From Pelagibius marinus (GTDB lineage: Bacteria > Pseudomonadota > Alphaproteobacteria > Kiloniellales > Kiloniellaceae): a stretch of DNA of 64,000 nucleotides. Below, piece by piece: positions 1-64,000 of the stretch. Location of the stretch: positions 496,001 through 560,000 of the forward strand of contig NZ_JACSDK010000001.1 in the NCBI RefSeq assembly GCF_014925385.1, given 5' to 3'. A program made the position numbers and the translations under genes. Under the pieces are notes generated by a model, which ran no database searches, had not been told where the DNA came from, and saw nothing but the letters and a program-made list of their open reading frames with translations. Within the stretch, counting starts at the first letter, position 1. The number at the start of each line of letters is the position of its first letter.

Positions 1-1044
1 AACCTTCAGGCCCTCGTAGCAACCGATCATGCCGATGATGAAGGCGAAGAGCGGCGCCTTGATGATGCCGATCCAGAAGGTCCAGAGGGTGACCGCGTCG
101 CTGAGCTGGCGGGCGAACTGAAAGAAGGAGATGTCCAGCACCACGGTCGCCATGACCGCGCCGCCCAGCAGGCCCATGAGGTCGGCGTAGAAGGTCAGTA
201 GCGGCAGCACCAGCACCAGGGCGAAGACCCGCGGCATGACCAGCACTTCCATGGGGTCGAGCCCCAGGGTCTGCATGGCGTCGACCTCCTCGTTCACCTT
301 CATGGTGCCGATCTGCGCGGTGAAGGAGGAGCCGGAGCGCCCGGCGACGATGATCGCGGTGAGCAGGATGCCCATCTCGCGCAGCACGCCGATGGCGACC
401 AGGTTGACGGTGAAGATCTGCGCCCCGAAGCGCGCCAGCTGGTCGGCGCCCTGGTAGGCCAGCACCACGCCGACCAGGAAGGAGATCAGCCCGACGATGG
501 GCAGGGCGTTGAGGCCCGTCTGCTCCATGTGGGCGATCAGCGGGGTAAGGCGGATGCGCCAGGGCATCAGCAACGAGCGCAGGAAGACGGTGACGGTCAG
601 GCCCAGGAAGGACAGCAGCTCGGTGCCCTCACGCGCGATACGTACGGTCTCCCGCCCCAGGCGCAGGGTGACGGCGATGATCGGGTTGTCCGGTCGGGGC
701 GGCGGCGGCAGCTCGACGTGCTTCTTGGCGATGGTGCCGAGCAGGGTCTCGATGGCCGGCGAGCTGCCGACCAGGGAGACTTCGGCGCCGCGCCGCTTCA
801 GGTCGTCCAGGGTGCGGTCCAGCACCCAGGCACCGGCGCTGTCGATGGCGCTGCAGGCGCTCAAGTCGACGACGGCCAGGCGCGCGCCCTGCAGGTCCAG
901 GGCGCGCAGCGCGTTGTCGTGGCGCGCCAGTTCCTGCGTTGTCCACTGGCCGGCGAACTCCAGGCGCAGGGTCTCGCCCTCGCGCCGCTGGTTCAGCGCA
1001 GAGGCCGGCCCGCTGCCGAGGCCCAGGTCCTCGGCGGCGCTCAC
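1..1044 (-). CDS. MlaE/YrbE-type ABC transporter permease with N-terminal STAS domain (partial)
   Basis: Inner-membrane permease of an Mla-type phospholipid/lipid ABC transporter; the C-terminus lies beyond the left edge. Read on the minus strand, the frame is open from a GTG at 1044 (an in-frame TGA lies about 40 nt upstream) to base 1, 348 codons. Residues ~20-110 look like a STAS domain (VVDLSACSAIDSAGAWVL). Residues ~115 onward match the MlaE permease core: hydrophobic helices, then GRSGSSFTAQIGTMKVNEE, then MQTLGLDPMEVLVMPR, the family's signature stretch. In this family the partner ATPase and MCE substrate-binding protein usually follow downstream, so they are probably just outside the window. 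Start codon is inferred; no ATG is available in frame. Confidence 0.88.
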   Translation of the reverse strand, partial: MSAAEDLGLGSGPASALNQRREGETLRLEFAGQWTTQELARHDNALRALDLQGARLAVVDLSACSAIDSAGAWVLDRTLDDLKRRGAEVSLVGSSPAIETLLGTIAKKHVELPPPPRPDNPIIAVTLRLGRETVRIAREGTELLSFLGLTVTVFLRSLLMPWRIRLTPLIAHMEQTGLNALPIVGLISFLVGVVLAYQGADQLARFGAQIFTVNLVAIGVLREMGILLTAIIVAGRSGSSFTAQIGTMKVNEEVDAMQTLGLDPMEVLVMPRVFALVLVLPLLTFYADLMGLLGGAVMATVVLDISFFQFARQLSDAVTLWTFWIGIIKAPLFAFIIGMIGCYEGLKV

Positions 1045-1170
1045 GTCGCTCTCTGCCGGCTGTCGTGCGGCATTCCGGCTACCCCCTCATCGCCGTTTTG
1101 CTTGGCATATCATAGCTTAAGAGGCTGGATTGTCTCCTGCTTATGAGTAATCCCACACCGCCCCGCAGTT

Positions 1171-1644
1171 TCAGGCGCAGGCGACCGTGGCGTCATGGCG
1201 GACCGGGAAGTTCACCGAATTGGCGATAAAGCAGGTGGCGTGGGCCTCCTCATGCAGGGCTTCGGCCCGCTCGAGATCACTGCCGGGCGCCAGGGTCACC
1301 CTGGGGTGCAGCACCACCTCGGTGAAGCGCCCGCCGCGGCCTTCCTGCTGCATGGTGCCGGCGGCCTCGTCCGCGTAGGCGACGACTTCCAGCCCTTCCA
1401 GGGCCGCCAGCGCCAGGTAGGACAGCATGTGGCAGGACGAGAGCGCCACCAACAGCAGGTCCTCGGGATTGTGCAGCTTGGGGTCGCCGCGAAAGGCCGG
1501 GTCGGCCGAGCCGGTCAGGGAGGGCTTGCCCTCGAAGTCGGCGCGGTACTCGCGCGAATAGCTCTTGTAGTCGGCAGTGCCGCCGGCGGCGGCGCCGGTC
1601 CAGGTCAGCTTTGCCTGGTAGTGGTGATCCTTGGGGTGGGGCAT
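1171..1644 (-). CDS. OsmC family peroxiredoxin-like protein
   Basis: 157 aa, full length for the OsmC/Ohr family of thiol-dependent peroxidases that reduce organic hydroperoxides. Both expected cysteines are visible: one in SSCHMLSYL (about residue 71) and one in ATCFIANSVNFPV (about residue 138). The N-terminal KLTWTG strand is also family-like. The SSCHM form belongs to the wider OsmC group rather than classical Ohr, so the exact substrate is not fixed. It is followed on the same strand by nothing closer than the unrelated permease gene. Upstream lies the TPR gene, 30 nt away on the same strand, so co-transcription is possible. Confidence 0.9.
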   Translation of the reverse strand: MPHPKDHHYQAKLTWTGAAAGGTADYKSYSREYRADFEGKPSLTGSADPAFRGDPKLHNPEDLLLVALSSCHMLSYLALAALEGLEVVAYADEAAGTMQQEGRGGRFTEVVLHPRVTLAPGSDLERAEALHEEAHATCFIANSVNFPVRHDATVACA

Positions 1645-1674
1645 CGGGGCGTTTCCTTCTTTACGCGACGCTGC

Positions 1675-3009
1675 TCATTGGGCGGCCAACTGCGCCGCCG
1701 CGGCGGTCATCTCCCGGTTCCAGGCGTTGGCCCGGCGGATCTCGGCGCGTTCGGACAGCAGGGCGCGGGCGACCGGCGCCGTGCCGGCCTTGACCGCCGC
1801 GTCGATCAACAGCTGCTCAAAGAGGTCGCGCTGGGCGTGGCTGCCGCCCAGGCGCCTCAGCGCCGGGCGGTGCGGCAGCAGGGTCTCCACCGCCTCGCCG
1901 TAGCGTCCGGCGGCGTGGGCCAGGATGGCCTCGCCCAGCGGCAGGCCGATGTCGCGGGCGACGCCCTCTTCCGTACCGTCTCCCCCCGCGAACTGGGCCA
2001 AGCTGTCCAGCAGGCCCTTGGCCTCGGCCGTGCGGCCCTTGGCGGCCAGCGCCATGATGTAGTGGGCGTCGGCGAAGATCAGCATGTGGCCGCGGCCCAG
2101 GGCCGCCGCCTTGTCGGCCAGCTCGTCCCAGCGCGCCCCCACCTCGACGCCGCGCTGCTGCAGGCGCCACAGCAGGGCGACGGCGTTGGAGATGTCGAGG
2201 TACTCCTCGGAGAGGTCGGCGCGCACCTTGGTGTCGTAGTGCGCCAGCACCTCCTCGACCCGGCCCTGGTCCAGCAGGAAGAGACAGCGGTGCCAGTAGA
2301 CGTGGTAGGCGAAGTTGTTGCAGCCGTCCCAGGCGGGCTCCAGCCCGTCGATCCAGGGCGCGCCTTCCCCGGCGCGGTCCTGCATCTCCATGACGTGGGC
2401 GACGGCGTGGGCGGCCCAGATGTCGACGGGGTTGAGTTCTACGGCGGCCCGCCCGGCGGCCTCCGCGGCGGCGTAGTCGCCGCACTCTTCCAGGGCGAAG
2501 GCCTTCAGGCCCAGCACGTAGCCGTAGCCCGGCACGCCGTCGTCCCAGGCGTAGAAGGGCCGGGTGACCGAGCCGCGCATGGCCGGGGCATCGCCCAGGT
2601 AGAAGTGCAGGTACTGCGCCAGCTTCAACGCCAAGATGTCGTGCGGATGGTCGATCAGGATGGCGTCGTAGCAGGCCGCGGCGGCCCGCATGTCGCCGCC
2701 CAGCCAAGTGTCCAGCGCCGTCAGATGGTCCGTCTCGCGCGTCGTCAGTCCGTTCTCCGTGCCGGCCGCCGTGGCCTCGGCCAGGGCCTTGGCGGCGCGG
2801 GCGGCGAGGTCGCGTTTGGCGAAGAGCAGCAGGAAGCAGCCTTTCAGGCAGTGCGCCATCGGCATGCCCGGGTCCAGGGTCAGGGTTTCCTTCAGCCGGT
2901 CGCCGGTGGCCAGTTGAAAACTCAGATAGGCTTCCACCGTGGCGTCAAAGGCCCGCATCGCCTCGGCGCTGGCCGCGGTCTGCGGCAATCCCCTGATGTC
3001 GTGCTGCAT
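1675..3009 (-). CDS. Tetratricopeptide repeat protein (TTC38-like family)
   Basis: 444 aa cytoplasmic protein made of helical repeats resembling the TTC38-type tetratricopeptide family found in bacteria and animals. Visible hallmarks are repeat-like segments such as LDPGMPMAHCLKGCFLLL, NPVDIWAAHAVAHVMEMQ and YHVYWHRCLFLLDQGR. No catalytic motif is obvious; scaffold or uncharacterised enzyme role. I prefer the ATG at 3009 because AGGA lies six bases upstream; the frame is open to a GTG at 3045 that would add 12 residues. That GTG sits in an 18-nt string identical to the start region of the permease gene at 1027-1044. OsmC lies 30 nt downstream. Confidence 0.82.
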   Translation of the reverse strand: MQHDIRGLPQTAASAEAMRAFDATVEAYLSFQLATGDRLKETLTLDPGMPMAHCLKGCFLLLFAKRDLAARAAKALAEATAAGTENGLTTRETDHLTALDTWLGGDMRAAAACYDAILIDHPHDILALKLAQYLHFYLGDAPAMRGSVTRPFYAWDDGVPGYGYVLGLKAFALEECGDYAAAEAAGRAAVELNPVDIWAAHAVAHVMEMQDRAGEGAPWIDGLEPAWDGCNNFAYHVYWHRCLFLLDQGRVEEVLAHYDTKVRADLSEEYLDISNAVALLWRLQQRGVEVGARWDELADKAAALGRGHMLIFADAHYIMALAAKGRTAEAKGLLDSLAQFAGGDGTEEGVARDIGLPLGEAILAHAAGRYGEAVETLLPHRPALRRLGGSHAQRDLFEQLLIDAAVKAGTAPVARALLSERAEIRRANAWNREMTAAAAQLAAQ

Positions 3010-3138
3010 GGTCTTTCCTGTCCCGGCGTCCTCGGCGGCGCTCACTCTAGGCCAAGACGGGGAGTCGCGTCGATTCTGTGCTTTCGGGGAAGGGTGCTAA
3101 GCTTCCCCGCAAGAACAACGATGAAGGGGAGGAACACC

Positions 3139-3825
3139 GTGGTTACGCCCTTGGCAAAGACGACGGAGCAGCCCCGCAAGTTCAACACCGCCGACATCGG
3201 CGCGCTGGCGCACCTCTACCGGGCTGAGGTCTACCGCAGCACGATCTGGCGCACCCGCCTGGACAACACGACCAACTGGTCGGTGGTGACCCTGGGCATC
3301 GCTCTGTCCATCACCTTCTCCTCCAAGGAGGCTTCGCCGGTGCCGCTGGTCCTGGTCGGCATCCTGGTGACCCTCTTCCTGATCCTGGAGGCCCGGCGCT
3401 ACCGCTACTTCAACGTCTGGCGGGCGCGGGCGCGCTGGATGGAGACGCATTTCTACGCCCCCATGCTGCGCGAAGGCGACCTGCACACCGAGGAAGGCTG
3501 GCAGGACACCCTGGCGGCCGACTACCTGAAACCGCACTACCACATCACCTTCCTGCGCGCGGTGGGACGGCGCCTGCGCCGCAACTACGTCTGGATCCTG
3601 CTGATCCAGACCGTCGCCTACTCGGGCAAGATCGTTATCCATCCCGCCCCGGTCTCCGGCCTCGCCGAGCTGGTCGAGCGCGCGGCGATCGGGCCGCTGC
3701 CCGGTGAGTTCATGCTGGTCTGCGGGGTGCTCTACAACGCCGCCTGGATCGGCACCGCCCTGGTGACACTGCACCTGGACAAGATCAGCCACCGCGATTC
3801 CAAGGAGACCGCGGCGATGGGCTGA
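3139..3825 (+). CDS. DUF2270 integral membrane protein
   Basis: 228 aa predicted inner-membrane protein of the DUF2270 family; function unknown. Family features visible are an N-terminal LAHLYRAEVYRSTIWRTRLD stretch, then hydrophobic segments around residues 45-60 and 67-85 and two more near residues 155-175 and 190-215, with the conserved charged EARRYRYFNVWRAR loop after the second. Start chosen at GTG 3139 because GGGGAGG lies six bases upstream; an in-frame ATG at 3121 would place that ribosome-binding site inside the gene. Gene is transcribed towards the ATP-grasp gene 40 nt downstream. Confidence 0.85.
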   Translation: MVTPLAKTTEQPRKFNTADIGALAHLYRAEVYRSTIWRTRLDNTTNWSVVTLGIALSITFSSKEASPVPLVLVGILVTLFLILEARRYRYFNVWRARARWMETHFYAPMLREGDLHTEEGWQDTLAADYLKPHYHITFLRAVGRRLRRNYVWILLIQTVAYSGKIVIHPAPVSGLAELVERAAIGPLPGEFMLVCGVLYNAAWIGTALVTLHLDKISHRDSKETAAMG

Positions 3826-3865
3826 GCGGCCACCGCCGTGCCGCCGCCGCGGATCCGCGACAGCC

Positions 3866-4747
3866 ATGCGTCTTGCGATTCTCAGCACCACCAAGCTGCC
3901 GAAGTTCCTGGGCGACGGCCACCCCGACGAGGCCTCTCTCTTCGCCGAGGACGACGTGCTGATCGGGGCGCTGGCCGCACGGGACGTGGCGGCCGAGCGC
4001 GTGCCCTGGCGCCGCGCGGACGACTGGAGCGCCTTCGACCTGGTGCTCGTGCGCAGCACCTGGGACTACATCGATGATCTTTCCGGCTACCTGAAGGTTC
4101 TGGAGGCCATCGCGGGCAGCGGCTGCCGCCTCGTCAATTCCCTCGAAACCATCAGATGGAACTTCGACAAGCGCTACCTGATCGAGCTGCAGGCGGCGGG
4201 CCTGCCGGTGGTGCCGACGGTGCTGTTGCCGCCCGGGGCCGATGTCTTCTCCTGCGCGGCGCACCTGGGTGACGCGCCGCTGGGCTACGTGCTGAAGCCG
4301 ACGGTCGGCGTCGGCGGCTTCGGGACCCGGCGCTGCGCCGATGCGCAAGCGGTGGCGGCGGCCCTGGCCGAAGAGGCGGCGTCCCCGCAGATTCTCCAGC
4401 CCTTCCTCGAGGCCATCGCGACGGAAGGCGAGTGGTCCTTCGTCTTCGGCGGCGGCCGCTTTCTCTACGCGGCGCAGAAGACGCCCCGGGCCGGCGACTA
4501 CCGGGTCCAGGTCATGTACGGGGCCGTAACCCGGGGGCGGGCGCCGGCGCCCGAAGACCTGGCCGCCGCCGAGGCCTGTTACCAGGCCCTGCCGGTGGCC
4601 GCAGAACTGGCGCGCATCGACATGGTGCGCCGGCCCGACGGCGGCCTTGCCCTCATGGAGGCGGAGCTGATCGAGCCGCAGCTCTACTTCTTCGACGTGC
4701 CGGAGGCCGCCGGGCTGGTGGCGGAGGCGGTGCTGTCCCTGTCCTAA
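3866..4747 (+). CDS. ATP-grasp family protein (RimK/glutathione-synthetase-like)
   Basis: 293 aa cytoplasmic protein with the ATP-grasp arrangement: an N-terminal Rossmann-like part (VLVRSTWDY near residue 68), a lid region KRYLIELQAAGLPVVPT, the lysine of YVLKPTVGVGGFGTR for ATP binding, and the C-terminal metal-binding acidic block LMEAELIEPQLYF. Such enzymes ligate a carboxylate to an amine or thiol via an acyl-phosphate. The acceptor cannot be deduced; the closest recognisable type is the family that includes the D-cycloserine enzyme DcsG, but this is only a family-level comparison. Its last codons overlap by 4 nt the end of the convergent chromate transporter gene. Confidence 0.8.
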   Translation: MRLAILSTTKLPKFLGDGHPDEASLFAEDDVLIGALAARDVAAERVPWRRADDWSAFDLVLVRSTWDYIDDLSGYLKVLEAIAGSGCRLVNSLETIRWNFDKRYLIELQAAGLPVVPTVLLPPGADVFSCAAHLGDAPLGYVLKPTVGVGGFGTRRCADAQAVAAALAEEAASPQILQPFLEAIATEGEWSFVFGGGRFLYAAQKTPRAGDYRVQVMYGAVTRGRAPAPEDLAAAEACYQALPVAAELARIDMVRRPDGGLALMEAELIEPQLYFFDVPEAAGLVAEAVLSLS

Positions 4748-6159
4748 AGGGCAACGGCCCCCGCCCCGTGGAGCGCCAGGCCGGTCAGCGCGGCGGCGGC
4801 CAGCAGGATCCCCGTCCCGACTTTGAAGCGGAACACCGCGAGCAGCGCCGCGGCGGCCAGGGCCGCGGCCGCCCAGTCGATGGAGGCGGGCTCGGGCAGG
4901 GTCAGGTCCAGGCCGAAGCCCTGGAAACGCCAGACCTCGCGGAAGACGACGTGCAGGGCGAACCACAGGGCCAGGTTCAGGATGACGCCGACCACGGCGG
5001 CGGTGATCGCGGTCAGCGCCGCCGACAGCGCCGGGTTGCCGCGCAGGCGCTCGATGTAGGGCGCGCCCAGGAAGATCCACAGGAAGCAGGGCGCGAAGGT
5101 GACCCAGGTGGTCAAGAGCCCGCCCAGGACCCCGGCGGCCAGCGGCGTCAGGGCGCCGGGATCGCGGAAGGCGCCCATGAAGCCGACGAACTGGGTCACC
5201 ATGATCAGCGGTCCGGGCGTGGTCTCCGCCATGCCGAGCCCGTCCAGCATCTCGCCGGGCGCCAGCCAGCCGTAGGTGTCGACCGCCGCCTGGGCGACGT
5301 AGGCCAGCACGGCATAGGCCCCGCCGAAGGTGACCACCGCCATCTGGCTGAAGAACAGCGCGATGTCGCTGAACACGTTGTCCGGCCCCAGCAGCGCGAG
5401 CAGCGCGGCGGTCGGCGCCAGCCAGAGGAACAGCAGCAGCGCCGCGACCCGCAGGGTGCGCCGGCGCGTCGGCCGCGCGTGGTCCGGCACCTCCACGCCC
5501 AGGATGGTCGCGGCGTCGTCCACATGGCTGCTGCCGACGGCGCCGTGGCCACCGCCCCCGGCAAAGGCCCTGTGACCGCTCAACGCGCCCAGGGCGCCGA
5601 TCAGGCCGGCGGTCAGGATAATGAGGGGGAAGGGCACGGCGAAGCCGAAGATGGCGACGAAGGAGGCCGCGGCCAGCGTCACCATGGCGGCGTTCTTCAG
5701 GGCCCGCCGGCCGATGCGCACCACCGCCTGCAGCACGATGGCGAGCACCGCCGCCTTGAGGCCGAAGAACAGCGCGGCCACCGCGCCGAGGTTGCCATAG
5801 AGCGCGTAGATCACGCTGAGCCCCATGATGGCGACCATGCCCGGCAGCACGAAGAGCAGGCCGGCCACCATGCCGCCGGCGGTGCGGTGCAGCAGCCAGC
5901 CGATGTAGACGGCAAGCTGCTGGGCCTCCGGGCCGGGCAGCAGCATGCAGAAGTTCAGCGCGTGCAGGAAGCGCGCCTCGCCCAGCCAGCGCTTCTCCTC
6001 CACCAGGATGCGGTGCATCACCGCGATCTGGCCGGCCGGCCCGCCGAAGCTCAGCAGCGCCACGCGGCCCCAGACCGCGACGGCCTCGCCGAAGCTGGGC
6101 CAGGCGCGGCCGTCAGCCCCCAGGCGCTCCGCTTCCACGGCTGTCGTGCTACTGGGCAT
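4744..6159 (-). CDS. chrA: Chromate efflux transporter ChrA
   Basis: 471 aa inner-membrane transporter of the CHR superfamily, long (two-domain) form, which expels chromate and so protects against Cr(VI). The protein shows the duplicated family signature: FGGPAGQIAVMHRILVEEK with LPGPEAQQLAVYIGWLLH in the first half, and FGGAYAVLAYVAQAAV with ETTPGPLIMVTQFVGFMGA in the second. About ten hydrophobic segments. ATG at 6159 is preferred, with AGGAG seven bases upstream; a longer frame reaches 6234 but overlaps the upstream gene unnecessarily. The start overlaps the end of the chrB-like gene by 11 nt, indicating a translationally coupled chrB-chrA operon. Confidence 0.93.
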   Translation of the reverse strand: MPSSTTAVEAERLGADGRAWPSFGEAVAVWGRVALLSFGGPAGQIAVMHRILVEEKRWLGEARFLHALNFCMLLPGPEAQQLAVYIGWLLHRTAGGMVAGLLFVLPGMVAIMGLSVIYALYGNLGAVAALFFGLKAAVLAIVLQAVVRIGRRALKNAAMVTLAAASFVAIFGFAVPFPLIILTAGLIGALGALSGHRAFAGGGGHGAVGSSHVDDAATILGVEVPDHARPTRRRTLRVAALLLFLWLAPTAALLALLGPDNVFSDIALFFSQMAVVTFGGAYAVLAYVAQAAVDTYGWLAPGEMLDGLGMAETTPGPLIMVTQFVGFMGAFRDPGALTPLAAGVLGGLLTTWVTFAPCFLWIFLGAPYIERLRGNPALSAALTAITAAVVGVILNLALWFALHVVFREVWRFQGFGLDLTLPEPASIDWAAAALAAAALLAVFRFKVGTGILLAAAALTGLALHGAGAVAL

Positions 6160-6979
6160 CGCGGATCTCCTGCACGGCGCGCGGCCGGCCTTGGGTCTCG
6201 CCCGCCGCGTCGCGGGCCCATAGGTAGAAGGCATCGTAGAGTGCCATGGCGGCGTCGAGCTGCGCCAGGTCGTCCGCGTGGCGGCGTGACAGGCCCAGGC
6301 AGGCGGCGCGCAGTCCGGCGGACTCCGCCGCCAGCTCCGGCCGTCCGGTGTCGGCGCCGCGCACCACGGTGGCGAGGCGATCCAGCGCCGGGGTGGCGAG
6401 GCCGAGCTCCTCGACCAGGGTGTCGAAGGTGCAGCGCTCGCCGCGGTGGCCCCAGAAGGCGCCGTCGATGTCGAAGGCCGCGGCGCCGAAGCGCTCGGCC
6501 ACCGCCGCCACTTCCGAGGCCGCGACGTAGAGGAAGACAGCGCTGGGATCGACGAAGCGGCGGATCAGCCAGGGGCAGGCCAGGCGGTCGACCTTGGGTC
6601 TCGCGCGGGTGACCCAGAGGGTGCGGCCCTGCGCGTCGCGCGGCGGCAGGTGGTCCTGCGCCACCAGCGGCAGGCCGGCGGAGATCCAGCCCTGGAAGCC
6701 GCCTTCCAGCACCATCGCCCGGGCGCCGCTGTGCCGCAGCCAGGCGGCGGCGCCCTGGCTGATCTTCAGGCCGCGCTCGCAGTAGACGACGACCTCCTCG
6801 CCCGCAAATTCGGCGGCCCAGTCGGCGGCGGCGAGGCCGGGACGGTTGAGGGCCGCGGGAACCCGGCGGGGGTCGGCGGCGAGGTCTTCCTCGATGCGCG
6901 CATCGATGATGCGCGGCGCGCCGGCGCTGCCGAGGCGGTCGAAAAGCTCTTGAGGTGGTATCAGTGTCTGGTCAGGCAT
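6149..6979 (-). CDS. Rhodanese-ChrB fusion, chromate resistance protein
   Basis: 276 aa two-domain protein. Residues ~5-100 are a rhodanese domain (IIDARIEEDLA, active-site loop VYCERGLKISQGAA with the catalytic Cys near 65, and MVLEGGFQGW). Residues ~110-276 match the C-terminal domain of chromate resistance protein ChrB (LWVTRARPKVDRLACPWLIRRFVDP, FDIDGAFWGHRGERCTFDTL). ChrB proteins sense chromate or assist ChrA; rhodanese fusions of this type occur next to chrA. Start at ATG 6979 is supported by AAGGAAGGA upstream; the frame extends to 7024. It is the first gene of the chromate operon and overlaps chrA by 11 nt. Confidence 0.87.
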   Translation of the reverse strand: MPDQTLIPPQELFDRLGSAGAPRIIDARIEEDLAADPRRVPAALNRPGLAAADWAAEFAGEEVVVYCERGLKISQGAAAWLRHSGARAMVLEGGFQGWISAGLPLVAQDHLPPRDAQGRTLWVTRARPKVDRLACPWLIRRFVDPSAVFLYVAASEVAAVAERFGAAAFDIDGAFWGHRGERCTFDTLVEELGLATPALDRLATVVRGADTGRPELAAESAGLRAACLGLSRRHADDLAQLDAAMALYDAFYLWARDAAGETQGRPRAVQEIRDAQ

Positions 6980-7100
6980 GCGCGTTCCTTCCTTGAACAG
7001 GATGAGAACGCGATTCTTGGGCAAATGCCTGACGGGGAGATCGCGGACCCCCGAGGGCCGGGATTAAAACGCCAGTTGCGACTTAATGTCAAGTGAAGCT

Positions 7101-7478
7101 TCAGCGCCAGTAGACCAGGGCGTCTTGCAATTCGCGCGCATGGCAGGCCGCGGCCTCGGGGCCCTGGTCCGGGCCCGCGTAGCGCCCCAGCTCGTTCAGC
7201 AGCTGGAAGAAGCCGCGGCCCGGGATGCCGTCGCCCGCGGCATTCTTCTGGGCCCGGCTGACCGCCAGGGCCGCCAGCAGCGGGCGTCCGGCGGCGTGGT
7301 CGTCGCGCACCAGGGCCTCCAGCAGTTCTGTCAGGCGGTGGATGGCATGGGGGCCGGGAAAGGCGACGCGCCAGGCCAGGTCCTGGTAGGTGACCGTCTC
7401 GCCGGCTTTCGCGCAGGCCGCCAGCTCGCGGCGCAGGGCGGCGGTCAGGGTCTCGTCTTCGTCGGTCGGGGCGCTCAT
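7101..7478 (-). CDS. Hypothetical protein, possible winged-helix fold
   Basis: 125 aa; I do not recognise the family with certainty. The N-terminal third (GETVTYQDLAWRVAFPGP) resembles the start of the winged-helix DNA-binding domain of MGMT/Atl-like proteins, and the middle has a conserved-looking AGRPLLAALAVSR segment followed by GRGFFQLLNELGRY. No catalytic PCHR motif is present, so it is not a methyltransferase. ATG 7478 has AAGGAG upstream at a slightly long spacing of about 10 nt. It lies divergent from the flavoprotein gene and 120 nt upstream of the chromate operon on the same strand, so it could contribute to that transcript. Confidence 0.65.
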   Translation of the reverse strand: MSAPTDEDETLTAALRRELAACAKAGETVTYQDLAWRVAFPGPHAIHRLTELLEALVRDDHAAGRPLLAALAVSRAQKNAAGDGIPGRGFFQLLNELGRYAGPDQGPEAAACHARELQDALVYWR

Positions 7479-7584
7479 TCCCGGCAGGCTCCTTCAGGCT
7501 TTTCCTTCTGTGGCAAAACTGCCAAGTAGGGGCAAGCCTCTTCTTTGCCATTCGTTCTTCACCGCGGGGCGGGACCTTCTTCTT

Positions 7585-8763
7585 TTGCGCAGCTTCGATG
7601 TCATTATTCTCGGCGCCGGGGCCGCCGGCCTCATGGCGGCCATCGAGGCGGGGCGGCGCGGCCGCTCGGTGCTGGTGATCGAGAAGGCGAAGAAGCCGGC
7701 GGAGAAGATCCGCATCTCCGGCGGCGGGCGCTGCAACTTTACCAACCTCAACTGCGTTCCGGCGAACTACCTGTCGAACAATCCGCGCTTCTGCGTCTCG
7801 GCGCTGAAGCGCTACACGCAGCGGGACTTCCTCGCCCGGGTCGAGGCCGCGGGCATCGCCTGGCACGAGAAGACGCTGGGGCAGCTGTTCTGCGACGGCT
7901 CCTCGCAGCAGATCATCGACCTGCTGCTGGACGACTGCGCGGCGGCCGGCGTCGAGCTGCGGACGGAGACGACGGTGACAGAAGTCGAGAAGCGGGAGGC
8001 GCGCTTTCACGTCGCGACGGACAGGGGTGACTTCGACGGTGAGTCCCTGGTGGTGGCCACCGGCGGGCCGTCGATCCCGAAGATGGGCGCGACCGGTTTC
8101 GCCTACGAACTGGCGCGGCAATTCGGTTTGAAGGTAGTGCCGCCGCGGCCGGCGCTGGTGCCCTTCACCTTCGATCCGCTGGTGCTGGAGAAACTGAAAC
8201 CCCTGAGCGGCGTCTCCACCGAGGCCGCGGTGTCCTGCGGCAAGACGCGTTTCCGCGAAGCGCTGCTCTTCACCCACCGGGGCCTCAGCGGTCCGGCGAT
8301 CCTGCAGATCTCCTCCTACTGGCAGCCGGGGCAGGAAGTCGTCATCGACCTGCTGCCGGGGCGTGACGCCTTCGAAGAGCTGCGCCAGGCGCGCAGCGAG
8401 AAGCCGAAGCTGGAATTGCACAACGTCCTGGCGGAACTGCTCCCGCGCCGCCTCGCGCAGATGATCTGCGAAGAGAGTGGAATCGACGGAAGACTCGCCG
8501 ACCTCTCCGACAAAAAGCTGCGCGGCGTGGCGGAGCTGCTGAACCGCTGGCACCTCAAGCCCGGCGGCACCGAGGGCTACCGCACGGCGGAGGTGACGGC
8601 CGGCGGGGTCGACACCGACGGGATCTCGTCCAAGACCTTCGAGGCCAAGAAGGTGCCCGGCCTCTACTTCATCGGCGAGTGCCTGGACGTCACCGGCTGG
8701 CTCGGCGGCTACAATTTCCAGTGGGCCTGGTCCTCCGGCCACGCGGCGGGGCAGGTGGTCTGA
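7585..8763 (+). CDS. NAD(P)/FAD-dependent oxidoreductase, YhiN/HI0933 family
   Basis: About 392 aa flavoprotein of the HI0933/YhiN (AoA) family; biochemical role poorly defined. Dinucleotide-binding motif DVIILGAGAAGLMAA is at the N-terminus, followed by the family signature KIRISGGGRCNFTN, the second FAD motif VVATGGPSIPKMGATG, and the C-terminal GLYFIGECLDVTGWLGGYN box. The frame is open far upstream (to 7390), but family members begin a few residues before the DVI strand, so TTG 7585 is my best guess; the start is the least certain part. Bases 8703-8730 of the 3' end recur at 10155-10182 beyond the LysR-ABM insert. Confidence 0.88.
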   Translation: MRSFDVIILGAGAAGLMAAIEAGRRGRSVLVIEKAKKPAEKIRISGGGRCNFTNLNCVPANYLSNNPRFCVSALKRYTQRDFLARVEAAGIAWHEKTLGQLFCDGSSQQIIDLLLDDCAAAGVELRTETTVTEVEKREARFHVATDRGDFDGESLVVATGGPSIPKMGATGFAYELARQFGLKVVPPRPALVPFTFDPLVLEKLKPLSGVSTEAAVSCGKTRFREALLFTHRGLSGPAILQISSYWQPGQEVVIDLLPGRDAFEELRQARSEKPKLELHNVLAELLPRRLAQMICEESGIDGRLADLSDKKLRGVAELLNRWHLKPGGTEGYRTAEVTAGGVDTDGISSKTFEAKKVPGLYFIGECLDVTGWLGGYNFQWAWSSGHAAGQVV

Positions 8764-8779
8764 GTCGAGGGCTCTGGTC

Positions 8780-9691
8780 TCATCTCGGCATCGGGCCGCC
8801 AGAAAACAAGCGCTTGTTATCCTCAAACAAGGTCAACAGCGTTCGTGTGACCGCTCGCGCGCAGGGCCGAAGGCTGAGATCATCGCTGGTCACGAGCCAC
8901 TGAACATGGCCAAGTTCTTCTATCGGATCTGAGCATTGCACCAGGCGGGAATCAGAGGTTCCGATGAAACAGGGCAGAACACACAGCCCTAAACCGGCGC
9001 GAACAGCCTCATAAACGGCTTGTGGTGTGTCGCATGTCAAGGAAGCGCGCTCTCCAACCTGCTCGCGCAGCCAGTCGGATGACCTGCCCGTCCCACCGGC
9101 CGCAGAAGAAAGGACCCAGTCACATCTGTCGTATCGTTCACTGCACAATGCTGCGGGATGATCCCGCACATATGACTCTGCCCCATACACGGCAAAACCG
9201 ACCGGTCCGATCTTCTTTCGTCTGAGCCCACGCTGTTCGGGTGTCTTGTTGCGAACTGCGATATCAGCTTCATGCTTCAGCAAATTGAGGAATTTCGCGC
9301 CACTGAGCAGGACAATTCTCGGGCTGCCCTTCGCCCGGGAGAGAAAGGACGCCTGTCTCGCCAGGAACACGCTTGTCCAGTTCCCCGCCGCGATCCTGAC
9401 AACCGGCCGGGGATCGAGATTGCTGCGCCACGCCTGGATCGATCTTGCGTGATCCTCCATGCCCTCAACCCGCTGAAGCAGAGCGCGCCCTGCTTCCGTC
9501 AAGGCCATGCCCGAATAGCGTCGATCGAATAAGGCAACGCCGAGGCCGGCTTCCAATTCGCTTATTCGCCTGCTGAGCGTCGGCGGGCTTGATCCGCAAC
9601 TCCGGGCCGCCTGGCTGAGGCTGTCACACCGCGCCACCGCCAGAAACAGGCGGAGATCATCCCAATCGAGTGTTTCATATTTAGAATTCAT
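8780..9691 (-). CDS. LysR-family transcriptional regulator
   Basis: 303 aa, typical LTTR length. Winged-helix at residues ~9-68 (LRLFLAVARCDSLSQAARSC, PPTLSRRISELEAGLGVALF), then a substrate-binding domain with a final VRAGLGLCVLPCFIG segment. Codons are visibly more A/T-rich than in the neighbours (AAT TCT AAA TAT GAA at the start), consistent with acquisition from another background. It is divergent from the ABM monooxygenase gene, 139 nt away, the usual LTTR arrangement, and a perfect 16-bp palindrome lies just upstream of its ATG. Its 3' end lies only 16 nt from the end of the convergent flavoprotein gene. Confidence 0.93.
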   Translation of the reverse strand: MNSKYETLDWDDLRLFLAVARCDSLSQAARSCGSSPPTLSRRISELEAGLGVALFDRRYSGMALTEAGRALLQRVEGMEDHARSIQAWRSNLDPRPVVRIAAGNWTSVFLARQASFLSRAKGSPRIVLLSGAKFLNLLKHEADIAVRNKTPEQRGLRRKKIGPVGFAVYGAESYVRDHPAALCSERYDRCDWVLSSAAGGTGRSSDWLREQVGERASLTCDTPQAVYEAVRAGLGLCVLPCFIGTSDSRLVQCSDPIEELGHVQWLVTSDDLSLRPCARAVTRTLLTLFEDNKRLFSGGPMPR

Positions 9692-9696
9692 ATTTC

Positions 9697-9712
9697 GATG
9701 ATGCTCATCATC
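9697..9712. promoter_or_regulatory. Perfect 7-2-7 palindrome, candidate LysR operator
   Basis: GATGATG-CT-CATCATC lies 5 bp upstream of the LysR ATG, in the region shared with the divergent ABM gene. LTTRs normally bind dyad sequences in such divergent promoters and autoregulate. The symmetry is seen directly; the binding role is inferred. Confidence 0.5.
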
Positions 9713-9830
9713 TTTGTTGTGCGCAGGGTATAGTGTGGAGAAACACAGAATATTGAACGAGAAATCGTGGCGTTCATGGATTCTGAATCTGGAACATATC
9801 TGATCACCCTTGCCGCGATCAAACTTGGAA

Positions 9831-10139
9831 ATGAAAGCAAGCTGGATGACTGCAAAACACGTTGTGATCGTTACTTTTGAGCCAGAGGCGGGGTCTGCCG
9901 ATGAGTTTCATCGGCTGATGCAGTCCGTGAAAGCGGATCTGCCCAAAGTGAAAGGCTGCGACAGCGTACTGGTGCTGCGGCATGGTTCTGCAGAGACGCA
10001 GTACACGCTCGTCGAGGAATGGCAGGACGCGGCCCTGCATAGTGCGCACCTAGAGCGCATGGTGTCTTCTGGCGCATGGGCCAAGCTTGAGGCGCTGCTC
10101 AGCGCCCCGCCGTGCTCCGATTTCTACGTGCCCCTGTAG
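9831..10139 (+). CDS. Antibiotic biosynthesis monooxygenase (ABM) domain protein
   Basis: About 102 aa single-domain dimeric alpha+beta barrel protein of the ABM/YgiN type, cofactor-independent quinol or polyketide monooxygenases. Evidence: VVIVTFEPEAGSADEFHRLM at the N-terminus, the central KGCDSVLVLRHG strand and TLVEEWQDAALHSAHLERMV, which carries the usual W and H-x-x-H-like positions. Two ATGs (9831 and 9846) both have weak ribosome-binding sites; the second gives the family-like MTAKHVVIV start. Divergent from the LysR gene, so probably its regulatory target. Substrate cannot be told. Codon use is less GC-rich than the backbone, like its LysR partner. Confidence 0.83.
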   Translation: MKASWMTAKHVVIVTFEPEAGSADEFHRLMQSVKADLPKVKGCDSVLVLRHGSAETQYTLVEEWQDAALHSAHLERMVSSGAWAKLEALLSAPPCSDFYVPL

Positions 10140-10155
10140 TCGACGCATCACGCCC

Positions 10156-10206
10156 GGCGGCAACAATTTCCAGTGGGCCTGGTTGTCGGACCGGCCGCTG
10201 GTGTGA
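10156..10206 (+). pseudogene. Duplicated 3' remnant of the YhiN-type flavoprotein gene
   Basis: The frame reads GGNNFQWAWLSDRPLV then stop, matching the last codons of the flavoprotein gene (GGYNFQWAWSSG...). Bases 10155-10182 match 8703-8730 with one mismatch in 28; beyond that the two copies diverge. No start codon or upstream coding part is present. It lies directly after the LysR-ABM pair, so that pair is bracketed by two copies of the same gene end. Most likely a scar of the event that placed the insert. Confidence 0.75.
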
Positions 10207-10281
10207 TGGCGACCGCACTTGTAATCCAGCGTTCTTGGCTTCATCCTCGGGCGTCGGTCGAAGCGCCAAGGACCAAGCGTC

Positions 10282-10806
10282 ATGGAGCCTTTCACCTTCA
10301 CCTGCCCCTGCTGCGGCGAGGAGATCACCGGGCTGCCCGACGTCGGCTACGATGCGCCCGCCTACTATCCGGGCGCGCCGGAAGAAGCGGAGACGCAGCA
10401 AGCCACGCTGACCTCCGATCTCTGCACCATCGCCGGCGAGGACTTCTTCATACGCGCGCTCTGCCTGGTGCCGATCCAGGGCAGCGACCAGGAATTCGGC
10501 TGGGGGGTCTGGGTCTCCCTGTCGAAGGAGAACTTCCAGCGCTACTCGGAAAGCTACGGCGATCCCGACCAGTCGAAGATCGGCCCGATGTTCGGCTGGT
10601 TCTCCAACAGGCTGCCGGGCTATCCCGACACCCTCAGCCTGCAGACCACGGTGGTGCCGCAGGACAACAACCAGCGCCCCCTGGTCTACATCAACGAAGT
10701 GCACCAGGATCACCCGCTCTTTGCCGAGCAGCGTGAAGGCATGCCGCAGGACAAGCTGGCAAAGCTCTACGCGGAGCACCTCTGCCACCGTTCCGGCTCG
10801 GCCTGA
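10282..10806 (+). CDS. DUF2199 domain-containing protein
   Basis: 174 aa cytoplasmic protein of the DUF2199 family; function unknown. Residues 5-12 form a CPCCGEE knuckle, probably half of a metal site. Family-like features further on are LTSDLCTIAGEDFFIRALCLVPI (about residues 47-70), EFGWGVWVSLSKENF, YPDTLSLQTTVVPQ and HPLFAEQREGMP near the C-terminus. ATG 10282 is preceded by AAGGA at about 9 nt. It sits between the yhiN-like 3' remnant and pgk, transcribed the same way, with a 228-nt gap before pgk in which I see no gene. Confidence 0.85.
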   Translation: MEPFTFTCPCCGEEITGLPDVGYDAPAYYPGAPEEAETQQATLTSDLCTIAGEDFFIRALCLVPIQGSDQEFGWGVWVSLSKENFQRYSESYGDPDQSKIGPMFGWFSNRLPGYPDTLSLQTTVVPQDNNQRPLVYINEVHQDHPLFAEQREGMPQDKLAKLYAEHLCHRSGSA

Positions 10807-11034
10807 TCCCGTCTAAGACCTTAGCTGCATTGACTTTATGATCGGGCGCGGCCGCCGTGGCGCTGCGGGCCGCGCGCACCCGGCGCGACCTTGGGCCGCA
10901 GAGAGATCATCCCCTTGCCGCTTGCCCGCGGCGCGGCTTTTGGCGAAACTCCGGCCCGCTCAACAGACCAAAGAACCGCCGCTTCAAGGCGCGCCGCCCT
11001 GTCAATCTCCTGGCAATTTCAGCGAGGCCCCCCT

Positions 11035-12231
11035 ATGCCGAAGTTCAAGACCCTTGACGACCTGGATGTTGCCGGCAAGACCGTGCTGGTCCGTGTCGAC
11101 TTCAACGTGCCCATGGCCGAGGGCAAGGTAAGCGACGCGACGCGCATCGAGCGCGCGGCGCCGACCATCAGGGACCTGACGGCCAAGGGGGCGAAGGTCT
11201 TGCTGCTCTCTCACTTCGGCCGGCCCAAGGGCAAGCCGAACCCGGAGATGTCGCTGAAGCCGCTGGTGACCGCCGTCTCCCAGGTGCTGGGCCAGGAGGT
11301 CGCCTTCGCCGAGGACTGCATCGGTGCCCCCGCCGAGGCGGTGGCCAAGGGGTTGAAGGACGGCGGCGTCGCCCTGCTGGAGAACCTGCGCTTCCACGGC
11401 GGCGAGGAGGCCAACGACCCGGACTTCGCCAAGGCGCTGGCGGCGCTGGGCGATGCCTACGTGAGCGACGCCTTCTCGGCGGCGCACCGCGCCCATGCCT
11501 CGACGGAAGGCGTGGCGCGCCTGCTGCCGGCGGCGGCGGGACGCCTCATGCAGGCGGAGCTGGAGCACCTGGCCGCGGCGCTGGAAAAGCCGAAGCGGCC
11601 GGTGGCGGCCATCGTCGGCGGCGCCAAGATCTCCACCAAGCTCGACTTGTTGGGCAACCTGGTGGCCAAGGTCGACATGCTGGTGATCGGCGGCGGCATG
11701 GCCAACACCTTCCTCAACGCCGTCGGCGTCGACGTCGGCAAGTCGCTCTGCGAGCACGACCTGGCGGAGACGGCGAAGGAGATCCTCGGCAAGGCCAAGG
11801 CCGCCGGCTGCGACGTGGTGCTGCCGACCGACGCGGTGGTGGCGAGCGAGTTCAAGGCCGGCGCGGCCAACGAGACGGTCTCGGTGAAGGCCGTACCGTC
11901 CGACAAGATGATCCTCGACTGCGGCCCGGCGACGGCCGAGCACCTGGCGCGGCGTCTCACCGACTGCGCGACCCTGGTGTGGAACGGCCCGCTCGGCGCC
12001 TTCGAGATCCCGCCCTTCGATGCGGCGACCAATTCCGTGGCCCAGGCGGCGGCGCAGCTGACCAGGGACGGCAAGCTGCTGACCGTGGCCGGCGGCGGCG
12101 ACACCGTGGCGGCGCTGGCCCATGCCGGGGTGATCGACGACTTCTCCTACGTCTCGACCGCGGGCGGCGCCTTCCTGGAATGGCTGGAAGGCAAGACCCT
12201 GCCCGGCGTGAAGGTGCTGGAGGACGCCTAG
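11035..12231 (+). CDS. pgk: Phosphoglycerate kinase
   Basis: 398 aa, normal length. Transfers phosphate between 1,3-bisphosphoglycerate and ADP in glycolysis, and the reverse in gluconeogenesis. Motifs: substrate-binding VRVDFNVPM (residues ~19-27), [15 protein letters not shown], the hinge [12 protein letters not shown], the nucleotide-binding NGPLGAFE, and the C-terminal GGGDTVAAL. Start is ATG 11035, preceded by GAGG; a longer open frame upstream is not family-like. No gap or fba gene is adjacent, as is often the case in related genomes. Its last 66 coding bases (12163-12228) recur at 14998-15063 after the downstream insert. Confidence 0.97.
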
Positions 12232-12244
12232 GAGGTTCCAGACG

Positions 12245-12679
12245 CTAAATCATCGGCGGCAAGATCAGGCAGCGCACACCCTTCACTCTGTAGGAGTAGC
12301 CGCCTGCCGTTGACCGCCACTTCGGACAGACCCAAGCCCGGCCGTCCGGGATGTTTTGCTGCAGCACGTGGCGGTGCGGCGCCGCGAACCAGCGCCCCCA
12401 GATCTGCACCTTGAACTCGTTGTCCGGCGACAACTTCAAGGCGCCCGGTTGCACCGGATAGCAGTCATTCTTGTCGCAGCATTTCTCGGCGTCCAGGTTC
12501 CGAAGGCCTCTGAGCCAGTCGTTGGACGGATCTCCATCCGCAAAGGTGTCGTGGGCCCGGACCTGAGCCGTTCCGAGCGTCAGCAGGAGCGCCAGGAAAA
12601 GGCCGATCAAGCGGGCGGCGGTTGCAAAGGGAAGGCGGTTTCGCCGACCGATCGCCGGTTCTGTCGTCAACGCAGGCAT
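12245..12679 (-). CDS. Small exported cysteine-rich protein (CC...DC family), unknown function
   Basis: 144 aa. Residues ~20-43 form a signal peptide or anchor (ATAARLIGLFLALLLTLGTAQVRA). The mature part has the pattern WLRGL...CCDKNDC...WGRWFAAP...AWVCPKW...VRCLILPP, which I recognise as the layout of a family of small secreted alphaproteobacterial proteins with a CC-x-x-x-DC motif; no function is known to me. ATG 12679 is favoured because GGGAGG sits 5 bases upstream; the frame extends to 12760. It is divergent from the BTAD-TPR regulator, with 183 nt between starts, and its stop is 13 nt from the end of pgk. The five cysteines suggest disulfides in the periplasm. Confidence 0.75.
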   Translation of the reverse strand: MPALTTEPAIGRRNRLPFATAARLIGLFLALLLTLGTAQVRAHDTFADGDPSNDWLRGLRNLDAEKCCDKNDCYPVQPGALKLSPDNEFKVQIWGRWFAAPHRHVLQQNIPDGRAWVCPKWRSTAGGYSYRVKGVRCLILPPMI

Positions 12680-12862
12680 GTGATCCTCCCAAAAGCTTCC
12701 GCAGCAGGCTGTGCCGTAAGAAAGACAAGCTTGGGTCATGTCCGTCGCGATCCGCGTCACGCGGACGTCTCGAAGGCGTCGCCGCCGCCCCGCCGGCGAA
12801 TCTTTTGACGTGACGATGGTGGTTCCCGCCCACTAAGCTTGGCTCTACGTTGGGAGCCAGCC

Positions 12863-14965
12863 ATGGCCCACTTCCTGCAGCTTTTCGGCGAGTTTCAGCT
12901 GACACGCGAAAACGGAGAGCCGGTTGCGCTCTCCTGGCGAGGGCAGGCGTTGCTCGCCTATCTCTCGGTTGTGTCCCGCCCCGTCCCTCGACAGGTTCTG
13001 GCCGAGATGCTGAACCCGGGGGGTGACGAGCAGGAAGCGCGCAAGGCCCTTCGTCAGACCGTGTACCTCTGCCGCAAGGCGCTGGCCGACGGCGAAGCGA
13101 TCCGGGCCGACGAATGCGGCCTCACCTTGAGCAAAGACTGCCTGATGGCCGATGTGCGGCTGTTCGGGAACGCCATCGACCGCCGCGACAATGAGTCGCT
13201 GAATGCGGCGACCGAGCTGTATCGCGGGCCCTTCCTCGAGGGCTTCCGGCCGCCCACAGCGGCATTCGAAGACTGGCTTATTGCCCGTCGCGCCGAGTTC
13301 CTCGAGCAAGTGCTCGACGCCATGTTGAGCCTCGCAGCGTCACAGGCTGCGGCCGGACGACACAGCCTTGCCCTCGAACATGCGCGCCGGGCGCTGCACA
13401 TCGATTCTTTGCGGGAGGATGCTCACCGCGAGGTCATGCGGTGTCTCGGGGCCATGAATCAGCGCAGCAGCGCTCTGCGCCAATACGAGACGTTGCGAAG
13501 TCTTCTTGCCGCAGAGCTTGACGTGGTGCCGGAGCCCGAGACGGAAGCGTTGCGGGAGTTAATCGCGCGCGGCAAGGAAGCCGGCGCGCGCTCGGACGAC
13601 ATGGCTGCGCCAGAGCGCGGTACAGGCAATGGGGCGGCTGGCCGGACGGTATTCAGGCCGATCCGCACGCGCAATCGGGGATGGGCTGCGGCCGCTTTTG
13701 CGGCGGCGCTCTTGCTTGTGTCGTTCAGTACGGCCTTCTGGTTTCTCGACCGGCAGCGGCCTCCCGCCAGCGACTTGCCGTCGGTCGCCGTCTTGCGGTT
13801 CGACAACGTGAGCGACGACCCGGCGCAGGACTATCTCGAGCGCGGCGTGGTCGAAGAGATAACGGCGATGCTGGCGACTCACCCTGGCCTGCGCGTCGTG
13901 GCGCGTGCGAAAAGCCTCTCCTATGACAGTGCGATCAACGCCGGGCGTCTGGGCGAAGAGCTGGGGGCTCAGTATCTTCTTGAAGGTGCCGTGCAGAGGT
14001 TCGGCGAGGCGGTTCACATTACGGCGCAATTGATCGAGTCCGAAACTGGCCAGCACGTCTGGGCAAGGCGCTTCGAGGAACAGGGGGCCGACCTCGCTAC
14101 CTTGCAGCAGCAGATCGCAAGCAGAGTCTACGAGTCGCTTGTCGGGTTCACCGGTGCCATCGAGCGCCACGAGCAATGGCAGGCCTGGGCAAAGCCGCCG
14201 TCCAGCCTGCGGGAGAAGGACTATCTGCTGCGCGGCGAGCAGTTCTATTTCCAGTTCACTTACGAGGCACACACGCGCGCGCGGGAAATCTGGCGGGAAG
14301 GCCTGGCGAAGTTCCCGGATTCGGCGGGCCTGCGCCGCGCTCTCGCCGCCAGCTACCGCCACGCCGCCGAAGCCGGCTGGAGCGAGGACCCCGAGCAGGA
14401 TCTTGCGAAGGCCTGGCAGATGGGTCGGGAAGCTTCTCTCGCGCCGCAGACCTCCCGCTTCGACAATTGGCTCAATCATTGGATGATGGCCAAGCTCGCT
14501 CAGTGGTGTAAGGGGGACTACGAGCTTTCCCTCGCCGAAGCCAAGGCCGCTGTTGAGTTGGTGCCTTATGATGCGACTTCGCGGGCGGACCTCGCCGAAC
14601 TCCTGGCCAACTCCGGCAGGACCGGCGACGCGATCGAGTGGCTGCAGCAGGCAATGCGCCTCGATCCGAAAGGACCGGACTGGTACAAGGCCAACCTGGC
14701 CTGGGCCTACTATCTGGCCGGGCGGCATGAGGATGCCCAGGCGGAGCTTCGCAAGCTCAGCAAGCCAAGACACCTGCTGTCGGCCGCCGTGAGTGTCAGG
14801 CTCGGCAATCTTCCGGACGCGCGTGCATCCATCGTGGCTTTGCTGCAAACGCGAGCCGACTACACGATCACCGACGCGGCGCGACGGCCCCTGGTAGAGC
14901 CTCTCAAGCACTCCTGGCTCGAAGATCTCCGCGCGGCGGGGCTGCCAGATCAAGTGCCGCAATAG
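12863..14965 (+). CDS. Membrane-anchored BTAD/SARP-type transcriptional regulator with TPR output domain
   Basis: 700 aa. Residues 1-95 form an OmpR/SARP-like winged helix (LFGEFQLTRENGEPVALSWRGQALLAYL). Residues ~95-240 are the bacterial transcriptional activator (BTAD) TPR domain (EDAHREVMRCLGAMNQRSSA). One hydrophobic segment at ~275-295 (AAAAFAAALLLVSFSTAFWF) follows. Residues ~305-420 form a FlgO/TolB-like domain (VAVLRFDNVSDDPAQDYLERG, GAQYLLEGAVQR, GQHVWARRFE), then TPR-like repeats to the end. The topology suggests a ToxR/CadC-style one-component regulator with DNA binding in the cytoplasm and the C-terminal half in the periplasm. ATG 12863 has GGGAG upstream. Divergent from the exported CC..DC gene; both lie between two copies of the pgk 3' end. 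Confidence 0.85.
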   Translation: MAHFLQLFGEFQLTRENGEPVALSWRGQALLAYLSVVSRPVPRQVLAEMLNPGGDEQEARKALRQTVYLCRKALADGEAIRADECGLTLSKDCLMADVRLFGNAIDRRDNESLNAATELYRGPFLEGFRPPTAAFEDWLIARRAEFLEQVLDAMLSLAASQAAAGRHSLALEHARRALHIDSLREDAHREVMRCLGAMNQRSSALRQYETLRSLLAAELDVVPEPETEALRELIARGKEAGARSDDMAAPERGTGNGAAGRTVFRPIRTRNRGWAAAAFAAALLLVSFSTAFWFLDRQRPPASDLPSVAVLRFDNVSDDPAQDYLERGVVEEITAMLATHPGLRVVARAKSLSYDSAINAGRLGEELGAQYLLEGAVQRFGEAVHITAQLIESETGQHVWARRFEEQGADLATLQQQIASRVYESLVGFTGAIERHEQWQAWAKPPSSLREKDYLLRGEQFYFQFTYEAHTRAREIWREGLAKFPDSAGLRRALAASYRHAAEAGWSEDPEQDLAKAWQMGREASLAPQTSRFDNWLNHWMMAKLAQWCKGDYELSLAEAKAAVELVPYDATSRADLAELLANSGRTGDAIEWLQQAMRLDPKGPDWYKANLAWAYYLAGRHEDAQAELRKLSKPRHLLSAAVSVRLGNLPDARASIVALLQTRADYTITDAARRPLVEPLKHSWLEDLRAAGLPDQVPQ

Positions 14966-14997
14966 ACAACCGATGTCTGCAGGTCGCGGGCGCCGCC

Positions 14998-15069
14998 GGC
15001 GGCGCCTTCCTGGAATGGCTGGAAGGCAAGGCCCTGCCCGGCGTGAAGGCGCTGGAGGACGCGGCTTAG
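14998..15069 (+). pseudogene. Duplicated 3' end of pgk
   Basis: Reads [20 protein letters not shown] then DAA and stop. The first 66 bases match 12163-12228 of pgk at 63 of 66 positions; one alanine codon has been added before the stop. No other part of pgk is present here and no start codon precedes it. Together with the real pgk end it brackets the regulator / CC..DC insert. Strong identity plus a few coding-type differences suggests a fragment from a related pgk rather than a fresh copy. Confidence 0.85.
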
Positions 15070-15406
15070 GCCAAGCTCGGCCAGGCGCGCCGTTGCCTTG
15101 GACCGGCCTTCCGTGACAAACCAGCAGCTGCATCGGAACAATCGGATTGGGGAACCGATCCGATTGGTCTGACCAAGCTTATCCCGGAAAAGCTCTTTGA
15201 TATCTGCCGCTTCCGGGCTGCGCCGACACGCGGAGTGACGCTTGCCGGACCACCTGTGCGGATCAAATCCGCGGCCGACGGGGTATCTCGCGGCGCGTTG
15301 CCCTCTTCAAGATGCAACAGCGACTCAACTTAACCTCTGGTTTCGTCTATGTTGATTGAGTCGCGTGCGCGCTGTCACCAGCAAGAGACATCCGGGGGAG
15401 GCGTTC
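15070..15406. other. Non-coding leader ahead of the large exported-protein pair
   Basis: 337 nt between the pgk remnant and the first large gene. I see no convincing reading frame. It includes a less GC-rich stretch around 15125-15215 and 15310-15360 that may hold the promoter. A short direct repeat, GATCCGATTGG-type text around 15141-15168 (CGGATTGGGG, CCGATTGGTC), is present but too weak to call an operator. Confidence 0.4.
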
Positions 15407-18292
15407 TTGGGAAGCGGATCCGTGCGGACGACCTGGAAGTGCGCGATCGGTGCCCGCGCGGTTGCCGTCGTGCTGACGGTTTTTGTCGGTCTTTCCCTGC
15501 CGTCGACGAAAGCCCTTGCCGAGCCGCCCCCCGAATTGACGGTCCTCGCCGCGGATCTGCTGCGCGATCTCGACGATCACTTGGCGGCGGTTCCGGAAGA
15601 AGAAATTCCACAGGCCGTGCGTGAGGCCGCGCTGGCGATACTGCAGCGCGAAGACGCCTTCTCATGGCCCTTCACGCCGCTCGTTCCGAGAATATCGGGC
15701 GGCATGGAGGTTCTTGCGGCCGCCGGCCTCGCGGGCAGGGCAAGAGACATGGCTGCGGCGGAGAGCGCGCAGGTGCAGAAGGCCCTCGATGCCGCTGTCG
15801 TGGACAGAGACATGGCCGCGGCGGCAACGATCCTCTCCGGGATCGGCGGCGGCGCCGCACCCAACAGCGAGGCTCTCGGCGCCGTCCTTACGGTGGTGTT
15901 TCAAGGGATCATGGATCCCCGGACCTGGCCGCAGATCGAAACCCGCCACGAGTACGCCAGCCAATCCGGACCCCAAAGGATCCTTCTCGAATGGGACCGG
16001 GAGGCGCGCAGCTTCCGGCTGAGGATCAGCAACCTCCTGCCTGAAAAGGCGCCCGGCACCTGGTTTGAAGTCGAGGGGCCCGTCGGCGTGAAGCTGGCCG
16101 AAAATCCGGTTTGGTTCGAGGCGACCGTCCTTACACCGCGACGAACTTTCCGGCATGGCGTCGACGGCGAGGCCGGCGTCTCACAGGTCGCGGAGGCGGA
16201 AGCCCCCGCCGCCGCGCCTGGCGGTCTTGAGGACGAGATTGCGCGCCTCAAGGAAGAGATCATGTTCGCGTCCTGTGGTTTCGGAACGATCTGGAAGAAT
16301 ACGCAGACCGGGGAGCTGGTCTGCAAGACCGGCGGCCGTCCCCCGGATGGGCCCTTCGTATTCCACGACACATACGAGCCTGAAGCGGACGCAGAAGCGA
16401 AGAATGCAAGGCTGCGAGAGGAGCTTGCGGCGCTTGAGGACAGGCTCGCAGGGCAGGACCAGACCTCCCCGCCGGCCGACGGCCCGGACTGTGCAGCGCG
16501 GGCTTCCACCTTCGCCACGTCAGGTCCGGTCGTCTCTGCGGATCCACAGGGCATAATTCGGGTCCGCTGCGGCAACATCCTGAATTTCGGCAGCCACGTC
16601 GAAGTCGATGTAGCCATACCTGCCGACGCCTTCGTGACCAGCGATCCGAACTACAGCGGCAACGGCAGTTATCACAAACTCATGGTTCGTTCCGCGGCGC
16701 GCCTGCTGAGGGGTGACGGCGTGATGGCGCGCGGCGGCATCGACAGCTTCGATCTGGCCGATCCGACCGGCCGGGTCGATCTTGGTGTCCTGCCGCCCGG
16801 CTTCTACCGGCTCAGCGTGGTGGCGTGGAAGGAGGAACTGGCACAGGCCTGGCTGTTGGTGACCGTCGACCAGCGCCCCGGTGCCTTGCGCCTGGCCGGT
16901 GACCGGCCGCCTTCGGCCGGCCGGCCTTTCGACGTGATCTTCGACGCCCCGAAGATTGCGCGCGCAGCGACCCAAGCGGAGCTGCCAAGGTACGAGCTGG
17001 AAGTGATCCCGATCGGCCAGGATGGCAGAGGCCACAAGCAAAGCCGCGGGGTCGAACGGGAGTTCGATGCGGCGCCGGGGCAATCCATCCGCATCGACCC
17101 CTGGATGGTTCGCCCGGGCGCGAACCTGGTCCGGCTGCTGCTCAATTCCGGAGACGGCCGCTATGTGCTCGACACGCTGGCGCTCGAGCTGGGCGGTCAG
17201 GAGGATCTGCGCGCGCCCGTTCATTTCGCGCTGAACGGTGAGACCGATCCGGAGAATTCCGGCCTGACGGTCTTCGAGGGCAAGCGGCAGACGGTCGAGT
17301 TCGGGCTCGGCGGCCCCCTTGCCCTTGTCGGCGGCAAGGCGACATTCCGGGTCTACCGCCTCGAAGCGCCGCTGCTCAGCGGGTCGGGGGGGCGCCAGCG
17401 CGTCTTCGTCCTGCCCGCCGGCGCCCATCCGGGAGAGATCGTCGATGAGCGGCCGCCGCAAGCGCTGAAAGACCTGCAGGTCTGGGACGTCGCGACACCG
17501 CTGCCGCCGGGGCACTACGCCGCCGGGGTCGAGCTCAGTGCGTCGACGCAGATGTTCATGCTCCATTTCGACGTCCGGCCTGCCGAGGGCCGCGCCCGGC
17601 TGGTGCTCGACGGAGGCAATAGATTCGCCGTCGGCCAGGATGTCGTTGCCCGGATCGCCCATGCGGACGCGCAGGGCGACCTCGCCCTTCGCCTCTATCG
17701 GCTCGGCGGCTATGTGCCGGGCTGTGCCATCGAGAGGGAGCGGCTCGTGACCCCCAACGACACGCCGATCGAGCAGCTGCGCAATGAGAGCGGTGGTCTG
17801 TCGGGATACCGGATCGGGTCGCTGGACCCCGGCCTCTACCTGCTGCGAATGGTCCACAGCACCAGGACGGGCGAAGCCATCGTCGACGAAGACGGCTTCG
17901 AAGTCGTCTCCGGCCAGGCTGGAACGCCGGAAGACCGGGCGGAAGCCCGGCGCAATCCCTGGCCGCCCTTCGGCGGTTCCCTGGACGGGGTCGACTGCGC
18001 CGCTGTCGCCATCGAGGAGGAAGAGATCAAGCTGCGCCTTGTCCGCCTGGAAAGCGGCGAGTTCCAGGCGGTGGAGGGGCCCGCGGAGTACGGCAAGCCC
18101 TACTACCTCGAGGGGCGGCTTGAGAACGAGGCGCGGCAGAGGAGTTATCTGGCCGAGGTCGGCGCACCGGATGGCACGCCGGAAGACGTTCGACTCTACA
18201 AAGTCGAAGGTCAGCCTAATGTCCTGCGCAGTGAGATCATCTACTTCCTGTGGGACGCGTCAGCGGAGGAGGCGCCCGATGCGGATCGCTGA
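15407..18292 (+). CDS. Large exported protein of unknown function (961 aa)
   Basis: I do not recognise this protein. TTG 15407 is chosen because GGGGGAGG lies six bases upstream and the resulting N-terminus is a clean signal peptide (about 32 residues, hydrophobic AVAVVLTVFVGL, ending near KALA-EPP). Residues ~30-175 are helical; ~265-285 and ~340-360 look like short coiled coils (LEDEIARLKEEI; LREELAALEDRL). The remainder is beta-rich, with a recurring domain-end motif L-x-PG-x-Y near residues 460, 698 and 804 (LPPGFYRL, LPPGHYAA, LDPGLYLL), suggesting tandem beta-sandwich modules. Periplasmic or surface location is inferred. It overlaps the next gene by 14 nt, implying coupled expression. 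Confidence 0.8.
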   Translation: MGSGSVRTTWKCAIGARAVAVVLTVFVGLSLPSTKALAEPPPELTVLAADLLRDLDDHLAAVPEEEIPQAVREAALAILQREDAFSWPFTPLVPRISGGMEVLAAAGLAGRARDMAAAESAQVQKALDAAVVDRDMAAAATILSGIGGGAAPNSEALGAVLTVVFQGIMDPRTWPQIETRHEYASQSGPQRILLEWDREARSFRLRISNLLPEKAPGTWFEVEGPVGVKLAENPVWFEATVLTPRRTFRHGVDGEAGVSQVAEAEAPAAAPGGLEDEIARLKEEIMFASCGFGTIWKNTQTGELVCKTGGRPPDGPFVFHDTYEPEADAEAKNARLREELAALEDRLAGQDQTSPPADGPDCAARASTFATSGPVVSADPQGIIRVRCGNILNFGSHVEVDVAIPADAFVTSDPNYSGNGSYHKLMVRSAARLLRGDGVMARGGIDSFDLADPTGRVDLGVLPPGFYRLSVVAWKEELAQAWLLVTVDQRPGALRLAGDRPPSAGRPFDVIFDAPKIARAATQAELPRYELEVIPIGQDGRGHKQSRGVEREFDAAPGQSIRIDPWMVRPGANLVRLLLNSGDGRYVLDTLALELGGQEDLRAPVHFALNGETDPENSGLTVFEGKRQTVEFGLGGPLALVGGKATFRVYRLEAPLLSGSGGRQRVFVLPAGAHPGEIVDERPPQALKDLQVWDVATPLPPGHYAAGVELSASTQMFMLHFDVRPAEGRARLVLDGGNRFAVGQDVVARIAHADAQGDLALRLYRLGGYVPGCAIERERLVTPNDTPIEQLRNESGGLSGYRIGSLDPGLYLLRMVHSTRTGEAIVDEDGFEVVSGQAGTPEDRAEARRNPWPPFGGSLDGVDCAAVAIEEEEIKLRLVRLESGEFQAVEGPAEYGKPYYLEGRLENEARQRSYLAEVGAPDGTPEDVRLYKVEGQPNVLRSEIIYFLWDASAEEAPDADR

Positions 18293-21200
18293 CATCGTGC
18301 TGCTGGGGGCGCTCGGATGGCTGCTCGCGACCTCCTCTGTCGCCGCGCAGGAAGCAGACGCGGCGCAGTGGAACGGCCGCTGGCAGACCCAGTATGTCGA
18401 CGACCTGCTCGGTCCCGTTCACGGCCGTGCGCGGATTGACGTCGAGGCGCAGGCCGCCGAGGTCATCTACAGGCACCCGAAAACGGGCGCCGAGCACCGG
18501 CTGGTTTCGACCCTCTTCGAACGGCAGGGCAGCGATCTGAAAATCGTGCTTTCCGGGCAGAGCCCCGCCTTCGCCGCCGCCGACGGCCGCAACTACCCGG
18601 TGACCGACATCGTCGTCCCCGAAACCTCGGCCACCGCCACCGCTGCGATCGGCAACAGCAGCCTGACTGTCCCGCTCGCCCCGCGCCGGCCTTCGGATGA
18701 GGCCGAGGTCACGCTGGAGCTGACACTGGCCGACCTCCAGACGCTGCGCGGCAGCTGGCATTACCGGGCCGATCCGCTGACCCGCAGGGCGCACGACGGC
18801 CTCGGCCGTATCGGCATCTTCGAGACGCTGTCGGATGGCGGCGGCCGGCAGTCGGGCGGTGAGATCTGGACCCGACCGGTGCCGCAGATCGTCACCGCTT
18901 TCGCGCTCGATCCGCAGACCGGGTGGAACCGGGATCTGGTGGAACCCTTAAATCCGCACCCCTTCCAGGATGACCGCCACCGGCGGGAACAGGATCGCCG
19001 CTTTGTCGTGATTGCCGGTTACGAACTGCCGGCGGTTGGAAGCGATCCCGTCGACTTTGTCTCGCTCGAACCCTCCATCGCCTATGGCCGGGTGATCGAC
19101 CCGGACAGCACCTTCAAGTCGGTTCCCGGTCACCTTGAGCCTTTCGTTGACGCGCGGGCGAAAACGGCCGAACGCCTCGAAGCCGACCTGGGCCGCGAAG
19201 ACGCGAAGAAGCTGGCGGCTTCGCTCGACTATCTGATCGTCGAAGCAACGCTGCGCGACGGCATCACGCCGGGCATGCAGCGCTTCGCGTTGAACGGAAC
19301 GGCTTCGGGCTGGACGCTCGCCTTCGGCAACAACGGCGCGCAGATCCGCTTCGTCCGGCCGATCGATCCTGCGGCGGTTCCCGACCGGCGGCTCGACAGT
19401 TTCGACGTGGTCATCAAAAATCCCGATCAGACGGTCTCTCGCGCGCGCATTCGGGTCGAGGCCAGCGCCTTGACCGCTGAAGACGGTGTGGCCGCCGCTA
19501 CGGCGCTCACCGTTCGCCCGGGCGAAAGCCTGGAGGGGGATCTGTCGAGTGCCGAGTTTTTTGTCCTGACGCCGGACACCAGGGAGCGATTTGCGCGCCT
19601 GGGCCTGAGCTTCCTGCGCGGCGGTGAGGTGAACTCAACGGGCCGGCCGCAAGTCGTGACGGCCGGTAGTTTCCGTGGCGCATACGGCACCTTGACGATC
19701 GACGTGGAAGGGAACTTCACCTACACAGCCGATCCTCTGCGCTGGCTCAGTACCGGCTACGAGCCGACAGAGAGGCTCTTCGCGCCGGAGGTCGTACGTG
19801 TCGCGCTGCGCAGTGATCTGGTCCTCCCCCGCGAGAAGATCGACATAACGCTCGGCCACGGCGCCGAGATCCTGCAGTTCGCCGGCAGGCGCACGCTCCC
19901 GGTTATGCGCGATGCCAAAGATCCGCACCTCTATCTCAGCGCCCCGATCTACCTGCCGCCGGCCGGCACCGGCAGCGGCGCAGCGCCGCCGCCGGGCACG
20001 ACGGTGCTGCCGGCCGCAATCGGGGAAGGTGACAGGCTCTTCGCCGCCATTGCCGATCCGGGGCTGATCTCTGTCCCGCCGGCGCCGGCCGCGGCGCGGG
20101 TTTACACGACGCCGGGGCGGATGGAGAACGGACAGAGCTATCTCTGGAAGGACCACTTGAAGGCGGCGCATGCCTGCTACGACGACCTCGGCGAGATCGA
20201 CTGGGACGGGTCGGATTTCGATTTTGTCGCTACCCTGGAAGAGGACCTCCATTTTGAATGGTGGAAGGTCCTCTCGCTCGTCACCACGCTGTTCGCCTCC
20301 GAGACCCTGGAAACGAATTTCCAACTGGGTGATCACGCCGCGCTTCTGATGCTGCGGCACGTCTTTGTGACCCAGGCCGAGGCGAGGATAAAAGAATACC
20401 GCCGCCTGGCAGAGGCCGACCGCTACGAGGTCGCCGCCTTCTGGATCGCGACGAACCCCTACCGATGGGGCTCGGCGGGTGGCGGCCACCCGCTGAACAG
20501 CCTGCGGCTCGGCATCGAGGTTCCGATGCAGGATGGATCGTCGGGGCCCTTTGGATTCACTTATTTCGACAACTCCTCTTCCGGAGGGCTTCTCAGGATC
20601 GACGATCCGAAGAAGGTGCCGATCTGGATCGTGGCGGCGACGCGCAGCGCGCTCGGGTCCTATGCCGAAACGATCCGCGAGAGCCTCGCAACCGCCGACG
20701 AAACGGACGCTTGCGACGTCAGGGAACTGGTCGAGCTGGTCGGCGCGCATTTCGACAATGTCGAAGCGCAGCTGCGCCCCCGTCTGATGCGGTTGTCGGG
20801 GGATGCGCCGCTGCGCTGGGAGCCGGACTATCACGGCAGGCTCCGGATCCGGCAGGTCGCGAGTAAGCTCTGGCAGATGCGCGCGCATCAGCGTCTGTCG
20901 GAGGAAGATACCCAGCAGGCGCTGCAGTATATCTCCATCGCCACCCTGCCGGCCGGGGCTGCGGGGGCGACGGCCACGGTGATTCTTGCCGGATTCAACG
21001 CGGCCGCCTATGCCGCCACCGAGGTGCCGAAATACCTGGAGAGCCAGGAAGAGATCGCCTTTGCGCGCGGCGCCGCCGATGTGCTCGGCCTCACGCGGCT
21101 CGAGACCGCCGTAGCCAGGGAGTACAGCGGAACCGACCTGGCGATCGGGTTTCTTGTCACCCTGGGCGGCGATGTCGCGAGCGGCGACATGCTCGTCTTT

Positions 21201-23165
21201 CTCAAGTCGAGCGCCAAGCGCGTCGCCGATGCCGGGCAAGCCGTGCTCAAGGCGCGGCTGGCGTCGCCCCGCGCAGCCGTGGCGAATGCGTTCCGCAGGC
21301 TGCGCGCCGGCCCTCGCTACCGCGCGGTTCGGCGCGGCGCGGCCATCGTGAATGCCGCCGACTTCGACCTGGACAGCTTCCTTCTGCATGGCCATCCGCG
21401 GGACGCGGCCGACGTGGCGGAGTTTCTGTCCTATGCCCTGCGGCGCGAATCCTCCGGCGCGGCGCTGGAGCCCGTGCAGCTAGCGGCGCTCGAGCGGTTC
21501 AGGGCCGCGCGGGACCAGGCCGCCGGTTTGGCGGACACGGCGTTCACCGGCGAACTTCGGGCGCTTGCGGATGTCGAGGCTGTACGGCCCGACCTGCGCC
21601 GGCTGGTCCGGGAAGCGCGTGGAGTGGTCGAAACGGCGCTGGCCGCGGGCGGGCGGCGCCGCGCCGAGGCGCTCGCCTTGCTGCGCTTTTCGCCGCAGAG
21701 TACGGGGGAGGCCTTCCAGGCCGCGCTCGAGGCTCGCCTGGCGCGCGTCCGCCAGCCGCTCGGCGAAGCGTTCTATGACATGGCCGATCCGGGCAACCGG
21801 GCGGTCGCCGGACTGCTGGAGGACAACGGCTGGGCTGTCGCCGTCACGCCGCGCGAAAGCGGCGGGCATCATGTGAAGATCGCCGCGCCGGGGGGCTACG
21901 AGGATGCGCTTCTGCGCGGCTTCGATCCCGAGACGGGCGTGCTCGATTTCGTCAGCGGTTACCGGGACAACATTCCCGGCCATATCGATATCGGCCTGCC
22001 GGTGCCGCTTTCCGAGAAAGGCGTGCCGGCATTCCTCTTCGCGCAGCTGCGGTTCATGCAGGAGATGGGAATCGGCTATGCCGGCCAGGGCGGCAATCTG
22101 CTGCGCCGGCTCGACATGGGATGGGTCCTGAACGCGCGGACCAACGCGCAGCTCACCTGGTTCCGCAACACCTACCATCCCGGCAGAAGTTTCGCCGATC
22201 TGCAGGCCGAGGGACTCCTTGACGATTTCATCCTGCAGACCCGCTCCGTCGAATACGCGAGCAGCCTGATCGAACAATCGGGCTATCGGGTCAAGGCGGC
22301 CCGCTTTGCCTTTTTCGGCGAGCCCGGCCGGCTCTGGCCTCTGGGAAAGAGGTTCCGGGTCGGCGCGGAGGGGGAGACTTGGGAAGCCTTCATGCGCCGC
22401 TATGGACTCGGCCAAACCGACCCCGGTCCGCCCGGCATCCGCATCGAAATCGACGTCGAGCCCAATCCTGCGGCAGTCGGCGGCCGTGAAACGTCTCTTG
22501 AGACCGCCCGGCTGAACCTCGAGATGCCGCCGGAGGCCACGCAGCGGCTCGACCTGGAAGTGCCCGGCCCGGACCAGGTGGAATCGCCCGCCGCCGTCCG
22601 CCCGCCGGGCGAAAAGGGGGCAGCGCCGATCCCCGACGACTTTTCGGATACGCTGCCGCCGCCCGCGGCGGGCGAGTTCGACACGACCATCATCGAGCGA
22701 GCACCGCTTGCCCCGAATGATGAAATCGAGCGGATGCGCGCGATGGCGATGCACGACCTCGGCAATCAGGTGCCGGGCGCCGCCGAGCGGCTGGCCTTGA
22801 TCCAGGACGCGGAGGCGGCCTTGGGCCGGGGCAGCGCCGCGGAGCGGCAGTTTGGGCTGAGTGCTGCCCGGATGATGAGCGAGCTCGGTGTGCCCGAAGT
22901 GCGCGCGCTGCAGTACGCGGGGTTGCACCACCGGGCTGTCGATACGTCGGAACTTGCCGCCGGCGTCTTTCGGGGTCAGTTGGTCGCCGAAGCGATCCTC
23001 TACTCGGGGACGCGGCCGGTCCGGCTTGAGCGGTTCATGGCGGCCACCGGGTTGACGCAGAGCGCGGCCCAGCTGGCGGTCGAAGAAGCGGCAAGCCGGA
23101 TGGGCCTGGCGGTCCTGCCCGGGGAAATCCGCCCGGCAAGCCTCTATCCGCCGGCACTCAGGTAG
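18279..23165 (+). CDS. Very large exported protein of unknown function (1628 aa)
   Basis: Unrecognised. ATG 18279 has GGAGGAGG upstream and gives a signal peptide (VLLGALGWLLATSSVAAQ). Residues 25-~600 are beta-rich; ~465-485 (TLTIDVEGNFTYTADP) resembles the strand pattern of cadherin/VCBS-like repeats. Residues ~620-880 look globular and helical; ~883-915 and ~950-975 are Gly/Ala-rich hydrophobic stretches (LPAGAAGATATVILAGFNAA; IGFLVTLGGDVASG). ~1000-1400 is a long helical-to-mixed region, ~1425-1475 is Pro-rich, and 1480-1628 a terminal helical domain. The order exported beta region, hydrophobic linker, variable C-terminus recalls polymorphic exoproteins, but no toxin motif or adjacent immunity gene was seen. 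Overlaps the preceding gene by 14 nt. Confidence 0.78.
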   Translation: MRIADIVLLGALGWLLATSSVAAQEADAAQWNGRWQTQYVDDLLGPVHGRARIDVEAQAAEVIYRHPKTGAEHRLVSTLFERQGSDLKIVLSGQSPAFAAADGRNYPVTDIVVPETSATATAAIGNSSLTVPLAPRRPSDEAEVTLELTLADLQTLRGSWHYRADPLTRRAHDGLGRIGIFETLSDGGGRQSGGEIWTRPVPQIVTAFALDPQTGWNRDLVEPLNPHPFQDDRHRREQDRRFVVIAGYELPAVGSDPVDFVSLEPSIAYGRVIDPDSTFKSVPGHLEPFVDARAKTAERLEADLGREDAKKLAASLDYLIVEATLRDGITPGMQRFALNGTASGWTLAFGNNGAQIRFVRPIDPAAVPDRRLDSFDVVIKNPDQTVSRARIRVEASALTAEDGVAAATALTVRPGESLEGDLSSAEFFVLTPDTRERFARLGLSFLRGGEVNSTGRPQVVTAGSFRGAYGTLTIDVEGNFTYTADPLRWLSTGYEPTERLFAPEVVRVALRSDLVLPREKIDITLGHGAEILQFAGRRTLPVMRDAKDPHLYLSAPIYLPPAGTGSGAAPPPGTTVLPAAIGEGDRLFAAIADPGLISVPPAPAAARVYTTPGRMENGQSYLWKDHLKAAHACYDDLGEIDWDGSDFDFVATLEEDLHFEWWKVLSLVTTLFASETLETNFQLGDHAALLMLRHVFVTQAEARIKEYRRLAEADRYEVAAFWIATNPYRWGSAGGGHPLNSLRLGIEVPMQDGSSGPFGFTYFDNSSSGGLLRIDDPKKVPIWIVAATRSALGSYAETIRESLATADETDACDVRELVELVGAHFDNVEAQLRPRLMRLSGDAPLRWEPDYHGRLRIRQVASKLWQMRAHQRLSEEDTQQALQYISIATLPAGAAGATATVILAGFNAAAYAATEVPKYLESQEEIAFARGAADVLGLTRLETAVAREYSGTDLAIGFLVTLGGDVASGDMLVFLKSSAKRVADAGQAVLKARLASPRAAVANAFRRLRAGPRYRAVRRGAAIVNAADFDLDSFLLHGHPRDAADVAEFLSYALRRESSGAALEPVQLAALERFRAARDQAAGLADTAFTGELRALADVEAVRPDLRRLVREARGVVETALAAGGRRRAEALALLRFSPQSTGEAFQAALEARLARVRQPLGEAFYDMADPGNRAVAGLLEDNGWAVAVTPRESGGHHVKIAAPGGYEDALLRGFDPETGVLDFVSGYRDNIPGHIDIGLPVPLSEKGVPAFLFAQLRFMQEMGIGYAGQGGNLLRRLDMGWVLNARTNAQLTWFRNTYHPGRSFADLQAEGLLDDFILQTRSVEYASSLIEQSGYRVKAARFAFFGEPGRLWPLGKRFRVGAEGETWEAFMRRYGLGQTDPGPPGIRIEIDVEPNPAAVGGRETSLETARLNLEMPPEATQRLDLEVPGPDQVESPAAVRPPGEKGAAPIPDDFSDTLPPPAAGEFDTTIIERAPLAPNDEIERMRAMAMHDLGNQVPGAAERLALIQDAEAALGRGSAAERQFGLSAARMMSELGVPEVRALQYAGLHHRAVDTSELAAGVFRGQLVAEAILYSGTRPVRLERFMAATGLTQSAAQLAVEEAASRMGLAVLPGEIRPASLYPPALR

Positions 23166-23294
23166 AACCCGGGGCCCATGGGAAAGCAGTCAGGTGCAGG
23201 GCATTGTGCACAGCCCTTCGAACGCTGGGGCGCACTTGCGCAAACAACGCTGGGGGTGATTTCCGCCCGGCAGGATGCGGCCTGACGACGGGGC

Positions 23295-23921
23295 CTAGCC
23301 CAGTCGCGTGGTGAGGATCTTGAGCCCCGCCGCGCCGAAGGCGAGAGCGAAGACCGCCTCGAACCAGCGGCGCAGTTTCGCGTAGCCCGCGGTCATCGGC
23401 GGGCTGGAGAACAAGAGCGCGTAGCCGTGGAAGACGAGGACGCTCTGCAGGCCAATGGCGGCGATGATGAGCGCGAGGGACGCCGGCGAAGTGTTCGCCG
23501 GGACAGCGACCGAGTAGAGCGCGCCGAAGAAGAGGATCGCCTTGGGATTGGTCAGGTGCAGCAGCAGGCCGCGGCGGTAGGCGGCGCGGAGCGTTGGCAC
23601 CTTGATCTTCGCCGCCGCCGGCGCGTCGGGCCTCAGCGCGGCGCGCGCCGACTTCACCGCCAGAAACAGCAGATAGCCCGCGCCGATGTAGCGCATCATC
23701 TCGAAGGCCCAGGCGTTTGCCAGCATGACGACGCTGAGGCCCGCCGCCGCAGCGATCGACCAGGTGAGTGAGCCGGTGGTGACGCCGGCGGCCAGGGCAA
23801 GTCCATAAGGTCGCCCGGAGGCCATGGAAGTGCCGGCAATGGCCAGCGTCGCCGGACCGGGGCTGCCCGTCGCGATCAGCGCGGCGAGCAGAATGAGGGG
23901 CAGGTTCACGTCAGCGATCAT
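23295..23921 (-). CDS. LysE/RhtB family amino-acid exporter
   Basis: 208 aa inner-membrane protein with about six hydrophobic segments. Family marks: SPGPATLAIAGTSMASGR near the N-terminus, GAGYLLFLAVKSARAAL, and LLLHLTNPKAILFFGALY. Exports amino acids or related small metabolites; substrate unknown. ATG 23921 (MIADVN...) fits the family; the frame reaches a TTG at 23957. No clear Shine-Dalgarno sequence precedes the ATG. Stands alone on the minus strand, 71 nt downstream of the RidA gene on the same strand, so the two may be co-transcribed. A second, distinct LysE-family gene lies at 53451. Confidence 0.9.
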   Translation of the reverse strand: MIADVNLPLILLAALIATGSPGPATLAIAGTSMASGRPYGLALAAGVTTGSLTWSIAAAAGLSVVMLANAWAFEMMRYIGAGYLLFLAVKSARAALRPDAPAAAKIKVPTLRAAYRRGLLLHLTNPKAILFFGALYSVAVPANTSPASLALIIAAIGLQSVLVFHGYALLFSSPPMTAGYAKLRRWFEAVFALAFGAAGLKILTTRLG

Positions 23922-23992
23922 CGGCTGAAAGTGCCACGTTCTTGCGGGGCGGTTCAACCGGATAGCGGCTGCGGCCCCGGTATGTCCGGCGG

Positions 23993-24403
23993 CTAGTCGA
24001 GCACCGCCACCGCATCGACTTCGAAGAGCATGCCGTCGAGGGCGAGGCGCGGCACGGGCACCAGCGTCTGCGCCGGCAGGGCCGCGCCGAAGGTCCGCTT
24101 CACGGCTTCGGTCATCACGCCGAGCTTGGAGGGGTCGTAGTCGACGACATAAGTCGTGATCTTCGTCACCTGACCGGGCTTTGCGCCCACGGCGTCGAGG
24201 GCACGGCGCAGGTTGGCGTAGGCCTGTTCGACCTGGTCGGCAAAGCGCGGCGACAGCGCGCCGTCCTTGTCCTCGCCGCCCTGGCCGGCGATGTAGGCGA
24301 TACGGCTGCCGCCCGTGGCGACGACCGCGTGGCTGTAGCCGTTCGGCGCCGGGTCGTAAAGCTCCGGGGGATTAACGATGGTGCAGGCGCTTTTCATCAT
24401 CAT
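23993..24403 (-). CDS. RidA/YjgF family protein (probable enamine/imine deaminase)
   Basis: 136 aa, typical RidA length; these trimers hydrolyse reactive enamine/imine intermediates formed by PLP enzymes. Family segments include IAYIAGQGGEDKDG, the helix FADQVEQAYANLRRALDAVG, VTKITTYVVDYDP and LVPVPRLALDGMLFEVDAVA at the C-terminus. The arginine in VPVPRLA is at the position used for substrate carboxylate binding in the family. Three consecutive ATGs occur (24403, 24400, 24397), with AAGGAG five bases before the first. Likely co-transcribed with the LysE-type exporter downstream. Confidence 0.9.
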   Translation of the reverse strand: MMMKSACTIVNPPELYDPAPNGYSHAVVATGGSRIAYIAGQGGEDKDGALSPRFADQVEQAYANLRRALDAVGAKPGQVTKITTYVVDYDPSKLGVMTEAVKRTFGAALPAQTLVPVPRLALDGMLFEVDAVAVLD

Positions 24404-24515
24404 GGGGCTCCTTCGTCCTCGGGATATGCGTCTGATACCCCCATGACGATCGGGCGCCCCCGTTCGTGACGCCTTCCGGAATGCGCGGTTTTGGGATTAC
24501 CAGGTAGCGCGGCCG

Positions 24516-25718
24516 TCACCCGATGGCGCGCATGGCCTTCATGTTCTGGATCAGCTCGGCCACGGCGGCTTCGGTCATCTCGGGGAACTGGGTCTTCAGC
24601 GCCGCGGCGCTCACCGTGTCGCGGCTCATGATGAAGCTGACCTGGCTGGCGATGTCGCCCGGCACCTCGACGTGCTGCTTGCCGTCGGTGAGGATCGGCC
24701 GGCCGTTCTGCTGCACCACGCGCACCTTCTTGCTGACGCGGTAGTTCTCGCCCTCACTCGCCGCCTGGGGCGCCGGCGCGCAGGGGATCTTCACCCGGCT
24801 CTCCAGGTCGTAGCTCTTGAATTCGTAGGGCCAGGACTCGACCGCCTGGGCGGCGGAGGTCAGCGCGGCCTTGGAAGACAGGATGGCCTCGACCTTCTTG
24901 CCCATCTTCTTCAAGAGCTTTTCCAGGGTCTTGCCGTCGGCCTTGTGCGGCAGGTCGGCGCGCAGTTCCGGGTCCTGCACCGCGGCTTCCCAGATGATGG
25001 CCAGCAGGTCCAGCGGCTTGGGCAGGGTGACGCCGAAGGCGATGTGCAGGGCGCCGTTCTCGGAGGCCAGCGCGTCGTGGTAGAGGCCGCGCGGAATGTA
25101 GAGCAGGTCGCCCGGCTGCATCAGCACCTGCTCGGCCACCTTGCCGGCGCGGCGTTCGCGCTCGGCGTCGCCGAAGTTGAAGCTCGGGTGGTTGATCGGC
25201 GTGTCCTCGCGGCTCTCGTAGATGTTCCAGACCTTCTCGCCGTTGCAGTGCACGGCGAAGACCTCGTGCACGTCGCAGTGCGGGCCGAAGGCCTGGTGCT
25301 GCGACATGGAGAAATAGAGATTGGCCTGGCTTCTGCCGCCGGTGGCTTCCTGCAGCTCGTTGGCGAGCTGGCGCACGCCCGGCGCCAGGGCATCGATGTC
25401 GTTGAGGATCACCGAGGCGCCTTTGCCGATCCAGTCCTGCACCTTGTCCGGGTCGGGACGCAGGGCCTCGCCGCCCAGGGCCAGCGCTTTGGCGCAGTAC
25501 TCGGGCACCGGCACCGGGTTGCGGTCGACGAAGAGCTTCAGGGTCTGCGGCGACCACACGGAGGTCATGGACATGAGGGAGTTGAGGCCGCCCAGGGTCA
25601 TGATCGCCGCCGTGCGCTCCGGCGTGCCCTTCACGTGCAGGTGCTTCTTGCCGAAGGTGTCCCGGAAGAAGGTCTCCGCGTCGATCGGCGCGAGCAGGCT
25701 GTCGAGAAGAGAGGTCAT
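24516..25718 (-). CDS. JmjC/cupin domain protein (RoxA/ribosomal oxygenase-like)
   Basis: 400 aa. Cupin_4/JmjC-type Fe(II)/2-oxoglutarate oxygenase, related to the bacterial ribosomal protein L16 arginine hydroxylase group and to MINA53/NO66. The iron-binding H-x-D is in GPHCDVHEVFAVH (about residues 145-160) and the distal His in YIPRGLYHDALAS (about 215-225). The N-terminal FGKKHLHVKG matches the family's opening block. C-terminal ~130 residues would be the winged-helix-like dimerisation part. Substrate protein not inferable. It stands alone on the minus strand, 112 nt beyond the 3' end of nothing related; the next upstream gene is azlD. Confidence 0.85.
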   Translation of the reverse strand: MTSLLDSLLAPIDAETFFRDTFGKKHLHVKGTPERTAAIMTLGGLNSLMSMTSVWSPQTLKLFVDRNPVPVPEYCAKALALGGEALRPDPDKVQDWIGKGASVILNDIDALAPGVRQLANELQEATGGRSQANLYFSMSQHQAFGPHCDVHEVFAVHCNGEKVWNIYESREDTPINHPSFNFGDAERERRAGKVAEQVLMQPGDLLYIPRGLYHDALASENGALHIAFGVTLPKPLDLLAIIWEAAVQDPELRADLPHKADGKTLEKLLKKMGKKVEAILSSKAALTSAAQAVESWPYEFKSYDLESRVKIPCAPAPQAASEGENYRVSKKVRVVQQNGRPILTDGKQHVEVPGDIASQVSFIMSRDTVSAAALKTQFPEMTEAAVAELIQNMKAMRAIG

Positions 25719-25830
25719 GGCACTGTGCCGTGCATTGCCGTGGGGGCCCGGATCGTCCCCTTGGGTATAGGGCGCGGCCCGGCCCGGCGCAAGGCCCCCA
25801 GGGTTCGCAAGGGGGCCCGGGGAGGAGGGG

Positions 25831-26187
25831 CTAGAAGAAGCCGCGGCCCCAGCTCATCAGCACCAGGGCACCGGCCCCGGCGGCCACGCCCAGGCCGATG
25901 TTGCGCCGGGTGAGGAAGAAGATCGCGAGCGCGATGACCGCCGCGGCGATGCGGTCCGGCGAGGCGGCCTCGGCCAGGGGGCCGTTGGGCAGCAGGATCA
26001 TGCGGGCGATGAGTCCGGCCAGCAGGGCGTAGGCGACGCAGGCCACCCACTCGAAGAGGCGGCTGGCGGTGTCGATGCGCCCGGAGAGCGCGACGCCCAG
26101 GGCGCGCCAGAAATAGGTCACCAGCGCGCCGACGGTCATCAGCATCAGGGCCCAAAGGGGCGCGCTCATGGCTTCCGCCTCAGGCAT
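25831..26187 (-). CDS. azlD: AzlD family protein, branched-chain amino-acid exporter subunit
   Basis: 118 aa small membrane protein with four hydrophobic segments (LWALMLMTVGALVTYFWRAL, WVACVAYALLAGLIARM, AAAVIALAIFFL, GVAAGAGALVLMSW). AzlD works with AzlC as a two-component exporter of branched-chain amino acids or analogues. ATG 26187 overlaps the azlC stop by 8 nt; an internal ATG at 26169 has a slightly better GAGG ribosome-binding site and would give 112 aa. Close coupling with azlC is typical of the system. Confidence 0.85.
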   Translation of the reverse strand: MPEAEAMSAPLWALMLMTVGALVTYFWRALGVALSGRIDTASRLFEWVACVAYALLAGLIARMILLPNGPLAEAASPDRIAAAVIALAIFFLTRRNIGLGVAAGAGALVLMSWGRGFF

Positions 26188-26959
26188 GGCCGCCGCCTTT
26201 CGTCTTGGAGGGCAGCAGGAGATCGGCGCCAAAGGCGAGGCTGCCGGCCAGAACCCCGGTGATCAGCAGGCCCCAGTCGGCGGAGACCAGGTGCAGCGGC
26301 GGGCCCAGCAGGGCGCCGATCACCAGCGCCAGCATGCGCGCGCGGTGGCGGGCGTCGGCGACGAAGACCAGCATGAAGTAGATGGGGTTGAGGAAGACCA
26401 GGCCCAGGGTGACGAAGCCCGGCAGTCCGCCGGCCAGGTAGTAGCCGGTGGCGGTGGTGACCAGGCACATGGACCACAAGGTGGTGCCGAAGCCGGCGAA
26501 GTAGGGCAGGCGCTGGTTCTCCGGCAGGCTCGGACAAAGCCGCATGGCCGCGGCCCAGGCGGTCACCGCGACGAAGTGGGAGACGGCGTAGTAGCGCCAG
26601 CGCGGCGTGCCCGGCGCGCGCAGGTAAGGCATGAGGGTGACGGTCATGGGCAGCAGGCGCGCGTTGGTCATGGCCACCGCCGCGGCCACCACGAAGAGCG
26701 AGGAGCCCAGGCTGTAGAGCTCGATCACCACGATCTGGCCGGGCAGGGCCCAGCCTGTGAAGGTGGAGAAAAGCCCCAGCCAGACATCGAGCCCGGCGCC
26801 CTCGACCAGCGAGCCGAAGCCCAGGTAGGACGAGCCCAGTACCAGCATGGGTACACCGATGCTGTCGCGCAGGCCGGCCAACGCGGCCTCGCGCGGCGAG
26901 GCGAAGCGCCGTGCGGGGGGCATCGCGGCCGCGGTGGAGGAGGAGTCCGAAGGAGGCAT
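26180..26959 (-). CDS. azlC: AzlC family permease, branched-chain amino-acid exporter subunit
   Basis: 259 aa inner-membrane protein. Family marks: ALAGLRDSIGVPMLVLGSSYLGFG, FTGWALPGQIVVIELYSLGSS (the conserved proline-glycine region), VAMTNARLLPMTVTLMPYLR, and a C-terminal LLITGVLAGSLAFGADLLL. Forms the large subunit of the AzlCD exporter. ATG 26959 is chosen; no strong ribosome-binding site precedes it and ATG 26923 is an alternative. Followed by azlD with an 8-nt overlap. The histidine kinase gene ends about 120 nt upstream on the same strand and appears unrelated. Confidence 0.87.
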   Translation of the reverse strand: MPPSDSSSTAAAMPPARRFASPREAALAGLRDSIGVPMLVLGSSYLGFGSLVEGAGLDVWLGLFSTFTGWALPGQIVVIELYSLGSSLFVVAAAVAMTNARLLPMTVTLMPYLRAPGTPRWRYYAVSHFVAVTAWAAAMRLCPSLPENQRLPYFAGFGTTLWSMCLVTTATGYYLAGGLPGFVTLGLVFLNPIYFMLVFVADARHRARMLALVIGALLGPPLHLVSADWGLLITGVLAGSLAFGADLLLPSKTKGGGHA

Positions 26960-27078
26960 CGCGTTCAAGGCTAGCCGTCGCGCCGGGCGGCGGCCAAGAC
27001 CCAATGCGGCAAGGCAGCCATGCGGCAAGCTGGCGGCTTGCGCGTAGCAGGCGGCGCTCTGTGGGAAGCTGGAGGGGT

Positions 27079-28656
27079 TTAGATCACGCGGTTCGCGGGC
27101 AGGGCGACGATGGCCGTGGTGCCGACGCCGGGCTGGCTTTCCAGCCTCAGGTGCCCGCCGTGCAGCTTCACGAAGCCGTCGGACAGCGGCAGGCCCAGGC
27201 CGGTACCCTCGAACTGGCGGCTGAGGCGGCTGTCGACCTGCTCGAAGGGGGCGAAGGCGCGGGGAATGTCCTCCGCCGCAATGCCGATGCCGGTGTCGCT
27301 GACCTCGAAAATGAAGCTGCCGTCGGGCGCCAGGTGCGCGGCCAGGGTAACGCTGCCGTCTTCGGGCGTGAACTTGATGGCGTTGGACATGAGGTTCAGC
27401 AGTACCTGCTTCAGCTTGCGCTCGTCGGCTCTCAGGCGCGGCAGGTCTTCCGGCAGCTGGGTGGCGAGCGTCAGCTCGGCGCGCTTGGCGCGCTCGGCGA
27501 CTAGGCGTTCCACGGCGCTGACGATGTCGTAGGGGTCGACCTCCTCATCGCGCAGCTCATGGGCGCCGGCCTCGATCTTGGCGACGTCCAGGATGTCGTT
27601 GATCAGCGTCAGCAGGTGCTGGGCGCTTTCGTGGATGTCGGCGGCGTAGCTCTTGTACTGGGTGCTGCCCAGCGGTCCCAGCAGCTCGCTTTCCATGATC
27701 TCGGAGAAGCCGATGACGGCGTTCAGCGGGGTGCGCAGCTCGTGGCTCATGTTGGCCAGGAACTCGGTCTTGGCGCGGTTGGCCAGCTCGGCGCTTTCCT
27801 TGGCGCTGATCAGGGCGTCTTCGCGCTGGCGCAGGGCGGTGATGTTCTCCGCCGTGCCGCGGTAGCCGAGGAAGTTGCCGCTGTCCGGGCAGTAGACCGG
27901 CAGGCCGTTGAGGCGGAACAGCAAGGCCTCGCCGTTGCGGTGCTTGACCTCGATCTCGATGTCGCGGAAGGGCGTGTGGCGTTCGCTGGTGGCCAGGGAC
28001 AGCAGCTTGGGCGTGCGCTCCTGGGGCAGGTCGTTCAGCGAGCGGCCGATGATCTCGCGCGGGTGATAGCCCAGCGCGTCGTGCACGCGCGGCGAGACGA
28101 AGGTCAGGATCAGCTCCCGGTCGGTCTCCCACACCCAGTCGGAAACCAGCCGCGTGGTGTCGTCCAGGCGCGTGGTGGCCTGCACCAGGGCGGTGGCCGT
28201 GGCCTTCAGTTTGGTGGTCGGCTCGTAGACCAGGGCGGTGGCCCGCATGCCGCCGTCGGCGCCGCGGATCGGGCGGCGCTTGGCGCGGTAGTACTCGGTG
28301 CGCCCTTCAATGATCAGCTTGTGTTCCTGGCTGACCGCGATGGGCGTGCTGTCGCCGCTCTGCGGCATCAGGCCCAGGGTCGACTGGCTCGGCAGGGCAT
28401 CGGCCGCGGCCAGGGCCTCGGCGATCTTGTGATAGCCCTTGTTCGCGTAAAGCATCTGCCCGTCGGCGTCCAGGATGCAGGTCGGCGGCCCTTCCTCCAG
28501 CAGCTCGCGCTGCAGGACCACCAGCAGCTCCTCGAGCTCCTGGCTGTGGCCGGCCGTGTCCATCGCCGCGGTCTTGGGCAGGGATACCGTCTTCGGTGCC
28601 CCGCCGGACTCGGCGTTGCGCGCCACCATCTTGGGTTTGCCTACATCCGTGGTCAC
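27079..28656 (-). CDS. PAS-domain sensor histidine kinase
   Basis: 525 aa, soluble (no membrane segment seen). Two PAS-like regions, about residues 45-140 ([20 protein letters not shown]) and 165-285 ([32 protein letters not shown]). HisKA H-box [16 protein letters not shown] is near residue 302. The HATPase domain follows, with [10 protein letters not shown] (N box), DTGIGI (G1) and GTGLGLP (G2). It phosphorylates a response regulator that is not encoded nearby, so it is an orphan kinase. GTG 28656 is the likely start; ATG 28629 is an alternative. It begins 9 nt after the DUF2336 gene stop, so the two form an operon. Confidence 0.93.
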
Positions 28657-28665
28657 CGGTCCAGC

Positions 28666-29835
28666 TTAACCCCTGCCTTGCTTGACGACAGTACGTCGCA
28701 CCTTGTTCATCTCCAGATCCTGCACGGCGGCCTGGAAGCCCGGGTCACGCTGCCAGGAGCGCAGAACATGCTGAGCGTCTTCGCGCTTGGTCCTGTCGAA
28801 CAGCCGTGTCGCCCGCGCCAGGTCGCCCGGCGAGGTCTTCTGCCCACCGGAGCCGGCGCTGCGGCTCAACAGGAAAAGCGTTGCGAAATCCTGCTTCGAA
28901 ACCCCCAAAGCCAGGCAGGCGATGGCCAGGCCCTCGCCGCCGGGGCCGTAGAGTACCTCAGCACGCCTCGGCATGGAAATCTTGGTCCATTCCTCGAAAA
29001 GAGCCTCGAAGAGGGGCACCTGCCCCTGACGCAGCGTCTTGACGAGCAGCGCGGCATTGACCGGGCGTTCGGCCGCCATGGAGCGGGCCAGCTCGGCGGC
29101 GGTCTTCTCCATGTTGTCGCCACCGCCGTTGCCGTTGCGCGACTCTTCCACCGTTTCCTGCACACTGCTTTCCAGAGCGTCGTCCAGGTCGGTGGGATGA
29201 ATGTCGTAGTTCTGCAGGATCTCGTTGCGCAGGCTGGCGGCGACCACCCAGTAGAGCCGGCCCGCCAGCTCGGCGGTCAGGTCCTGGCGGCGCACCAGCG
29301 GTTCCTGATAGGTGTCGATGTGCTCGGCCTGCTCGGCCAGATAGGCCAGCGTGGCCTTGGAGATGCGCGCGCTGTGGTTTTCCAGCAGGGCGGTAATGAC
29401 GTCACTGTCCTGGGTGTTCACGAGCTCGTCGGAGACGGCCTCGCTGAGGTCGCGGCGCCGCGCGATGGCGATCTGATGCTGGCGGCTGCGGTGCTGGATG
29501 ATGCGGATCAGCTCTTCGTCCGACAGCAGGGTGGAGCGCAGCAGCACCGGCTGGGCGACGGCGAAGTCGTCGTTGGCCAGGGCGACGATCAGGGCGTGGG
29601 GGGCGGCCGCGTTGCGGGACAGGCGCTCGGCCAGACGCTGGCGGATCGGGACTTCGAACTCGTGGATCAGCTTGTCGAGGATGTCGAACATCAGGTCGCG
29701 TTCCTGATCGCTCAACATGTGCTCGCGCTCGAGGGAAAGCTGCGCGATGCGCGTCGTCAGCTGTTCGCGACCCTCGATCGACTTGTCCAGCGCAAGCTGC
29801 AACAGAGAATGAAGATCTTGATCCTGATCGTTCAT
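28666..29835 (-). CDS. DUF2336 domain-containing protein
   Basis: 389 aa helical cytoplasmic protein of the alphaproteobacterial DUF2336 family, function unknown. Family-like segments are ISDQERDLMFDILDKLIHE-type helix (here MLSDQERDLMFDILDKL), VPIRQRLAERLSRNAAAP, LLRSTLLSDEELIRIIQHRS, HQIAIARRRDLSEAVSDELV and, later, VSKQDFATLFLLSRS. The repeating ~35-residue helical pattern suggests a HEAT-like solenoid. ATG 29835 has GGAAGGG four bases upstream. It is the first gene of a two-gene unit with the PAS histidine kinase, suggesting a signalling role; that link is inference from position only. Confidence 0.88.
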   Translation of the reverse strand: MNDQDQDLHSLLQLALDKSIEGREQLTTRIAQLSLEREHMLSDQERDLMFDILDKLIHEFEVPIRQRLAERLSRNAAAPHALIVALANDDFAVAQPVLLRSTLLSDEELIRIIQHRSRQHQIAIARRRDLSEAVSDELVNTQDSDVITALLENHSARISKATLAYLAEQAEHIDTYQEPLVRRQDLTAELAGRLYWVVAASLRNEILQNYDIHPTDLDDALESSVQETVEESRNGNGGGDNMEKTAAELARSMAAERPVNAALLVKTLRQGQVPLFEALFEEWTKISMPRRAEVLYGPGGEGLAIACLALGVSKQDFATLFLLSRSAGSGGQKTSPGDLARATRLFDRTKREDAQHVLRSWQRDPGFQAAVQDLEMNKVRRTVVKQGRG

Positions 29836-30374
29836 TCAGCCCTTCCCGATATCCCCGGTCGCCCTGCCCAACCTTTGCGGGGCCCTCACCACGAGCACCC
29901 CCACCTGCGGCCCGGCGCTGTTTTTTTTCTGCCGGGTCTCAATATCGATTCGGACAAGACGACCGCTCCCCTGCAAGAAATAATAAATTAAGGTAAAAAC
30001 AATGTGAAGGTTGATCTTTATTTCTTCTAGCTGCTTGCCTTGGAAAGCTCGAAGTAATCACCCTGTTGCCAGGAATTAGGCCTCTACGAATGTTACGACC
30101 TAGTGACCTGCACCCTTTCCACCGTCTGTCGGCGTCGCTAACGTCGCCTGTGGTGTTCGAAAACATTCATGAATTTCAAACAGTTATGTACAGCGCTCGA
30201 ATCCTCGCCGGGGTGCCGGCCAGGGGCGGGGCGGTCGGCGGGGGGCGACCTCCGTCGCTTAGCTAGTGTGATTAAGTAGAATGAAGAATTGATTATGAAC
30301 TCTACTATAACGGGTACTCGGAGAGCGGGTAGGGATTTACCCGGCTTTAACCGGGCAGCGAAAATACTGGGATC
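29836..30374. other. Low-GC intergenic region
   Basis: About 540 nt clearly more A/T-rich than the rest of the window, especially 29930-30080 and 30255-30320. I found no convincing protein or RNA gene. It must hold the promoter of the DUF2336-kinase operon (towards lower coordinates). An 'ACCCGGCTTTAACCGGG' inverted repeat at about 30338-30354 is a short potential hairpin. Confidence 0.5.
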
Positions 30375-30680
30375 ATGTCTATCGGATCCTGCTCCTCCTC
30401 CTCGCCGTTCTCCCTGGCGACGTTGAAGACCCTGGGCCTCGATTCGCCGGGCGCCTCCGCGGCCGGCGGGACGGCCCCTGCGGCCGGCGCCACGGCGGCC
30501 CCGGCAGGCGATGCCGTGACCGGCGCGGCCGGCGGCGCGCCGCTGGAGAAGTCGGCGGTGGAGCCGGCGGCGGCCTTCGACGGCGCCAGCCCCGGCCGCG
30601 ACCCCGGCCGCGACCCAGGCCGCGACTTGGGGGTCGCCAAGGATATCCCGCGCGGCAGCTTCCTCGACCTCAAGGTCTGA
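30375..30680 (+). CDS. Possible small hypothetical protein, Ala/Pro/Gly-rich
   Basis: 101 aa, ATG start, low-complexity Ala/Gly/Pro middle and a threefold PGRD repeat (PGRDPGRDPGRDLG), ending RGSFLDLKV. Codon use (GGC, CGC, GAC, CTG) fits the genome. The opposite strand of the same DNA also carries a 108-codon frame (30347-30673, TTG start with AGAGGA seven bases upstream, acidic end EEEEQDPIDM), so which strand is coding is unresolved. Ribosome-binding site on the plus strand is weak. No recognised family. Confidence 0.4.
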   Translation: MSIGSCSSSSPFSLATLKTLGLDSPGASAAGGTAPAAGATAAPAGDAVTGAAGGAPLEKSAVEPAAAFDGASPGRDPGRDPGRDLGVAKDIPRGSFLDLKV

Positions 30681-30741
30681 TCCTCTTTCCCTGTCCTTCC
30701 GCTTCCTTGTCGTGCCGCCTGCGCTGCGCCACAGTAGCGCC

Positions 30742-31326
30742 ATGGGCGCTTCCGACGATCTGAAGAAGGACCCCGCCGGCGGCGGCGACGCGCCCGCTGC
30801 GCGCTTCGAGCGGCGGGTGCCGGAAGGCGACGACCGCACGCGCCTGGTCTGTTCCGACTGCGGCTTCGTCAACTACGAGAACCCCAAGATCGTCGTCGGC
30901 TCGGTCGCCGCCTGGGAGGACAGGATCCTGCTGTGCCGCCGCGCCATAGAGCCGCGGCGCGGCTTCTGGACCCTGCCGGCGGGCTATCTGGAGCTGCACG
31001 AGGAGGCGGCCGAAGGCGCGCGCCGCGAAGCCTGGGAGGAGGCCCGCGCCCGCCTGGAGATCGACCAGCTGCTGGCGGTCTACTCGATCCCGCGGATCTC
31101 CCAGATCCAGCTCATCTTCCGGGCGCGCCTGGCAACGCCGGAGGTGGCGGCAGGGCCGGAGACCCTGGAGCTGGACCTCTTCGACTGGAAGGCAATTCCC
31201 TGGGACCAGCTCGCCTTTCCCTCGGTACGCTGGGCGCTCGAGGACTATCGCGCAGTGCGCGACCAGCCGGTCTTCGCGCCGCGCGGCAACCCCCCGGGGG
31301 AGGACGGCGGGCTCAGCCACCCCTAG
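30742..31326 (+). CDS. NUDIX hydrolase with N-terminal zinc-ribbon-like element
   Basis: 194 aa. Hydrolyses a nucleoside-diphosphate-linked compound; the substrate cannot be read from sequence. A half zinc-ribbon, CSDCGFVNYENPK, is at residues ~37-50, as in the NudC-type and nudix_N_2 group. The NUDIX box GYLELHEEAAEGARREAWEEA lies near residues 80-100; the usual glycine after REx-x-EE is replaced by Arg (EEARARL), a variant I associate with this subgroup. ATG 30742 is the first plausible start. Stands alone, 41 nt upstream of the Rap1a-like gene on the same strand. Confidence 0.9.
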   Translation: MGASDDLKKDPAGGGDAPAARFERRVPEGDDRTRLVCSDCGFVNYENPKIVVGSVAAWEDRILLCRRAIEPRRGFWTLPAGYLELHEEAAEGARREAWEEARARLEIDQLLAVYSIPRISQIQLIFRARLATPEVAAGPETLELDLFDWKAIPWDQLAFPSVRWALEDYRAVRDQPVFAPRGNPPGEDGGLSHP

Positions 31327-31367
31327 CCGCGCCGCTTCGCGAAGGGGGAGTGAAAGGAGGCCGTGCC

Positions 31368-31784
31368 GTGAAGATCTGCAAGGCTTGGTTCGGGCCGATT
31401 GTCTTGGGCCTGCTGCTGCAGGGCGCGCCCGCCAGGGCCGCCGATCCGCTTTTCGCGCACGAGCGGCCGCGCTATCGCAGCGGCGCCGAGCTGCTGGAAG
31501 ACTGCAACTCAACCGAGCCCGTGGCCCGGGCGCGCTGCGCCGGCTACGTCATGGCGGTGGCCGACATGCTGGGCGGCGCCTCGGCGCGGATCGACGGTCT
31601 GCAGGCCTGTCTCAAGGGCAACGAAAGCCTGGAGGAGTTGGTGGAGGTGGTGCGCCGGCACCTGGAGGCCAACCCGGCGCGCGCGGTGCTGAAGGGCGAC
31701 GGCGCGGTGGCCTATGCCCTGTCGATCTACCGGCCCTGCGCGGAGACCGACGCCACCTTCGAGGAACGGCTGCTCGACCGCTGA
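31368..31784 (+). CDS. Rap1a/Tai-like exported protein
   Basis: 138 aa with a signal peptide (ICKAWFGPIVLGLLLQGAPARA). The mature part fits the Rap1a/Tai domain pattern: EDCNSTEPVARARCAGYVMAV, C at ~LQACLKGNES, VRRHLEANPARA and YALSIYRPC. In type VI secretion clusters such proteins are immunity factors against amidase effectors (Tae4/Ssp), but stand-alone members are common and no T6SS or Tae gene is near. GTG 31368 has AAGGAGG eight bases upstream. Four cysteines probably form two disulfides. Role here is unknown. Confidence 0.75.
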   Translation: MKICKAWFGPIVLGLLLQGAPARAADPLFAHERPRYRSGAELLEDCNSTEPVARARCAGYVMAVADMLGGASARIDGLQACLKGNESLEELVEVVRRHLEANPARAVLKGDGAVAYALSIYRPCAETDATFEERLLDR

Positions 31785-31819
31785 ACTTGCCGCAAGCCGC
31801 AAGAGGCAGGCGCGCGCGA

Positions 31820-32725
31820 TCACCCTTCCGCGGTGGCGCCCAGGTCGCCTTCGAAGAGGGCGCGCTGGTGACGCAGCCGGTCGTAGAGCAGGTCAAGCAG
31901 GACGCGGATGCGCGCGGTGCGCTGCAGGTCCGGGTGGGTCAGCAGCCAAAGTTCGGTGTTGAGTTCGGGTGGCGGCGGGGCGACGCGCTGCAATCCTTCA
32001 TCGCTGTCGCCCAGGAAGCAGGGAAGCAGCCCCAGGCCGAGTCCGGCGCGTACGGCGCTGGCTTGGTTGAGCAGGGAGTTGGAGCGGTAGGCGATGGCAT
32101 GGCGGTCCGTGTTGTCGTTCAGCCAGCGCACCCAAAGTGGCGGCCCGGCACCTTCCTCCCAGGCAACCCAGCGCTGATCGGCCCAGCGCTTTCCGGCCGC
32201 TGCGCTGGCGGCGGCGTAGACGGCGCTGGCCACCTTGGCGATGCGGCGCCCGGCCAGGGTCTCCGGCGGGCGCCGCGTGGGCCGCACGGCGATGTCGGCC
32301 TCACGGCGGGTCAGGTTCAGCATGCGGTTGTCGACGATGAGTTCCACCGTGATATCCGGGTAGCGCTGGCTGAAGGTCTTCAGGACCGGCAACACGATCA
32401 CCTCGGCGAGGTCGTCCGGCGCGGTCAGCCGCAGCGAGCCGGTCAACCGCAGGTCCTGGCCGCTGAGCCGGCGCTCCAGCGCCTCCACCTCGGCCTCGAC
32501 CCGCTCGGCGGTGCGCAGCAGGTCCTCGCCGGCGGTGGTGGTGACGTAGTTGCCGCCCTGGCGCTCGAAGAGGCGGGTGCCGAGGCGCGCCTCGATGGTG
32601 CCCAGGCGCCGGAACACCGTGGAGTGGTTGACCCTCAGGCGCCGGGCCGCGCCGGCCAGGGTGCCTTCGCGGGCGATGGCCAGCAGGGTGCGCAGGTCGC
32701 CGGTGATGTCGGGGGTGGGGCTCAT
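31820..32725 (-). CDS. LysR-family transcriptional regulator
   Basis: 301 aa. N-terminal winged helix (LRTLLAIAREGTLAGAARRL, HSTVFRRLGTIEARLGTRLF) and an effector-binding domain (RREADIAVRPTRRPP, VRAGLGLGLLPCFLGD). The serine-thr-val-phe recognition helix NHSTVFRRL is typical of the GbpR-like LTTR subgroup. ATG 32725 is favoured; the frame extends upstream to 32812. It is divergent from the DoxX gene at 32881, with 155 nt between, so DoxX is the likely target. Convergent with the Rap1a-like gene. Confidence 0.93.
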   Translation of the reverse strand: MSPTPDITGDLRTLLAIAREGTLAGAARRLRVNHSTVFRRLGTIEARLGTRLFERQGGNYVTTTAGEDLLRTAERVEAEVEALERRLSGQDLRLTGSLRLTAPDDLAEVIVLPVLKTFSQRYPDITVELIVDNRMLNLTRREADIAVRPTRRPPETLAGRRIAKVASAVYAAASAAAGKRWADQRWVAWEEGAGPPLWVRWLNDNTDRHAIAYRSNSLLNQASAVRAGLGLGLLPCFLGDSDEGLQRVAPPPPELNTELWLLTHPDLQRTARIRVLLDLLYDRLRHQRALFEGDLGATAEG

Positions 32726-32751
32726 GGGCGCCGGGCTCCGCGGGCGGGCGT

Positions 32752-32776
32752 TTGCGTAGATGCAATAGAATTTTGC
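32752..32776. promoter_or_regulatory. Candidate LysR operator dyads
   Basis: Two overlapping dyads, TTGC-N6-GCAA (32752-32765) and GCAA-N7-TTGC (32762-32776), lie in the spacer between the divergent LysR and DoxX genes, in a locally A/T-rich patch. They share the half-site GCAA/TTGC and fit the interrupted-palindrome style of LTTR boxes. Role inferred. Confidence 0.45.
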
Positions 32777-32880
32777 GTTCATCGATGATCGACTTGCGTG
32801 AAAGCAAAACATATCTCTCTCCGCACCACAAGACGCCGCGATCCACCCCCAGCGGACGTCGCGCGAAGAGGAGAAGCATC

Positions 32881-33315
32881 ATGATCGATAGCAAAACCGC
32901 GCCTTACGCCGCCCTGGTCCTGCGGATCGCCCTGGGCGTCATGTTCCTGGCCCACAGCCTCTACCTGAAGGTCATTGTCTTTACCGTGCCCGGCACCGTC
33001 GGCTTCTACGAGTCCATCGGCCTGCCCGGGGTCTTCGCCTACCTGACCATCCTGGCGGAGGTCGCCGGCGGCATCGCCCTGATCCTCGGCATCCAGGTGC
33101 GCCTGGTCGCGCTCGGCGTGCTGCCGGTCCTGGTCGGTGCCGTCTGGTTCCACGCCGGCAACGGCTGGGTCTTTTCCAACGAGGGCGGCGGCTGGGAATA
33201 CCCGCTGTTCCTGATCGTCGCGGTCGCCGTGCAGGCCCTGCTGGGCGCCGGCGCCTACGCGGTCAACGTTCCGCTGACGGCAGCCCAGCGCGCGGCGCGC
33301 AGGGCGGTGGCCTGA
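32881..33315 (+). CDS. DoxX family membrane protein
   Basis: 144 aa with four hydrophobic segments: ALVLRIALGVMFLAHSLYLK, YLTILAEVAGGIALILGI, LVALGVLPVLVGAVWF and LFLIVAVAVQALLGAGAYAV. This matches the DoxX/DoxD-like family of small quinone-interacting or redox-linked membrane proteins; exact role unclear. GAGGAG lies nine bases before the ATG. Divergent from the LysR gene and followed by a strong terminator, so it is a single-gene unit probably under that regulator. Confidence 0.88.
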   Translation: MIDSKTAPYAALVLRIALGVMFLAHSLYLKVIVFTVPGTVGFYESIGLPGVFAYLTILAEVAGGIALILGIQVRLVALGVLPVLVGAVWFHAGNGWVFSNEGGGWEYPLFLIVAVAVQALLGAGAYAVNVPLTAAQRAARRAVA

Positions 33316-33378
33316 CGCGGCGTTCCGAGACAAACGTCCCCTTGTCCCAAGCGGGAACACCCTAAGTCGCACACCTGG

Positions 33379-33439
33379 GGCCGCGTGCTGCCACCCCCCT
33401 GCTTCCCCCAAGCATCGGCAGTACGCGGCCTTTCTTTTT
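33379..33439 (+). terminator. Rho-independent terminator after doxX-like gene
   Basis: GGCCGCGTGCTGCC (33379-33392) pairs with GGCAGTACGCGGCC (33417-33430), with a small internal mismatch, and is followed by TTTCTTTTT. It ends 17 bases before the ATG of the next gene, so the glutathione transferase promoter must lie within or upstream of this hairpin. Confidence 0.85.
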
Positions 33440-33455
33440 AGGGAGGTCCTAGAAC

Positions 33456-34415
33456 ATGAAAGCCCTGATCAACGGCGCCTGGCATTCCCCGGTCGAGGAC
33501 CGCGCCGCCTACGACGCCGCCCGCGCCGCCCAGCCGGACGATCTTTTCCATCACTGGGTCAACGCCGATCCGGCGGCGGCCTTTCCCGCCGCGCGCGGGC
33601 GCTATCACCTCTACGTCTCCTACGCCTGCCCCTTCGCCCACCGCACCATCCTCTACCGCGCGCTGCTGGGCCTGGAAGAAGTGCTGCCGATGTGGGTGGC
33701 GCATCCGCGCTGGAGCGGCCCCGACGGCTGGACCTTCACGCCCGATCCCTGCTTTCCCGAGGTGACGACGGACGGCGCGAACGGGGTCAAGGCGCTGTGG
33801 CAGCTTTACGTGAAGGCGGCGCCGGACTTCACCGGCAAGGTGACGGTGCCGGTGCTGTGGGACAGCGAGACCCGGACCATCGTCAGCACGGAATCCGCCG
33901 ACATCATGCGCATGCTGGACCTCGGCTTCGCCGGCCTGCGCGAAAACGACACGACGTTCTATCCGGCGCGCCTGCGCGACGACATCGACGCCCTGGGCGG
34001 CTTCATCCGCCGCAAGGTGAACGGCGGCGTCTACAAGGCCGGCTTCGCCGCCGACCAGAGTTCATTCGACGCCGCGGTCGCGGAGTTCTTCGCCGCCCTG
34101 GACCACCTGGAAGGACTGTTCGACGACGGCCGGCCCTACCTGCTGGGCAAGTGCGCCACCGAGGCCGACTGGCTGCTGTTCCCGACGCTGGTGCGCCTGG
34201 ATGCGGTCTACGCCGGGGCCTTGAAGGTGAACCTCAAGAGCCTGTCGGACTATCCGAAGCTGCAGGCGCACACGCAGCGCCTCTACGACTGGCCCGGCGC
34301 CGCCGCGACGGTGAAGCTGAACCACGTGAAGCGCCACTACTACGACGACCTGGGCGTCACCAACCCCGCGCTGATCCCGCCGGGCCCCAAGACGCCGTTC
34401 GAGGCGGCGGCGTAA
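33456..34415 (+). CDS. Glutathione S-transferase, Xi class (glutathionyl-hydroquinone reductase)
   Basis: 319 aa. The Xi class (YqjG/EcM4) reduces glutathionyl-hydroquinones to hydroquinones, using a catalytic Cys. Here the active site is YACPFAHRTILYRALLGLEE (about residues 52-70). Other family marks are WVAHPRWSGPDGWTF, GKVTVPVLWD, IVSTESADIMRML, RRKVNGGVYKAGFA and the C-terminal DYPKLQAHTQRLYDWPG. Start ATG 33456 has GGGAGG upstream. Follows the DoxX gene and LysR regulator; whether it shares their regulation is unknown because a terminator intervenes. Confidence 0.92.
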   Translation: MKALINGAWHSPVEDRAAYDAARAAQPDDLFHHWVNADPAAAFPAARGRYHLYVSYACPFAHRTILYRALLGLEEVLPMWVAHPRWSGPDGWTFTPDPCFPEVTTDGANGVKALWQLYVKAAPDFTGKVTVPVLWDSETRTIVSTESADIMRMLDLGFAGLRENDTTFYPARLRDDIDALGGFIRRKVNGGVYKAGFAADQSSFDAAVAEFFAALDHLEGLFDDGRPYLLGKCATEADWLLFPTLVRLDAVYAGALKVNLKSLSDYPKLQAHTQRLYDWPGAAATVKLNHVKRHYYDDLGVTNPALIPPGPKTPFEAAA

Positions 34416-34423
34416 GGCGGACC

Positions 34424-34547
34424 GTTACCTCGCCCTTCGAGACGCGAACCGCGCGGTCCGCTCCTCAGGGTGAGGTAACTCCATGTCAGAAATTGACCTC
34501 ATGCTGAGGAGCGCGCGGCAGCGCGCGTCTCGAAGCACGAGGTCAAT
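34424..34547. repeat. Pair of inverted REP-like palindromic elements
   Basis: Element 1 (34424-34479) is bounded by GTTACCTC and GAGGTAAC; element 2 (34492-34547) by ATTGACCTC and GAGGTCAAT. Each contains the same core in opposite orientation, readable as CTTCGAGACGCG ... GCGCTCCTCAG, so the two form a head-to-head pair, like a bacterial interspersed mosaic element. Such palindromic repeats are common between alphaproteobacterial genes. They lie between the convergent ends of the glutathione transferase and lipoprotein genes, where they could end transcription from both sides. Confidence 0.8.
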
Positions 34548-34589
34548 CGCTCGTTGGGGCGCGGTTACTCGTCCAGGCGGCGAAGCCGC

Positions 34590-35078
34590 TTATCCGACGC
34601 GGCGCGCCGTCAGGGTGTAGATACGCGGTTCCGGATCGCTTTCGTGGGGCACCAGCCGGTAGCGGATCTCCAAAACCTTGGCATCTTCCGGCACTGAATA
34701 CTCGACGAGTGAGTAACCGAGGCCATCCGGTGTGAACTGGCCAAAAAGCAGGGAATCCGATCTGACTTTATAAATGAAGGTGCCGCCCTGTGCGGTGACC
34801 GGCTCTACGTTCAAATAATCCAGTAAGACGTATGAGGGTTTGCCGGCGACGAGGCGACCGTCGGCCAGAATCTCGACAACTTCGATTGCCCAGATTGGAT
34901 CGACGTAAAGCACGTCGCCGGGTTCCGTCAGCACCGGCAGCGGCAGGATCGTATCCTGGTAACCGAGCAAAGTCTCTGCGGTCGACAGGTCGTCGCCCGG
35001 AGACCCGCCCTCTTGAGCACTGGCACAAGCAGTCAGCAAGGCTATCAGTGCGATGACGGTGATGGTGAGGAATCTCAA
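34590..35078 (-). CDS. Putative lipoprotein, unknown function
   Basis: 162 aa. Signal peptide with lipobox: LIALLTACASAQ, cleavage before Cys at about residue 18. The mature protein begins with an acidic/Ser-rich linker and continues as a beta-rich domain (LLFGQFTPDGLGYSLVEYSV, VLEIRYRLVPHES, IYTLTARRV). No family recognised. Aspartate after the lipid-Cys is absent (Ala at +2), so outer-membrane sorting by Lol would be expected. Its codon use is less GC-biased than the neighbours (for example GAT, AAA, TTT frequent), hinting at recent acquisition or low expression. Confidence 0.75.
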   Translation of the reverse strand: MRFLTITVIALIALLTACASAQEGGSPGDDLSTAETLLGYQDTILPLPVLTEPGDVLYVDPIWAIEVVEILADGRLVAGKPSYVLLDYLNVEPVTAQGGTFIYKVRSDSLLFGQFTPDGLGYSLVEYSVPEDAKVLEIRYRLVPHESDPEPRIYTLTARRVG

Positions 35079-35161
35079 GGTGGGCGCCCCAAAGATGTCA
35101 GTGCCGATCTGGCATGACTACCTTGCATCAAAGGACGCCTGCGTCAAAGGCCGCGCTTGGC

Positions 35162-36112
35162 TTACTTGTTCTGATCCAGCCCCACCAGGGCGCGGGCGAA
35201 GTCGCGGGCGGTGAAGGGGCGGAAGTCCTCGGCGCCTTCACCGACGCCGATCACGTGGACCGGCAGGCCGAACTTCTCGGCCAGGGCGACGAGCACGCCG
35301 CCGCGCGCCGAGCCGTCCAGCTTGGTGACCACCAGGCCGGTGACCTCGACCAGCTCCTTGAAGGTGCCGACCTGGGTCAGGGCGTTCTGGCCGGTGGTGG
35401 CGTCGAGCACCAGCACCACGTGATGGGGCGCCTGGGGCTCGACCTTCTTGATGACGCGCGCGATCTTCTGCAGCTCGGCCATCAACTCGGCCTTGTTGTG
35501 CAGACGCCCGGCGGTGTCGATCAGCAGCAGGTCGTCGCCGGCGGCCTTGGCCTGCTCGACCGCCTCGAAGGCGAGGCCCGCCGCATCGGCGCCCTGCTTG
35601 CCGGCGACCACGGCGCAGCCGCTGCGCTCGCCCCAGATCTTCAATTGCTCGATGGCGGCGGCGCGGAAGGTGTCGCCGGCGGCCAGGCGCACGGACAATC
35701 CTTCGCGGCGGTAGTGGGTCGCCAGCTTGCCGATGGTGGTCGTCTTGCCCGAGCCGTTGACGCCGACCACGAGGACCACGTTGGGCTTCTTCGCCGGATC
35801 GAGCGCCAGGGGCCGGGCCACCGGCTCGAGGATGCCGGCAATGTCCTCGGCCAGGGCCTCGCGCACCTCCTCGGGATCGACGTCCTTGTCGAAGCGGGTC
35901 TTGGCCAGGTTGGCGGTCAGCCGCGCCGCCGTGGTCACGCCCAGGTCGGCGGTGATGAGCAGTTCTTCCAGCTCCTCCAGCGCCTGGTCGTCCAGCTTGC
36001 GCTTGGTGAAGATGCCGGAGATGCCGTCGCCCAGCTTGGAGGACGAACGGGTCAGCCCGGCTTTCAGGCGCTGGAACCAGCCGCCCTTTTTCTCTTGGGT
36101 GGTATCACTCAC
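35162..36112 (-). CDS. ftsY: Signal recognition particle receptor FtsY
   Basis: 316 aa GTPase that docks SRP-ribosome complexes at the membrane. Short N-terminal lead (no long acidic A domain), then the N domain (LDDQALEELEELLITADLG) and the G domain with GVNGSGKTTTIGKLA (G1), DTFRAAAIEQL, LLIDTAGR (G3) and TKLDGSARGGVL (G4/G5). GTG 36112 is the start and overlaps the mtaB stop in a GTGA, so translation is coupled. Its partner Ffh is at 40259. Last gene of the dapF-mtaB-ftsY operon. Confidence 0.96.
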   Translation of the reverse strand: MSDTTQEKKGGWFQRLKAGLTRSSSKLGDGISGIFTKRKLDDQALEELEELLITADLGVTTAARLTANLAKTRFDKDVDPEEVREALAEDIAGILEPVARPLALDPAKKPNVVLVVGVNGSGKTTTIGKLATHYRREGLSVRLAAGDTFRAAAIEQLKIWGERSGCAVVAGKQGADAAGLAFEAVEQAKAAGDDLLLIDTAGRLHNKAELMAELQKIARVIKKVEPQAPHHVVLVLDATTGQNALTQVGTFKELVEVTGLVVTKLDGSARGGVLVALAEKFGLPVHVIGVGEGAEDFRPFTARDFARALVGLDQNK

Positions 36113-37389
36113 GCTGCGGGGGACAGTTTCTGTTGCAGGGGAACCGCGAGCAGGTTGTCGCCCTCGCGCCCGGTAATGGTGACCTCGATGACGGCGCCGA
36201 TCTCGGCACTGTCCAGCAGCAGCGGCGCGAAGGTCTCGCTGCGGCCGAGGAAACGCCCGTCGGCTTCCTGCTTTTCGATGAGGACGGCGGCCGTCCGCCC
36301 GATCTGTGACTCGAGGAAGCGGTCCAGCGCCGCTTCGCCCGCCGCCCGCAGCCGCGCCGCGCGTTCCTTGCGCACGGCCATGGGCAGCTGCGGCATCTTT
36401 GCCGCCGGGGTGCCCTTGCGCGCCGAATAGGGAAAGACGTGCAGGTAGGTGAGCCCGCAGTCCTCGACCAGCTTCAGAGTGTTCGCGAACATCTCTTCCG
36501 TCTCGGTCGGGAAGCCGGCGATGAGGTCGGCGCCGAAGACCACGTCGGGACGCAGCGCCCGCAGCTCTTCGCAAAGCGCCACGGCTTCGGCGCGCGAATG
36601 GCGGCGCTTCATGCGCTTCAGGATCATGTCGTCGCCGGCCTGCAGCGAGAGGTGCAGGTGCGGCATGAGGCGCGGCTCCTCGGCGACCAGGCGCTTGAGG
36701 TCCGGGTCCAGCTCGATGGCGTCGATCGAGGAGAGGCGCAGGCGCTTCAGCCCCGGCACCTGGGCCAGCAGGCGGCGGACCATCTGGCCAAGCTTCGGGG
36801 TGCCCGGCAGGTCGCCGCCGTAGGAGGTGACGTCGACGCCGGTCAGCACCACCTCGGCGGTGCCCTGGTCGACGAGATTGCGCACCTGGCGCACCACCTC
36901 GCCCAGCGGCACCGAGCGGCTGTTGCCGCGCCCGTAGGGGATGATGCAGAAGGTGCAGCGGTGGTCGCAGCCCTGCTGCACCTGCACGAAGGCGCGGGTG
37001 CGCTCGGCGAAGCCGTCGATCAGCTGCGGCGCCGTCTCGGTGACGGCCATGATGTCGTTGACCGCGACGCGCGGGGCGTCTTCCTCGAGGAAGCTTTCGG
37101 CCTTCAGCTTTTCCTCGTTGCCGATGACCCGGTCGACTTCCGTCATGGCGGCGAAGCCCGCGGGGTCGATCTGCGCGGCGCAGCCGGTGACGATGATGCG
37201 CGCTTCCGGGTTTTCGCGCCTTGCCTTGCGGATCGCCTGGCGCGCCTGGCGCTCGGCCTCGCCGGTCACGGCGCAGGTGTTCACGATGATCGCGTCGGTG
37301 AGGCCCGCCGCCTCGGCGTGGCCGCGCATGACCTCCGACTCATAGGCGTTGAGGCGGCAGCCGAAAGTGAGGATGCGGGGCGAAGTCAC
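36109..37389 (-). CDS. mtaB: tRNA t6A37 methylthiotransferase MtaB
   Basis: 426 aa radical-SAM enzyme that adds a methylthio group to t6A at position 37 of ANN-decoding tRNAs. N-terminal MTTase domain begins [14 protein letters not shown], with further cysteines in [18 protein letters not shown] and VTGCAAQ for the second cluster. Radical-SAM cluster is [16 protein letters not shown] (about residue 145). [14 protein letters not shown] and [17 protein letters not shown] follow; a C-terminal TRAM-like region is present. GTG start at 37389 overlaps the dapF stop as GTGA; its own stop overlaps ftsY the same way. Confidence 0.96.
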
Positions 37390-38219
37390 GCCGAGAACTC
37401 CCCGTTCAGCACGCCGTGAAAGGAGGTCGCCACCGGCCCGGTCATCTCCACGTGGCCGTTCTCCAGCCAGTGGACGCTGAGCGGCCCGCCGGTCAGCACC
37501 ACTTCCACCTTGCGGCCGGTGAGCCCGCGGCGCGCGGCGGCCACGGCGGCGGCGCAGGCGCCGGTGCCGCAGGCGCGGGTCTCGCCGACGCCGCGCTCCC
37601 AGACGCGCAGGCGCAGCCTGTTCTCTCCGATGACTTCGGCGGCGCCGATGTTGGCGCGCTCGGGGAAGAGGGGATGGTGCTCCAGGGCCGGGCCCAGTTC
37701 CGCCAGCGGCAGCTTCTCCACGTCCTCGACGAAGAAGACCGCGTGGGGGTTCCCCATGTTGACGCCCACCGGGTCGGCTAGGGGGCCGTTGTCGATGCCC
37801 AGGTGCAGGGTGTCGCGTTCTTCGGCCAGGGGAATGTCCTGCCAGCCGAGCCGCGCCTCGCCCATGTCCACCGTGACCCGCCCCGCGCCGGCCGCCTTGG
37901 CCCGCAGCAGGCCGGCAGAGGTCTCGATGGTGATCGCCTCGCGCCCCAGCTCGCCCATGACCAGGGCGGCGACGCAGCGCGTGCCGTTCCCGCAGGCCCC
38001 GACCTCGCCGCCGTCGTGATTGCGGATACGCATGAAGACGTCGGCGCCGGCGCCCGTCGGCGGCTCCAGGATGAGAAGCTGGTCGCAGCCCACGCCTTCG
38101 CGCCGGTCGGCGATGGCCTGGGCCAAAGCGTCCGTCAGCGGAAAGGGCTCGGTCCGGGCGTCCACGACCACGAAGTCGTTGCCCAGCCCGTGCATCTTGA
38201 TGAAGGGGCGGCTGCTCAT
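37386..38219 (-). CDS. dapF: Diaminopimelate epimerase
   Basis: 277 aa. Interconverts LL- and meso-diaminopimelate for lysine and peptidoglycan synthesis. Both catalytic cysteines are in place: [14 protein letters not shown] and [11 protein letters not shown]. The N-terminal [15 protein letters not shown] and central [15 protein letters not shown] are also diagnostic. ATG 38219 is the family start. First gene of the operon with mtaB and ftsY, an order common in alphaproteobacteria. With asd at 52362 it supplies the same pathway. Confidence 0.97.
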
Positions 38220-38399
38220 AGCGGGGTTATATGGCCGCGGGGGCCGATAAGTCCAGGGAGACCGGCGCGGGGCTGCCCTGTGCGCCTTGCCCCAAAACCG
38301 CCACGGTCCCGCCCTCATGCGGCGCTTTTTTGCCCCCAGGATGACGTTCTGCGCGCGGGCAGGGGGTCCGCGCCCCGACCCCTGGGGGAAAACGCGATC

Positions 38400-39254
38400 A
38401 TGAAACGTCTGATTTCGCTGGCCCTGACGGCCGGCCTCACCGTCCTGCTGGCGGCCTGCGGCAACACTGTCCAGACCACCTCCGGCAGCCGCTACCTGGA
38501 AGGCTACGGCAGCGCCTCTGCGCCGGCGGCCGCTTCGCAACCCGGCGCCGCGCCCGCCGCCTATTCCGGGCCCGCCGGGACCGTGGACGCCGAGATCGCC
38601 GCCGCGGCGAACATCGAGCCGCAGCTGCGCTTTCCCGCCCGCCTCGGCCTGGCGCGCATCGACCACGGCGGCCTGGTGCCCGTTCCCGCCGCCGAGGCGG
38701 CAGCCTGGCAAGGCCTGGCCGAGAGTCTGGGCAGCGGCTACGGCGAGTTCGTGCCGATCTCACCGCTGATCGCCGCCCTGGCCACGCCGGACGAGCGGGC
38801 GGTCGTGGGGCATGACGGAACCCGGACCTACCGCAGCGGCCTGTCGGAGACAGTGCGGCGTATCCGCCTCGGCGCGGCGCGCCTGCACGTCGATGCGGTG
38901 CTGATTTACGAGACCTTCGGACGCTCGGAGGAGAGCAGCAACCCGCTGGGGCTGACCAAGCTGGCCCTCATCGGCTTCTTCCTGCCGACCGAGAACGTCG
39001 AGGCCGAGGGCTTTGCCCAGGCGGTCCTGGTCGACGTGCGCAACGGCTACACCTACGGCACCGCCTCGGCCGTCGCGGAGAAGCCGAGCCACCGCCTGAC
39101 GACCGTCAGCGACAGCTACGACGCCCATGACTCGGCGCGCCGCGAGGCAGAGGCCCGCGCCGTCGCCGCGCTCACCGGCGAGGTGGAGGTCATGGTCCGC
39201 GACCTGCGCCTGGCGCTGGCCGAACAGAGAGCGGCACCGCAGAACACGCAATAG
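38400..39254 (+). CDS. Putative lipoprotein, unknown function
   Basis: 284 aa. Lipoprotein signal peptide [20 protein letters not shown] with cleavage before Cys 20; Gly at +2. A low-complexity Ala/Ser/Pro linker (residues ~30-60) is followed by a globular domain with [55 protein letters not shown] and a final helix of the type [19 protein letters not shown]. Members of this kind occur as envelope lipoproteins but I know no function. GGGGGAA precedes ATG 38400. Stop is followed by a 12-nt tandem repeat GAACACGCAATA. Divergent from dapF. Confidence 0.78.
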
Positions 39255-39676
39255 AACACGCAATAGAGTGCAGCGGGCAGGGGCCGGGGCGGCCCGCTGC
39301 CTGCCGCACATTGCGCCCGGCATGGTGTCCTAACGGAAAAGTTGTTCCCGGCGCGGGCTGCTCTACGGAAGCGATTCACGGGAGAATTTGGGGCTTTTGC
39401 TCCATCAAGGGGCAATAAAGTGGCCTTATCCTTTTGGATTAGCGGGTAAAAATCGTGTGATTCATGTTGATTTCCGGCGCTAGTCAATCTAGGTGTTAAC
39501 GCGGTGACGGACATGGAAGGTCAGAAGCCGCAGGCTCGGTACATCGCTTAAGGCTCTTGGCCTACCCCGGTGAACTTCCGTCCCTGAGTCTTCCCCGACA
39601 TCCTTGTGCCTTCACCCGGCCCGGGCGGCAATGTCCCGGGACGTACTACGTTGAAGTTCGAAGGAAGACCCAGACC
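39255..39676 (+). promoter_or_regulatory. Promoter region and long 5' leader of the cold-shock gene
   Basis: About 420 nt without a gene. 39380-39520 is notably A/T-rich and likely holds the promoter; candidate elements such as TTGATT (39467) exist but cannot be fixed. The segment 39550-39676 would be transcribed as a leader. Cold-shock genes of this family usually have long structured leaders that control translation by temperature; whether this one does is inference. Confidence 0.4.
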
Positions 39677-39883
39677 ATGATCACGGGAACCGTGAAGTTT
39701 TTTAACACCACCAAGGGCTTTGGTTTCATCGCGCCCGAGGACGGCTCCAAGGACGTTTTCGTCCACATCTCCGCCGTCGAGCGTTCGGGCATGGGCCCGC
39801 TGGTCGAAGGCCAGAAGGTGAGCTTCGAAGTCCAGGCCGACCCGCGCGGCCCCAAGGCGGTGAACATCCAGGCCGCTGACTAA
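39677..39883 (+). CDS. Cold-shock protein (CspA family)
   Basis: 68 aa single OB-fold RNA chaperone. RNP1 is [10 protein letters not shown] and RNP2 is VFVHISAVE, both intact. The start is ATG 39677 (MITGTVKFF), with AAGGAAG nine bases upstream; a longer frame upstream is not family-like. It has its own terminator at 39929, so it is a single-gene unit. Likely binds single-stranded RNA to keep it unfolded on cooling or in stationary phase. Confidence 0.96.
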
Positions 39884-39928
39884 GCTCCAGAGCCGAAAGT
39901 CCCGAAAAGACCGAAAAGCTTTTCGATC

Positions 39929-39961
39929 CGGCCGCCCAGGTAAGGGCGGCCGTTTTCGTTT
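39929..39961 (+). terminator. Rho-independent terminator of the cold-shock gene
   Basis: Perfect 9-bp stem CGGCCGCCC (39929-39937) with GGGCGGCCG (39944-39952), 6-nt loop, then TTTTCGTTT. The right arm and T-tract are the beginning of a 48-bp tandem repeat that continues to 40063. Confidence 0.85.
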
Positions 39962-40063
39962 CCGGGGCCTGCGCCCCGGCGGGCCAGGCAAGGGCGGCCG
40001 TTTTCGTTTCCGGGGCCTGCGCCCCGGCGGGCTAGGCAAGGGCGGCCGTTTTCGTTTCCGGGG
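39942..40063. repeat. 48-bp tandem repeat, about 2.5 copies, containing terminator right arm
   Basis: Units start at 39942, 39990 and 40038, period 48. Each begins AAGGGCGGCCGTTTTCG; the first two contain the further palindrome CCGGGGC-CTGC-GCCCCGG and differ at only one position that I can see (GGGCCAGG against GGGCTAGG). The third copy stops after the CCGGGG. The repeat multiplies the terminator's T-tract side and adds extra hairpins between the cold-shock gene and ffh. Confidence 0.9.
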
Positions 40064-40258
40064 ATCCGGGTTTTAGCCGGATTCCCGGGCTTGACCTGGG
40101 CCGCCCGGCCCCTTAAGTTCCGCGCCATTCAGGCCAAGGTGACTTGACCGGCTCAAAGCCCCATATGCTTGGGGCGGCCCCGCCAGTCCGCGAGATTCGC
40201 GCACTGGCGCGAAGCGCGTTTGCCTGCTGAAGAAAGAGATTAGGACCGATCCGACCCG

Positions 40259-41626
40259 ATGTTCGATAGCCTTCAAGAACGGCTTTCAGGCGTCCTCGAC
40301 AAGCTGACGCGCCGCGGCGCGCTCAGCGAGGCGGACGTCACGGCCGCCCTGCGCGAGGTGCGCGTGGCCCTGCTGGAGGCCGACGTCGCCCTGCCGGTGG
40401 TGAAGGACTTCGTCGAGGGCGTGCGCGAGAAGGCGGTCGGCCAGGAGGTCCTGCGCTCGGTCACCCCGGGCCAGATGGTGGTCAAGATCGTCCACGACCA
40501 CCTGGTCGAGACCCTGGGCAGCGAGAGCGTCGGCATCGACCTGCGCGCCACCCCGCCGGTCGGCATCATGCTGGTCGGCCTGCAAGGCTCCGGTAAGACC
40601 ACCAGCTGCGCCAAGATCGCCAAGCGCCTGCAGGAGCGTGAGAAGAAGAAGGTCCTCATGGCCTCCCTCGACGTGCGCCGCCCGGCCGCGCAGGAGCAGC
40701 TGAAGGTGCTGGGCGAGCAGGCCCTGGTCGCCACCCTGCCCATCGTGCCCGGCGAGCCGCCGGTGGCCATCGCCAGGCGCGCCATGCAGACCGGCGCCCT
40801 GGAAGGCTACGACGTGGTCATGCTGGACACCGCCGGGCGCCTGGCCATCGACGAGGAGCTGATGGCCGAGGTGGCGGCGGTGCGCGATGCCGCCAAGCCG
40901 CACGAGAGCCTGCTGGTCGCCGACGCGATGACGGGCCAGGACGCGGTCACCGTGGCCAGCGCCTTCAAGGAGCGGGTCGACCTCACGGGTATCGTGCTGA
41001 CCCGCGTCGACGGCGACGCGCGCGGCGGCGCGGCGCTGTCCATGCGCGCGGTCACCGGCTGCCCCATCAAGCTGATCGGTGTCGGCGAAAAGCTCGACGC
41101 CCTGGAGGGCTTCCACCCGGACCGCGTGGCCTCGCGCATCCTCGGCATGGGCGACGTGGTCTCACTGGTCGAGAAGGCGGCCGAGACCATCGAGGCCGAA
41201 GAAGCCGAGAAGCTGGCCAAGAAGCTGCAGAAGGGCACCTTCGACCTGGACGACTTCGCCAAGCAGCTGCAGCAGATGCAGAAGATGGGCGGCCTCTCCA
41301 GCATGATGGGCATGCTGCCGGGCATGAACTCGGCGCAGATGCAGCAGATCAAGAACGCCAAGCTGGACGACGGCATGGTCAAGCGTCAGCTGGCGGTGCT
41401 GTCCTCCATGACACCCAAGGAGCGCCAGAAGCCGGAGATCATCAAGGCCTCGCGCAAGCAGCGCATCGCCGCCGGCTCGGGCACCACGGTGCAGGAAGTG
41501 AACAAGCTGCTGAAGCAGCACAAGGATGCGACCCGCGTGATGAAGCGGGTCCAGAAGATGGGCAAGAAGGGCATGATGCGCGGCGGGCTTGGCGGCCTGA
41601 TGGGCGGCGGAAATCCCTTCGGTTGA
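40259..41626 (+). CDS. ffh: Signal recognition particle protein Ffh
   Basis: 455 aa GTPase of the SRP; binds signal sequences and the 4.5S RNA and delivers ribosomes to FtsY. N domain, then G domain with GLQGSGKTTSCAKIA, DVRRPAAQEQL, DTAGRLAIDEELM and TRVDGDARGGAAL, then the methionine-rich M domain (GGLSSMMGMLPGM, GTTVQEVNKLLKQH, MMRGGLGGLMGGG). Head of a ribosome/tRNA-modification cluster ffh-rpsP-rimM-trmD-rplS. I found no 4.5S RNA gene in the window. Confidence 0.98.
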   Translation: MFDSLQERLSGVLDKLTRRGALSEADVTAALREVRVALLEADVALPVVKDFVEGVREKAVGQEVLRSVTPGQMVVKIVHDHLVETLGSESVGIDLRATPPVGIMLVGLQGSGKTTSCAKIAKRLQEREKKKVLMASLDVRRPAAQEQLKVLGEQALVATLPIVPGEPPVAIARRAMQTGALEGYDVVMLDTAGRLAIDEELMAEVAAVRDAAKPHESLLVADAMTGQDAVTVASAFKERVDLTGIVLTRVDGDARGGAALSMRAVTGCPIKLIGVGEKLDALEGFHPDRVASRILGMGDVVSLVEKAAETIEAEEAEKLAKKLQKGTFDLDDFAKQLQQMQKMGGLSSMMGMLPGMNSAQMQQIKNAKLDDGMVKRQLAVLSSMTPKERQKPEIIKASRKQRIAAGSGTTVQEVNKLLKQHKDATRVMKRVQKMGKKGMMRGGLGGLMGGGNPFG

Positions 41627-41685
41627 TGCCTGAAAATTTCTCACGAAACACAAAGTCGATCCGACCAGAAAGCGAGTAACAGAGA

Positions 41686-42165
41686 ATGTCCCTGAAGATC
41701 CGTTTGTCCCGCGGCGGCGCCAAGAAGCGCCCCTACTACCGCATCGTCGTCGCCGACTCGCGCAGCCCGCGCGACGGCCGCTTCATCGAGCGCATCGGTT
41801 CCTACAACCCGATGCTGGCCAAGGACCACCCGGACCGCATCGTGCTGAACACCGAGCGCGCCAAGCACTGGCTGTCGGTCGGCGCCACGCCGAGCGACCG
41901 CGTGACCCGCTTCCTGGCTGCCGCCGACCTGGGTCCGGCGCGCCGCGTGCCGAAGCAGACCAAGAAGCACCTGCCGGGCCAGAAGGCGCAGGAGCGTGCG
42001 GCCGAGGCCGAAGAGGCCAAGAAGGCGGCCGAGGAAGCCGCCAAGGCCGAGGCCGAGGCGCCGGCTGAAGAGGCGCCCGCCGAGGAAGCCCCCGCCGAGG
42101 AAGCTGCCGCGGAAGAGGCCCCGGCTGAGGAAGCCGCGGCTGAAGAGGAAGCCAAGGCCGAGTAA
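41686..42165 (+). CDS. rpsP: 30S ribosomal protein S16 with extended acidic tail
   Basis: 159 aa. Residues 1-~85 are canonical S16 ([49 protein letters not shown]). The remaining ~70 residues go beyond most bacterial S16 proteins: a basic link, then a Glu/Ala-rich tail of AEEAPAEEA-type repeats ending EEEAKAE. Alphaproteobacterial S16 tails of this kind occur; the function is unknown. ATG 41686, 59 nt after ffh. Confidence 0.97.
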
Positions 42166-42191
42166 CGGCCGGCCTCCGGAGGCGCTGCCCC

Positions 42192-42752
42192 ATGGTCGAA
42201 GGCCCTGCGTCGAGAGACTGGGTTTGCCTCGGGGTCATGGTCGGCGCGCACGGCGTGCGCGGCCTGGTGAAGGTGAAGTCCTTCACCGAAACCCCCGCGG
42301 ACGTGGCGGCCTACGGCCCGGTCAGCGACAAGAGCGGCAGGCGCCGCTGGACGCTGCAGGTGACCGGCCCGGCCCCCGGCAAGCGCGACGTGGTGCTGGC
42401 GAAGCTCGAGGGCGTGAGCGACCGCGACGCGGCCCAGGCCCTGCATGGCACCGAGCTCTATGTCGCGCGCTCGGCCCTGCCGGCGCTGGCGGAAGAGGAG
42501 ACCTTCTACCACGCCGACCTGATCGGCCTCAGGGTCGAGGACCCGGAAGGCCGGGAACTGGGCAAGGTGGCGGCGGTGGAGAACTACGGCGCCGGCGACT
42601 TCCTGGAGGTCGAGCGGCCGGACGGGAAGCTGCTGCTGCTGGCCTTTACCCGGGCCGTGGTGCCGGAGGTCGATGTCGCCGGCGGGCGCCTGGTGGCGCT
42701 GCCGCCGGCGGAGATCGAGGTGCCGCCGGAAGGGGCGCGGCCGGAAGACTAG
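42192..42752 (+). CDS. rimM: Ribosome maturation factor RimM
   Basis: 186 aa. Assists 16S rRNA 3'-domain/S19 assembly in the 30S head. N-terminal barrel starts with CLGVMVGAHGVRGLVKVKSFTE; the linker has LHGTELYVARSALP; the PRC-barrel part shows FYHADLIGLRVEDPEGRELG and GAGDFLEVERPDGKLLLLAF. The C-terminus ends in a short charged tail. Lies 26 nt after rpsP, same operon order as in most proteobacteria. Confidence 0.96.
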   Translation: MVEGPASRDWVCLGVMVGAHGVRGLVKVKSFTETPADVAAYGPVSDKSGRRRWTLQVTGPAPGKRDVVLAKLEGVSDRDAAQALHGTELYVARSALPALAEEETFYHADLIGLRVEDPEGRELGKVAAVENYGAGDFLEVERPDGKLLLLAFTRAVVPEVDVAGGRLVALPPAEIEVPPEGARPED

Positions 42753-42922
42753 GGGTGGGCGATATTTAACTCACTAGGGGTTAATTTCGCCGGCCGAAAA
42801 GTGCCCTGTGGGGCCGTGGAAAGGCTGGACAAACCTTGTCCCGGGCGTCATAAAGCGCGGCTTCGGCGGTGCTTGGCGCCAGCCGGGAGATTGTCGGGCC
42901 GGAAGAGTGGTTGCGAGGTCCC

Positions 42923-43675
42923 ATGGCTGCATGGCGCTCGGTGGTCCTGACGATTTTCCCGGAGATGTTTCCGGGGCCCCTGGGGCAGAGCCTCGCGGGC
43001 AAGGCCCTGGAGGGCGGGATCTGGTCGCTCGACGTCCTGGACATCCGGGATTTCGCGCGCGATAAACACCGCAGCGTCGACGATGCCCCCTTCGGGGGCG
43101 GCGCCGGCATGGTGATGCGCCCGGACGTGGTGGATACGGCCCTGGCCGCCGCCGCGCAGAAGTGGGCGCAGGAAGACAGTTCGGATGACCAGGCGACGGT
43201 CAAGAAGGCGCCGGTCATCTACCTCTCGCCCCGGGGGCGCCTGCTGACGCAGGACCTGGTGCGGGATTTGGCAGCGGGGCCGGGTGTCACCTTGCTCTGT
43301 GGCCGCTACGAGGGGGTCGATGAAAGGGTCCTGGAGGCCCGCGACGTCCTGGAGGTTTCCGTCGGCGACTACATCCTGTCCGGCGGCGAACCGGCGGCCC
43401 TGGTGTTGATGGACGCGGTCGTCCGTCTGCTGCCAGGCGTTATGGGGAACGTGACCAGCCCGGACGAGGAATCGTTCGGGGAGCAGGGTTTTGAGGGGCT
43501 GCTGGAGTATCCCCTCTACACGCGGCCAGCCGAGTGGCAGGGCCGTACGGTGCCGGAGGTGCTGACCTCCGGGCATCACGAGAAAGTCCGCCGGTGGCGT
43601 CAGGCCCAGGCGGAGGAGATTACCAGGACGCGCCGCCCGGACCTCTGGGCGCGCTACACGAAGGGCCGGGGCTGA
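42923..43675 (+). CDS. trmD: tRNA (guanine37-N1)-methyltransferase
   Basis: 250 aa SPOUT methyltransferase making m1G37. Knot motifs: [25 protein letters not shown] and [20 protein letters not shown]. The substrate-binding [13 protein letters not shown] and the C-terminal [13 protein letters not shown] are also present. Start ATG 42923, with GAGG upstream; the frame extends 54 nt further. Separated from rimM by a 170-nt gap with a less GC-rich part at 42760-42790 that might hold a secondary promoter. Confidence 0.97.
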
Positions 43676-43704
43676 CGCGCCGGCGACAGTAAGGATAGAG
43701 AGTC

Positions 43705-44169
43705 ATGAACCTCATCGAACAGATCGAGAGCGAGCAGGTTGGCAAGCTGACTGCCGAGGGCGAGCCGCCGGCCTTTGCTCCGGGTGACACCCTGCGGGTC
43801 AACGTGAAGGTTGTCGAAGGCACGCGCGAGCGTATCCAGGCTTTCGAGGGCGTCTGCATCGCGCGCCGCAACCGCGGCCTGAACTCGGCCTTCACCGTGC
43901 GCAAGCTGTCCTACGGCGAAGGCGTCGAGCGCGTCTTCCCGCTCTACAGCCCGCGCATCGATTCCATCGAGGTGGTGCGCCGCGGCGACGTGCGCCGCGC
44001 CAAGCTGTACTACCTGCGTGGCCGCACCGGTAAGGCGGCGCGTATCCGCGAGCAGACCACCGGCCACAGCGGCAAGCTGGATGCCGCGGCGCGCGAAGAG
44101 GCCGCCCAGGTCAAGGCCGAGAAGAGCAAGGTCTCCAAGGCCGAGAAGGCCGCCAAGGCCGAGGGCTAA
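43705..44169 (+). CDS. rplS: 50S ribosomal protein L19
   Basis: 154 aa. Family core [76 protein letters not shown] and [17 protein letters not shown]. The last ~35 residues are a Lys/Ala/Glu-rich tail beyond the minimal L19 length, parallel to the S16 tail. Starts 29 nt after trmD. Ends the SRP/ribosome cluster and is followed by a GC-rich hairpin. Confidence 0.97.
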
Positions 44170-44227
44170 GACGGTCCGGCCGGGCGCCCGCGGCATCGCC
44201 GGGCGCCGGCTCAAGAAGTCCTTCGGG

Positions 44228-44280
44228 GGGGCCTGCCCGCCTGCTTCTCAAGAGCAGGCCGGCGGGCCCTCTGCGTTTTC
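44228..44280 (+). terminator. Probable terminator after rplS
   Basis: A long imperfect hairpin, GGGCCTGCCCGCCTGCTTC pairing with GAGCAGGCCGGCGGGCCC (about 44228-44269), followed after a few bases by TTTT. Another G/C-rich inverted segment (GGCCCTTTTC around 44280-44350) follows. Fits the end of the ffh-rplS transcript. Confidence 0.6.
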
Positions 44281-44467
44281 AGGCCCTTTCTCGAAGGGGC
44301 GCGAAGGGGCCCGTTTTCGAATGGGACCCATGCGGTTCGGGCCCTTTTCTGGCCGGGGTCCGGGCGCTATGCTCCGGCCCCCTACGTTGAGGCCGAACAA
44401 GAAGAACAGCCGAGCCGCCCCCGGGAACGGGCAAGCGGGCCGGAAAACTGAGTAAGGAACGAGAGAG

Positions 44468-45871
44468 ATGTCCGCGCCGCGTACGCTTTTTGACAAGATC
44501 TGGGACAGCCATCTGGTCGACCGCCAGGACGACGGCACCTGTCTGATCTACATCGACCGTCACCTGGTCCACGAGGTCACCTCGCCCCAGGCCTTCGAGG
44601 GGCTGCGCCTGGCCGGGCGCAAGGTGCGCCATCCCGAGGCGACGCTGGCGGTACCGGACCACAACGTGCCGACGACCGACCGCTCCAAGGGCATCGCCGA
44701 CGAGGAGAGCCGCATCCAGGTGGAGACCCTGGAGAAGAACTGCGCCGACTTCGGCGTGCCGATCTTCGACATGAACGACCACCGCCAGGGCATCGTCCAC
44801 ATCATCGGCCCGGAGCAGGGCTTCACCCTGCCGGGCATGACCATCGTCTGTGGCGACAGCCACACCGCGACCCACGGCGCCTTCGGCGCGCTGGCCTTCG
44901 GCATCGGCACCTCAGAGGTGGAGCACGTCCTGGCCACCCAGACGCTGATCCAGTCGCCGGCAAAGAACATGCGCATCACCGTCGACGGCGCCCTGCCGGT
45001 CGGCGTCACCGCCAAGGACCTGATCCTCGCCATCATCGGCAAGATCGGCACCGCCGGCGGCACCGGCCACGTCATCGAGTACGCCGGCCAGGCGATCCGC
45101 GACCTCTCCATGGAAGGCCGCATGACGGTCTGCAACATGTCGATCGAGGGCGGCGCGCGCGCCGGGCTCATCGCGCCGGACGAGACGACGTTCGACTACA
45201 TCAAGGGCCGCCCCATGGCCCCCAAGGCCGGCACCTTCGAGCAGGCGGTGACCTACTGGCGCTCGCTGCCTTCCGACGAGGGCGCGCGCTACGACAAGGA
45301 AGTCACCCTGGCCGTCGCCGAGATCGACCCGCAGGTCACCTGGGGCACCAGCCCCGAGGACGTGGTGGCGGTTACCGGGCGCGTGCCCAACCCGGAGACG
45401 GCGCGCGACGAGGCCAAGCGCCAGGCCATGATCCGCTCCCTGGAGTACATGGGCCTGGAGGCCGACATGGCGGTCACCGATATCAAGGTCGACAAGGTCT
45501 TCGTCGGCTCCTGCACCAACGGGCGCATCGAGGACCTGCGCGAGGCCGCGGCCGTCGCCAGGGGCCGCAAGGTGGCCGAGGGCGTGCAGGCGATGATCGT
45601 GCCGGGCTCCGGCCTGGTGAAGGAGCAGGCCGAGCAGGAAGGCCTGGACCGGATCTTCCTGGAAGCCGGCTTCGAATGGCGCGAGCCGGGCTGCTCCATG
45701 TGCCTGGCGATGAACGCCGACCGGCTACAGCCGGGCGAGCGCTGCGCCTCGACCTCCAACCGCAACTTCGAGGGCCGCCAGGGCCGCGGCGGGCGCACCC
45801 ACCTGGTGAGCCCCGGCATGGCCGCGGCGGCGGCGGTGAAGGGCCACCTCACCGACGTGCGGGACCTGTAA
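44468..45871 (+). CDS. leuC: 3-isopropylmalate dehydratase large subunit
   Basis: 467 aa aconitase-family enzyme converting 2- to 3-isopropylmalate in leucine synthesis. [4Fe-4S] cysteine ligands are in [11 protein letters not shown] (about residue 348) and [13 protein letters not shown] (about 410). [19 protein letters not shown] and [22 protein letters not shown] are further signatures. Works as a heterodimer with LeuD (49665), separated here by three unrelated genes. It begins 298 nt after rplS, past a hairpin, so a promoter is expected in 44280-44467. Confidence 0.98.
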
Positions 45872-45906
45872 CTGGAGGGTCCGGCGCTGCGCCGGCAAGG
45901 ACGGCC

Positions 45907-46743
45907 ATGACCGACTTCCTGCTGGCCAACGAAGCCACACTGCGGATCGCCCTTTTCCTGGGGGTGCTGGGAATCCTGGCGTTGGCCGAAGCGGCGCGGC
46001 CGCGCCGCCGGCGCGAGATTCCGCGCCTGCTGCGCTGGTCCGGCAACCTCGGCATCGTCGTCCTCGACAGCCTGCTCCTGCGCCTCGTCTTTCCGGTCGT
46101 CGCCGTCGGCCTCGCCCTGACGGCCGAGGCGCGCGGCTGGGGGCTCTTCAACGTCTTCGACGTTCCGGGCTGGCTCGCCTTCATCGCCTCGGTGGTGCTG
46201 CTGGACCTCGCCATTTATCTGCAGCACGTGATGTTCCACGCCGTGCCGGTGCTGTGGCGGCTGCACCGCATGCACCACGCGGACCTGGAATTCGACGTCA
46301 CCACGGGGCTGCGTTTCCATCCGGTCGAGATCCTGCTGTCCATGGGCATCAAGCTCGCGGTCGTCGCGGTGCTGGGGCCGCCGGCCGTGGCCGTGCTGGT
46401 GTTCGAGGTGCTGTTGAACGCGACGGCGATGTTCAATCATTCGAACCTCAAGCTGCCCCTGGCGCTCGACCGGGTGCTGCGCTGGGTCGTCGTGACGCCG
46501 GACATGCACCGCGTGCACCATTCCATCCACCCGAACGAGACCAACAGCAACTTCGGCTTCAATCTGCCCTGGTGGGACCGCCTCTTCGGCACCTATACGG
46601 CCCAGCCCCGCGACGGTCACGAGGCCATGACCATCGGCATCGAGCAGTTCCGTACGCGGCGAGACCTCTGGCTCGATCGCATGCTGATCCAGCCGCTGAT
46701 GGGCCCGGCCAGCGGCTATCCCATCAACCGGCGCGAGGACTAG
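45907..46743 (+). CDS. Sterol desaturase / fatty acid hydroxylase family membrane protein
   Basis: 278 aa integral-membrane di-iron hydroxylase. Histidine clusters: HVMFH (about residue 108), HRMHHADLEFD (about 119), and HRVHHSIHPNETNSNFG (about 200), plus FNHSN. About four hydrophobic segments. Family members hydroxylate or desaturate sterols, fatty acids or carotenoids; the substrate cannot be deduced. Starts 36 nt after leuC, so it may be read through from leuC, but the functions are unrelated. Confidence 0.9.
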   Translation: MTDFLLANEATLRIALFLGVLGILALAEAARPRRRREIPRLLRWSGNLGIVVLDSLLLRLVFPVVAVGLALTAEARGWGLFNVFDVPGWLAFIASVVLLDLAIYLQHVMFHAVPVLWRLHRMHHADLEFDVTTGLRFHPVEILLSMGIKLAVVAVLGPPAVAVLVFEVLLNATAMFNHSNLKLPLALDRVLRWVVVTPDMHRVHHSIHPNETNSNFGFNLPWWDRLFGTYTAQPRDGHEAMTIGIEQFRTRRDLWLDRMLIQPLMGPASGYPINRRED

Positions 46744-46985
46744 GCCCGCTCAGGGGGCTCTCGCGGGGCCACGCTTCAGGCCTCTCTCCCGATCCGGCCG
46801 GGAGCGGTCTCTGCGTACTAATCCCAATGAGCCAAGCTTTCGCGGCTATTTGCGCCTTCAGGTTGCCGATGCCGGGCTGGAACGCGGCGGGCTGCTGTGG
46901 TCCTATAGGCCGCGATGCATTTCGTCGTTCGGCCGCCTGCGGCGCCTGAACGGAAGGACCTGCGGACGAAAGGGAACGAGTGATC

Positions 46986-48647
46986 ATGCTGCGTCAGGCT
47001 GCGTGGGTTTTCTCCTTGGTAGTGATGGTTCTGGCCGCCGGCGCCGTAACCCTGGCGCCGCGCCCCGCGGCTGCCGAGGCGCTGCCGCTGGCTCTGTCCG
47101 AGGAACTGAACAGCGGCATCGCCGCCGCCGGCACCGACGACGAGGTCCAGACCCTGACGGTGCTGGAGCGCTTCTACCGGGCAAGGGCGCACCGTCCGCT
47201 TTGGGTGCTGGACGCCGCCGCCGGGCCGCGCGCGGAAAAGCTCTCCAACCTGCTGATCGCCGCCGATCTGGACGGCCTCGATCCGGCCGACTACCGCGCC
47301 GGGCAGGTGAAGGCGCTGCTGGGCGCCACGGCGCCGGAGGACCTCGCCCGGCTGGAAGTGATGCTGAGCCTCGGGCTGGTGCGCTACGCCGCCGACCTGG
47401 GCCAAGGCCGCACCACGCCGCATGTCGCCGATCCCGAGCTCTTCGTCTTCCGCGAGGAGGTGCAGAAGGCCGACGTGCTGACGGCGGCCTCCGAGGCCAG
47501 TGATCTCGACAACTTCGTCGCGGCCTACCGGCCGCAGACCGTGCGTTACGACCGCCAGAAGGTGGCGCTGGCCGAATATCGCGCCCTGGCGCTGCAGGGC
47601 GGCTGGCAGCCGATCCCCGAAGGCGACACCCTGAAGCCGGAGATGACCGACCCGCGCGTCGGCCTGCTGCGCGAGCGCCTGCGCCTGGTCGGCGACCTGA
47701 AGCCGCAGAACGACCTGGCGGCCAACGGCGGCGATCCGAACTTCTACGACGCGCAGATGGAAACCGCCGTCAAGTGGATGCAGTACCGCCACGGCCTGGC
47801 CCAGGACGGCGCGGTCGGGCCGAAGACCCTGGCCGAGCTCAACGTGCCGGTCGAAAAGCGCATTGAGCAGATGATCCTGAACCTGGAACGGCGGCGCTGG
47901 ATGCCCGATGATCTGGGCCAGCGTCACATCTTCGTCAATCTGGCCGACTTCCAGCTGAAGCTGGTCGACGAGCCGAAGACGCTGTTCGACACTGCCGTGG
48001 TGGTTGGCAAGCCCTACCAGAAAACGCCGGTGTTCAGCGGCACCATGACCTACGTGGAGATCAATCCCTTCTGGAACGTGCCGCCCTCCATCGCGCGCAA
48101 GGAGATGCTGCCGAAGATCCAGCAGGACGTCTCCTACCTGTCGCAGAACAACTACGTGCTGTTCAGCGACTGGAGCAGCGGCGCCACGGTAATCGATCCG
48201 CAGAGCATCGACTGGTCGCAGGTCAGCAGGGCGAGCTTCCCCTACAAGATCCGCCAGGACTCCGGCGACGGCAATGCGCTGGGCCGGGTGAAGTTCATGT
48301 TCCCCAACCGCTTCAACATCTACCTGCACGACACCCCGGCCAAGTCGCTGTTCAACAAGCCGCAGCGCACCTTCAGCCACGGCTGCATCCGCGTTCAGGA
48401 CCCCAACCGCCTGGCCGAGCTGGTGCTGAGCAAGGAGGAGGGCTGGTCGCGCGAACGTATCGAGGCAGTAATCGCCTCGGGGGAGCGCACCATCGTGTCC
48501 CTGAAGCAACCGCTGCCGGTGCACATCGTCTATCTGACCTCCTGGGTCAACAAAGACGGCAGCGTGCACTTCCGCGACGACGTCTACGAGCGTGATACGG
48601 CCCTGGCCCGGGCGCTTTTGGGCGCGCGCGCCGGGACCCTGCGCTGA
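46986..48647 (+). CDS. L,D-transpeptidase (YcbB-like) with peptidoglycan-binding domain
   Basis: 553 aa, secreted: signal peptide with VFSLVVMVLAAGAVTLAP, cleaved near AAA-EAL. Residues ~215-275 are a peptidoglycan-binding domain (MQYRHGLAQDGAVGPKTLAELN). The YkuD catalytic domain follows with FSGTMTYVEINPFWNVPPSI and the active-site SHGCIRVQDPNRLAEL (Cys about residue 466). Makes 3-3 cross-links or attaches proteins to peptidoglycan in the periplasm. Start is either GTG 46980 or ATG 46986; AAGGGA spacing slightly favours the GTG. Next gene is another envelope hydrolase candidate. Confidence 0.93.
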   Translation: MLRQAAWVFSLVVMVLAAGAVTLAPRPAAAEALPLALSEELNSGIAAAGTDDEVQTLTVLERFYRARAHRPLWVLDAAAGPRAEKLSNLLIAADLDGLDPADYRAGQVKALLGATAPEDLARLEVMLSLGLVRYAADLGQGRTTPHVADPELFVFREEVQKADVLTAASEASDLDNFVAAYRPQTVRYDRQKVALAEYRALALQGGWQPIPEGDTLKPEMTDPRVGLLRERLRLVGDLKPQNDLAANGGDPNFYDAQMETAVKWMQYRHGLAQDGAVGPKTLAELNVPVEKRIEQMILNLERRRWMPDDLGQRHIFVNLADFQLKLVDEPKTLFDTAVVVGKPYQKTPVFSGTMTYVEINPFWNVPPSIARKEMLPKIQQDVSYLSQNNYVLFSDWSSGATVIDPQSIDWSQVSRASFPYKIRQDSGDGNALGRVKFMFPNRFNIYLHDTPAKSLFNKPQRTFSHGCIRVQDPNRLAELVLSKEEGWSRERIEAVIASGERTIVSLKQPLPVHIVYLTSWVNKDGSVHFRDDVYERDTALARALLGARAGTLR

Positions 48648-48891
48648 TCCGGCTGCCAGAGCCGCCGCCGGCGTTAACTATTTCCCGGCTTATCGCCTTA
48701 TTATCGCCGAATTGCTTGGGTTTACTGCCCCGGTAGAACGTCTGCCCGGGCCAGGAAATCCGCGGCTTTTCGACCGCGCGTTGCCTCGCAGCGGCAAATT
48801 GTGTAATTCGTTAATGCTCCGTTCGTGATTGTGGGCGCAATCTGAGGGCGGAGAACAAACCGGACCCGCTGAAAAGAGGACCTGAGGCGGC

Positions 48892-49485
48892 ATGGATCTG
48901 AAGGCTCATCCTTCCCTGACGGGCGGCGTGGCGACGCGCCGCCAATTCGTCAGTGGCGCTGCGGCGGGGGCCGCGGCCCTGGTCACCACCACCCTGATCC
49001 CCGATCTGGCCTTTGCGGCCAGAACCGACCTGCCGGGCACGCGCAGCCTCGGCTTCCGCAACCTGCACACCGGCGAGGAGGAGGGCGCGACCTACGTGCG
49101 CGACGGCATCCTCCAGCCCGAGGGGCTGCAGAGGCTGAACCACGCGCTGCGCGACTGGCGCACCGGGGAGGTCTGGCAGATGGATCCCCAGCTGCTGGAC
49201 CTGCTCTACGCCCTGCGCCGGCGCCTCGACAGCCAGGCCCCCTTCGAGCTCATCTCCGGCTACCGCTCGCCCAAGACCAACGCCAAGCTCGCCTCCAACA
49301 GCAACGGCGTGGCCAAGCGCTCCCTCCACATGCGCGGCATGGCGACGGACATCCGCCTGCCCGAAAGGGACCTCTTGGCCCTGCACAAGACGGCGCGGGC
49401 CATGCAGGTCGGCGGCGTCGGCCTGTACAGCAAGTCGGGCTTCGTCCACGTGGACACCGGCCGGGTGCGCTACTGGGGCTCCTGA
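48892..49485 (+). CDS. DUF882 / YcbK-type peptidase M15-like protein, Tat substrate
   Basis: 197 aa. Twin-arginine signal TRRQFVSGAAAGAAALV (residues 16-35) suggests folded export by Tat. The catalytic fold of the MepM-unrelated M15/DUF882 group is marked by ELISGYRSPKTN, HMRGMATDIRLP (zinc ligands His and Asp) and FVHVDTGRVRYWG (His). Probably a zinc endopeptidase trimming peptidoglycan cross-links, as YcbK (MepK) does in E. coli on the 3-3 links that YcbB makes. Follows the L,D-transpeptidase by 244 nt in the same direction, a functional pairing. Confidence 0.9.
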   Translation: MDLKAHPSLTGGVATRRQFVSGAAAGAAALVTTTLIPDLAFAARTDLPGTRSLGFRNLHTGEEEGATYVRDGILQPEGLQRLNHALRDWRTGEVWQMDPQLLDLLYALRRRLDSQAPFELISGYRSPKTNAKLASNSNGVAKRSLHMRGMATDIRLPERDLLALHKTARAMQVGGVGLYSKSGFVHVDTGRVRYWGS

Positions 49486-49664
49486 GGCCCCGCCACACCT
49501 AGGACTTTTCGCCTAGCAGGCGTCTTTCCGGCCCTCCCGCCAGACCATTCCTTCTGTTTGCCGCAGCCATGCGCAGCAAGGTTTTGACCTTTGCGCCGGA
49601 TTTCCTATGATCCGCCTCCGGCGTTCCGGCACAGGCCGGGCGCCGCCCAAGGAGATGCGGATCG

Positions 49665-50270
49665 ATGGAAAAGTTCACCACCCTCACCGGGGTCGCGGCC
49701 CCCTTGCCCCTGGTCAATATCGACACCGATATGATCATCCCGAAGCAGTTCCTGAAGACGGTGCAGCGCACCGGGCTTTCCAAGGGGCTGTTCTACGAGA
49801 TGCGCTTCGACGAGAACGGCAAGCCGAAGGACGGCTTCGTCCTCGACCAGCCGGCCTACGAGAACACCCAGATCCTGGTGGCCGGGGAGAACTTCGGCTG
49901 CGGCTCCAGCCGCGAGCACGCGCCCTGGGCGCTGCTGGACGCCGGCATCCGCTGCGTCATCGCCCCCAGCTTCGCCGACATCTTCTACAACAACTGCTTC
50001 AAGAACGGCATCCTGCCCATCGCCCTGCCGCAGGAGCAGGTGGACCTGCTGATGGACGACGCCTCGCGCGGCGCCAACGCCATCGTCACCGTCGACCTGG
50101 AGAAGCAGGAGATCACCGGGCCCGACGGCGGCACCATCAAGTTCGACATCGATCCCTTCCGTAAGCACTGCCTGCTGAACGGCCTGGACGATATCGGCCT
50201 GACGCTGGAGAAGGCCGACAAGATCGAGACCTTCGAGCAAAGCCGCAAGACGGCCCAGCCCTGGGCCTGA
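49665..50270 (+). CDS. leuD: 3-isopropylmalate dehydratase small subunit
   Basis: 201 aa partner of LeuC. Signatures: [17 protein letters not shown] near the N-terminus, [17 protein letters not shown] (about residue 72) and [18 protein letters not shown]. Start ATG 49665 with GGAGATGCGG upstream. Followed by a short terminator-like hairpin and leuB 120 nt downstream. Together with leuC and leuB it covers two consecutive steps of leucine synthesis. Confidence 0.98.
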
Positions 50271-50287
50271 GGGGTCCGACGGTAACG

Positions 50288-50314
50288 GCGGCCGGGCCTC
50301 CGGCCGCTTCTTCT
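50288..50314 (+). terminator. Terminator- or attenuator-like hairpin between leuD and leuB
   Basis: Perfect 8-bp stem GCGGCCGG (50288-50295) and CCGGCCGC (50300-50307), tetraloop GCCT, then TTCTTCT. The T-tract is interrupted, so it may be only a partial stop or an mRNA-stabilising hairpin. Confidence 0.5.
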
Positions 50315-50390
50315 CTGCGGCCCCTTCCGGGCCGGCACTCAAGTTCCACGGCCGCAAGCGCCGGCAGACGTTAGGAAGGAGACGCGAACG

Positions 50391-51503
50391 ATGGCGTCCA
50401 ACAAGAAGCTTTTGATCCTGGCCGGCGACGGCATCGGCCCCGAGGCCATGACCCAGGTGCGCCGGGTCGTCGACTGGATGGACAAGCGCCGCTCGGTCGG
50501 CTTCGACATCGACGAGGGCCTGGTCGGCGGCGCCGCCATCGACGCCGAGGGCGCGCCGGTCAGCGACGCCACGGTGGAAAAGGCGATGAACTCCGACGCC
50601 GTGCTGCTGGGCGCCGTCGGCGGGCCGAAGTGGGACGACCTGCCCTTCGCCCAGAAGCCGGAGCGTGGCCTTCTGCGCCTGCGCAAGGATATGGTGCTCT
50701 TCGCCAACCTGCGCCCCGCGCTCTGCTTCGACGCCCTGGTCGACGCCTCGGCGCTGAAGCCGGAACTGGTCTCCGGCCTCGACATCATGATCGTCCGCGA
50801 ACTGACCGGCGGCATCTACTTCGGCGAGCCGCGCGGCATCGAGGAGCTGCCCGACGGCACCCGCCGCGGCATCAACACCCAGGTCTACACCACGCCCGAG
50901 ATCCAGCGCGTCGCCCGCGTCGCCTTCGACCTGGCCAAGAAGCGCGGCAACCGCCTCTGTTCGGTGGAGAAGGCCAACGTCATGGAATCCGGCGTGCTGT
51001 GGCGCGAGGAAGTGACCAAGCTGGGCGCCGCCGAGTTCCCGGAGGTCGAGCTGAGCCACATGTACGCCGACAACTGCGCCATGCAGCTGGTGCGCAACCC
51101 CAAGCAGTTCGACGTCATCGTCACCGACAACCTCTTCGGCGACATCCTGTCCGACGCCGCGGCCATGCTGACCGGCTCGCTGGGCATGCTGCCTTCGGCC
51201 TCGCTGGGCGATATGGACGCCCAGGGCCGCCGCATGGCGCTCTACGAGCCGGTGCACGGCTCGGCCCCGGACATCGCCGGCCAGAACAAGGCCAATCCGC
51301 TGGCCACCCTGCTCAGCTTCGCCATGATGCTGCGCTACTCCTTCGACCTGGGCGACGACGCCGACTTGATCGAGCAGGCGGTCCAGGACGTGCTGGCCGC
51401 GGGCAAGCGCACCGGCGATATCGCCCAGCCGGGCCAGCCCGTGGTCTCCACCAGCGAGATGGGCGACGCAATCCTGGCGGCTCTCGACAAGCGGGCGGCC
51501 TGA
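50391..51503 (+). CDS. leuB: 3-isopropylmalate dehydrogenase
   Basis: 370 aa NAD-dependent decarboxylating dehydrogenase. N-terminal [16 protein letters not shown], substrate residues in [11 protein letters not shown] and [18 protein letters not shown], catalytic Lys in [15 protein letters not shown], metal site [19 protein letters not shown] and nucleotide loop [23 protein letters not shown] 50391 has AAGGAG upstream. Normal length. Confidence 0.98.
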
Positions 51504-51638
51504 AAGCCGCGGATTCCGGGGGCGGAGAGCCGCTTCGGCAGGCCGGGGCGGGGCGGCGTCACGAATCCGTCAATTGACGGACCAGGGAAGGCCGACTAAA
51601 GTCCTCAGCTAACCGAAGCTCCGGTGGGAGATTGTGCA

Positions 51639-51821
51639 ATGAAGAAGACCCTTACCGCCCTGATGGTCGCGGCTGGTGTCGTTGGTTTCGCGGGGGCCGC
51701 TGTCGCGGGCTGCGCGGGCCATCTGCAATCCGTTCAGAGCACCTCCAAACCGATCGTTACCGCAGACGCCGAGCAGTCCACCCCGGTGACCACCACCACG
51801 ACCGAGACTGCTCCGAACTAG
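51639..51821 (+). CDS. Small exported Thr-rich protein, unknown function
   Basis: 60 aa. Signal peptide MKKTLTALMVAAGVVGFAGAAVA with likely cleavage before GCAG; the Cys at 30 does not sit in a convincing lipobox (VAGC). The mature part is ~35 residues, ending TPVTTTTTETAPN. GGGAG lies eight bases upstream of ATG 51639. Flanked by a clean terminator, which supports a real short transcript. No family recognised; entericidin-like small exported peptides are a loose comparison only. Confidence 0.65.
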   Translation: MKKTLTALMVAAGVVGFAGAAVAGCAGHLQSVQSTSKPIVTADAEQSTPVTTTTTETAPN

Positions 51822-51844
51822 GCGCGAGACCCCATGGACGTTAC

Positions 51845-51872
51845 GAAAGGCCGTCCCTCTGGGCGGCCTTTC
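51845..51872. terminator. Terminator hairpin, probably bidirectional
   Basis: Perfect 9-bp stem GAAAGGCCG (51845-51853) and CGGCCTTTC (51864-51872), loop of 10 nt. The A/T-rich ends of the stem supply a T-rich tail on both strands. It lies between the convergent small exported gene and the DUF962 gene. Confidence 0.75.
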
Positions 51873-51923
51873 TCCTTAGGGGGCTTTCCAGACGGGCTAC
51901 AAACGGGCGAAAACGACGGAAGC

Positions 51924-52277
51924 TTATTCGCGGTCCTTGCGGCGCGCTGGCTCGCCGCGACTTGCGGGCGGGCCGCCCGCCAACCATGTGAAGAGCATCC
52001 GGAAGTCGCTGATGAAGGACCACCAGGGGTGGGTGAAGGTGGCCGGGCGGTTGCGCTCGACGAAGGCGTGGCCGATCCAGGCGAAGGCGTAGCCGCAGAC
52101 CAGCGCCGCCACCGCCAGCCGCCAGTCGCCCCGGGCGACGGCCCCGGCCAGCAGGAAAAGGCCGAGGCAGGTTCCGGTGTAGTGCAGGGCGCGGGTCGCC
52201 GCGCGGCGGTGTTCGCCTAGATAGCGCGGCCAGAACTCGCGGTAACTGCCGGAGCGGACGGAAGAGCTTCGAGTCAT
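51924..52277 (-). CDS. DUF962 / Mpo1-like membrane protein
   Basis: 117 aa. Two hydrophobic stretches (CLGLFLLAGAV and AVAALVCGYAFAWIGHAFVE). Conserved DUF962 residues seen: YLGEHRRAATRALHYTGT, WIGHAFVERNRPATFTHPWWSFISD. Yeast Mpo1, of the same family, is an Fe(II) dioxygenase degrading 2-hydroxy fatty acids; the histidines needed (HYTGT, GHAF, THPW) are present, so a similar reaction is possible but unproven here. ATG 52277 lies divergent from asd, 84 nt apart. Confidence 0.85.
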   Translation of the reverse strand: MTRSSSVRSGSYREFWPRYLGEHRRAATRALHYTGTCLGLFLLAGAVARGDWRLAVAALVCGYAFAWIGHAFVERNRPATFTHPWWSFISDFRMLFTWLAGGPPASRGEPARRKDRE

Positions 52278-52361
52278 CTCGGGGCCAGGAATTTGAGAGC
52301 CGGCTGATGCCGGGAAGCATAACAGACTGACGATGCGAAAGGCACGGATAGGTAAGAGGAC

Positions 52362-53387
<1,026 letters not shown>

Positions 53388-53450
53388 GCCGGAAAAGCCG
53401 CCGGGCGCGCAGGCGCTGCGTGCCCGGTGCCCCTCTGCGGAACGAATTTC

Positions 53451-54074
53451 ATGACTTTCGAGGCCTGGTCGGTTTTCCTGGCGGCCGCGGTGCTGCTGTG
53501 CCTTTCGCCCGGCGCCAACAACCTCATGGCGCTGACCAACGGCCTGCGCTACGGCGTCCTTGCGTCGCTGGTCGCGGTCGGCGGGCGCATCGCCGCCTTC
53601 GCGGTGATGATCGCGATCACGGCCGTCGGCCTGGGCGCGGTCCTGGCCGCCTCCGAACTGGCCTTCCAGGTCATCAAGTGGGCGGGCGTCGCCTATCTGG
53701 CCTATCTGGGCGTCAAGGCGCTGCGCAGCCGCGGCGAGGCTTCCTTCGACGGCGAAGCCGCTGTGAAGGCGCAGTCGCTGGGCGAGCTCGCGCGCAAGGA
53801 GTTCCTGGTCGCCGTCGGCAATCCCAAGGCGATCCTCATCTTCACCGCGATCTTCCCGCAGTTCCTGGTGCCGGGCGAGCCGGCCCTGCCGCAGTTCGCG
53901 GTCATGGGCGCGACCTTCCTGGTCGGCGAGGTCTTCGCCGCCCTGGTCTACGTCGTCTCCGGCAAGTGCTTCGCGCCGCTGCTGCGCGACCGCGCGAGCT
54001 GGATGAACCGCATCACCGGCGGCCTGCTGCTGGCCGCCGCCGGCCTGCTTGCCGCCGCCAGCCGCCGGGCGTAG
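53451..54074 (+). CDS. LysE/RhtB family amino-acid exporter
   Basis: 207 aa inner-membrane protein, about six hydrophobic segments. Family marks: LSPGANNLMALTNGLRYG, WAGVAYLAYLGVKALRSRG, VAVGNPKAILIFTAIFPQFL. It likely exports an amino acid or its analogue; no substrate evidence. It follows asd by 63 nt in the same orientation, so co-transcription with an aspartate-family biosynthetic gene is plausible. Distinct in sequence from the LysE-type gene at 23295. Confidence 0.9.
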   Translation: MTFEAWSVFLAAAVLLCLSPGANNLMALTNGLRYGVLASLVAVGGRIAAFAVMIAITAVGLGAVLAASELAFQVIKWAGVAYLAYLGVKALRSRGEASFDGEAAVKAQSLGELARKEFLVAVGNPKAILIFTAIFPQFLVPGEPALPQFAVMGATFLVGEVFAALVYVVSGKCFAPLLRDRASWMNRITGGLLLAAAGLLAAASRRA

Positions 54075-54235
54075 CACCGGAACCGACATCTTTCCCAGGC
54101 CAAATGCGGTCTTCACAGCCGCTTGAGAACGGACTGCCGTCCCATCTTCGTCGGATGAGAATGCCTAGATTCAAACTACGGGCCGATTGAACGGCTCCGT
54201 CGTGAATCCATTCTCAGGCGATAGAGGAGGACGCC

Positions 54236-54580
54236 ATGCTGAGACTCCTGAACAAGCTCGCGGCGCGGGTGCGTGCGGGTCTTGCCGCGATCCTGCTGGC
54301 GGCAGGCTGCATCCTGGCCGTGACATCCGTGGCCCAGGGCCAAGGACCTCCGGGCGTCTGTCATCCGCGCGACCATCTGTTGAACTGGCTGCGCGACAAC
54401 TTCGGTGAGGTCCCCGTCGGCTTCGGTCTGGCCGACGGCAAGGTGCTCGAGCTGCTGGCCTCCAAGGACGGCCTGACCTGGACCATCATCATGACCTGGC
54501 CAAACGGCAGGTCCTGCGTGATGACCGGCGGCGAGGCCTGGCGCAGGCTTCCGCTGCCCCCGAAAGGGCCGGCAGTCTAG
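54236..54580 (+). CDS. Small exported hypothetical protein
   Basis: 114 aa. Signal peptide (RAGLAAILLAAGCILAVTSVAQG) then an ~75-residue mature domain: HPRDHLLNWLRDNFGEVPVGFGLADGK, TWTIIMTWPNGRSCVMTGGEAWR. Two cysteines remain in the mature part and may pair. AGAGGAGG upstream of ATG 54236 is a strong ribosome-binding site. I recognise only a general resemblance to small periplasmic proteins of Rhodospirillales; function unknown. Convergent with the cyclase gene. Confidence 0.75.
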   Translation: MLRLLNKLAARVRAGLAAILLAAGCILAVTSVAQGQGPPGVCHPRDHLLNWLRDNFGEVPVGFGLADGKVLELLASKDGLTWTIIMTWPNGRSCVMTGGEAWRRLPLPPKGPAV

Positions 54581-54668
54581 ATCCCCGTTCGATGGCCGCC
54601 ACGCCCTGCCCGGCCGGAGTGAGGGCCGGCAAGAGCAACCGCCTCCAGGCGGACGCGGACAAATCGAT

Positions 54669-56078
54669 CTAGGGAATAGCGTAGATGCTGATGTTCTCGG
54701 TGACGCCGCGCAAGGTGGCGTCGTGCGCCAGGGGCTTGACCCCCTGTCCGGCCAGGAAGCTGGAGGCCAGCGGATCGTCCAGCACCGCGCCGGTGGTGAA
54801 GATCTCCCGCGAGGTGGCGAGGTGCTGGACGCGTGAGGCGATGTTCACGGTCTGCCCGAAATAGTCCTGCCGTTCGTTCAGGTTGACGGCGATGCAGGGG
54901 CCTTCGTGGATGCCGATCTTCAACAGCAGGTCTTCGCTGCCGCGTTCGCTGTTCAGCTGGCGCATGGCCTCACGCATCCGCAGGGCCGCGGCGATGGCCC
55001 GGTCGGGCGTGGGGAAGGTCGCCATGACCGCATCGCCGATTGTCTTGACCACGGCGCCCGCTTCCGCCGCCACGATCCCATTGAGCACGCCGAAATGCGT
55101 GCGCACCAGGTCGAAGGCCGCCAGGTCGCCGACCCGTTCGTAGAGTTCCGTCGAGCCCCTGAGGTCGGTGAACAGGAAGGTGAGACTGGTAATCTTCAAG
55201 CGCTGGTCCACGTCCAGCGCATCGGTTTGGTAGATGTCCCGGAAGGTCTGGTTGGACAGCAGCCGCTTGGCCGTGAGGAAGGGCCGGCGCTGCTTCATCA
55301 TGTCGTGCAGGGCGTCGTTGGCGATGCAGACGCTGGGCAGGGTCCGCACCTCCGTATGGTTCTCCACCGAAATGCGCAGCGGACCGGGTCGCAGGTCCAG
55401 CGCTTCGTGGTGGCGGTGCTTGCGGTCGAAGACCAGCGTCAGGGTCTGCCGCTCCGTCGTCGCTTCGCCCTTCACGTCCAGGAACTGCGCTGCGTGGGTG
55501 ACCGGCTCGAAGACGATGACGAAGGCTTCCGGCAGATGCAGGGAGAGAATGGCCTTCTCGCCGGCCGGCAGTTCCAGGTCTTCAATCAGGAACTCTTTCA
55601 CCCGGGATTCGAGGTCGCCCTCCGGCAGATCGATGCCCGAGCCCCAATAGATCTGCCGGAAATATTCGATCGGCGGCAGCTGGTCCGGATTGTGCGCGGC
55701 TATGCGGCGCGTGCGCGGATTGACCGTGAAGGTGACCTCGACCATTTCGTCGAGCGTCGGTTCGTAGCCCGCGGCGCAGAGGGCACAGGTGTATTCATCG
55801 CTGCGCACGGATTTCAAAGAGGCGCCCGCATCGAGGACGCCGCCGCAGCCCGGGCAGAGCACGTTCCACGACAAATCGAAGAGGCCGAGGCGGCAGGCGT
55901 GCAGGAAGGCGGCGATGGTCTGCTCGTCGTCGAACCCTTCCCCCGCCGCGAAGGCCAGCACGTTCACGCGGCAGAGCTTGTGGTCCGGCGCTTCCTTGAT
56001 GAGCCGCTCAATCGCTTCGACAATTTCCGGTTGCGCCGACTCGCGGAGCACACCGAAGAGAGTTTGCGCCGCGTCCAT
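54669..56078 (-). CDS. Class III adenylate/guanylate cyclase with N-terminal DUF5939-like region
   Basis: 469 aa soluble protein. Residues ~95-125 hold two CxxC pairs (CPGCGG, CALCAAG), probably a zinc site. The cyclase homology domain starts near residue 298: metal-binding Asp in FLFTDLRGSTELYERV, second in VVKTIGDAVMATFPTP, and later NLNERQDYFGQTVNIASRVQ. Both metal aspartates are intact, so it is probably active; cAMP versus cGMP specificity was not determined. Start ATG 56078 lacks a Shine-Dalgarno; TTG 56084 is an alternative. Stands alone. Confidence 0.9.
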   Translation of the reverse strand: MDAAQTLFGVLRESAQPEIVEAIERLIKEAPDHKLCRVNVLAFAAGEGFDDEQTIAAFLHACRLGLFDLSWNVLCPGCGGVLDAGASLKSVRSDEYTCALCAAGYEPTLDEMVEVTFTVNPRTRRIAAHNPDQLPPIEYFRQIYWGSGIDLPEGDLESRVKEFLIEDLELPAGEKAILSLHLPEAFVIVFEPVTHAAQFLDVKGEATTERQTLTLVFDRKHRHHEALDLRPGPLRISVENHTEVRTLPSVCIANDALHDMMKQRRPFLTAKRLLSNQTFRDIYQTDALDVDQRLKITSLTFLFTDLRGSTELYERVGDLAAFDLVRTHFGVLNGIVAAEAGAVVKTIGDAVMATFPTPDRAIAAALRMREAMRQLNSERGSEDLLLKIGIHEGPCIAVNLNERQDYFGQTVNIASRVQHLATSREIFTTGAVLDDPLASSFLAGQGVKPLAHDATLRGVTENISIYAIP

Positions 56079-56185
56079 AGTCAATAATCATTGCGCCGAA
56101 TCGCGCTCGGCGCCAGTCAATTCAAGAGGCGCGCCCCGCCATCCTGCCTCTTGGCGCGCGCCCCCGCAGGGGCTATTTGTCTGCT

Positions 56186-56527
56186 ATGGCCAAGAAAAAC
56201 CCGCTGAAGCTCAACGCTCTGCAATTGAAGACCCTGACGCTGCTGCAGCAGCTGGCGCGCAGCCCCGACCACGCCCAGCCGGGCGAGGAGGAGGGCAGCA
56301 TCTTCGTCTCCAACTTTCCCGCGGCCCACGGCGATCACTTCCATGTCGGCGACGCCGTGGTGCTGGCGCGCGACGCCAGCGGCCTCGCCAATCCCAACGT
56401 CTTCGCGGTGCTGGAACGCAAGGGTCTCCTGCGCTCCATGTTTCCCCTGGGCGCGATGCTGACCGCCGAGGCCCTGGCCTACGACACCGGCCTGGCCGAC
56501 AAGGTGCTGCACCGTTCCGATCACTAG
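56186..56527 (+). CDS. Conserved hypothetical protein
   Basis: 113 aa, no signal peptide. Contains LKLNALQLKTLTLLQQLAR, SIFVSNFPAAHGDHFHVGDAVVLARDASGL and NPNVFAVLERKGLLRS. The HGDHFHVGD stretch has a metal-binding look. I recognise no family. Starts at ATG 56186 without a strong ribosome-binding site; lies 34 nt upstream of the phosphatase gene on the same strand, so likely co-transcribed. Confidence 0.7.
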   Translation: MAKKNPLKLNALQLKTLTLLQQLARSPDHAQPGEEEGSIFVSNFPAAHGDHFHVGDAVVLARDASGLANPNVFAVLERKGLLRSMFPLGAMLTAEALAYDTGLADKVLHRSDH

Positions 56528-56561
56528 GGCCCTTTGCCGTTCTGCCGAAAGAAGTCTGCGC

Positions 56562-57143
56562 ATGAAACCCATCGCCATTTCCGTCCTGACCGTCTGCGGT
56601 GTCGAGGAGCTGCCGGAGCACGCGGCAAGCAAGGTGACCCATGTGTTGACACTGATCGATCCGGGCTGGCCGGACATCGAGGCCTTCGACACCTTCGACG
56701 ACCATCACCGCAAGATCATGCGCTTCCACGACATCATCGACCCGGCCGAGGGCAAGGTCATGCCGACGCCCGAGCACGTCGCCGAAATCCTGGAGTTCGG
56801 GGAGGAACTGGCGGCCTCGCGCGAGGCGCGGGAGGACGGGCACCTGCTGGTCCATTGCTACATGGGGGTGTCGCGCTCCACCGCGGCCATGCTGTCGCTG
56901 CTGGCGCAGGTGCATCCCGAGGAGTCGGAAGAGCGCCTCTTCGAGCGCCTTCAGGAAATCCGTCCCCGGGCCTGGCCGAACTCCCTGATGGTCGGCTACG
57001 CCGACGAACAGCTGGGCCGTGGCGGCCGCCTGGTGGAGGCGCTGAAGCGGCACTACGGCTGGCAGCTGAAGCGTGATCCGCGCTTTTATGACTGGATGGA
57101 TCAGCTCGGCCGCCAGCGCGAAATCGACATGGCCGTCGGTTGA
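56562..57143 (+). CDS. Dual-specificity/tyrosine phosphatase family protein
   Basis: 193 aa cytoplasmic protein. The Cys-based P-loop is VHCYMGVSRSTAAML (about residues 97-111), giving HC-x5-R-S; the preceding general-acid region is IIDPAEG/DDHH near residues 50-65. Family members dephosphorylate tyrosine/serine phosphoproteins or other phosphoesters; none of the neighbours is an obvious kinase partner. ATG 56562, 34 nt after the conserved hypothetical gene. Confidence 0.88.
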   Translation: MKPIAISVLTVCGVEELPEHAASKVTHVLTLIDPGWPDIEAFDTFDDHHRKIMRFHDIIDPAEGKVMPTPEHVAEILEFGEELAASREAREDGHLLVHCYMGVSRSTAAMLSLLAQVHPEESEERLFERLQEIRPRAWPNSLMVGYADEQLGRGGRLVEALKRHYGWQLKRDPRFYDWMDQLGRQREIDMAVG

Positions 57144-57269
57144 TTTCTCGATCGCCGCGGTGACCGCTTGTCACCCGCTTTCTACGGTCTGCCGGGCCGC
57201 CGTTCCGGGCTATACTCCCCGCCGGGTGGCTGAAGCCCTTTTCGGTTTCTCACAAAGCGGGAGACGGCG

Positions 57270-57599
57270 ATGTCCGGTCCGTTTATCGCAAAGAGCTTCT
57301 TCCTTGTGGGCCTCTTCACGCTGCTGGCGTCGCCGACGTTGGCCGACGCCATCGACGGCGACTGGTGCTCCACCACCGAGGCGGCGCACTTCAGCATCGA
57401 CGGCCCCGGCATCATCACCCCGGCGGGCACGGCGACCATCGGCGACTACCGGCGTCACACCTTTACCTATGAGGTGCCGGAGGGCGACCCCGGCGCCGGG
57501 CAGATCATCGACATGCGTCAGTTGAACGAGGAGGAGATCCTGGTCTCCGTCGACGGCGGCGAGCCCGTGCTGTGGGTGCGCTGCCAGGTCGTCAGTTGA
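57270..57599 (+). CDS. Small exported hypothetical protein
   Basis: 109 aa. Signal peptide AKSFFLVGLFTLLASPTLA, cleaved near DAIDG. The mature part is a beta-rich ~85-residue domain starting GDWCSTTEAAHFSIDG, with YRRHTFTYEVPE and LWVRCQVV at the end; the two Cys could pair. GGGAG precedes ATG 57270. No family I can name with confidence; the GDWC opening resembles small lipocalin-like envelope proteins. Its stop lies 1 nt from that of the convergent pdxY. Confidence 0.72.
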   Translation: MSGPFIAKSFFLVGLFTLLASPTLADAIDGDWCSTTEAAHFSIDGPGIITPAGTATIGDYRRHTFTYEVPEGDPGAGQIIDMRQLNEEEILVSVDGGEPVLWVRCQVVS

Positions 57600-57600
57600 G

Positions 57601-58452
57601 TCAGAGCGCTTCGGCGCTGAAGCGCCGGCGCGGGGCTTCCAGGCGGTCCTGGGCGGCGACGAACTGCAGCTCTTCCTCGCCGGCCTCCAGGGTGGTCTCC
57701 AGGATCTCGAAGATCGCCGAAGCGGCCCGGCCCAGCGCCTCGGGCAGCGATCCGGTTTTCAGATAGAAGCCGAGGAAGAGGGCGGCCACCGCGTCGCCGG
57801 CGCCGTTGGGCGTGATCGGCAAGCGCGGACAGGCGACCCGCCAGACGCCTTGCGCGCTCACCGCCAGCATGGCCACTTCGTCCTCTCCCGCATCCAGGCT
57901 GGTCACCAGCACCACCTTCGGGCCCTGACCCTGCACGGACGCCAGCAGGCTTTCGGCGGCGGCGCGGATCCCGGCCAGGTCTTGAGGTTTCTGTCCGGCC
58001 AGGATCTCCAGCTCGAAGAGGTTGGGGGTCACGATGTCGGTGGCGGGCAGGGCCTTGCCGGTCATGAACTCCGGCACGTCCTGGCGCACGAAGAGGCCCT
58101 TGCCGTGGTCGCCCATTACCGGGTCGCAGGCCCAGATCGCCCGGGGGTTGGCGGCGCGGATGCGGGTCGCGGCATCAAGGATCACCTCCCCCAGGGCCGG
58201 GTCGCCCACGTAGCCGGTCAGGAGCGCGTCGCAGCGGGCCAGCGCCCCGCGCGCTTCCAGGCCGTCGACCAGCCGGGCGATGTCCCCGGCGGCGAAGACC
58301 TGTCCCTCGAAGTCCGGGTAGCCGGTGTGGTTGGAGAACTGCACTGTGTGGACCGGCCAGACCTCGATCCCCAGGCGCTGCAGCGCGAAGACCGCCGCCG
58401 AGTTGCCGACGTGGCCGTAGGCGACGTGGGACTGGATGGAAATCACGTTCAT
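57601..58452 (-). CDS. pdxY: Pyridoxal kinase
   Basis: 283 aa ribokinase-superfamily enzyme phosphorylating pyridoxal to PLP in the salvage path. N-terminal ISIQSHVAYGHVGNSAAVFALQRLG and HTVQFSNHTGYPDFEG are diagnostic of the PdxK/PdxY group; DPVMGDHGKGLFV and the anion-hole GAGDAVAALFLGFYL close the active site. ATG 58452 is the family start. Divergent from the malyl-CoA lyase gene. Confidence 0.95.
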   Translation of the reverse strand: MNVISIQSHVAYGHVGNSAAVFALQRLGIEVWPVHTVQFSNHTGYPDFEGQVFAAGDIARLVDGLEARGALARCDALLTGYVGDPALGEVILDAATRIRAANPRAIWACDPVMGDHGKGLFVRQDVPEFMTGKALPATDIVTPNLFELEILAGQKPQDLAGIRAAAESLLASVQGQGPKVVLVTSLDAGEDEVAMLAVSAQGVWRVACPRLPITPNGAGDAVAALFLGFYLKTGSLPEALGRAASAIFEILETTLEAGEEELQFVAAQDRLEAPRRRFSAEAL

Positions 58453-58608
58453 CGGGAGGCGTTGCCTGCTTTCCGGCGGTTTTTGGGGGTTCCGGCGGGC
58501 GGCAGCTTGCCACAGGCGGGCCATCGTTTATAGTCGCCCCCGCGTTCGCAGGTGCGGAAAAACGCGCCTGCGGGCGGCCGAACAAGACCACGCAGGGAGA
58601 TTCCGCTC

Positions 58609-59487
58609 ATGACCGCCGCCCGTCCGCGCCGTTCCGTCCTCTACATGCCCGGCTCCAACGCCCGCGCCCTGGAAAAGGGCCGCAGCCTGCCGGCCGACGG
58701 CCTGATCCTCGACCTGGAGGACGCCGTGGCGCCCGACGCCAAGGAGACCGCGCGCGAGCAGATCGTCGCCGCGCTGAAGGAAGGCGGCTACGGCAAGCGC
58801 GAGATCGCGGTGCGGGTGAACCCGCTGGACAGCCCCTGGGGCAAGGACGACGTGAAGGCCATGGCGACCTCCGGCGCCGACGCCATCCTGCTGCCGAAGG
58901 TCGAGACCGCGGCCATGATCCACGAGCTGGAAAAGCTGATGGACGCGGCCGGCGCGCCCCAGTCCATGGGCATCCAGTGCATGATGGAGACGCCGCTCGG
59001 CATGCTGAACGCCCAGGAGGTGGCCGGCGCCTCCAAGCGCATCACCTGCCTGGTCATGGGCACCTCCGACCTGGTGAAGGACCTGCAGGCCGCGCACACG
59101 CCCGAACGCCTGCCGGTGCTGACCAGCCTCGGCCTCTGCATCCTGGCGGCGCGCGCCTACGGCATCGCCATCACCGATGGCGTGCACCTGGACCTTTCCG
59201 ACGAGGAGGGCTTTGCCGCCTCCTGCCGCCAGGGCAAGGAGCTGGGCTTCGACGGCAAGACGCTGATCCACCCCAAGACCATCGCCGCGGCCAACGAGGT
59301 CTTCGCGCCCTCCCAGGCGGAGATCGACTGGTCGCACAAAATCATCGCCGCTCATGCCGAGGCGACCGCCGAGGGCAAGGGCGTCGTCGTCGTCGACGGC
59401 AAGCTGATCGAGAACCTGCACGTGGAAAGCGCCCAGCGCCTGGTCGCGCTGTCCGAAGCAATCAAAGAACTCGAAGCGGCCGCCTGA
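58609..59487 (+). CDS. HpcH/HpaI aldolase/citrate lyase family; probable L-malyl-CoA/beta-methylmalyl-CoA lyase
   Basis: 292 aa. TIM-barrel lyase of the CitE/Mcl group: RRSVLYMPGSNARALEKG, GLILDLEDAVAPDAKE, ILLPKVETAAMI, metal-binding Glu in CMMETPLGMLNAQEV and VMGTSDLVKDLQA, then GKTLIHPKTIAAANEVF. The gene is followed after 2 nt by the mesaconyl-CoA hydratase, which makes the methylmalyl-CoA cleaved by Mcl1 in the ethylmalonyl-CoA pathway to give propionyl-CoA and glyoxylate. A malyl-CoA thioesterase role is an alternative. ATG 58609 with GGGAG upstream. Confidence 0.85.
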   Translation: MTAARPRRSVLYMPGSNARALEKGRSLPADGLILDLEDAVAPDAKETAREQIVAALKEGGYGKREIAVRVNPLDSPWGKDDVKAMATSGADAILLPKVETAAMIHELEKLMDAAGAPQSMGIQCMMETPLGMLNAQEVAGASKRITCLVMGTSDLVKDLQAAHTPERLPVLTSLGLCILAARAYGIAITDGVHLDLSDEEGFAASCRQGKELGFDGKTLIHPKTIAAANEVFAPSQAEIDWSHKIIAAHAEATAEGKGVVVVDGKLIENLHVESAQRLVALSEAIKELEAAA

Positions 59488-59489
59488 AG

Positions 59490-60563
59490 ATGTCCAAGAA
59501 CAATCCCAAAAACAACCTGGGCAACCACTTCGAGGACTTCCGCCTCGGCCAGGTGCTGAAGCACGCCACGCCGCGCACGGTGACGGCGGGCGACCAGGCG
59601 CTCTACACGGCGCTCTACGGCGGGCGCTTCGCGCTGCAGTCCTCCGACGCCTTCGCACGAGATTGCGGCTTGCCGCAGGCGCCCGTCGACGACCTGCTGG
59701 CCTTCCACGTGGTCTTCGGCAAGACGGTGCCCGACGTGTCGCTGAACGCCGTCGCCAACCTGGGCTACGCCGACGGCCGCTTTCTGGCTCCGGTCTATCC
59801 GGGCGACACCCTGTCGAGCGAGAGCGAGGTGGTGGGCCTGAAGGAGAACTCCAACGGCAAGACCGGCGTGGTCTACGTGCGCAGCCGCGGCGTGAACCAG
59901 CGCGGTGAGGCGGTGATGGAGTACACGCGCTGGGTCATGGTGCGCAAAGGCGACGAGAACGCGCCGGCGCCCGACGCGGTGGTGCCGGAACTGCCGGCGG
60001 CCGTGGCGCCCGAAAACCTCGTGGTGCCCGAGGGGCTCGACTTCTCCAAGTTCGATATGGCGGCGGCGGGCAGCCCGCACCGCTGGGGCGACTACGCGGT
60101 CGGCGAGAAGATCGACCACGGCGACGCCATGACCATCGAGGAGGCCGAGCACCAGCTCGCCACCCGGCTCTACCAGAACACCGCGCGTGTCCACTTCAAC
60201 CAGCACGTCGAAAGCCAGGGCCGCTTCGGCCGGCGCATCGTCTACGGCGGCCACGTCATCTCGCTGGCCCGCGGGTTGACCTTCAACGGCCTGGGCAACG
60301 CGGTGAAGATCGCCGCCATCAACGCCGGCACCCACGCCGCGCCCAGCTTCGGCGGCGACACCATCTACGCCTGGTCGGAAGTGCTGGACAGGCTGGAGGT
60401 ACCGGGGCGCAGCGACCTCGGCGCCCTGCGCCTGCGCACGGTGGCCACCAAGGACCGCCATTGCGCCGACTTCCCTTTGAAGGCGGCCGGCGAGGACGGC
60501 AAGCTGCGCTACGACCCGGCGGTGGTGCTGGACCTGGACTACACGGTGCTGCTGCCGCGATGA
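59490..60563 (+). CDS. Mesaconyl-CoA hydratase (MaoC-type double hot-dog)
   Basis: 357 aa with two hot-dog domains, the length of Mch/Mcd from the ethylmalonyl-CoA pathway. It hydrates mesaconyl-C1-CoA to beta-methylmalyl-CoA. MaoC-type segments are FEDFRLGQVLKHATPRTVTAGD, LGYADGRFLAPVYPGDTLSSESEV, then VHFNQHVESQGRFGRRIVYGGHVISLARGL in the second half. Starts 2 nt after the lyase gene and runs in the same direction, a two-gene unit. ATG 59490. Confidence 0.88.
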   Translation: MSKNNPKNNLGNHFEDFRLGQVLKHATPRTVTAGDQALYTALYGGRFALQSSDAFARDCGLPQAPVDDLLAFHVVFGKTVPDVSLNAVANLGYADGRFLAPVYPGDTLSSESEVVGLKENSNGKTGVVYVRSRGVNQRGEAVMEYTRWVMVRKGDENAPAPDAVVPELPAAVAPENLVVPEGLDFSKFDMAAAGSPHRWGDYAVGEKIDHGDAMTIEEAEHQLATRLYQNTARVHFNQHVESQGRFGRRIVYGGHVISLARGLTFNGLGNAVKIAAINAGTHAAPSFGGDTIYAWSEVLDRLEVPGRSDLGALRLRTVATKDRHCADFPLKAAGEDGKLRYDPAVVLDLDYTVLLPR

Positions 60564-60575
60564 TCGGCGCCGCTT

Positions 60576-60677
60576 CCCCCTCACCCTCCTGCTTCGCGGG
60601 TCCCTCCCTCTCCCCGCGGGGGAGAGGGTTGCGCAGCCTTGGCGAGGAACGAGCCTAGGCGTAGCTGGGTGAGGGGG
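60576..60677. repeat. Intergenic palindromic repeat element
   Basis: Perfect 11-bp terminal inverted repeats CCCCCTCACCC (60576-60586) and GGGTGAGGGGG (60667-60677) enclose a second perfect palindrome, CCCTCTCCCC-GCG-GGGGAGAGGG (60606-60628). About 100 bp, no coding sense. Elements with this text (CCTCACCC ... CCCTCTCCCC) are widespread between genes in Alphaproteobacteria. Starts 13 bp after the mesaconyl-CoA hydratase stop. Confidence 0.8.
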
Positions 60678-60759
60678 TGATTGCCCGCCACATCTGGTGC
60701 GATTTCGGGTCGCGACCACAAAATTTGGTTGAAACGGCAGAATCGCTGCTGTAATGAGT

Positions 60760-60831
60760 GAGGCGCCGGGTGCAGCGGGGGAGACCCCCGTTGCGGCGTA
60801 CCCCGGAAGAGAGGGCACTACCCGACGCCTC
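60760..60831. other. Strong nested stem-loop, possible structured RNA
   Basis: Outer stem GAGGCGCCGGGT (60760-60771) pairs with ACCCGACGCCTC (60820-60831), one mismatch in 12. Directly inside, GCAGCGGGGG (60772-60781) pairs with CCCCCGTTGC (60785-60794) around AGA, one G-T pair. A third arm may form in CCCCGGAAGAGAGGG. No known RNA class recognised. Confidence 0.4.
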
Positions 60832-61961
60832 AAGAGCTGGATCCAGCTCAGCGTGATTGCTGCGGCGAGTGGCCTCTTGATCAGAATTCGCGCGCGGATA
60901 CCGGGCCTGGCGTGACCGATAAAGCGCAGCGAGATCGCTGACCTCCCCGAAGGGAGCGAACCCACCCGGGCGGGCCGTTCGGCGCCTCCAGTTCCGACTT
61001 CCGACGAGCGACCTAGCTTTCCCTAAGAGGCAGAGCCTCTGCGGGGCAGCTCGGGCGTATCCGGCGCGCGGTTGGGATCCCGGGGGATCTTTCTCCGCAC
61101 GGGGCGGCTGCGCGAAGCACACCTCCCGTCCTCGGGTCTCCGAAAGACCGCCGCTGGCGCGGCTGCCTTCCGGGCCTGGTCGGCACCCTTGCGGGTACCT
61201 TCCTTGGCCGATGAGACCGTCCTGCAGCTTCGCGAGGAAACTGCGTGGTCCCGGACTGGCGGGCGCCCCGACACGGGGAAGGGACGCCGCCATCGCCGGA
61301 AAGTGCAGGGTCGAAGGACGACCGGCACCTCCCATCCGAAACCCGGGATCTGCAGGGCAACCCGGCTTCCGGTGCCGGACGGGCAACTCCCGAAGAAGCA
61401 TTCCGTCCCCGGATCGCGGACCGGCGCGTCCCCACCGAGCTATCGGGATCCCCGAAGGGACCGCCGCAGCCGGCTGATCTCCGGCCCGAGGGCCGCTGCA
61501 CCTCACGGATTGTCCGATCCGAAAACCGGACCCTCCGGAGGCCGGGAGGAACCGAAGCTCCTCCGAGACCGCTGTATCTCCTTCGGACCGAGGACCCGAA
61601 AGTCCTTGGCCCTCCGAGTTACACCTCCGTGGAGCCGAAGCTCTTGGAGAGGGCCGCACCCGCCGTTTTCCGACGCTTTCACGTGCAAGAAGATGCTCGC
61701 CCGAATAGCAGAGAGCGACAACAGAAAATTACCGACGAGTCCCAGAATCTTGTGCATAGTTTCGTCCGAACTGCACAAATCCTTCACATCTTGCCCACAG
61801 CTCTATCCACAGCCCGCCGCCGGCCGGTTTCCCTGTGGCATTGCGGTACGCTGGGGAGTCTTCGCCGAAAGGTTGGGCGGAGCGGGGATATTTCTCGGGA
61901 ATCAGGGGGGGCGTCGGGCGGGCTTCCGGCGCGGTCCGGGGCCCCGGACCGGGGCCTCGCG

Positions 61962-61989
61962 TTGACTTATGTTGCGCTGCGGTCTAAAT
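61962..61989 (+). promoter_or_regulatory. Candidate promoter for sdhCDA
   Basis: TTGACT at 61962-61967 and CTAAAT at 61984-61989, spacer 16, about 110 bp upstream of the sdhC ATG, in a stretch less GC-rich than its surroundings. Matches the sigma-70-type pattern used by alphaproteobacteria; assignment is inferred. Confidence 0.4.
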
Positions 61990-62100
61990 CACACGCCAAC
62001 GATAAAACTAAGTCGCTGTTGAGCGTTCCCCTCTAGACTGCGTCTGTCCGACGCGGAGCCTCAAGCAGTCCGGCAGAAGAAACAGGCACAGAGCAAGCGC

Positions 62101-62496
62101 ATGATCTCGTCCAATCGGCCCCTTTCGCCGCATCTGCAGGTGTACCGCCCGCAGATCACCTCGACACTTTCGATCCTGCACCGGCTGACCGGCATCGCGC
62201 TGGCCGCCGGCACCCTGCTGCTGACCTACTGGCTGGTGGCCGCCGCTTCGGGGCCGGAGGCCTTCGCCACCGCCCAGGGCCTGATCGGCTCCTTCATCGG
62301 GCGGCTGCTGCTCTTCGGCTGGAGCATCGCGCTCTTCTACCACCTCTGCAACGGCATCCGGCACCTGGTCTGGGACGCCGGCTACGGCTTCGAGATCGAG
62401 GCGGCGACGCGCAGCGGCTGGATGGTGGTCGGCGCTTCGGTGGTGTTGACCCTGGCGACCTGGGCGCTGGGCTACGCCATGATGGGGGGAGCCTGA
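62101..62496 (+). CDS. sdhC: Succinate dehydrogenase cytochrome b556 subunit
   Basis: 131 aa, three hydrophobic helices. Family marks are RPLSPHLQVYRPQITSTLSIL followed by HRLTGIAL at the N-terminus, and FYHLCNGIRHLVWDAGYG with the heme-ligand histidine. Anchors complex II in the inner membrane and helps bind ubiquinone. ATG 62101 starts the sdh operon; sdhD follows after 4 nt. Confidence 0.96.
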   Translation: MISSNRPLSPHLQVYRPQITSTLSILHRLTGIALAAGTLLLTYWLVAAASGPEAFATAQGLIGSFIGRLLLFGWSIALFYHLCNGIRHLVWDAGYGFEIEAATRSGWMVVGASVVLTLATWALGYAMMGGA

Positions 62497-62500
62497 GCCC

Positions 62501-62896
62501 ATGAACGATCAATCCAACCTGCGCTCGCCCCTGGGCCGCGTGCGCGGCCTCGGCTCGGCCAAGGACGGTACCCATCACTGGTGGGCGCAGCGCCTCACCG
62601 CGCTGGCCCTCATTCCGCTGACCATCTGGTTCGTCGGCGCGGTGGTCAGCCTGATCGGCGCCGACCACGCGGCGGTCGCCGCCTGGATCGCCTCGCCCGT
62701 GGTCGCCGGCCTGCTGATCCTGCTGATCGTCGCGACCTTCTATCACGCGGCGCTGGGCCTGCAGGTGGTTATCGAGGACTACGTGCACGGCGAGGGCGCG
62801 AAGATCGCCCTGCTGCTCTTCGTCAAGGCGCTGACCATCGTGCTCAGCCTCTCGGCCGTACTCTCGGTCCTGACCCTGCTTTTCACCCGCGCGTAA
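62501..62896 (+). CDS. sdhD: Succinate dehydrogenase hydrophobic membrane anchor subunit
   Basis: 131 aa, three hydrophobic helices. Starts [34 protein letters not shown]; the [20 protein letters not shown] segment carries the second heme/quinone-site histidine and conserved Asp-Tyr. Completes the complex II membrane anchor with SdhC. Four nt between sdhC stop and this ATG, 10 nt to sdhA. Confidence 0.95.
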
Positions 62897-62906
62897 GGCC
62901 TACACC

Positions 62907-64000
62907 ATGACCAAGTCCTATGAGGTAATCGATCACACCTATGACGTGGTGGTGGTGGGCGCCGGCGGCGCCGGTCTGCGCGCGACCCTGGGCCTGGCCG
63001 AGGCCGGCTTGAAGACTGCCTGCATCTCCAAGGTCTTTCCGACGCGCAGCCACACCGTGGCGGCGCAGGGCGGCGTCTCCGCCTCGCTCGGCAACATGGG
63101 CGAGGACGACTGGCGCTGGCACATGTACGACACGGTCAAGGGCTCCGACTGGCTGGGCGACCAGGACGCCATCGAGTACATGGTGCGCGAGGCGGTGCCG
63201 GCGATCCTGGAGCTCGAACACTACGGCATGCCGTTCAGCCGCACCGAGGACGGCAAGATCTACCAGCGCCCCTTCGGCGGCATGACCACCCACTTCGGCG
63301 AGGGCATCGCCCAGCGCACCTGCGCGGCGGCCGACCGCACCGGCCACGCCATGCTGCACACGCTCTACCAGCAGAGCCTGCGCCAGCACGCCGAGTTCTA
63401 CATCGAGTACTTCGCCCTCGACCTGATCATGGAAGACGGCGTCTGCCGCGGCGTCATGGCCTGGAACCTGGACGACGGCACCATCCACCGCTTCCGCGCG
63501 CAGATGGTGATCATGGCGACGGGCGGCTACGGGCGCATCTACTTCTCCTGCACCGGGGCCCACACCCAGACCGGCGACGGCAACGCCATGGTGCTGCGGG
63601 CCGGCCTGCCGCTGCAGGACATGGAGTTCGTGCAGTTCCACCCCACCGGCATCTATGGCGCCGGCTGCCTGATCACCGAGGGCGCGCGCGGCGAGGGCGG
63701 CTATCTCACCAACTCCGAGGGCGAGCGCTTCATGGAGCGCTACGCCCCTTCGGCCAAGGATCTGGCCAGCCGCGACGTGGTCTCCCGCGCCATGACCATG
63801 GAAATCCGCGACGGCCGCGGCGTCGGCGCGCAGAAGGACCACATCCACCTGCACCTGGAGCACCTGGCGCCCGAGCTGCTGCACCAGCGCCTGCCGGGCA
63901 TCTCGGAATCGGCGCGCATCTTCGCCGGCGTCGACGTGACCAAGGAGCCGATCCCCGTCCTGCCGACCTGCCACTACAACATGGGCGGCATCCCGGCGCT
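62907..64000 (+). CDS. sdhA: Succinate dehydrogenase flavoprotein subunit (partial)
   Basis: First 364 residues; the frame runs off the right edge (about 600 aa expected). FAD fold [20 protein letters not shown], covalent-FAD histidine in [19 protein letters not shown] (about residue 47), then [39 protein letters not shown] and the active-site HLHLEHL region. Oxidises succinate to fumarate, linking the TCA cycle to the quinone pool. sdhB is expected just beyond the window. Confidence 0.97.

Follow-up and report, generated by a model that had tools for sequence, protein, structure and literature searches.

Two questions are raised by a pair of overlapping genes for giant exported proteins in the 5.4 Mb genome of Pelagibius marinus: do the two proteins form one system, and if so, of what kind? 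The pair lies in a stretch of 64,000 nucleotides (contig NZ_JACSDK010000001.1, positions 496,001 to 560,000 of the forward strand), hereafter the window, whose own numbering is used throughout. A sequence-only reading had described two overlapping frames of 961 and 1628 amino acids sharing 14 nt, here called A and B, and this arrangement is present as described, with the overlap at 18279-18292. Both frames are taken to be real genes because homologues occur in other genomes. Gene A starts at a TTG codon with GGGGGAGGCG just upstream, and gene B at an ATG with GGAGGAGG just upstream; both genes carry a ribosome-binding-like sequence, which for B falls within the 3' end of A. Since A can also be read in a longer open frame, from 15356, its start codon is a choice.

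The features of both proteins are collected in the table below. Each has one N-terminal hydrophobic stretch (residues 13-31 of A, KD mean 2.11; residues 3-21 of B, KD mean 1.81), and judged from hydrophobicity and by eye, these agree with the signal peptides previously proposed for both. The three L-x-PG-x-Y repeats ascribed to A were recovered with the pattern L-x(1,2)-P-G-x-Y, which occurs a mean of 0.03 times in composition shuffles and reached three copies in none of 5000. The Gly/Ala hydrophobic stretches of B could likewise be located, at about residues 885-910 and 956-974, and the matching place is also hydrophobic in the four relatives scanned (G180, L010, G397 and G283, introduced below).

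Table. Features of the A-B locus in the window (positions numbered from the first letter of the window)
Feature	Residues	Positions	Strand	Basis or remark
BTAD/TPR regulator-like gene		12839..14965	+	Upstream of A; absent at this site in sister loci
Gene A, variable partner	961 aa, exported	15407..18292	+	Open frame; no family match
Signal-peptide-like start of A	1-39	15407..15523	+	Hydrophobic stretch; cleavage site by eye
Helical/coiled-coil segment of A	269-353	16211..16465	+	Modestly similar to a 527-aa exported protein of G368
L-x-PG-x-Y motif 1 of A	462	16790..16807	+	Pattern search
L-x-PG-x-Y motif 2 of A	699	17501..17518	+	Pattern search
L-x-PG-x-Y motif 3 of A	806	17822..17839	+	Pattern search
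Conserved C-terminal domain of A, proposed to dock on B	870-957	18014..18277	+	Homologues
Gene B, constant partner	1628 aa, exported	18279..23165	+	Open frame
Signal-peptide-like start of B	1-24	18279..18350	+	Hydrophobic stretch; cleavage site by eye
Family core of B	32-1395	18372..22463	+	Homology to G180, G283 and Opitutaceae MAG; to G397 via G180 B
Insert of B, largely private to the window	about 366-493	19374..19757	+	Alignment gap in four relatives
Invariant Cys of B	633	20175..20177	+	Invariant alignment column
Invariant Cys of B, possible disulfide partner	812	20712..20714	+	Invariant alignment column
Gly/Ala-rich hydrophobic region of B	885-974	20931..21200	+	Hydropathy scan
C-terminal domain of B	1161-1395	21759..22463	+	Alignment; shared by the four B proteins whose end is intact
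Tail of B	1396-1628	22464..23162	+	Only in the window's B among those aligned; no Pfam match

The statement that neither protein belongs to a known family held up: there was no match at curated cut-offs in Pfam, NCBIfam or PHROGs, and no significant match among sequences of solved structures in the PDB (best E 0.15). Pfam returned no family for the window's A or B up to E 0.1, none for the A and B of G180, none for the tail of the window's B, and only a sub-threshold BA14K match for the C-terminal domain of G180 B. PHROGs returned nothing for A or B. In NCBIfam, the window's B came close to TIGR01965 (15.2 bits, cut-off 15.5, E 0.018) and reached 20.2 bits (E 2.8e-4) with NF045619, whose cut-off is 180; the relatives and separate domains of A and B gave scattered matches, all below threshold. 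AlphaFold2 models had pLDDT values of 42.5 and 48.0, too low to use, and fold searches with the latter produced no trustworthy match. The Ig-like folds that A may contain, and its putative docking domain, are read from motifs alone. No description of the pair was found in literature listings. The family formed by A and B is nameless in the libraries consulted.

B is present in one of the eight genomes of the window's genus, the window's own, and absent from the other seven; across the order, this genome is the only true carrier among 61. Homologues of B were found in five other genomes: three species of one genus (G180, G283 and G441), one member of another family (G397) and one Opitutaceae chromosome of another phylum (a MAG, locus L010), whose copy was retrieved with a B profile and has a broken A-type gene upstream. 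Because the genome searches overlap, they are reported one by one and not summed. True carriers of B numbered 1 of 116, 1 of 61 and 4 of 376 genomes, and in further searches 3 of 116 relatives of G180, 1 of 398 and 2 of 191; searches with A gave 1 of 116 and 4 of 385, the latter including a partial match in G368. No relatives of the pair were found in plasmids, phages, viral contigs or the first genome-contig scan.

The window's B aligns with those of G180 and G283 over its core in two pieces, at 27% identity over 980 aa (against G283; E 1e-65 when 11 proteins were compared) and 28% over 351 aa. The B of G397, detected with a profile of the C-terminal domain (E 9.3e-7) before its locus was known, aligns with G180 B over 925 aa at 26% identity (E 7e-60), and the C-terminal domain is 25-31% identical to the window's in B proteins with an intact end. 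The B of G180 and that of the Opitutaceae chromosome are 56% identical over 1253 aa. The Opitutaceae B is thus nearer to G180 B than the window's B is, though the window shares its class with G180, and this speaks for horizontal transfer.

Among the B proteins, the window's carries two additions, the insert and the 233-aa tail. Scattered residues of G397 align inside the gap that the insert leaves, and the insert contains a weak VCBS-like motif at 455-486. The family alignment is shallow because the collections searched hold few members; it shows polar positions that do not vary, both in the central part of B and towards its C-terminus. Cys633 and Cys812 are invariant in the five aligned proteins, and they are spaced 179 residues apart in the window's B vs 161-162 in four relatives. 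Their invariance would suit a disulfide in an exported protein. The B of G397 is lipoprotein-like, with a lipobox, LAAC, recognized by eye. Together with the signal-like starts, the lipobox and the two cysteines support export.

Whether the genes belong together was checked by asking, as set beforehand, if B occurs without its partner. No such case was found: in six of six loci (the window's own, G180, G283, G441, the Opitutaceae MAG and G397) B is directly preceded by an A-type gene, with A broken into pieces in the MAG and its match weak in G397. With neither a characterised family nor a B lacking its partner found, the suggestion of a two-protein envelope or extracellular system is supported. 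The B family is described by core homology, the two invariant cysteines and the A-type gene directly upstream, all of which were found, the cysteines in the five B proteins other than the G441 fragment. The frames overlap by 14 nt in the window and by 4 nt in each of G180, G283 and G397. The contig of G441 ends within B, leaving A and the first part of that gene, and G397 (L038) encodes an 853-aa exported protein followed by a 1317-aa B.

The third gene, which was also to be checked, differs by lineage. In G180 and G283 (L007 and L008) the order is a VWA-domain gene (V, its domain assigned by Pfam), the A-type gene, B (1348 aa) and D, which is small; in G397, V is convergent with the pair. V is present in three of six loci (G180, G283 and G397) and D in three of the five with sequence downstream of B (G180, G283 and L010), both at tblastn E 1e-5, and no V-type VWA homologue was found in the window's genome. 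D has no Pfam family, and its copies at L007 2493-2978 and L010 13829-14404 are 35% identical over 142 aa (E 2e-14). Lying directly after B in two phyla, it is a candidate immunity or accessory gene.

The two partners are conserved to different extents. B can be aligned along its length in all lineages, and what A shares between lineages lies mainly in its last ~85 residues. When 385 genomes of the class were searched with A, two genomes of one distant genus were reached through its last ~88 residues (E 9.1e-13 in G180 and 1.9e-10 in G283; 40% identical), and the same domain is seen in L010 and G441. The A of G397 matches the C-terminal profile weakly (hhalign probability 3%, E 0.013), at its very C-terminal end as expected, and 2 of 2000 shuffles score above the true protein. 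A domain shared between the tail of A and B was considered and rejected, as the A C-terminal profile ranks B proteins no better than 252nd among A-type proteins and shuffles.

A comparison of the sister species G180 and G283, the one pair on which the divergence pattern rests, gives protein identities of 68% for A, 96% for B, 93% for V and 80% for D. Synonymous divergence (dS) is 1.79 for A, compared with 0.52 for B, 0.49 and 0.46 for an SDR and an AMP ligase gene, and 0.49 and 0.56 for the downstream genes. Within V it is 0.26 over codons 1-120 but 1.24-1.30 over the second half. Followed in 50-codon steps, the raised divergence sets in at about codon 150 of V and extends over A until its last 16 codons, where the proportion of synonymous differences drops from 0.61 to 0.08. 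The same end of the protein is the best conserved: within the last 66 amino acids, identity is 98% for residues 601-650 and 94% for the final 16, against 43-84% in the other 50-codon windows. Because V, whose second half is similarly divergent at synonymous sites, is still 93% identical in protein, A must be changing faster than the genes beside it, beyond what follows from lying in an exchanged block. Low-divergence patches also occur outside A, with values of 0.08-0.12 over the final ~100 codons of B and 0.14 over the initial 50 of V, and exchange is therefore not confined to A. Positive, diversifying selection on A was considered and is unsupported: dN/dS is 0.13 for A (0.04 for B), and it lies below 1 in every one of the 11 of 16 windows in which it could be computed, the other five being saturated. 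The divergence of A is weaker constraint plus exchange.

In the window the pair is inserted beside pgk. In the sister genome G004, pgk is directly followed by a block of RidA, LysE and JmjC genes, from which it is separated in the window by A, B, the BTAD/TPR gene and one further small gene. None of these four has a match in the six sister loci fetched (from six of seven sisters), five of which, all except G002, carry the JmjC block after pgk. The pgk 3' end at 12158-12227 recurs at 14993-15062 as a 70-nt copy with 96% identity, and the two copies flank the segment with the BTAD/TPR regulator and the small gene, separating it from A-B. The distal copy ends like the native gene of G004. It looks as if an element had been inserted at the end of pgk; no integrase was evident at the site.

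Since the genes stay together, both proteins have export-like starts, B is conserved throughout and A mainly at its end, we hold tentatively, and short of conviction, that A and B may be two parts of one exported complex, envelope-bound or extracellular, in which A can be swapped on a constant B. B would serve as the scaffold, tethered to the envelope through a lipid anchor (as in G397) or its hydrophobic segment. A would be an exchangeable recognition module built from Ig-like beta units, with its C-terminal domain docking on B, and the assembled complex would meet surfaces or other cells. The more ambitious form of this proposal is doubtful: an envelope system, not described before and spread horizontally, in which one giant, constant B displays cassette-swapped A proteins through a conserved C-terminal docking domain. 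If it is true, bacteria alter the specificity of a surface machine by swapping one gene and keeping the other. A conserved two-gene unit in two phyla that is nameless in the family libraries searched is of interest in itself, and a constant giant with a fast-changing partner and a fixed tail yields a testable docking model and a handle on surface diversification.

The readable parts of the locus (Ig/VCBS-like motifs, lipobox, VWA neighbour) belong to a general kind of large surface proteins. Among these, adhesins of the BapA/LapF type with VCBS or Ig-like modules are similar in being large and exported and in the VCBS-like motif of the window's B. However, this B does not reach the curated cut-offs for BapA/Bap/LapF adhesins and VCBS repeat proteins (NF045619 and TIGR01965, above), and A-B differs in being two proteins, in having no long repeat arrays and in beginning with a signal-peptide-like stretch. 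Adhesins of the BapA/LapF type are typically type I secreted. Two-partner secretion (TpsA/TpsB) likewise involves adjacent genes for two large exported proteins, but neither A nor B contains a TpsB barrel with POTRA or a TpsA domain (0 Pfam families to E 0.1). Alpha-2-macroglobulin-like MG domains fall short of the Pfam cut-off: the only Pfam match of G397 A is PF01835 (MG2; E 0.18, 12.6 bits vs a cut-off of 32.8), and the window's A has none. Finally, secreted VWA proteins beside giant exported proteins occur in G138, G368 and G397, and a VWA gene adjoins A-B in G180, G283 and G397, from which the window's genome differs in that no such homologue was found there.

Polymorphic toxin systems offer another comparison: A-B shares with them a giant exported protein, a hydrophobic segment before the C-terminal domain, a patchy spread and, in some of its lineages, a small downstream gene. 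On such a reading, which we consider unlikely, B would be secreted as an effector, its hydrophobic segment crossing the membrane of the target and its C-terminal domain of ~235 aa acting as the toxic enzyme, with A as a binder and D, where present, as the immunity gene. The order of the Gly/Ala segment and conserved C-terminal domain in B fits this, as do D right after B in G180, G283 and the Opitutaceae MAG, the distribution reaching another phylum, and the G368 VWA gene that adjoins a different giant exported protein. An adjacent immunity gene is named as a key feature of polymorphic toxin systems (PMC3482391). In the window, however, B is followed by 129 nt and then an opposite-strand LysE gene, with only frames of 29-36 aa between, and in G397 by the convergent VWA gene with no D found, so that D accompanies B only in G180, G283 and L010. 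Polymorphic toxins also join a variable C-terminal toxin domain to a constant N-terminal part; B keeps one C-terminal domain in each of the four proteins whose end is intact, and the window's B alone adds a tail. No toxin family matched at curated cut-offs in Pfam or NCBIfam, and the B of G397 is lipoprotein-like. Because B has no immunity candidate behind it in the window and in G397, keeps its C-terminal domain and carries a VCBS-like motif, adhesion or recognition is slightly preferred over toxicity.

B could instead be an enzyme, and A its substrate-binding partner, in a periplasmic or outer-membrane complex that processes, for example, a polymer or envelope substrate. The strong purifying selection on B and its invariant polar residues would agree with this, but no catalytic motif was recognized in B, and the pair is absent from the seven other genomes of the genus and most relatives searched, which argues against a house-keeping role; we regard an enzyme complex as quite improbable. 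An envelope sensor or stress-response pair regulated by the adjoining BTAD/TPR gene is very unlikely: that gene does lie just upstream, within the stretch that sisters lack, but the pgk 3' duplication separates its segment from A-B and no such regulator was apparent beside A-B in L007, L008 or L038 (frames inspected by eye).

The helical segment of A modestly resembles the 527-aa exported protein of G368 at E 3.1e-4 against one genome and E 7.7e-6 against 11 proteins; the similarity was not recovered by tblastn at E 1e-3. The window's A may be a mosaic with a G368-type part.

Several candidates were set aside. A match of G004 to B (E 5e-4) proved on inspection by eye to be antisense to the translation initiation factor 2 gene, and a match of G144 to the B C-terminal profile (E 0.0075) falls within a 249-aa protein not resembling B. 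G368 was rejected as a carrier of B, since its 1185-aa protein shows no similarity to B, and the papain-like C-terminus suspected in that protein is backed by no family.

The VWA gene was detected in 23 of 212 genomes, with a match over nearly the whole profile in G180, G138 and one place in G075. In G368 (L009, 5874-12521), the VWA gene, which shares 69% identity with its G180 counterpart, lies next to the 1185-aa exported protein, with the 527-aa protein nearby; compared with the G180 locus, the VWA gene thus has different giant neighbours within one genus. In G138 (L071, 9022-15561), a near full-length relative of the gene stands beside giant exported-looking proteins, one of 1122 aa with a VWA domain of its own and one of 557 aa without a Pfam match. 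Neither the G138 nor the G368 locus matched A or B at tblastn E 1e-3. Just upstream of A-B in G397 lies a CsgG-family gene (L038, 1236-2273; PF03783, E 5e-28, with FlgT_C). Elsewhere in the window, a chrB-a cis-regulatory RNA was detected on the minus strand at 6977-7057 (RF03078, 60.5 bits).
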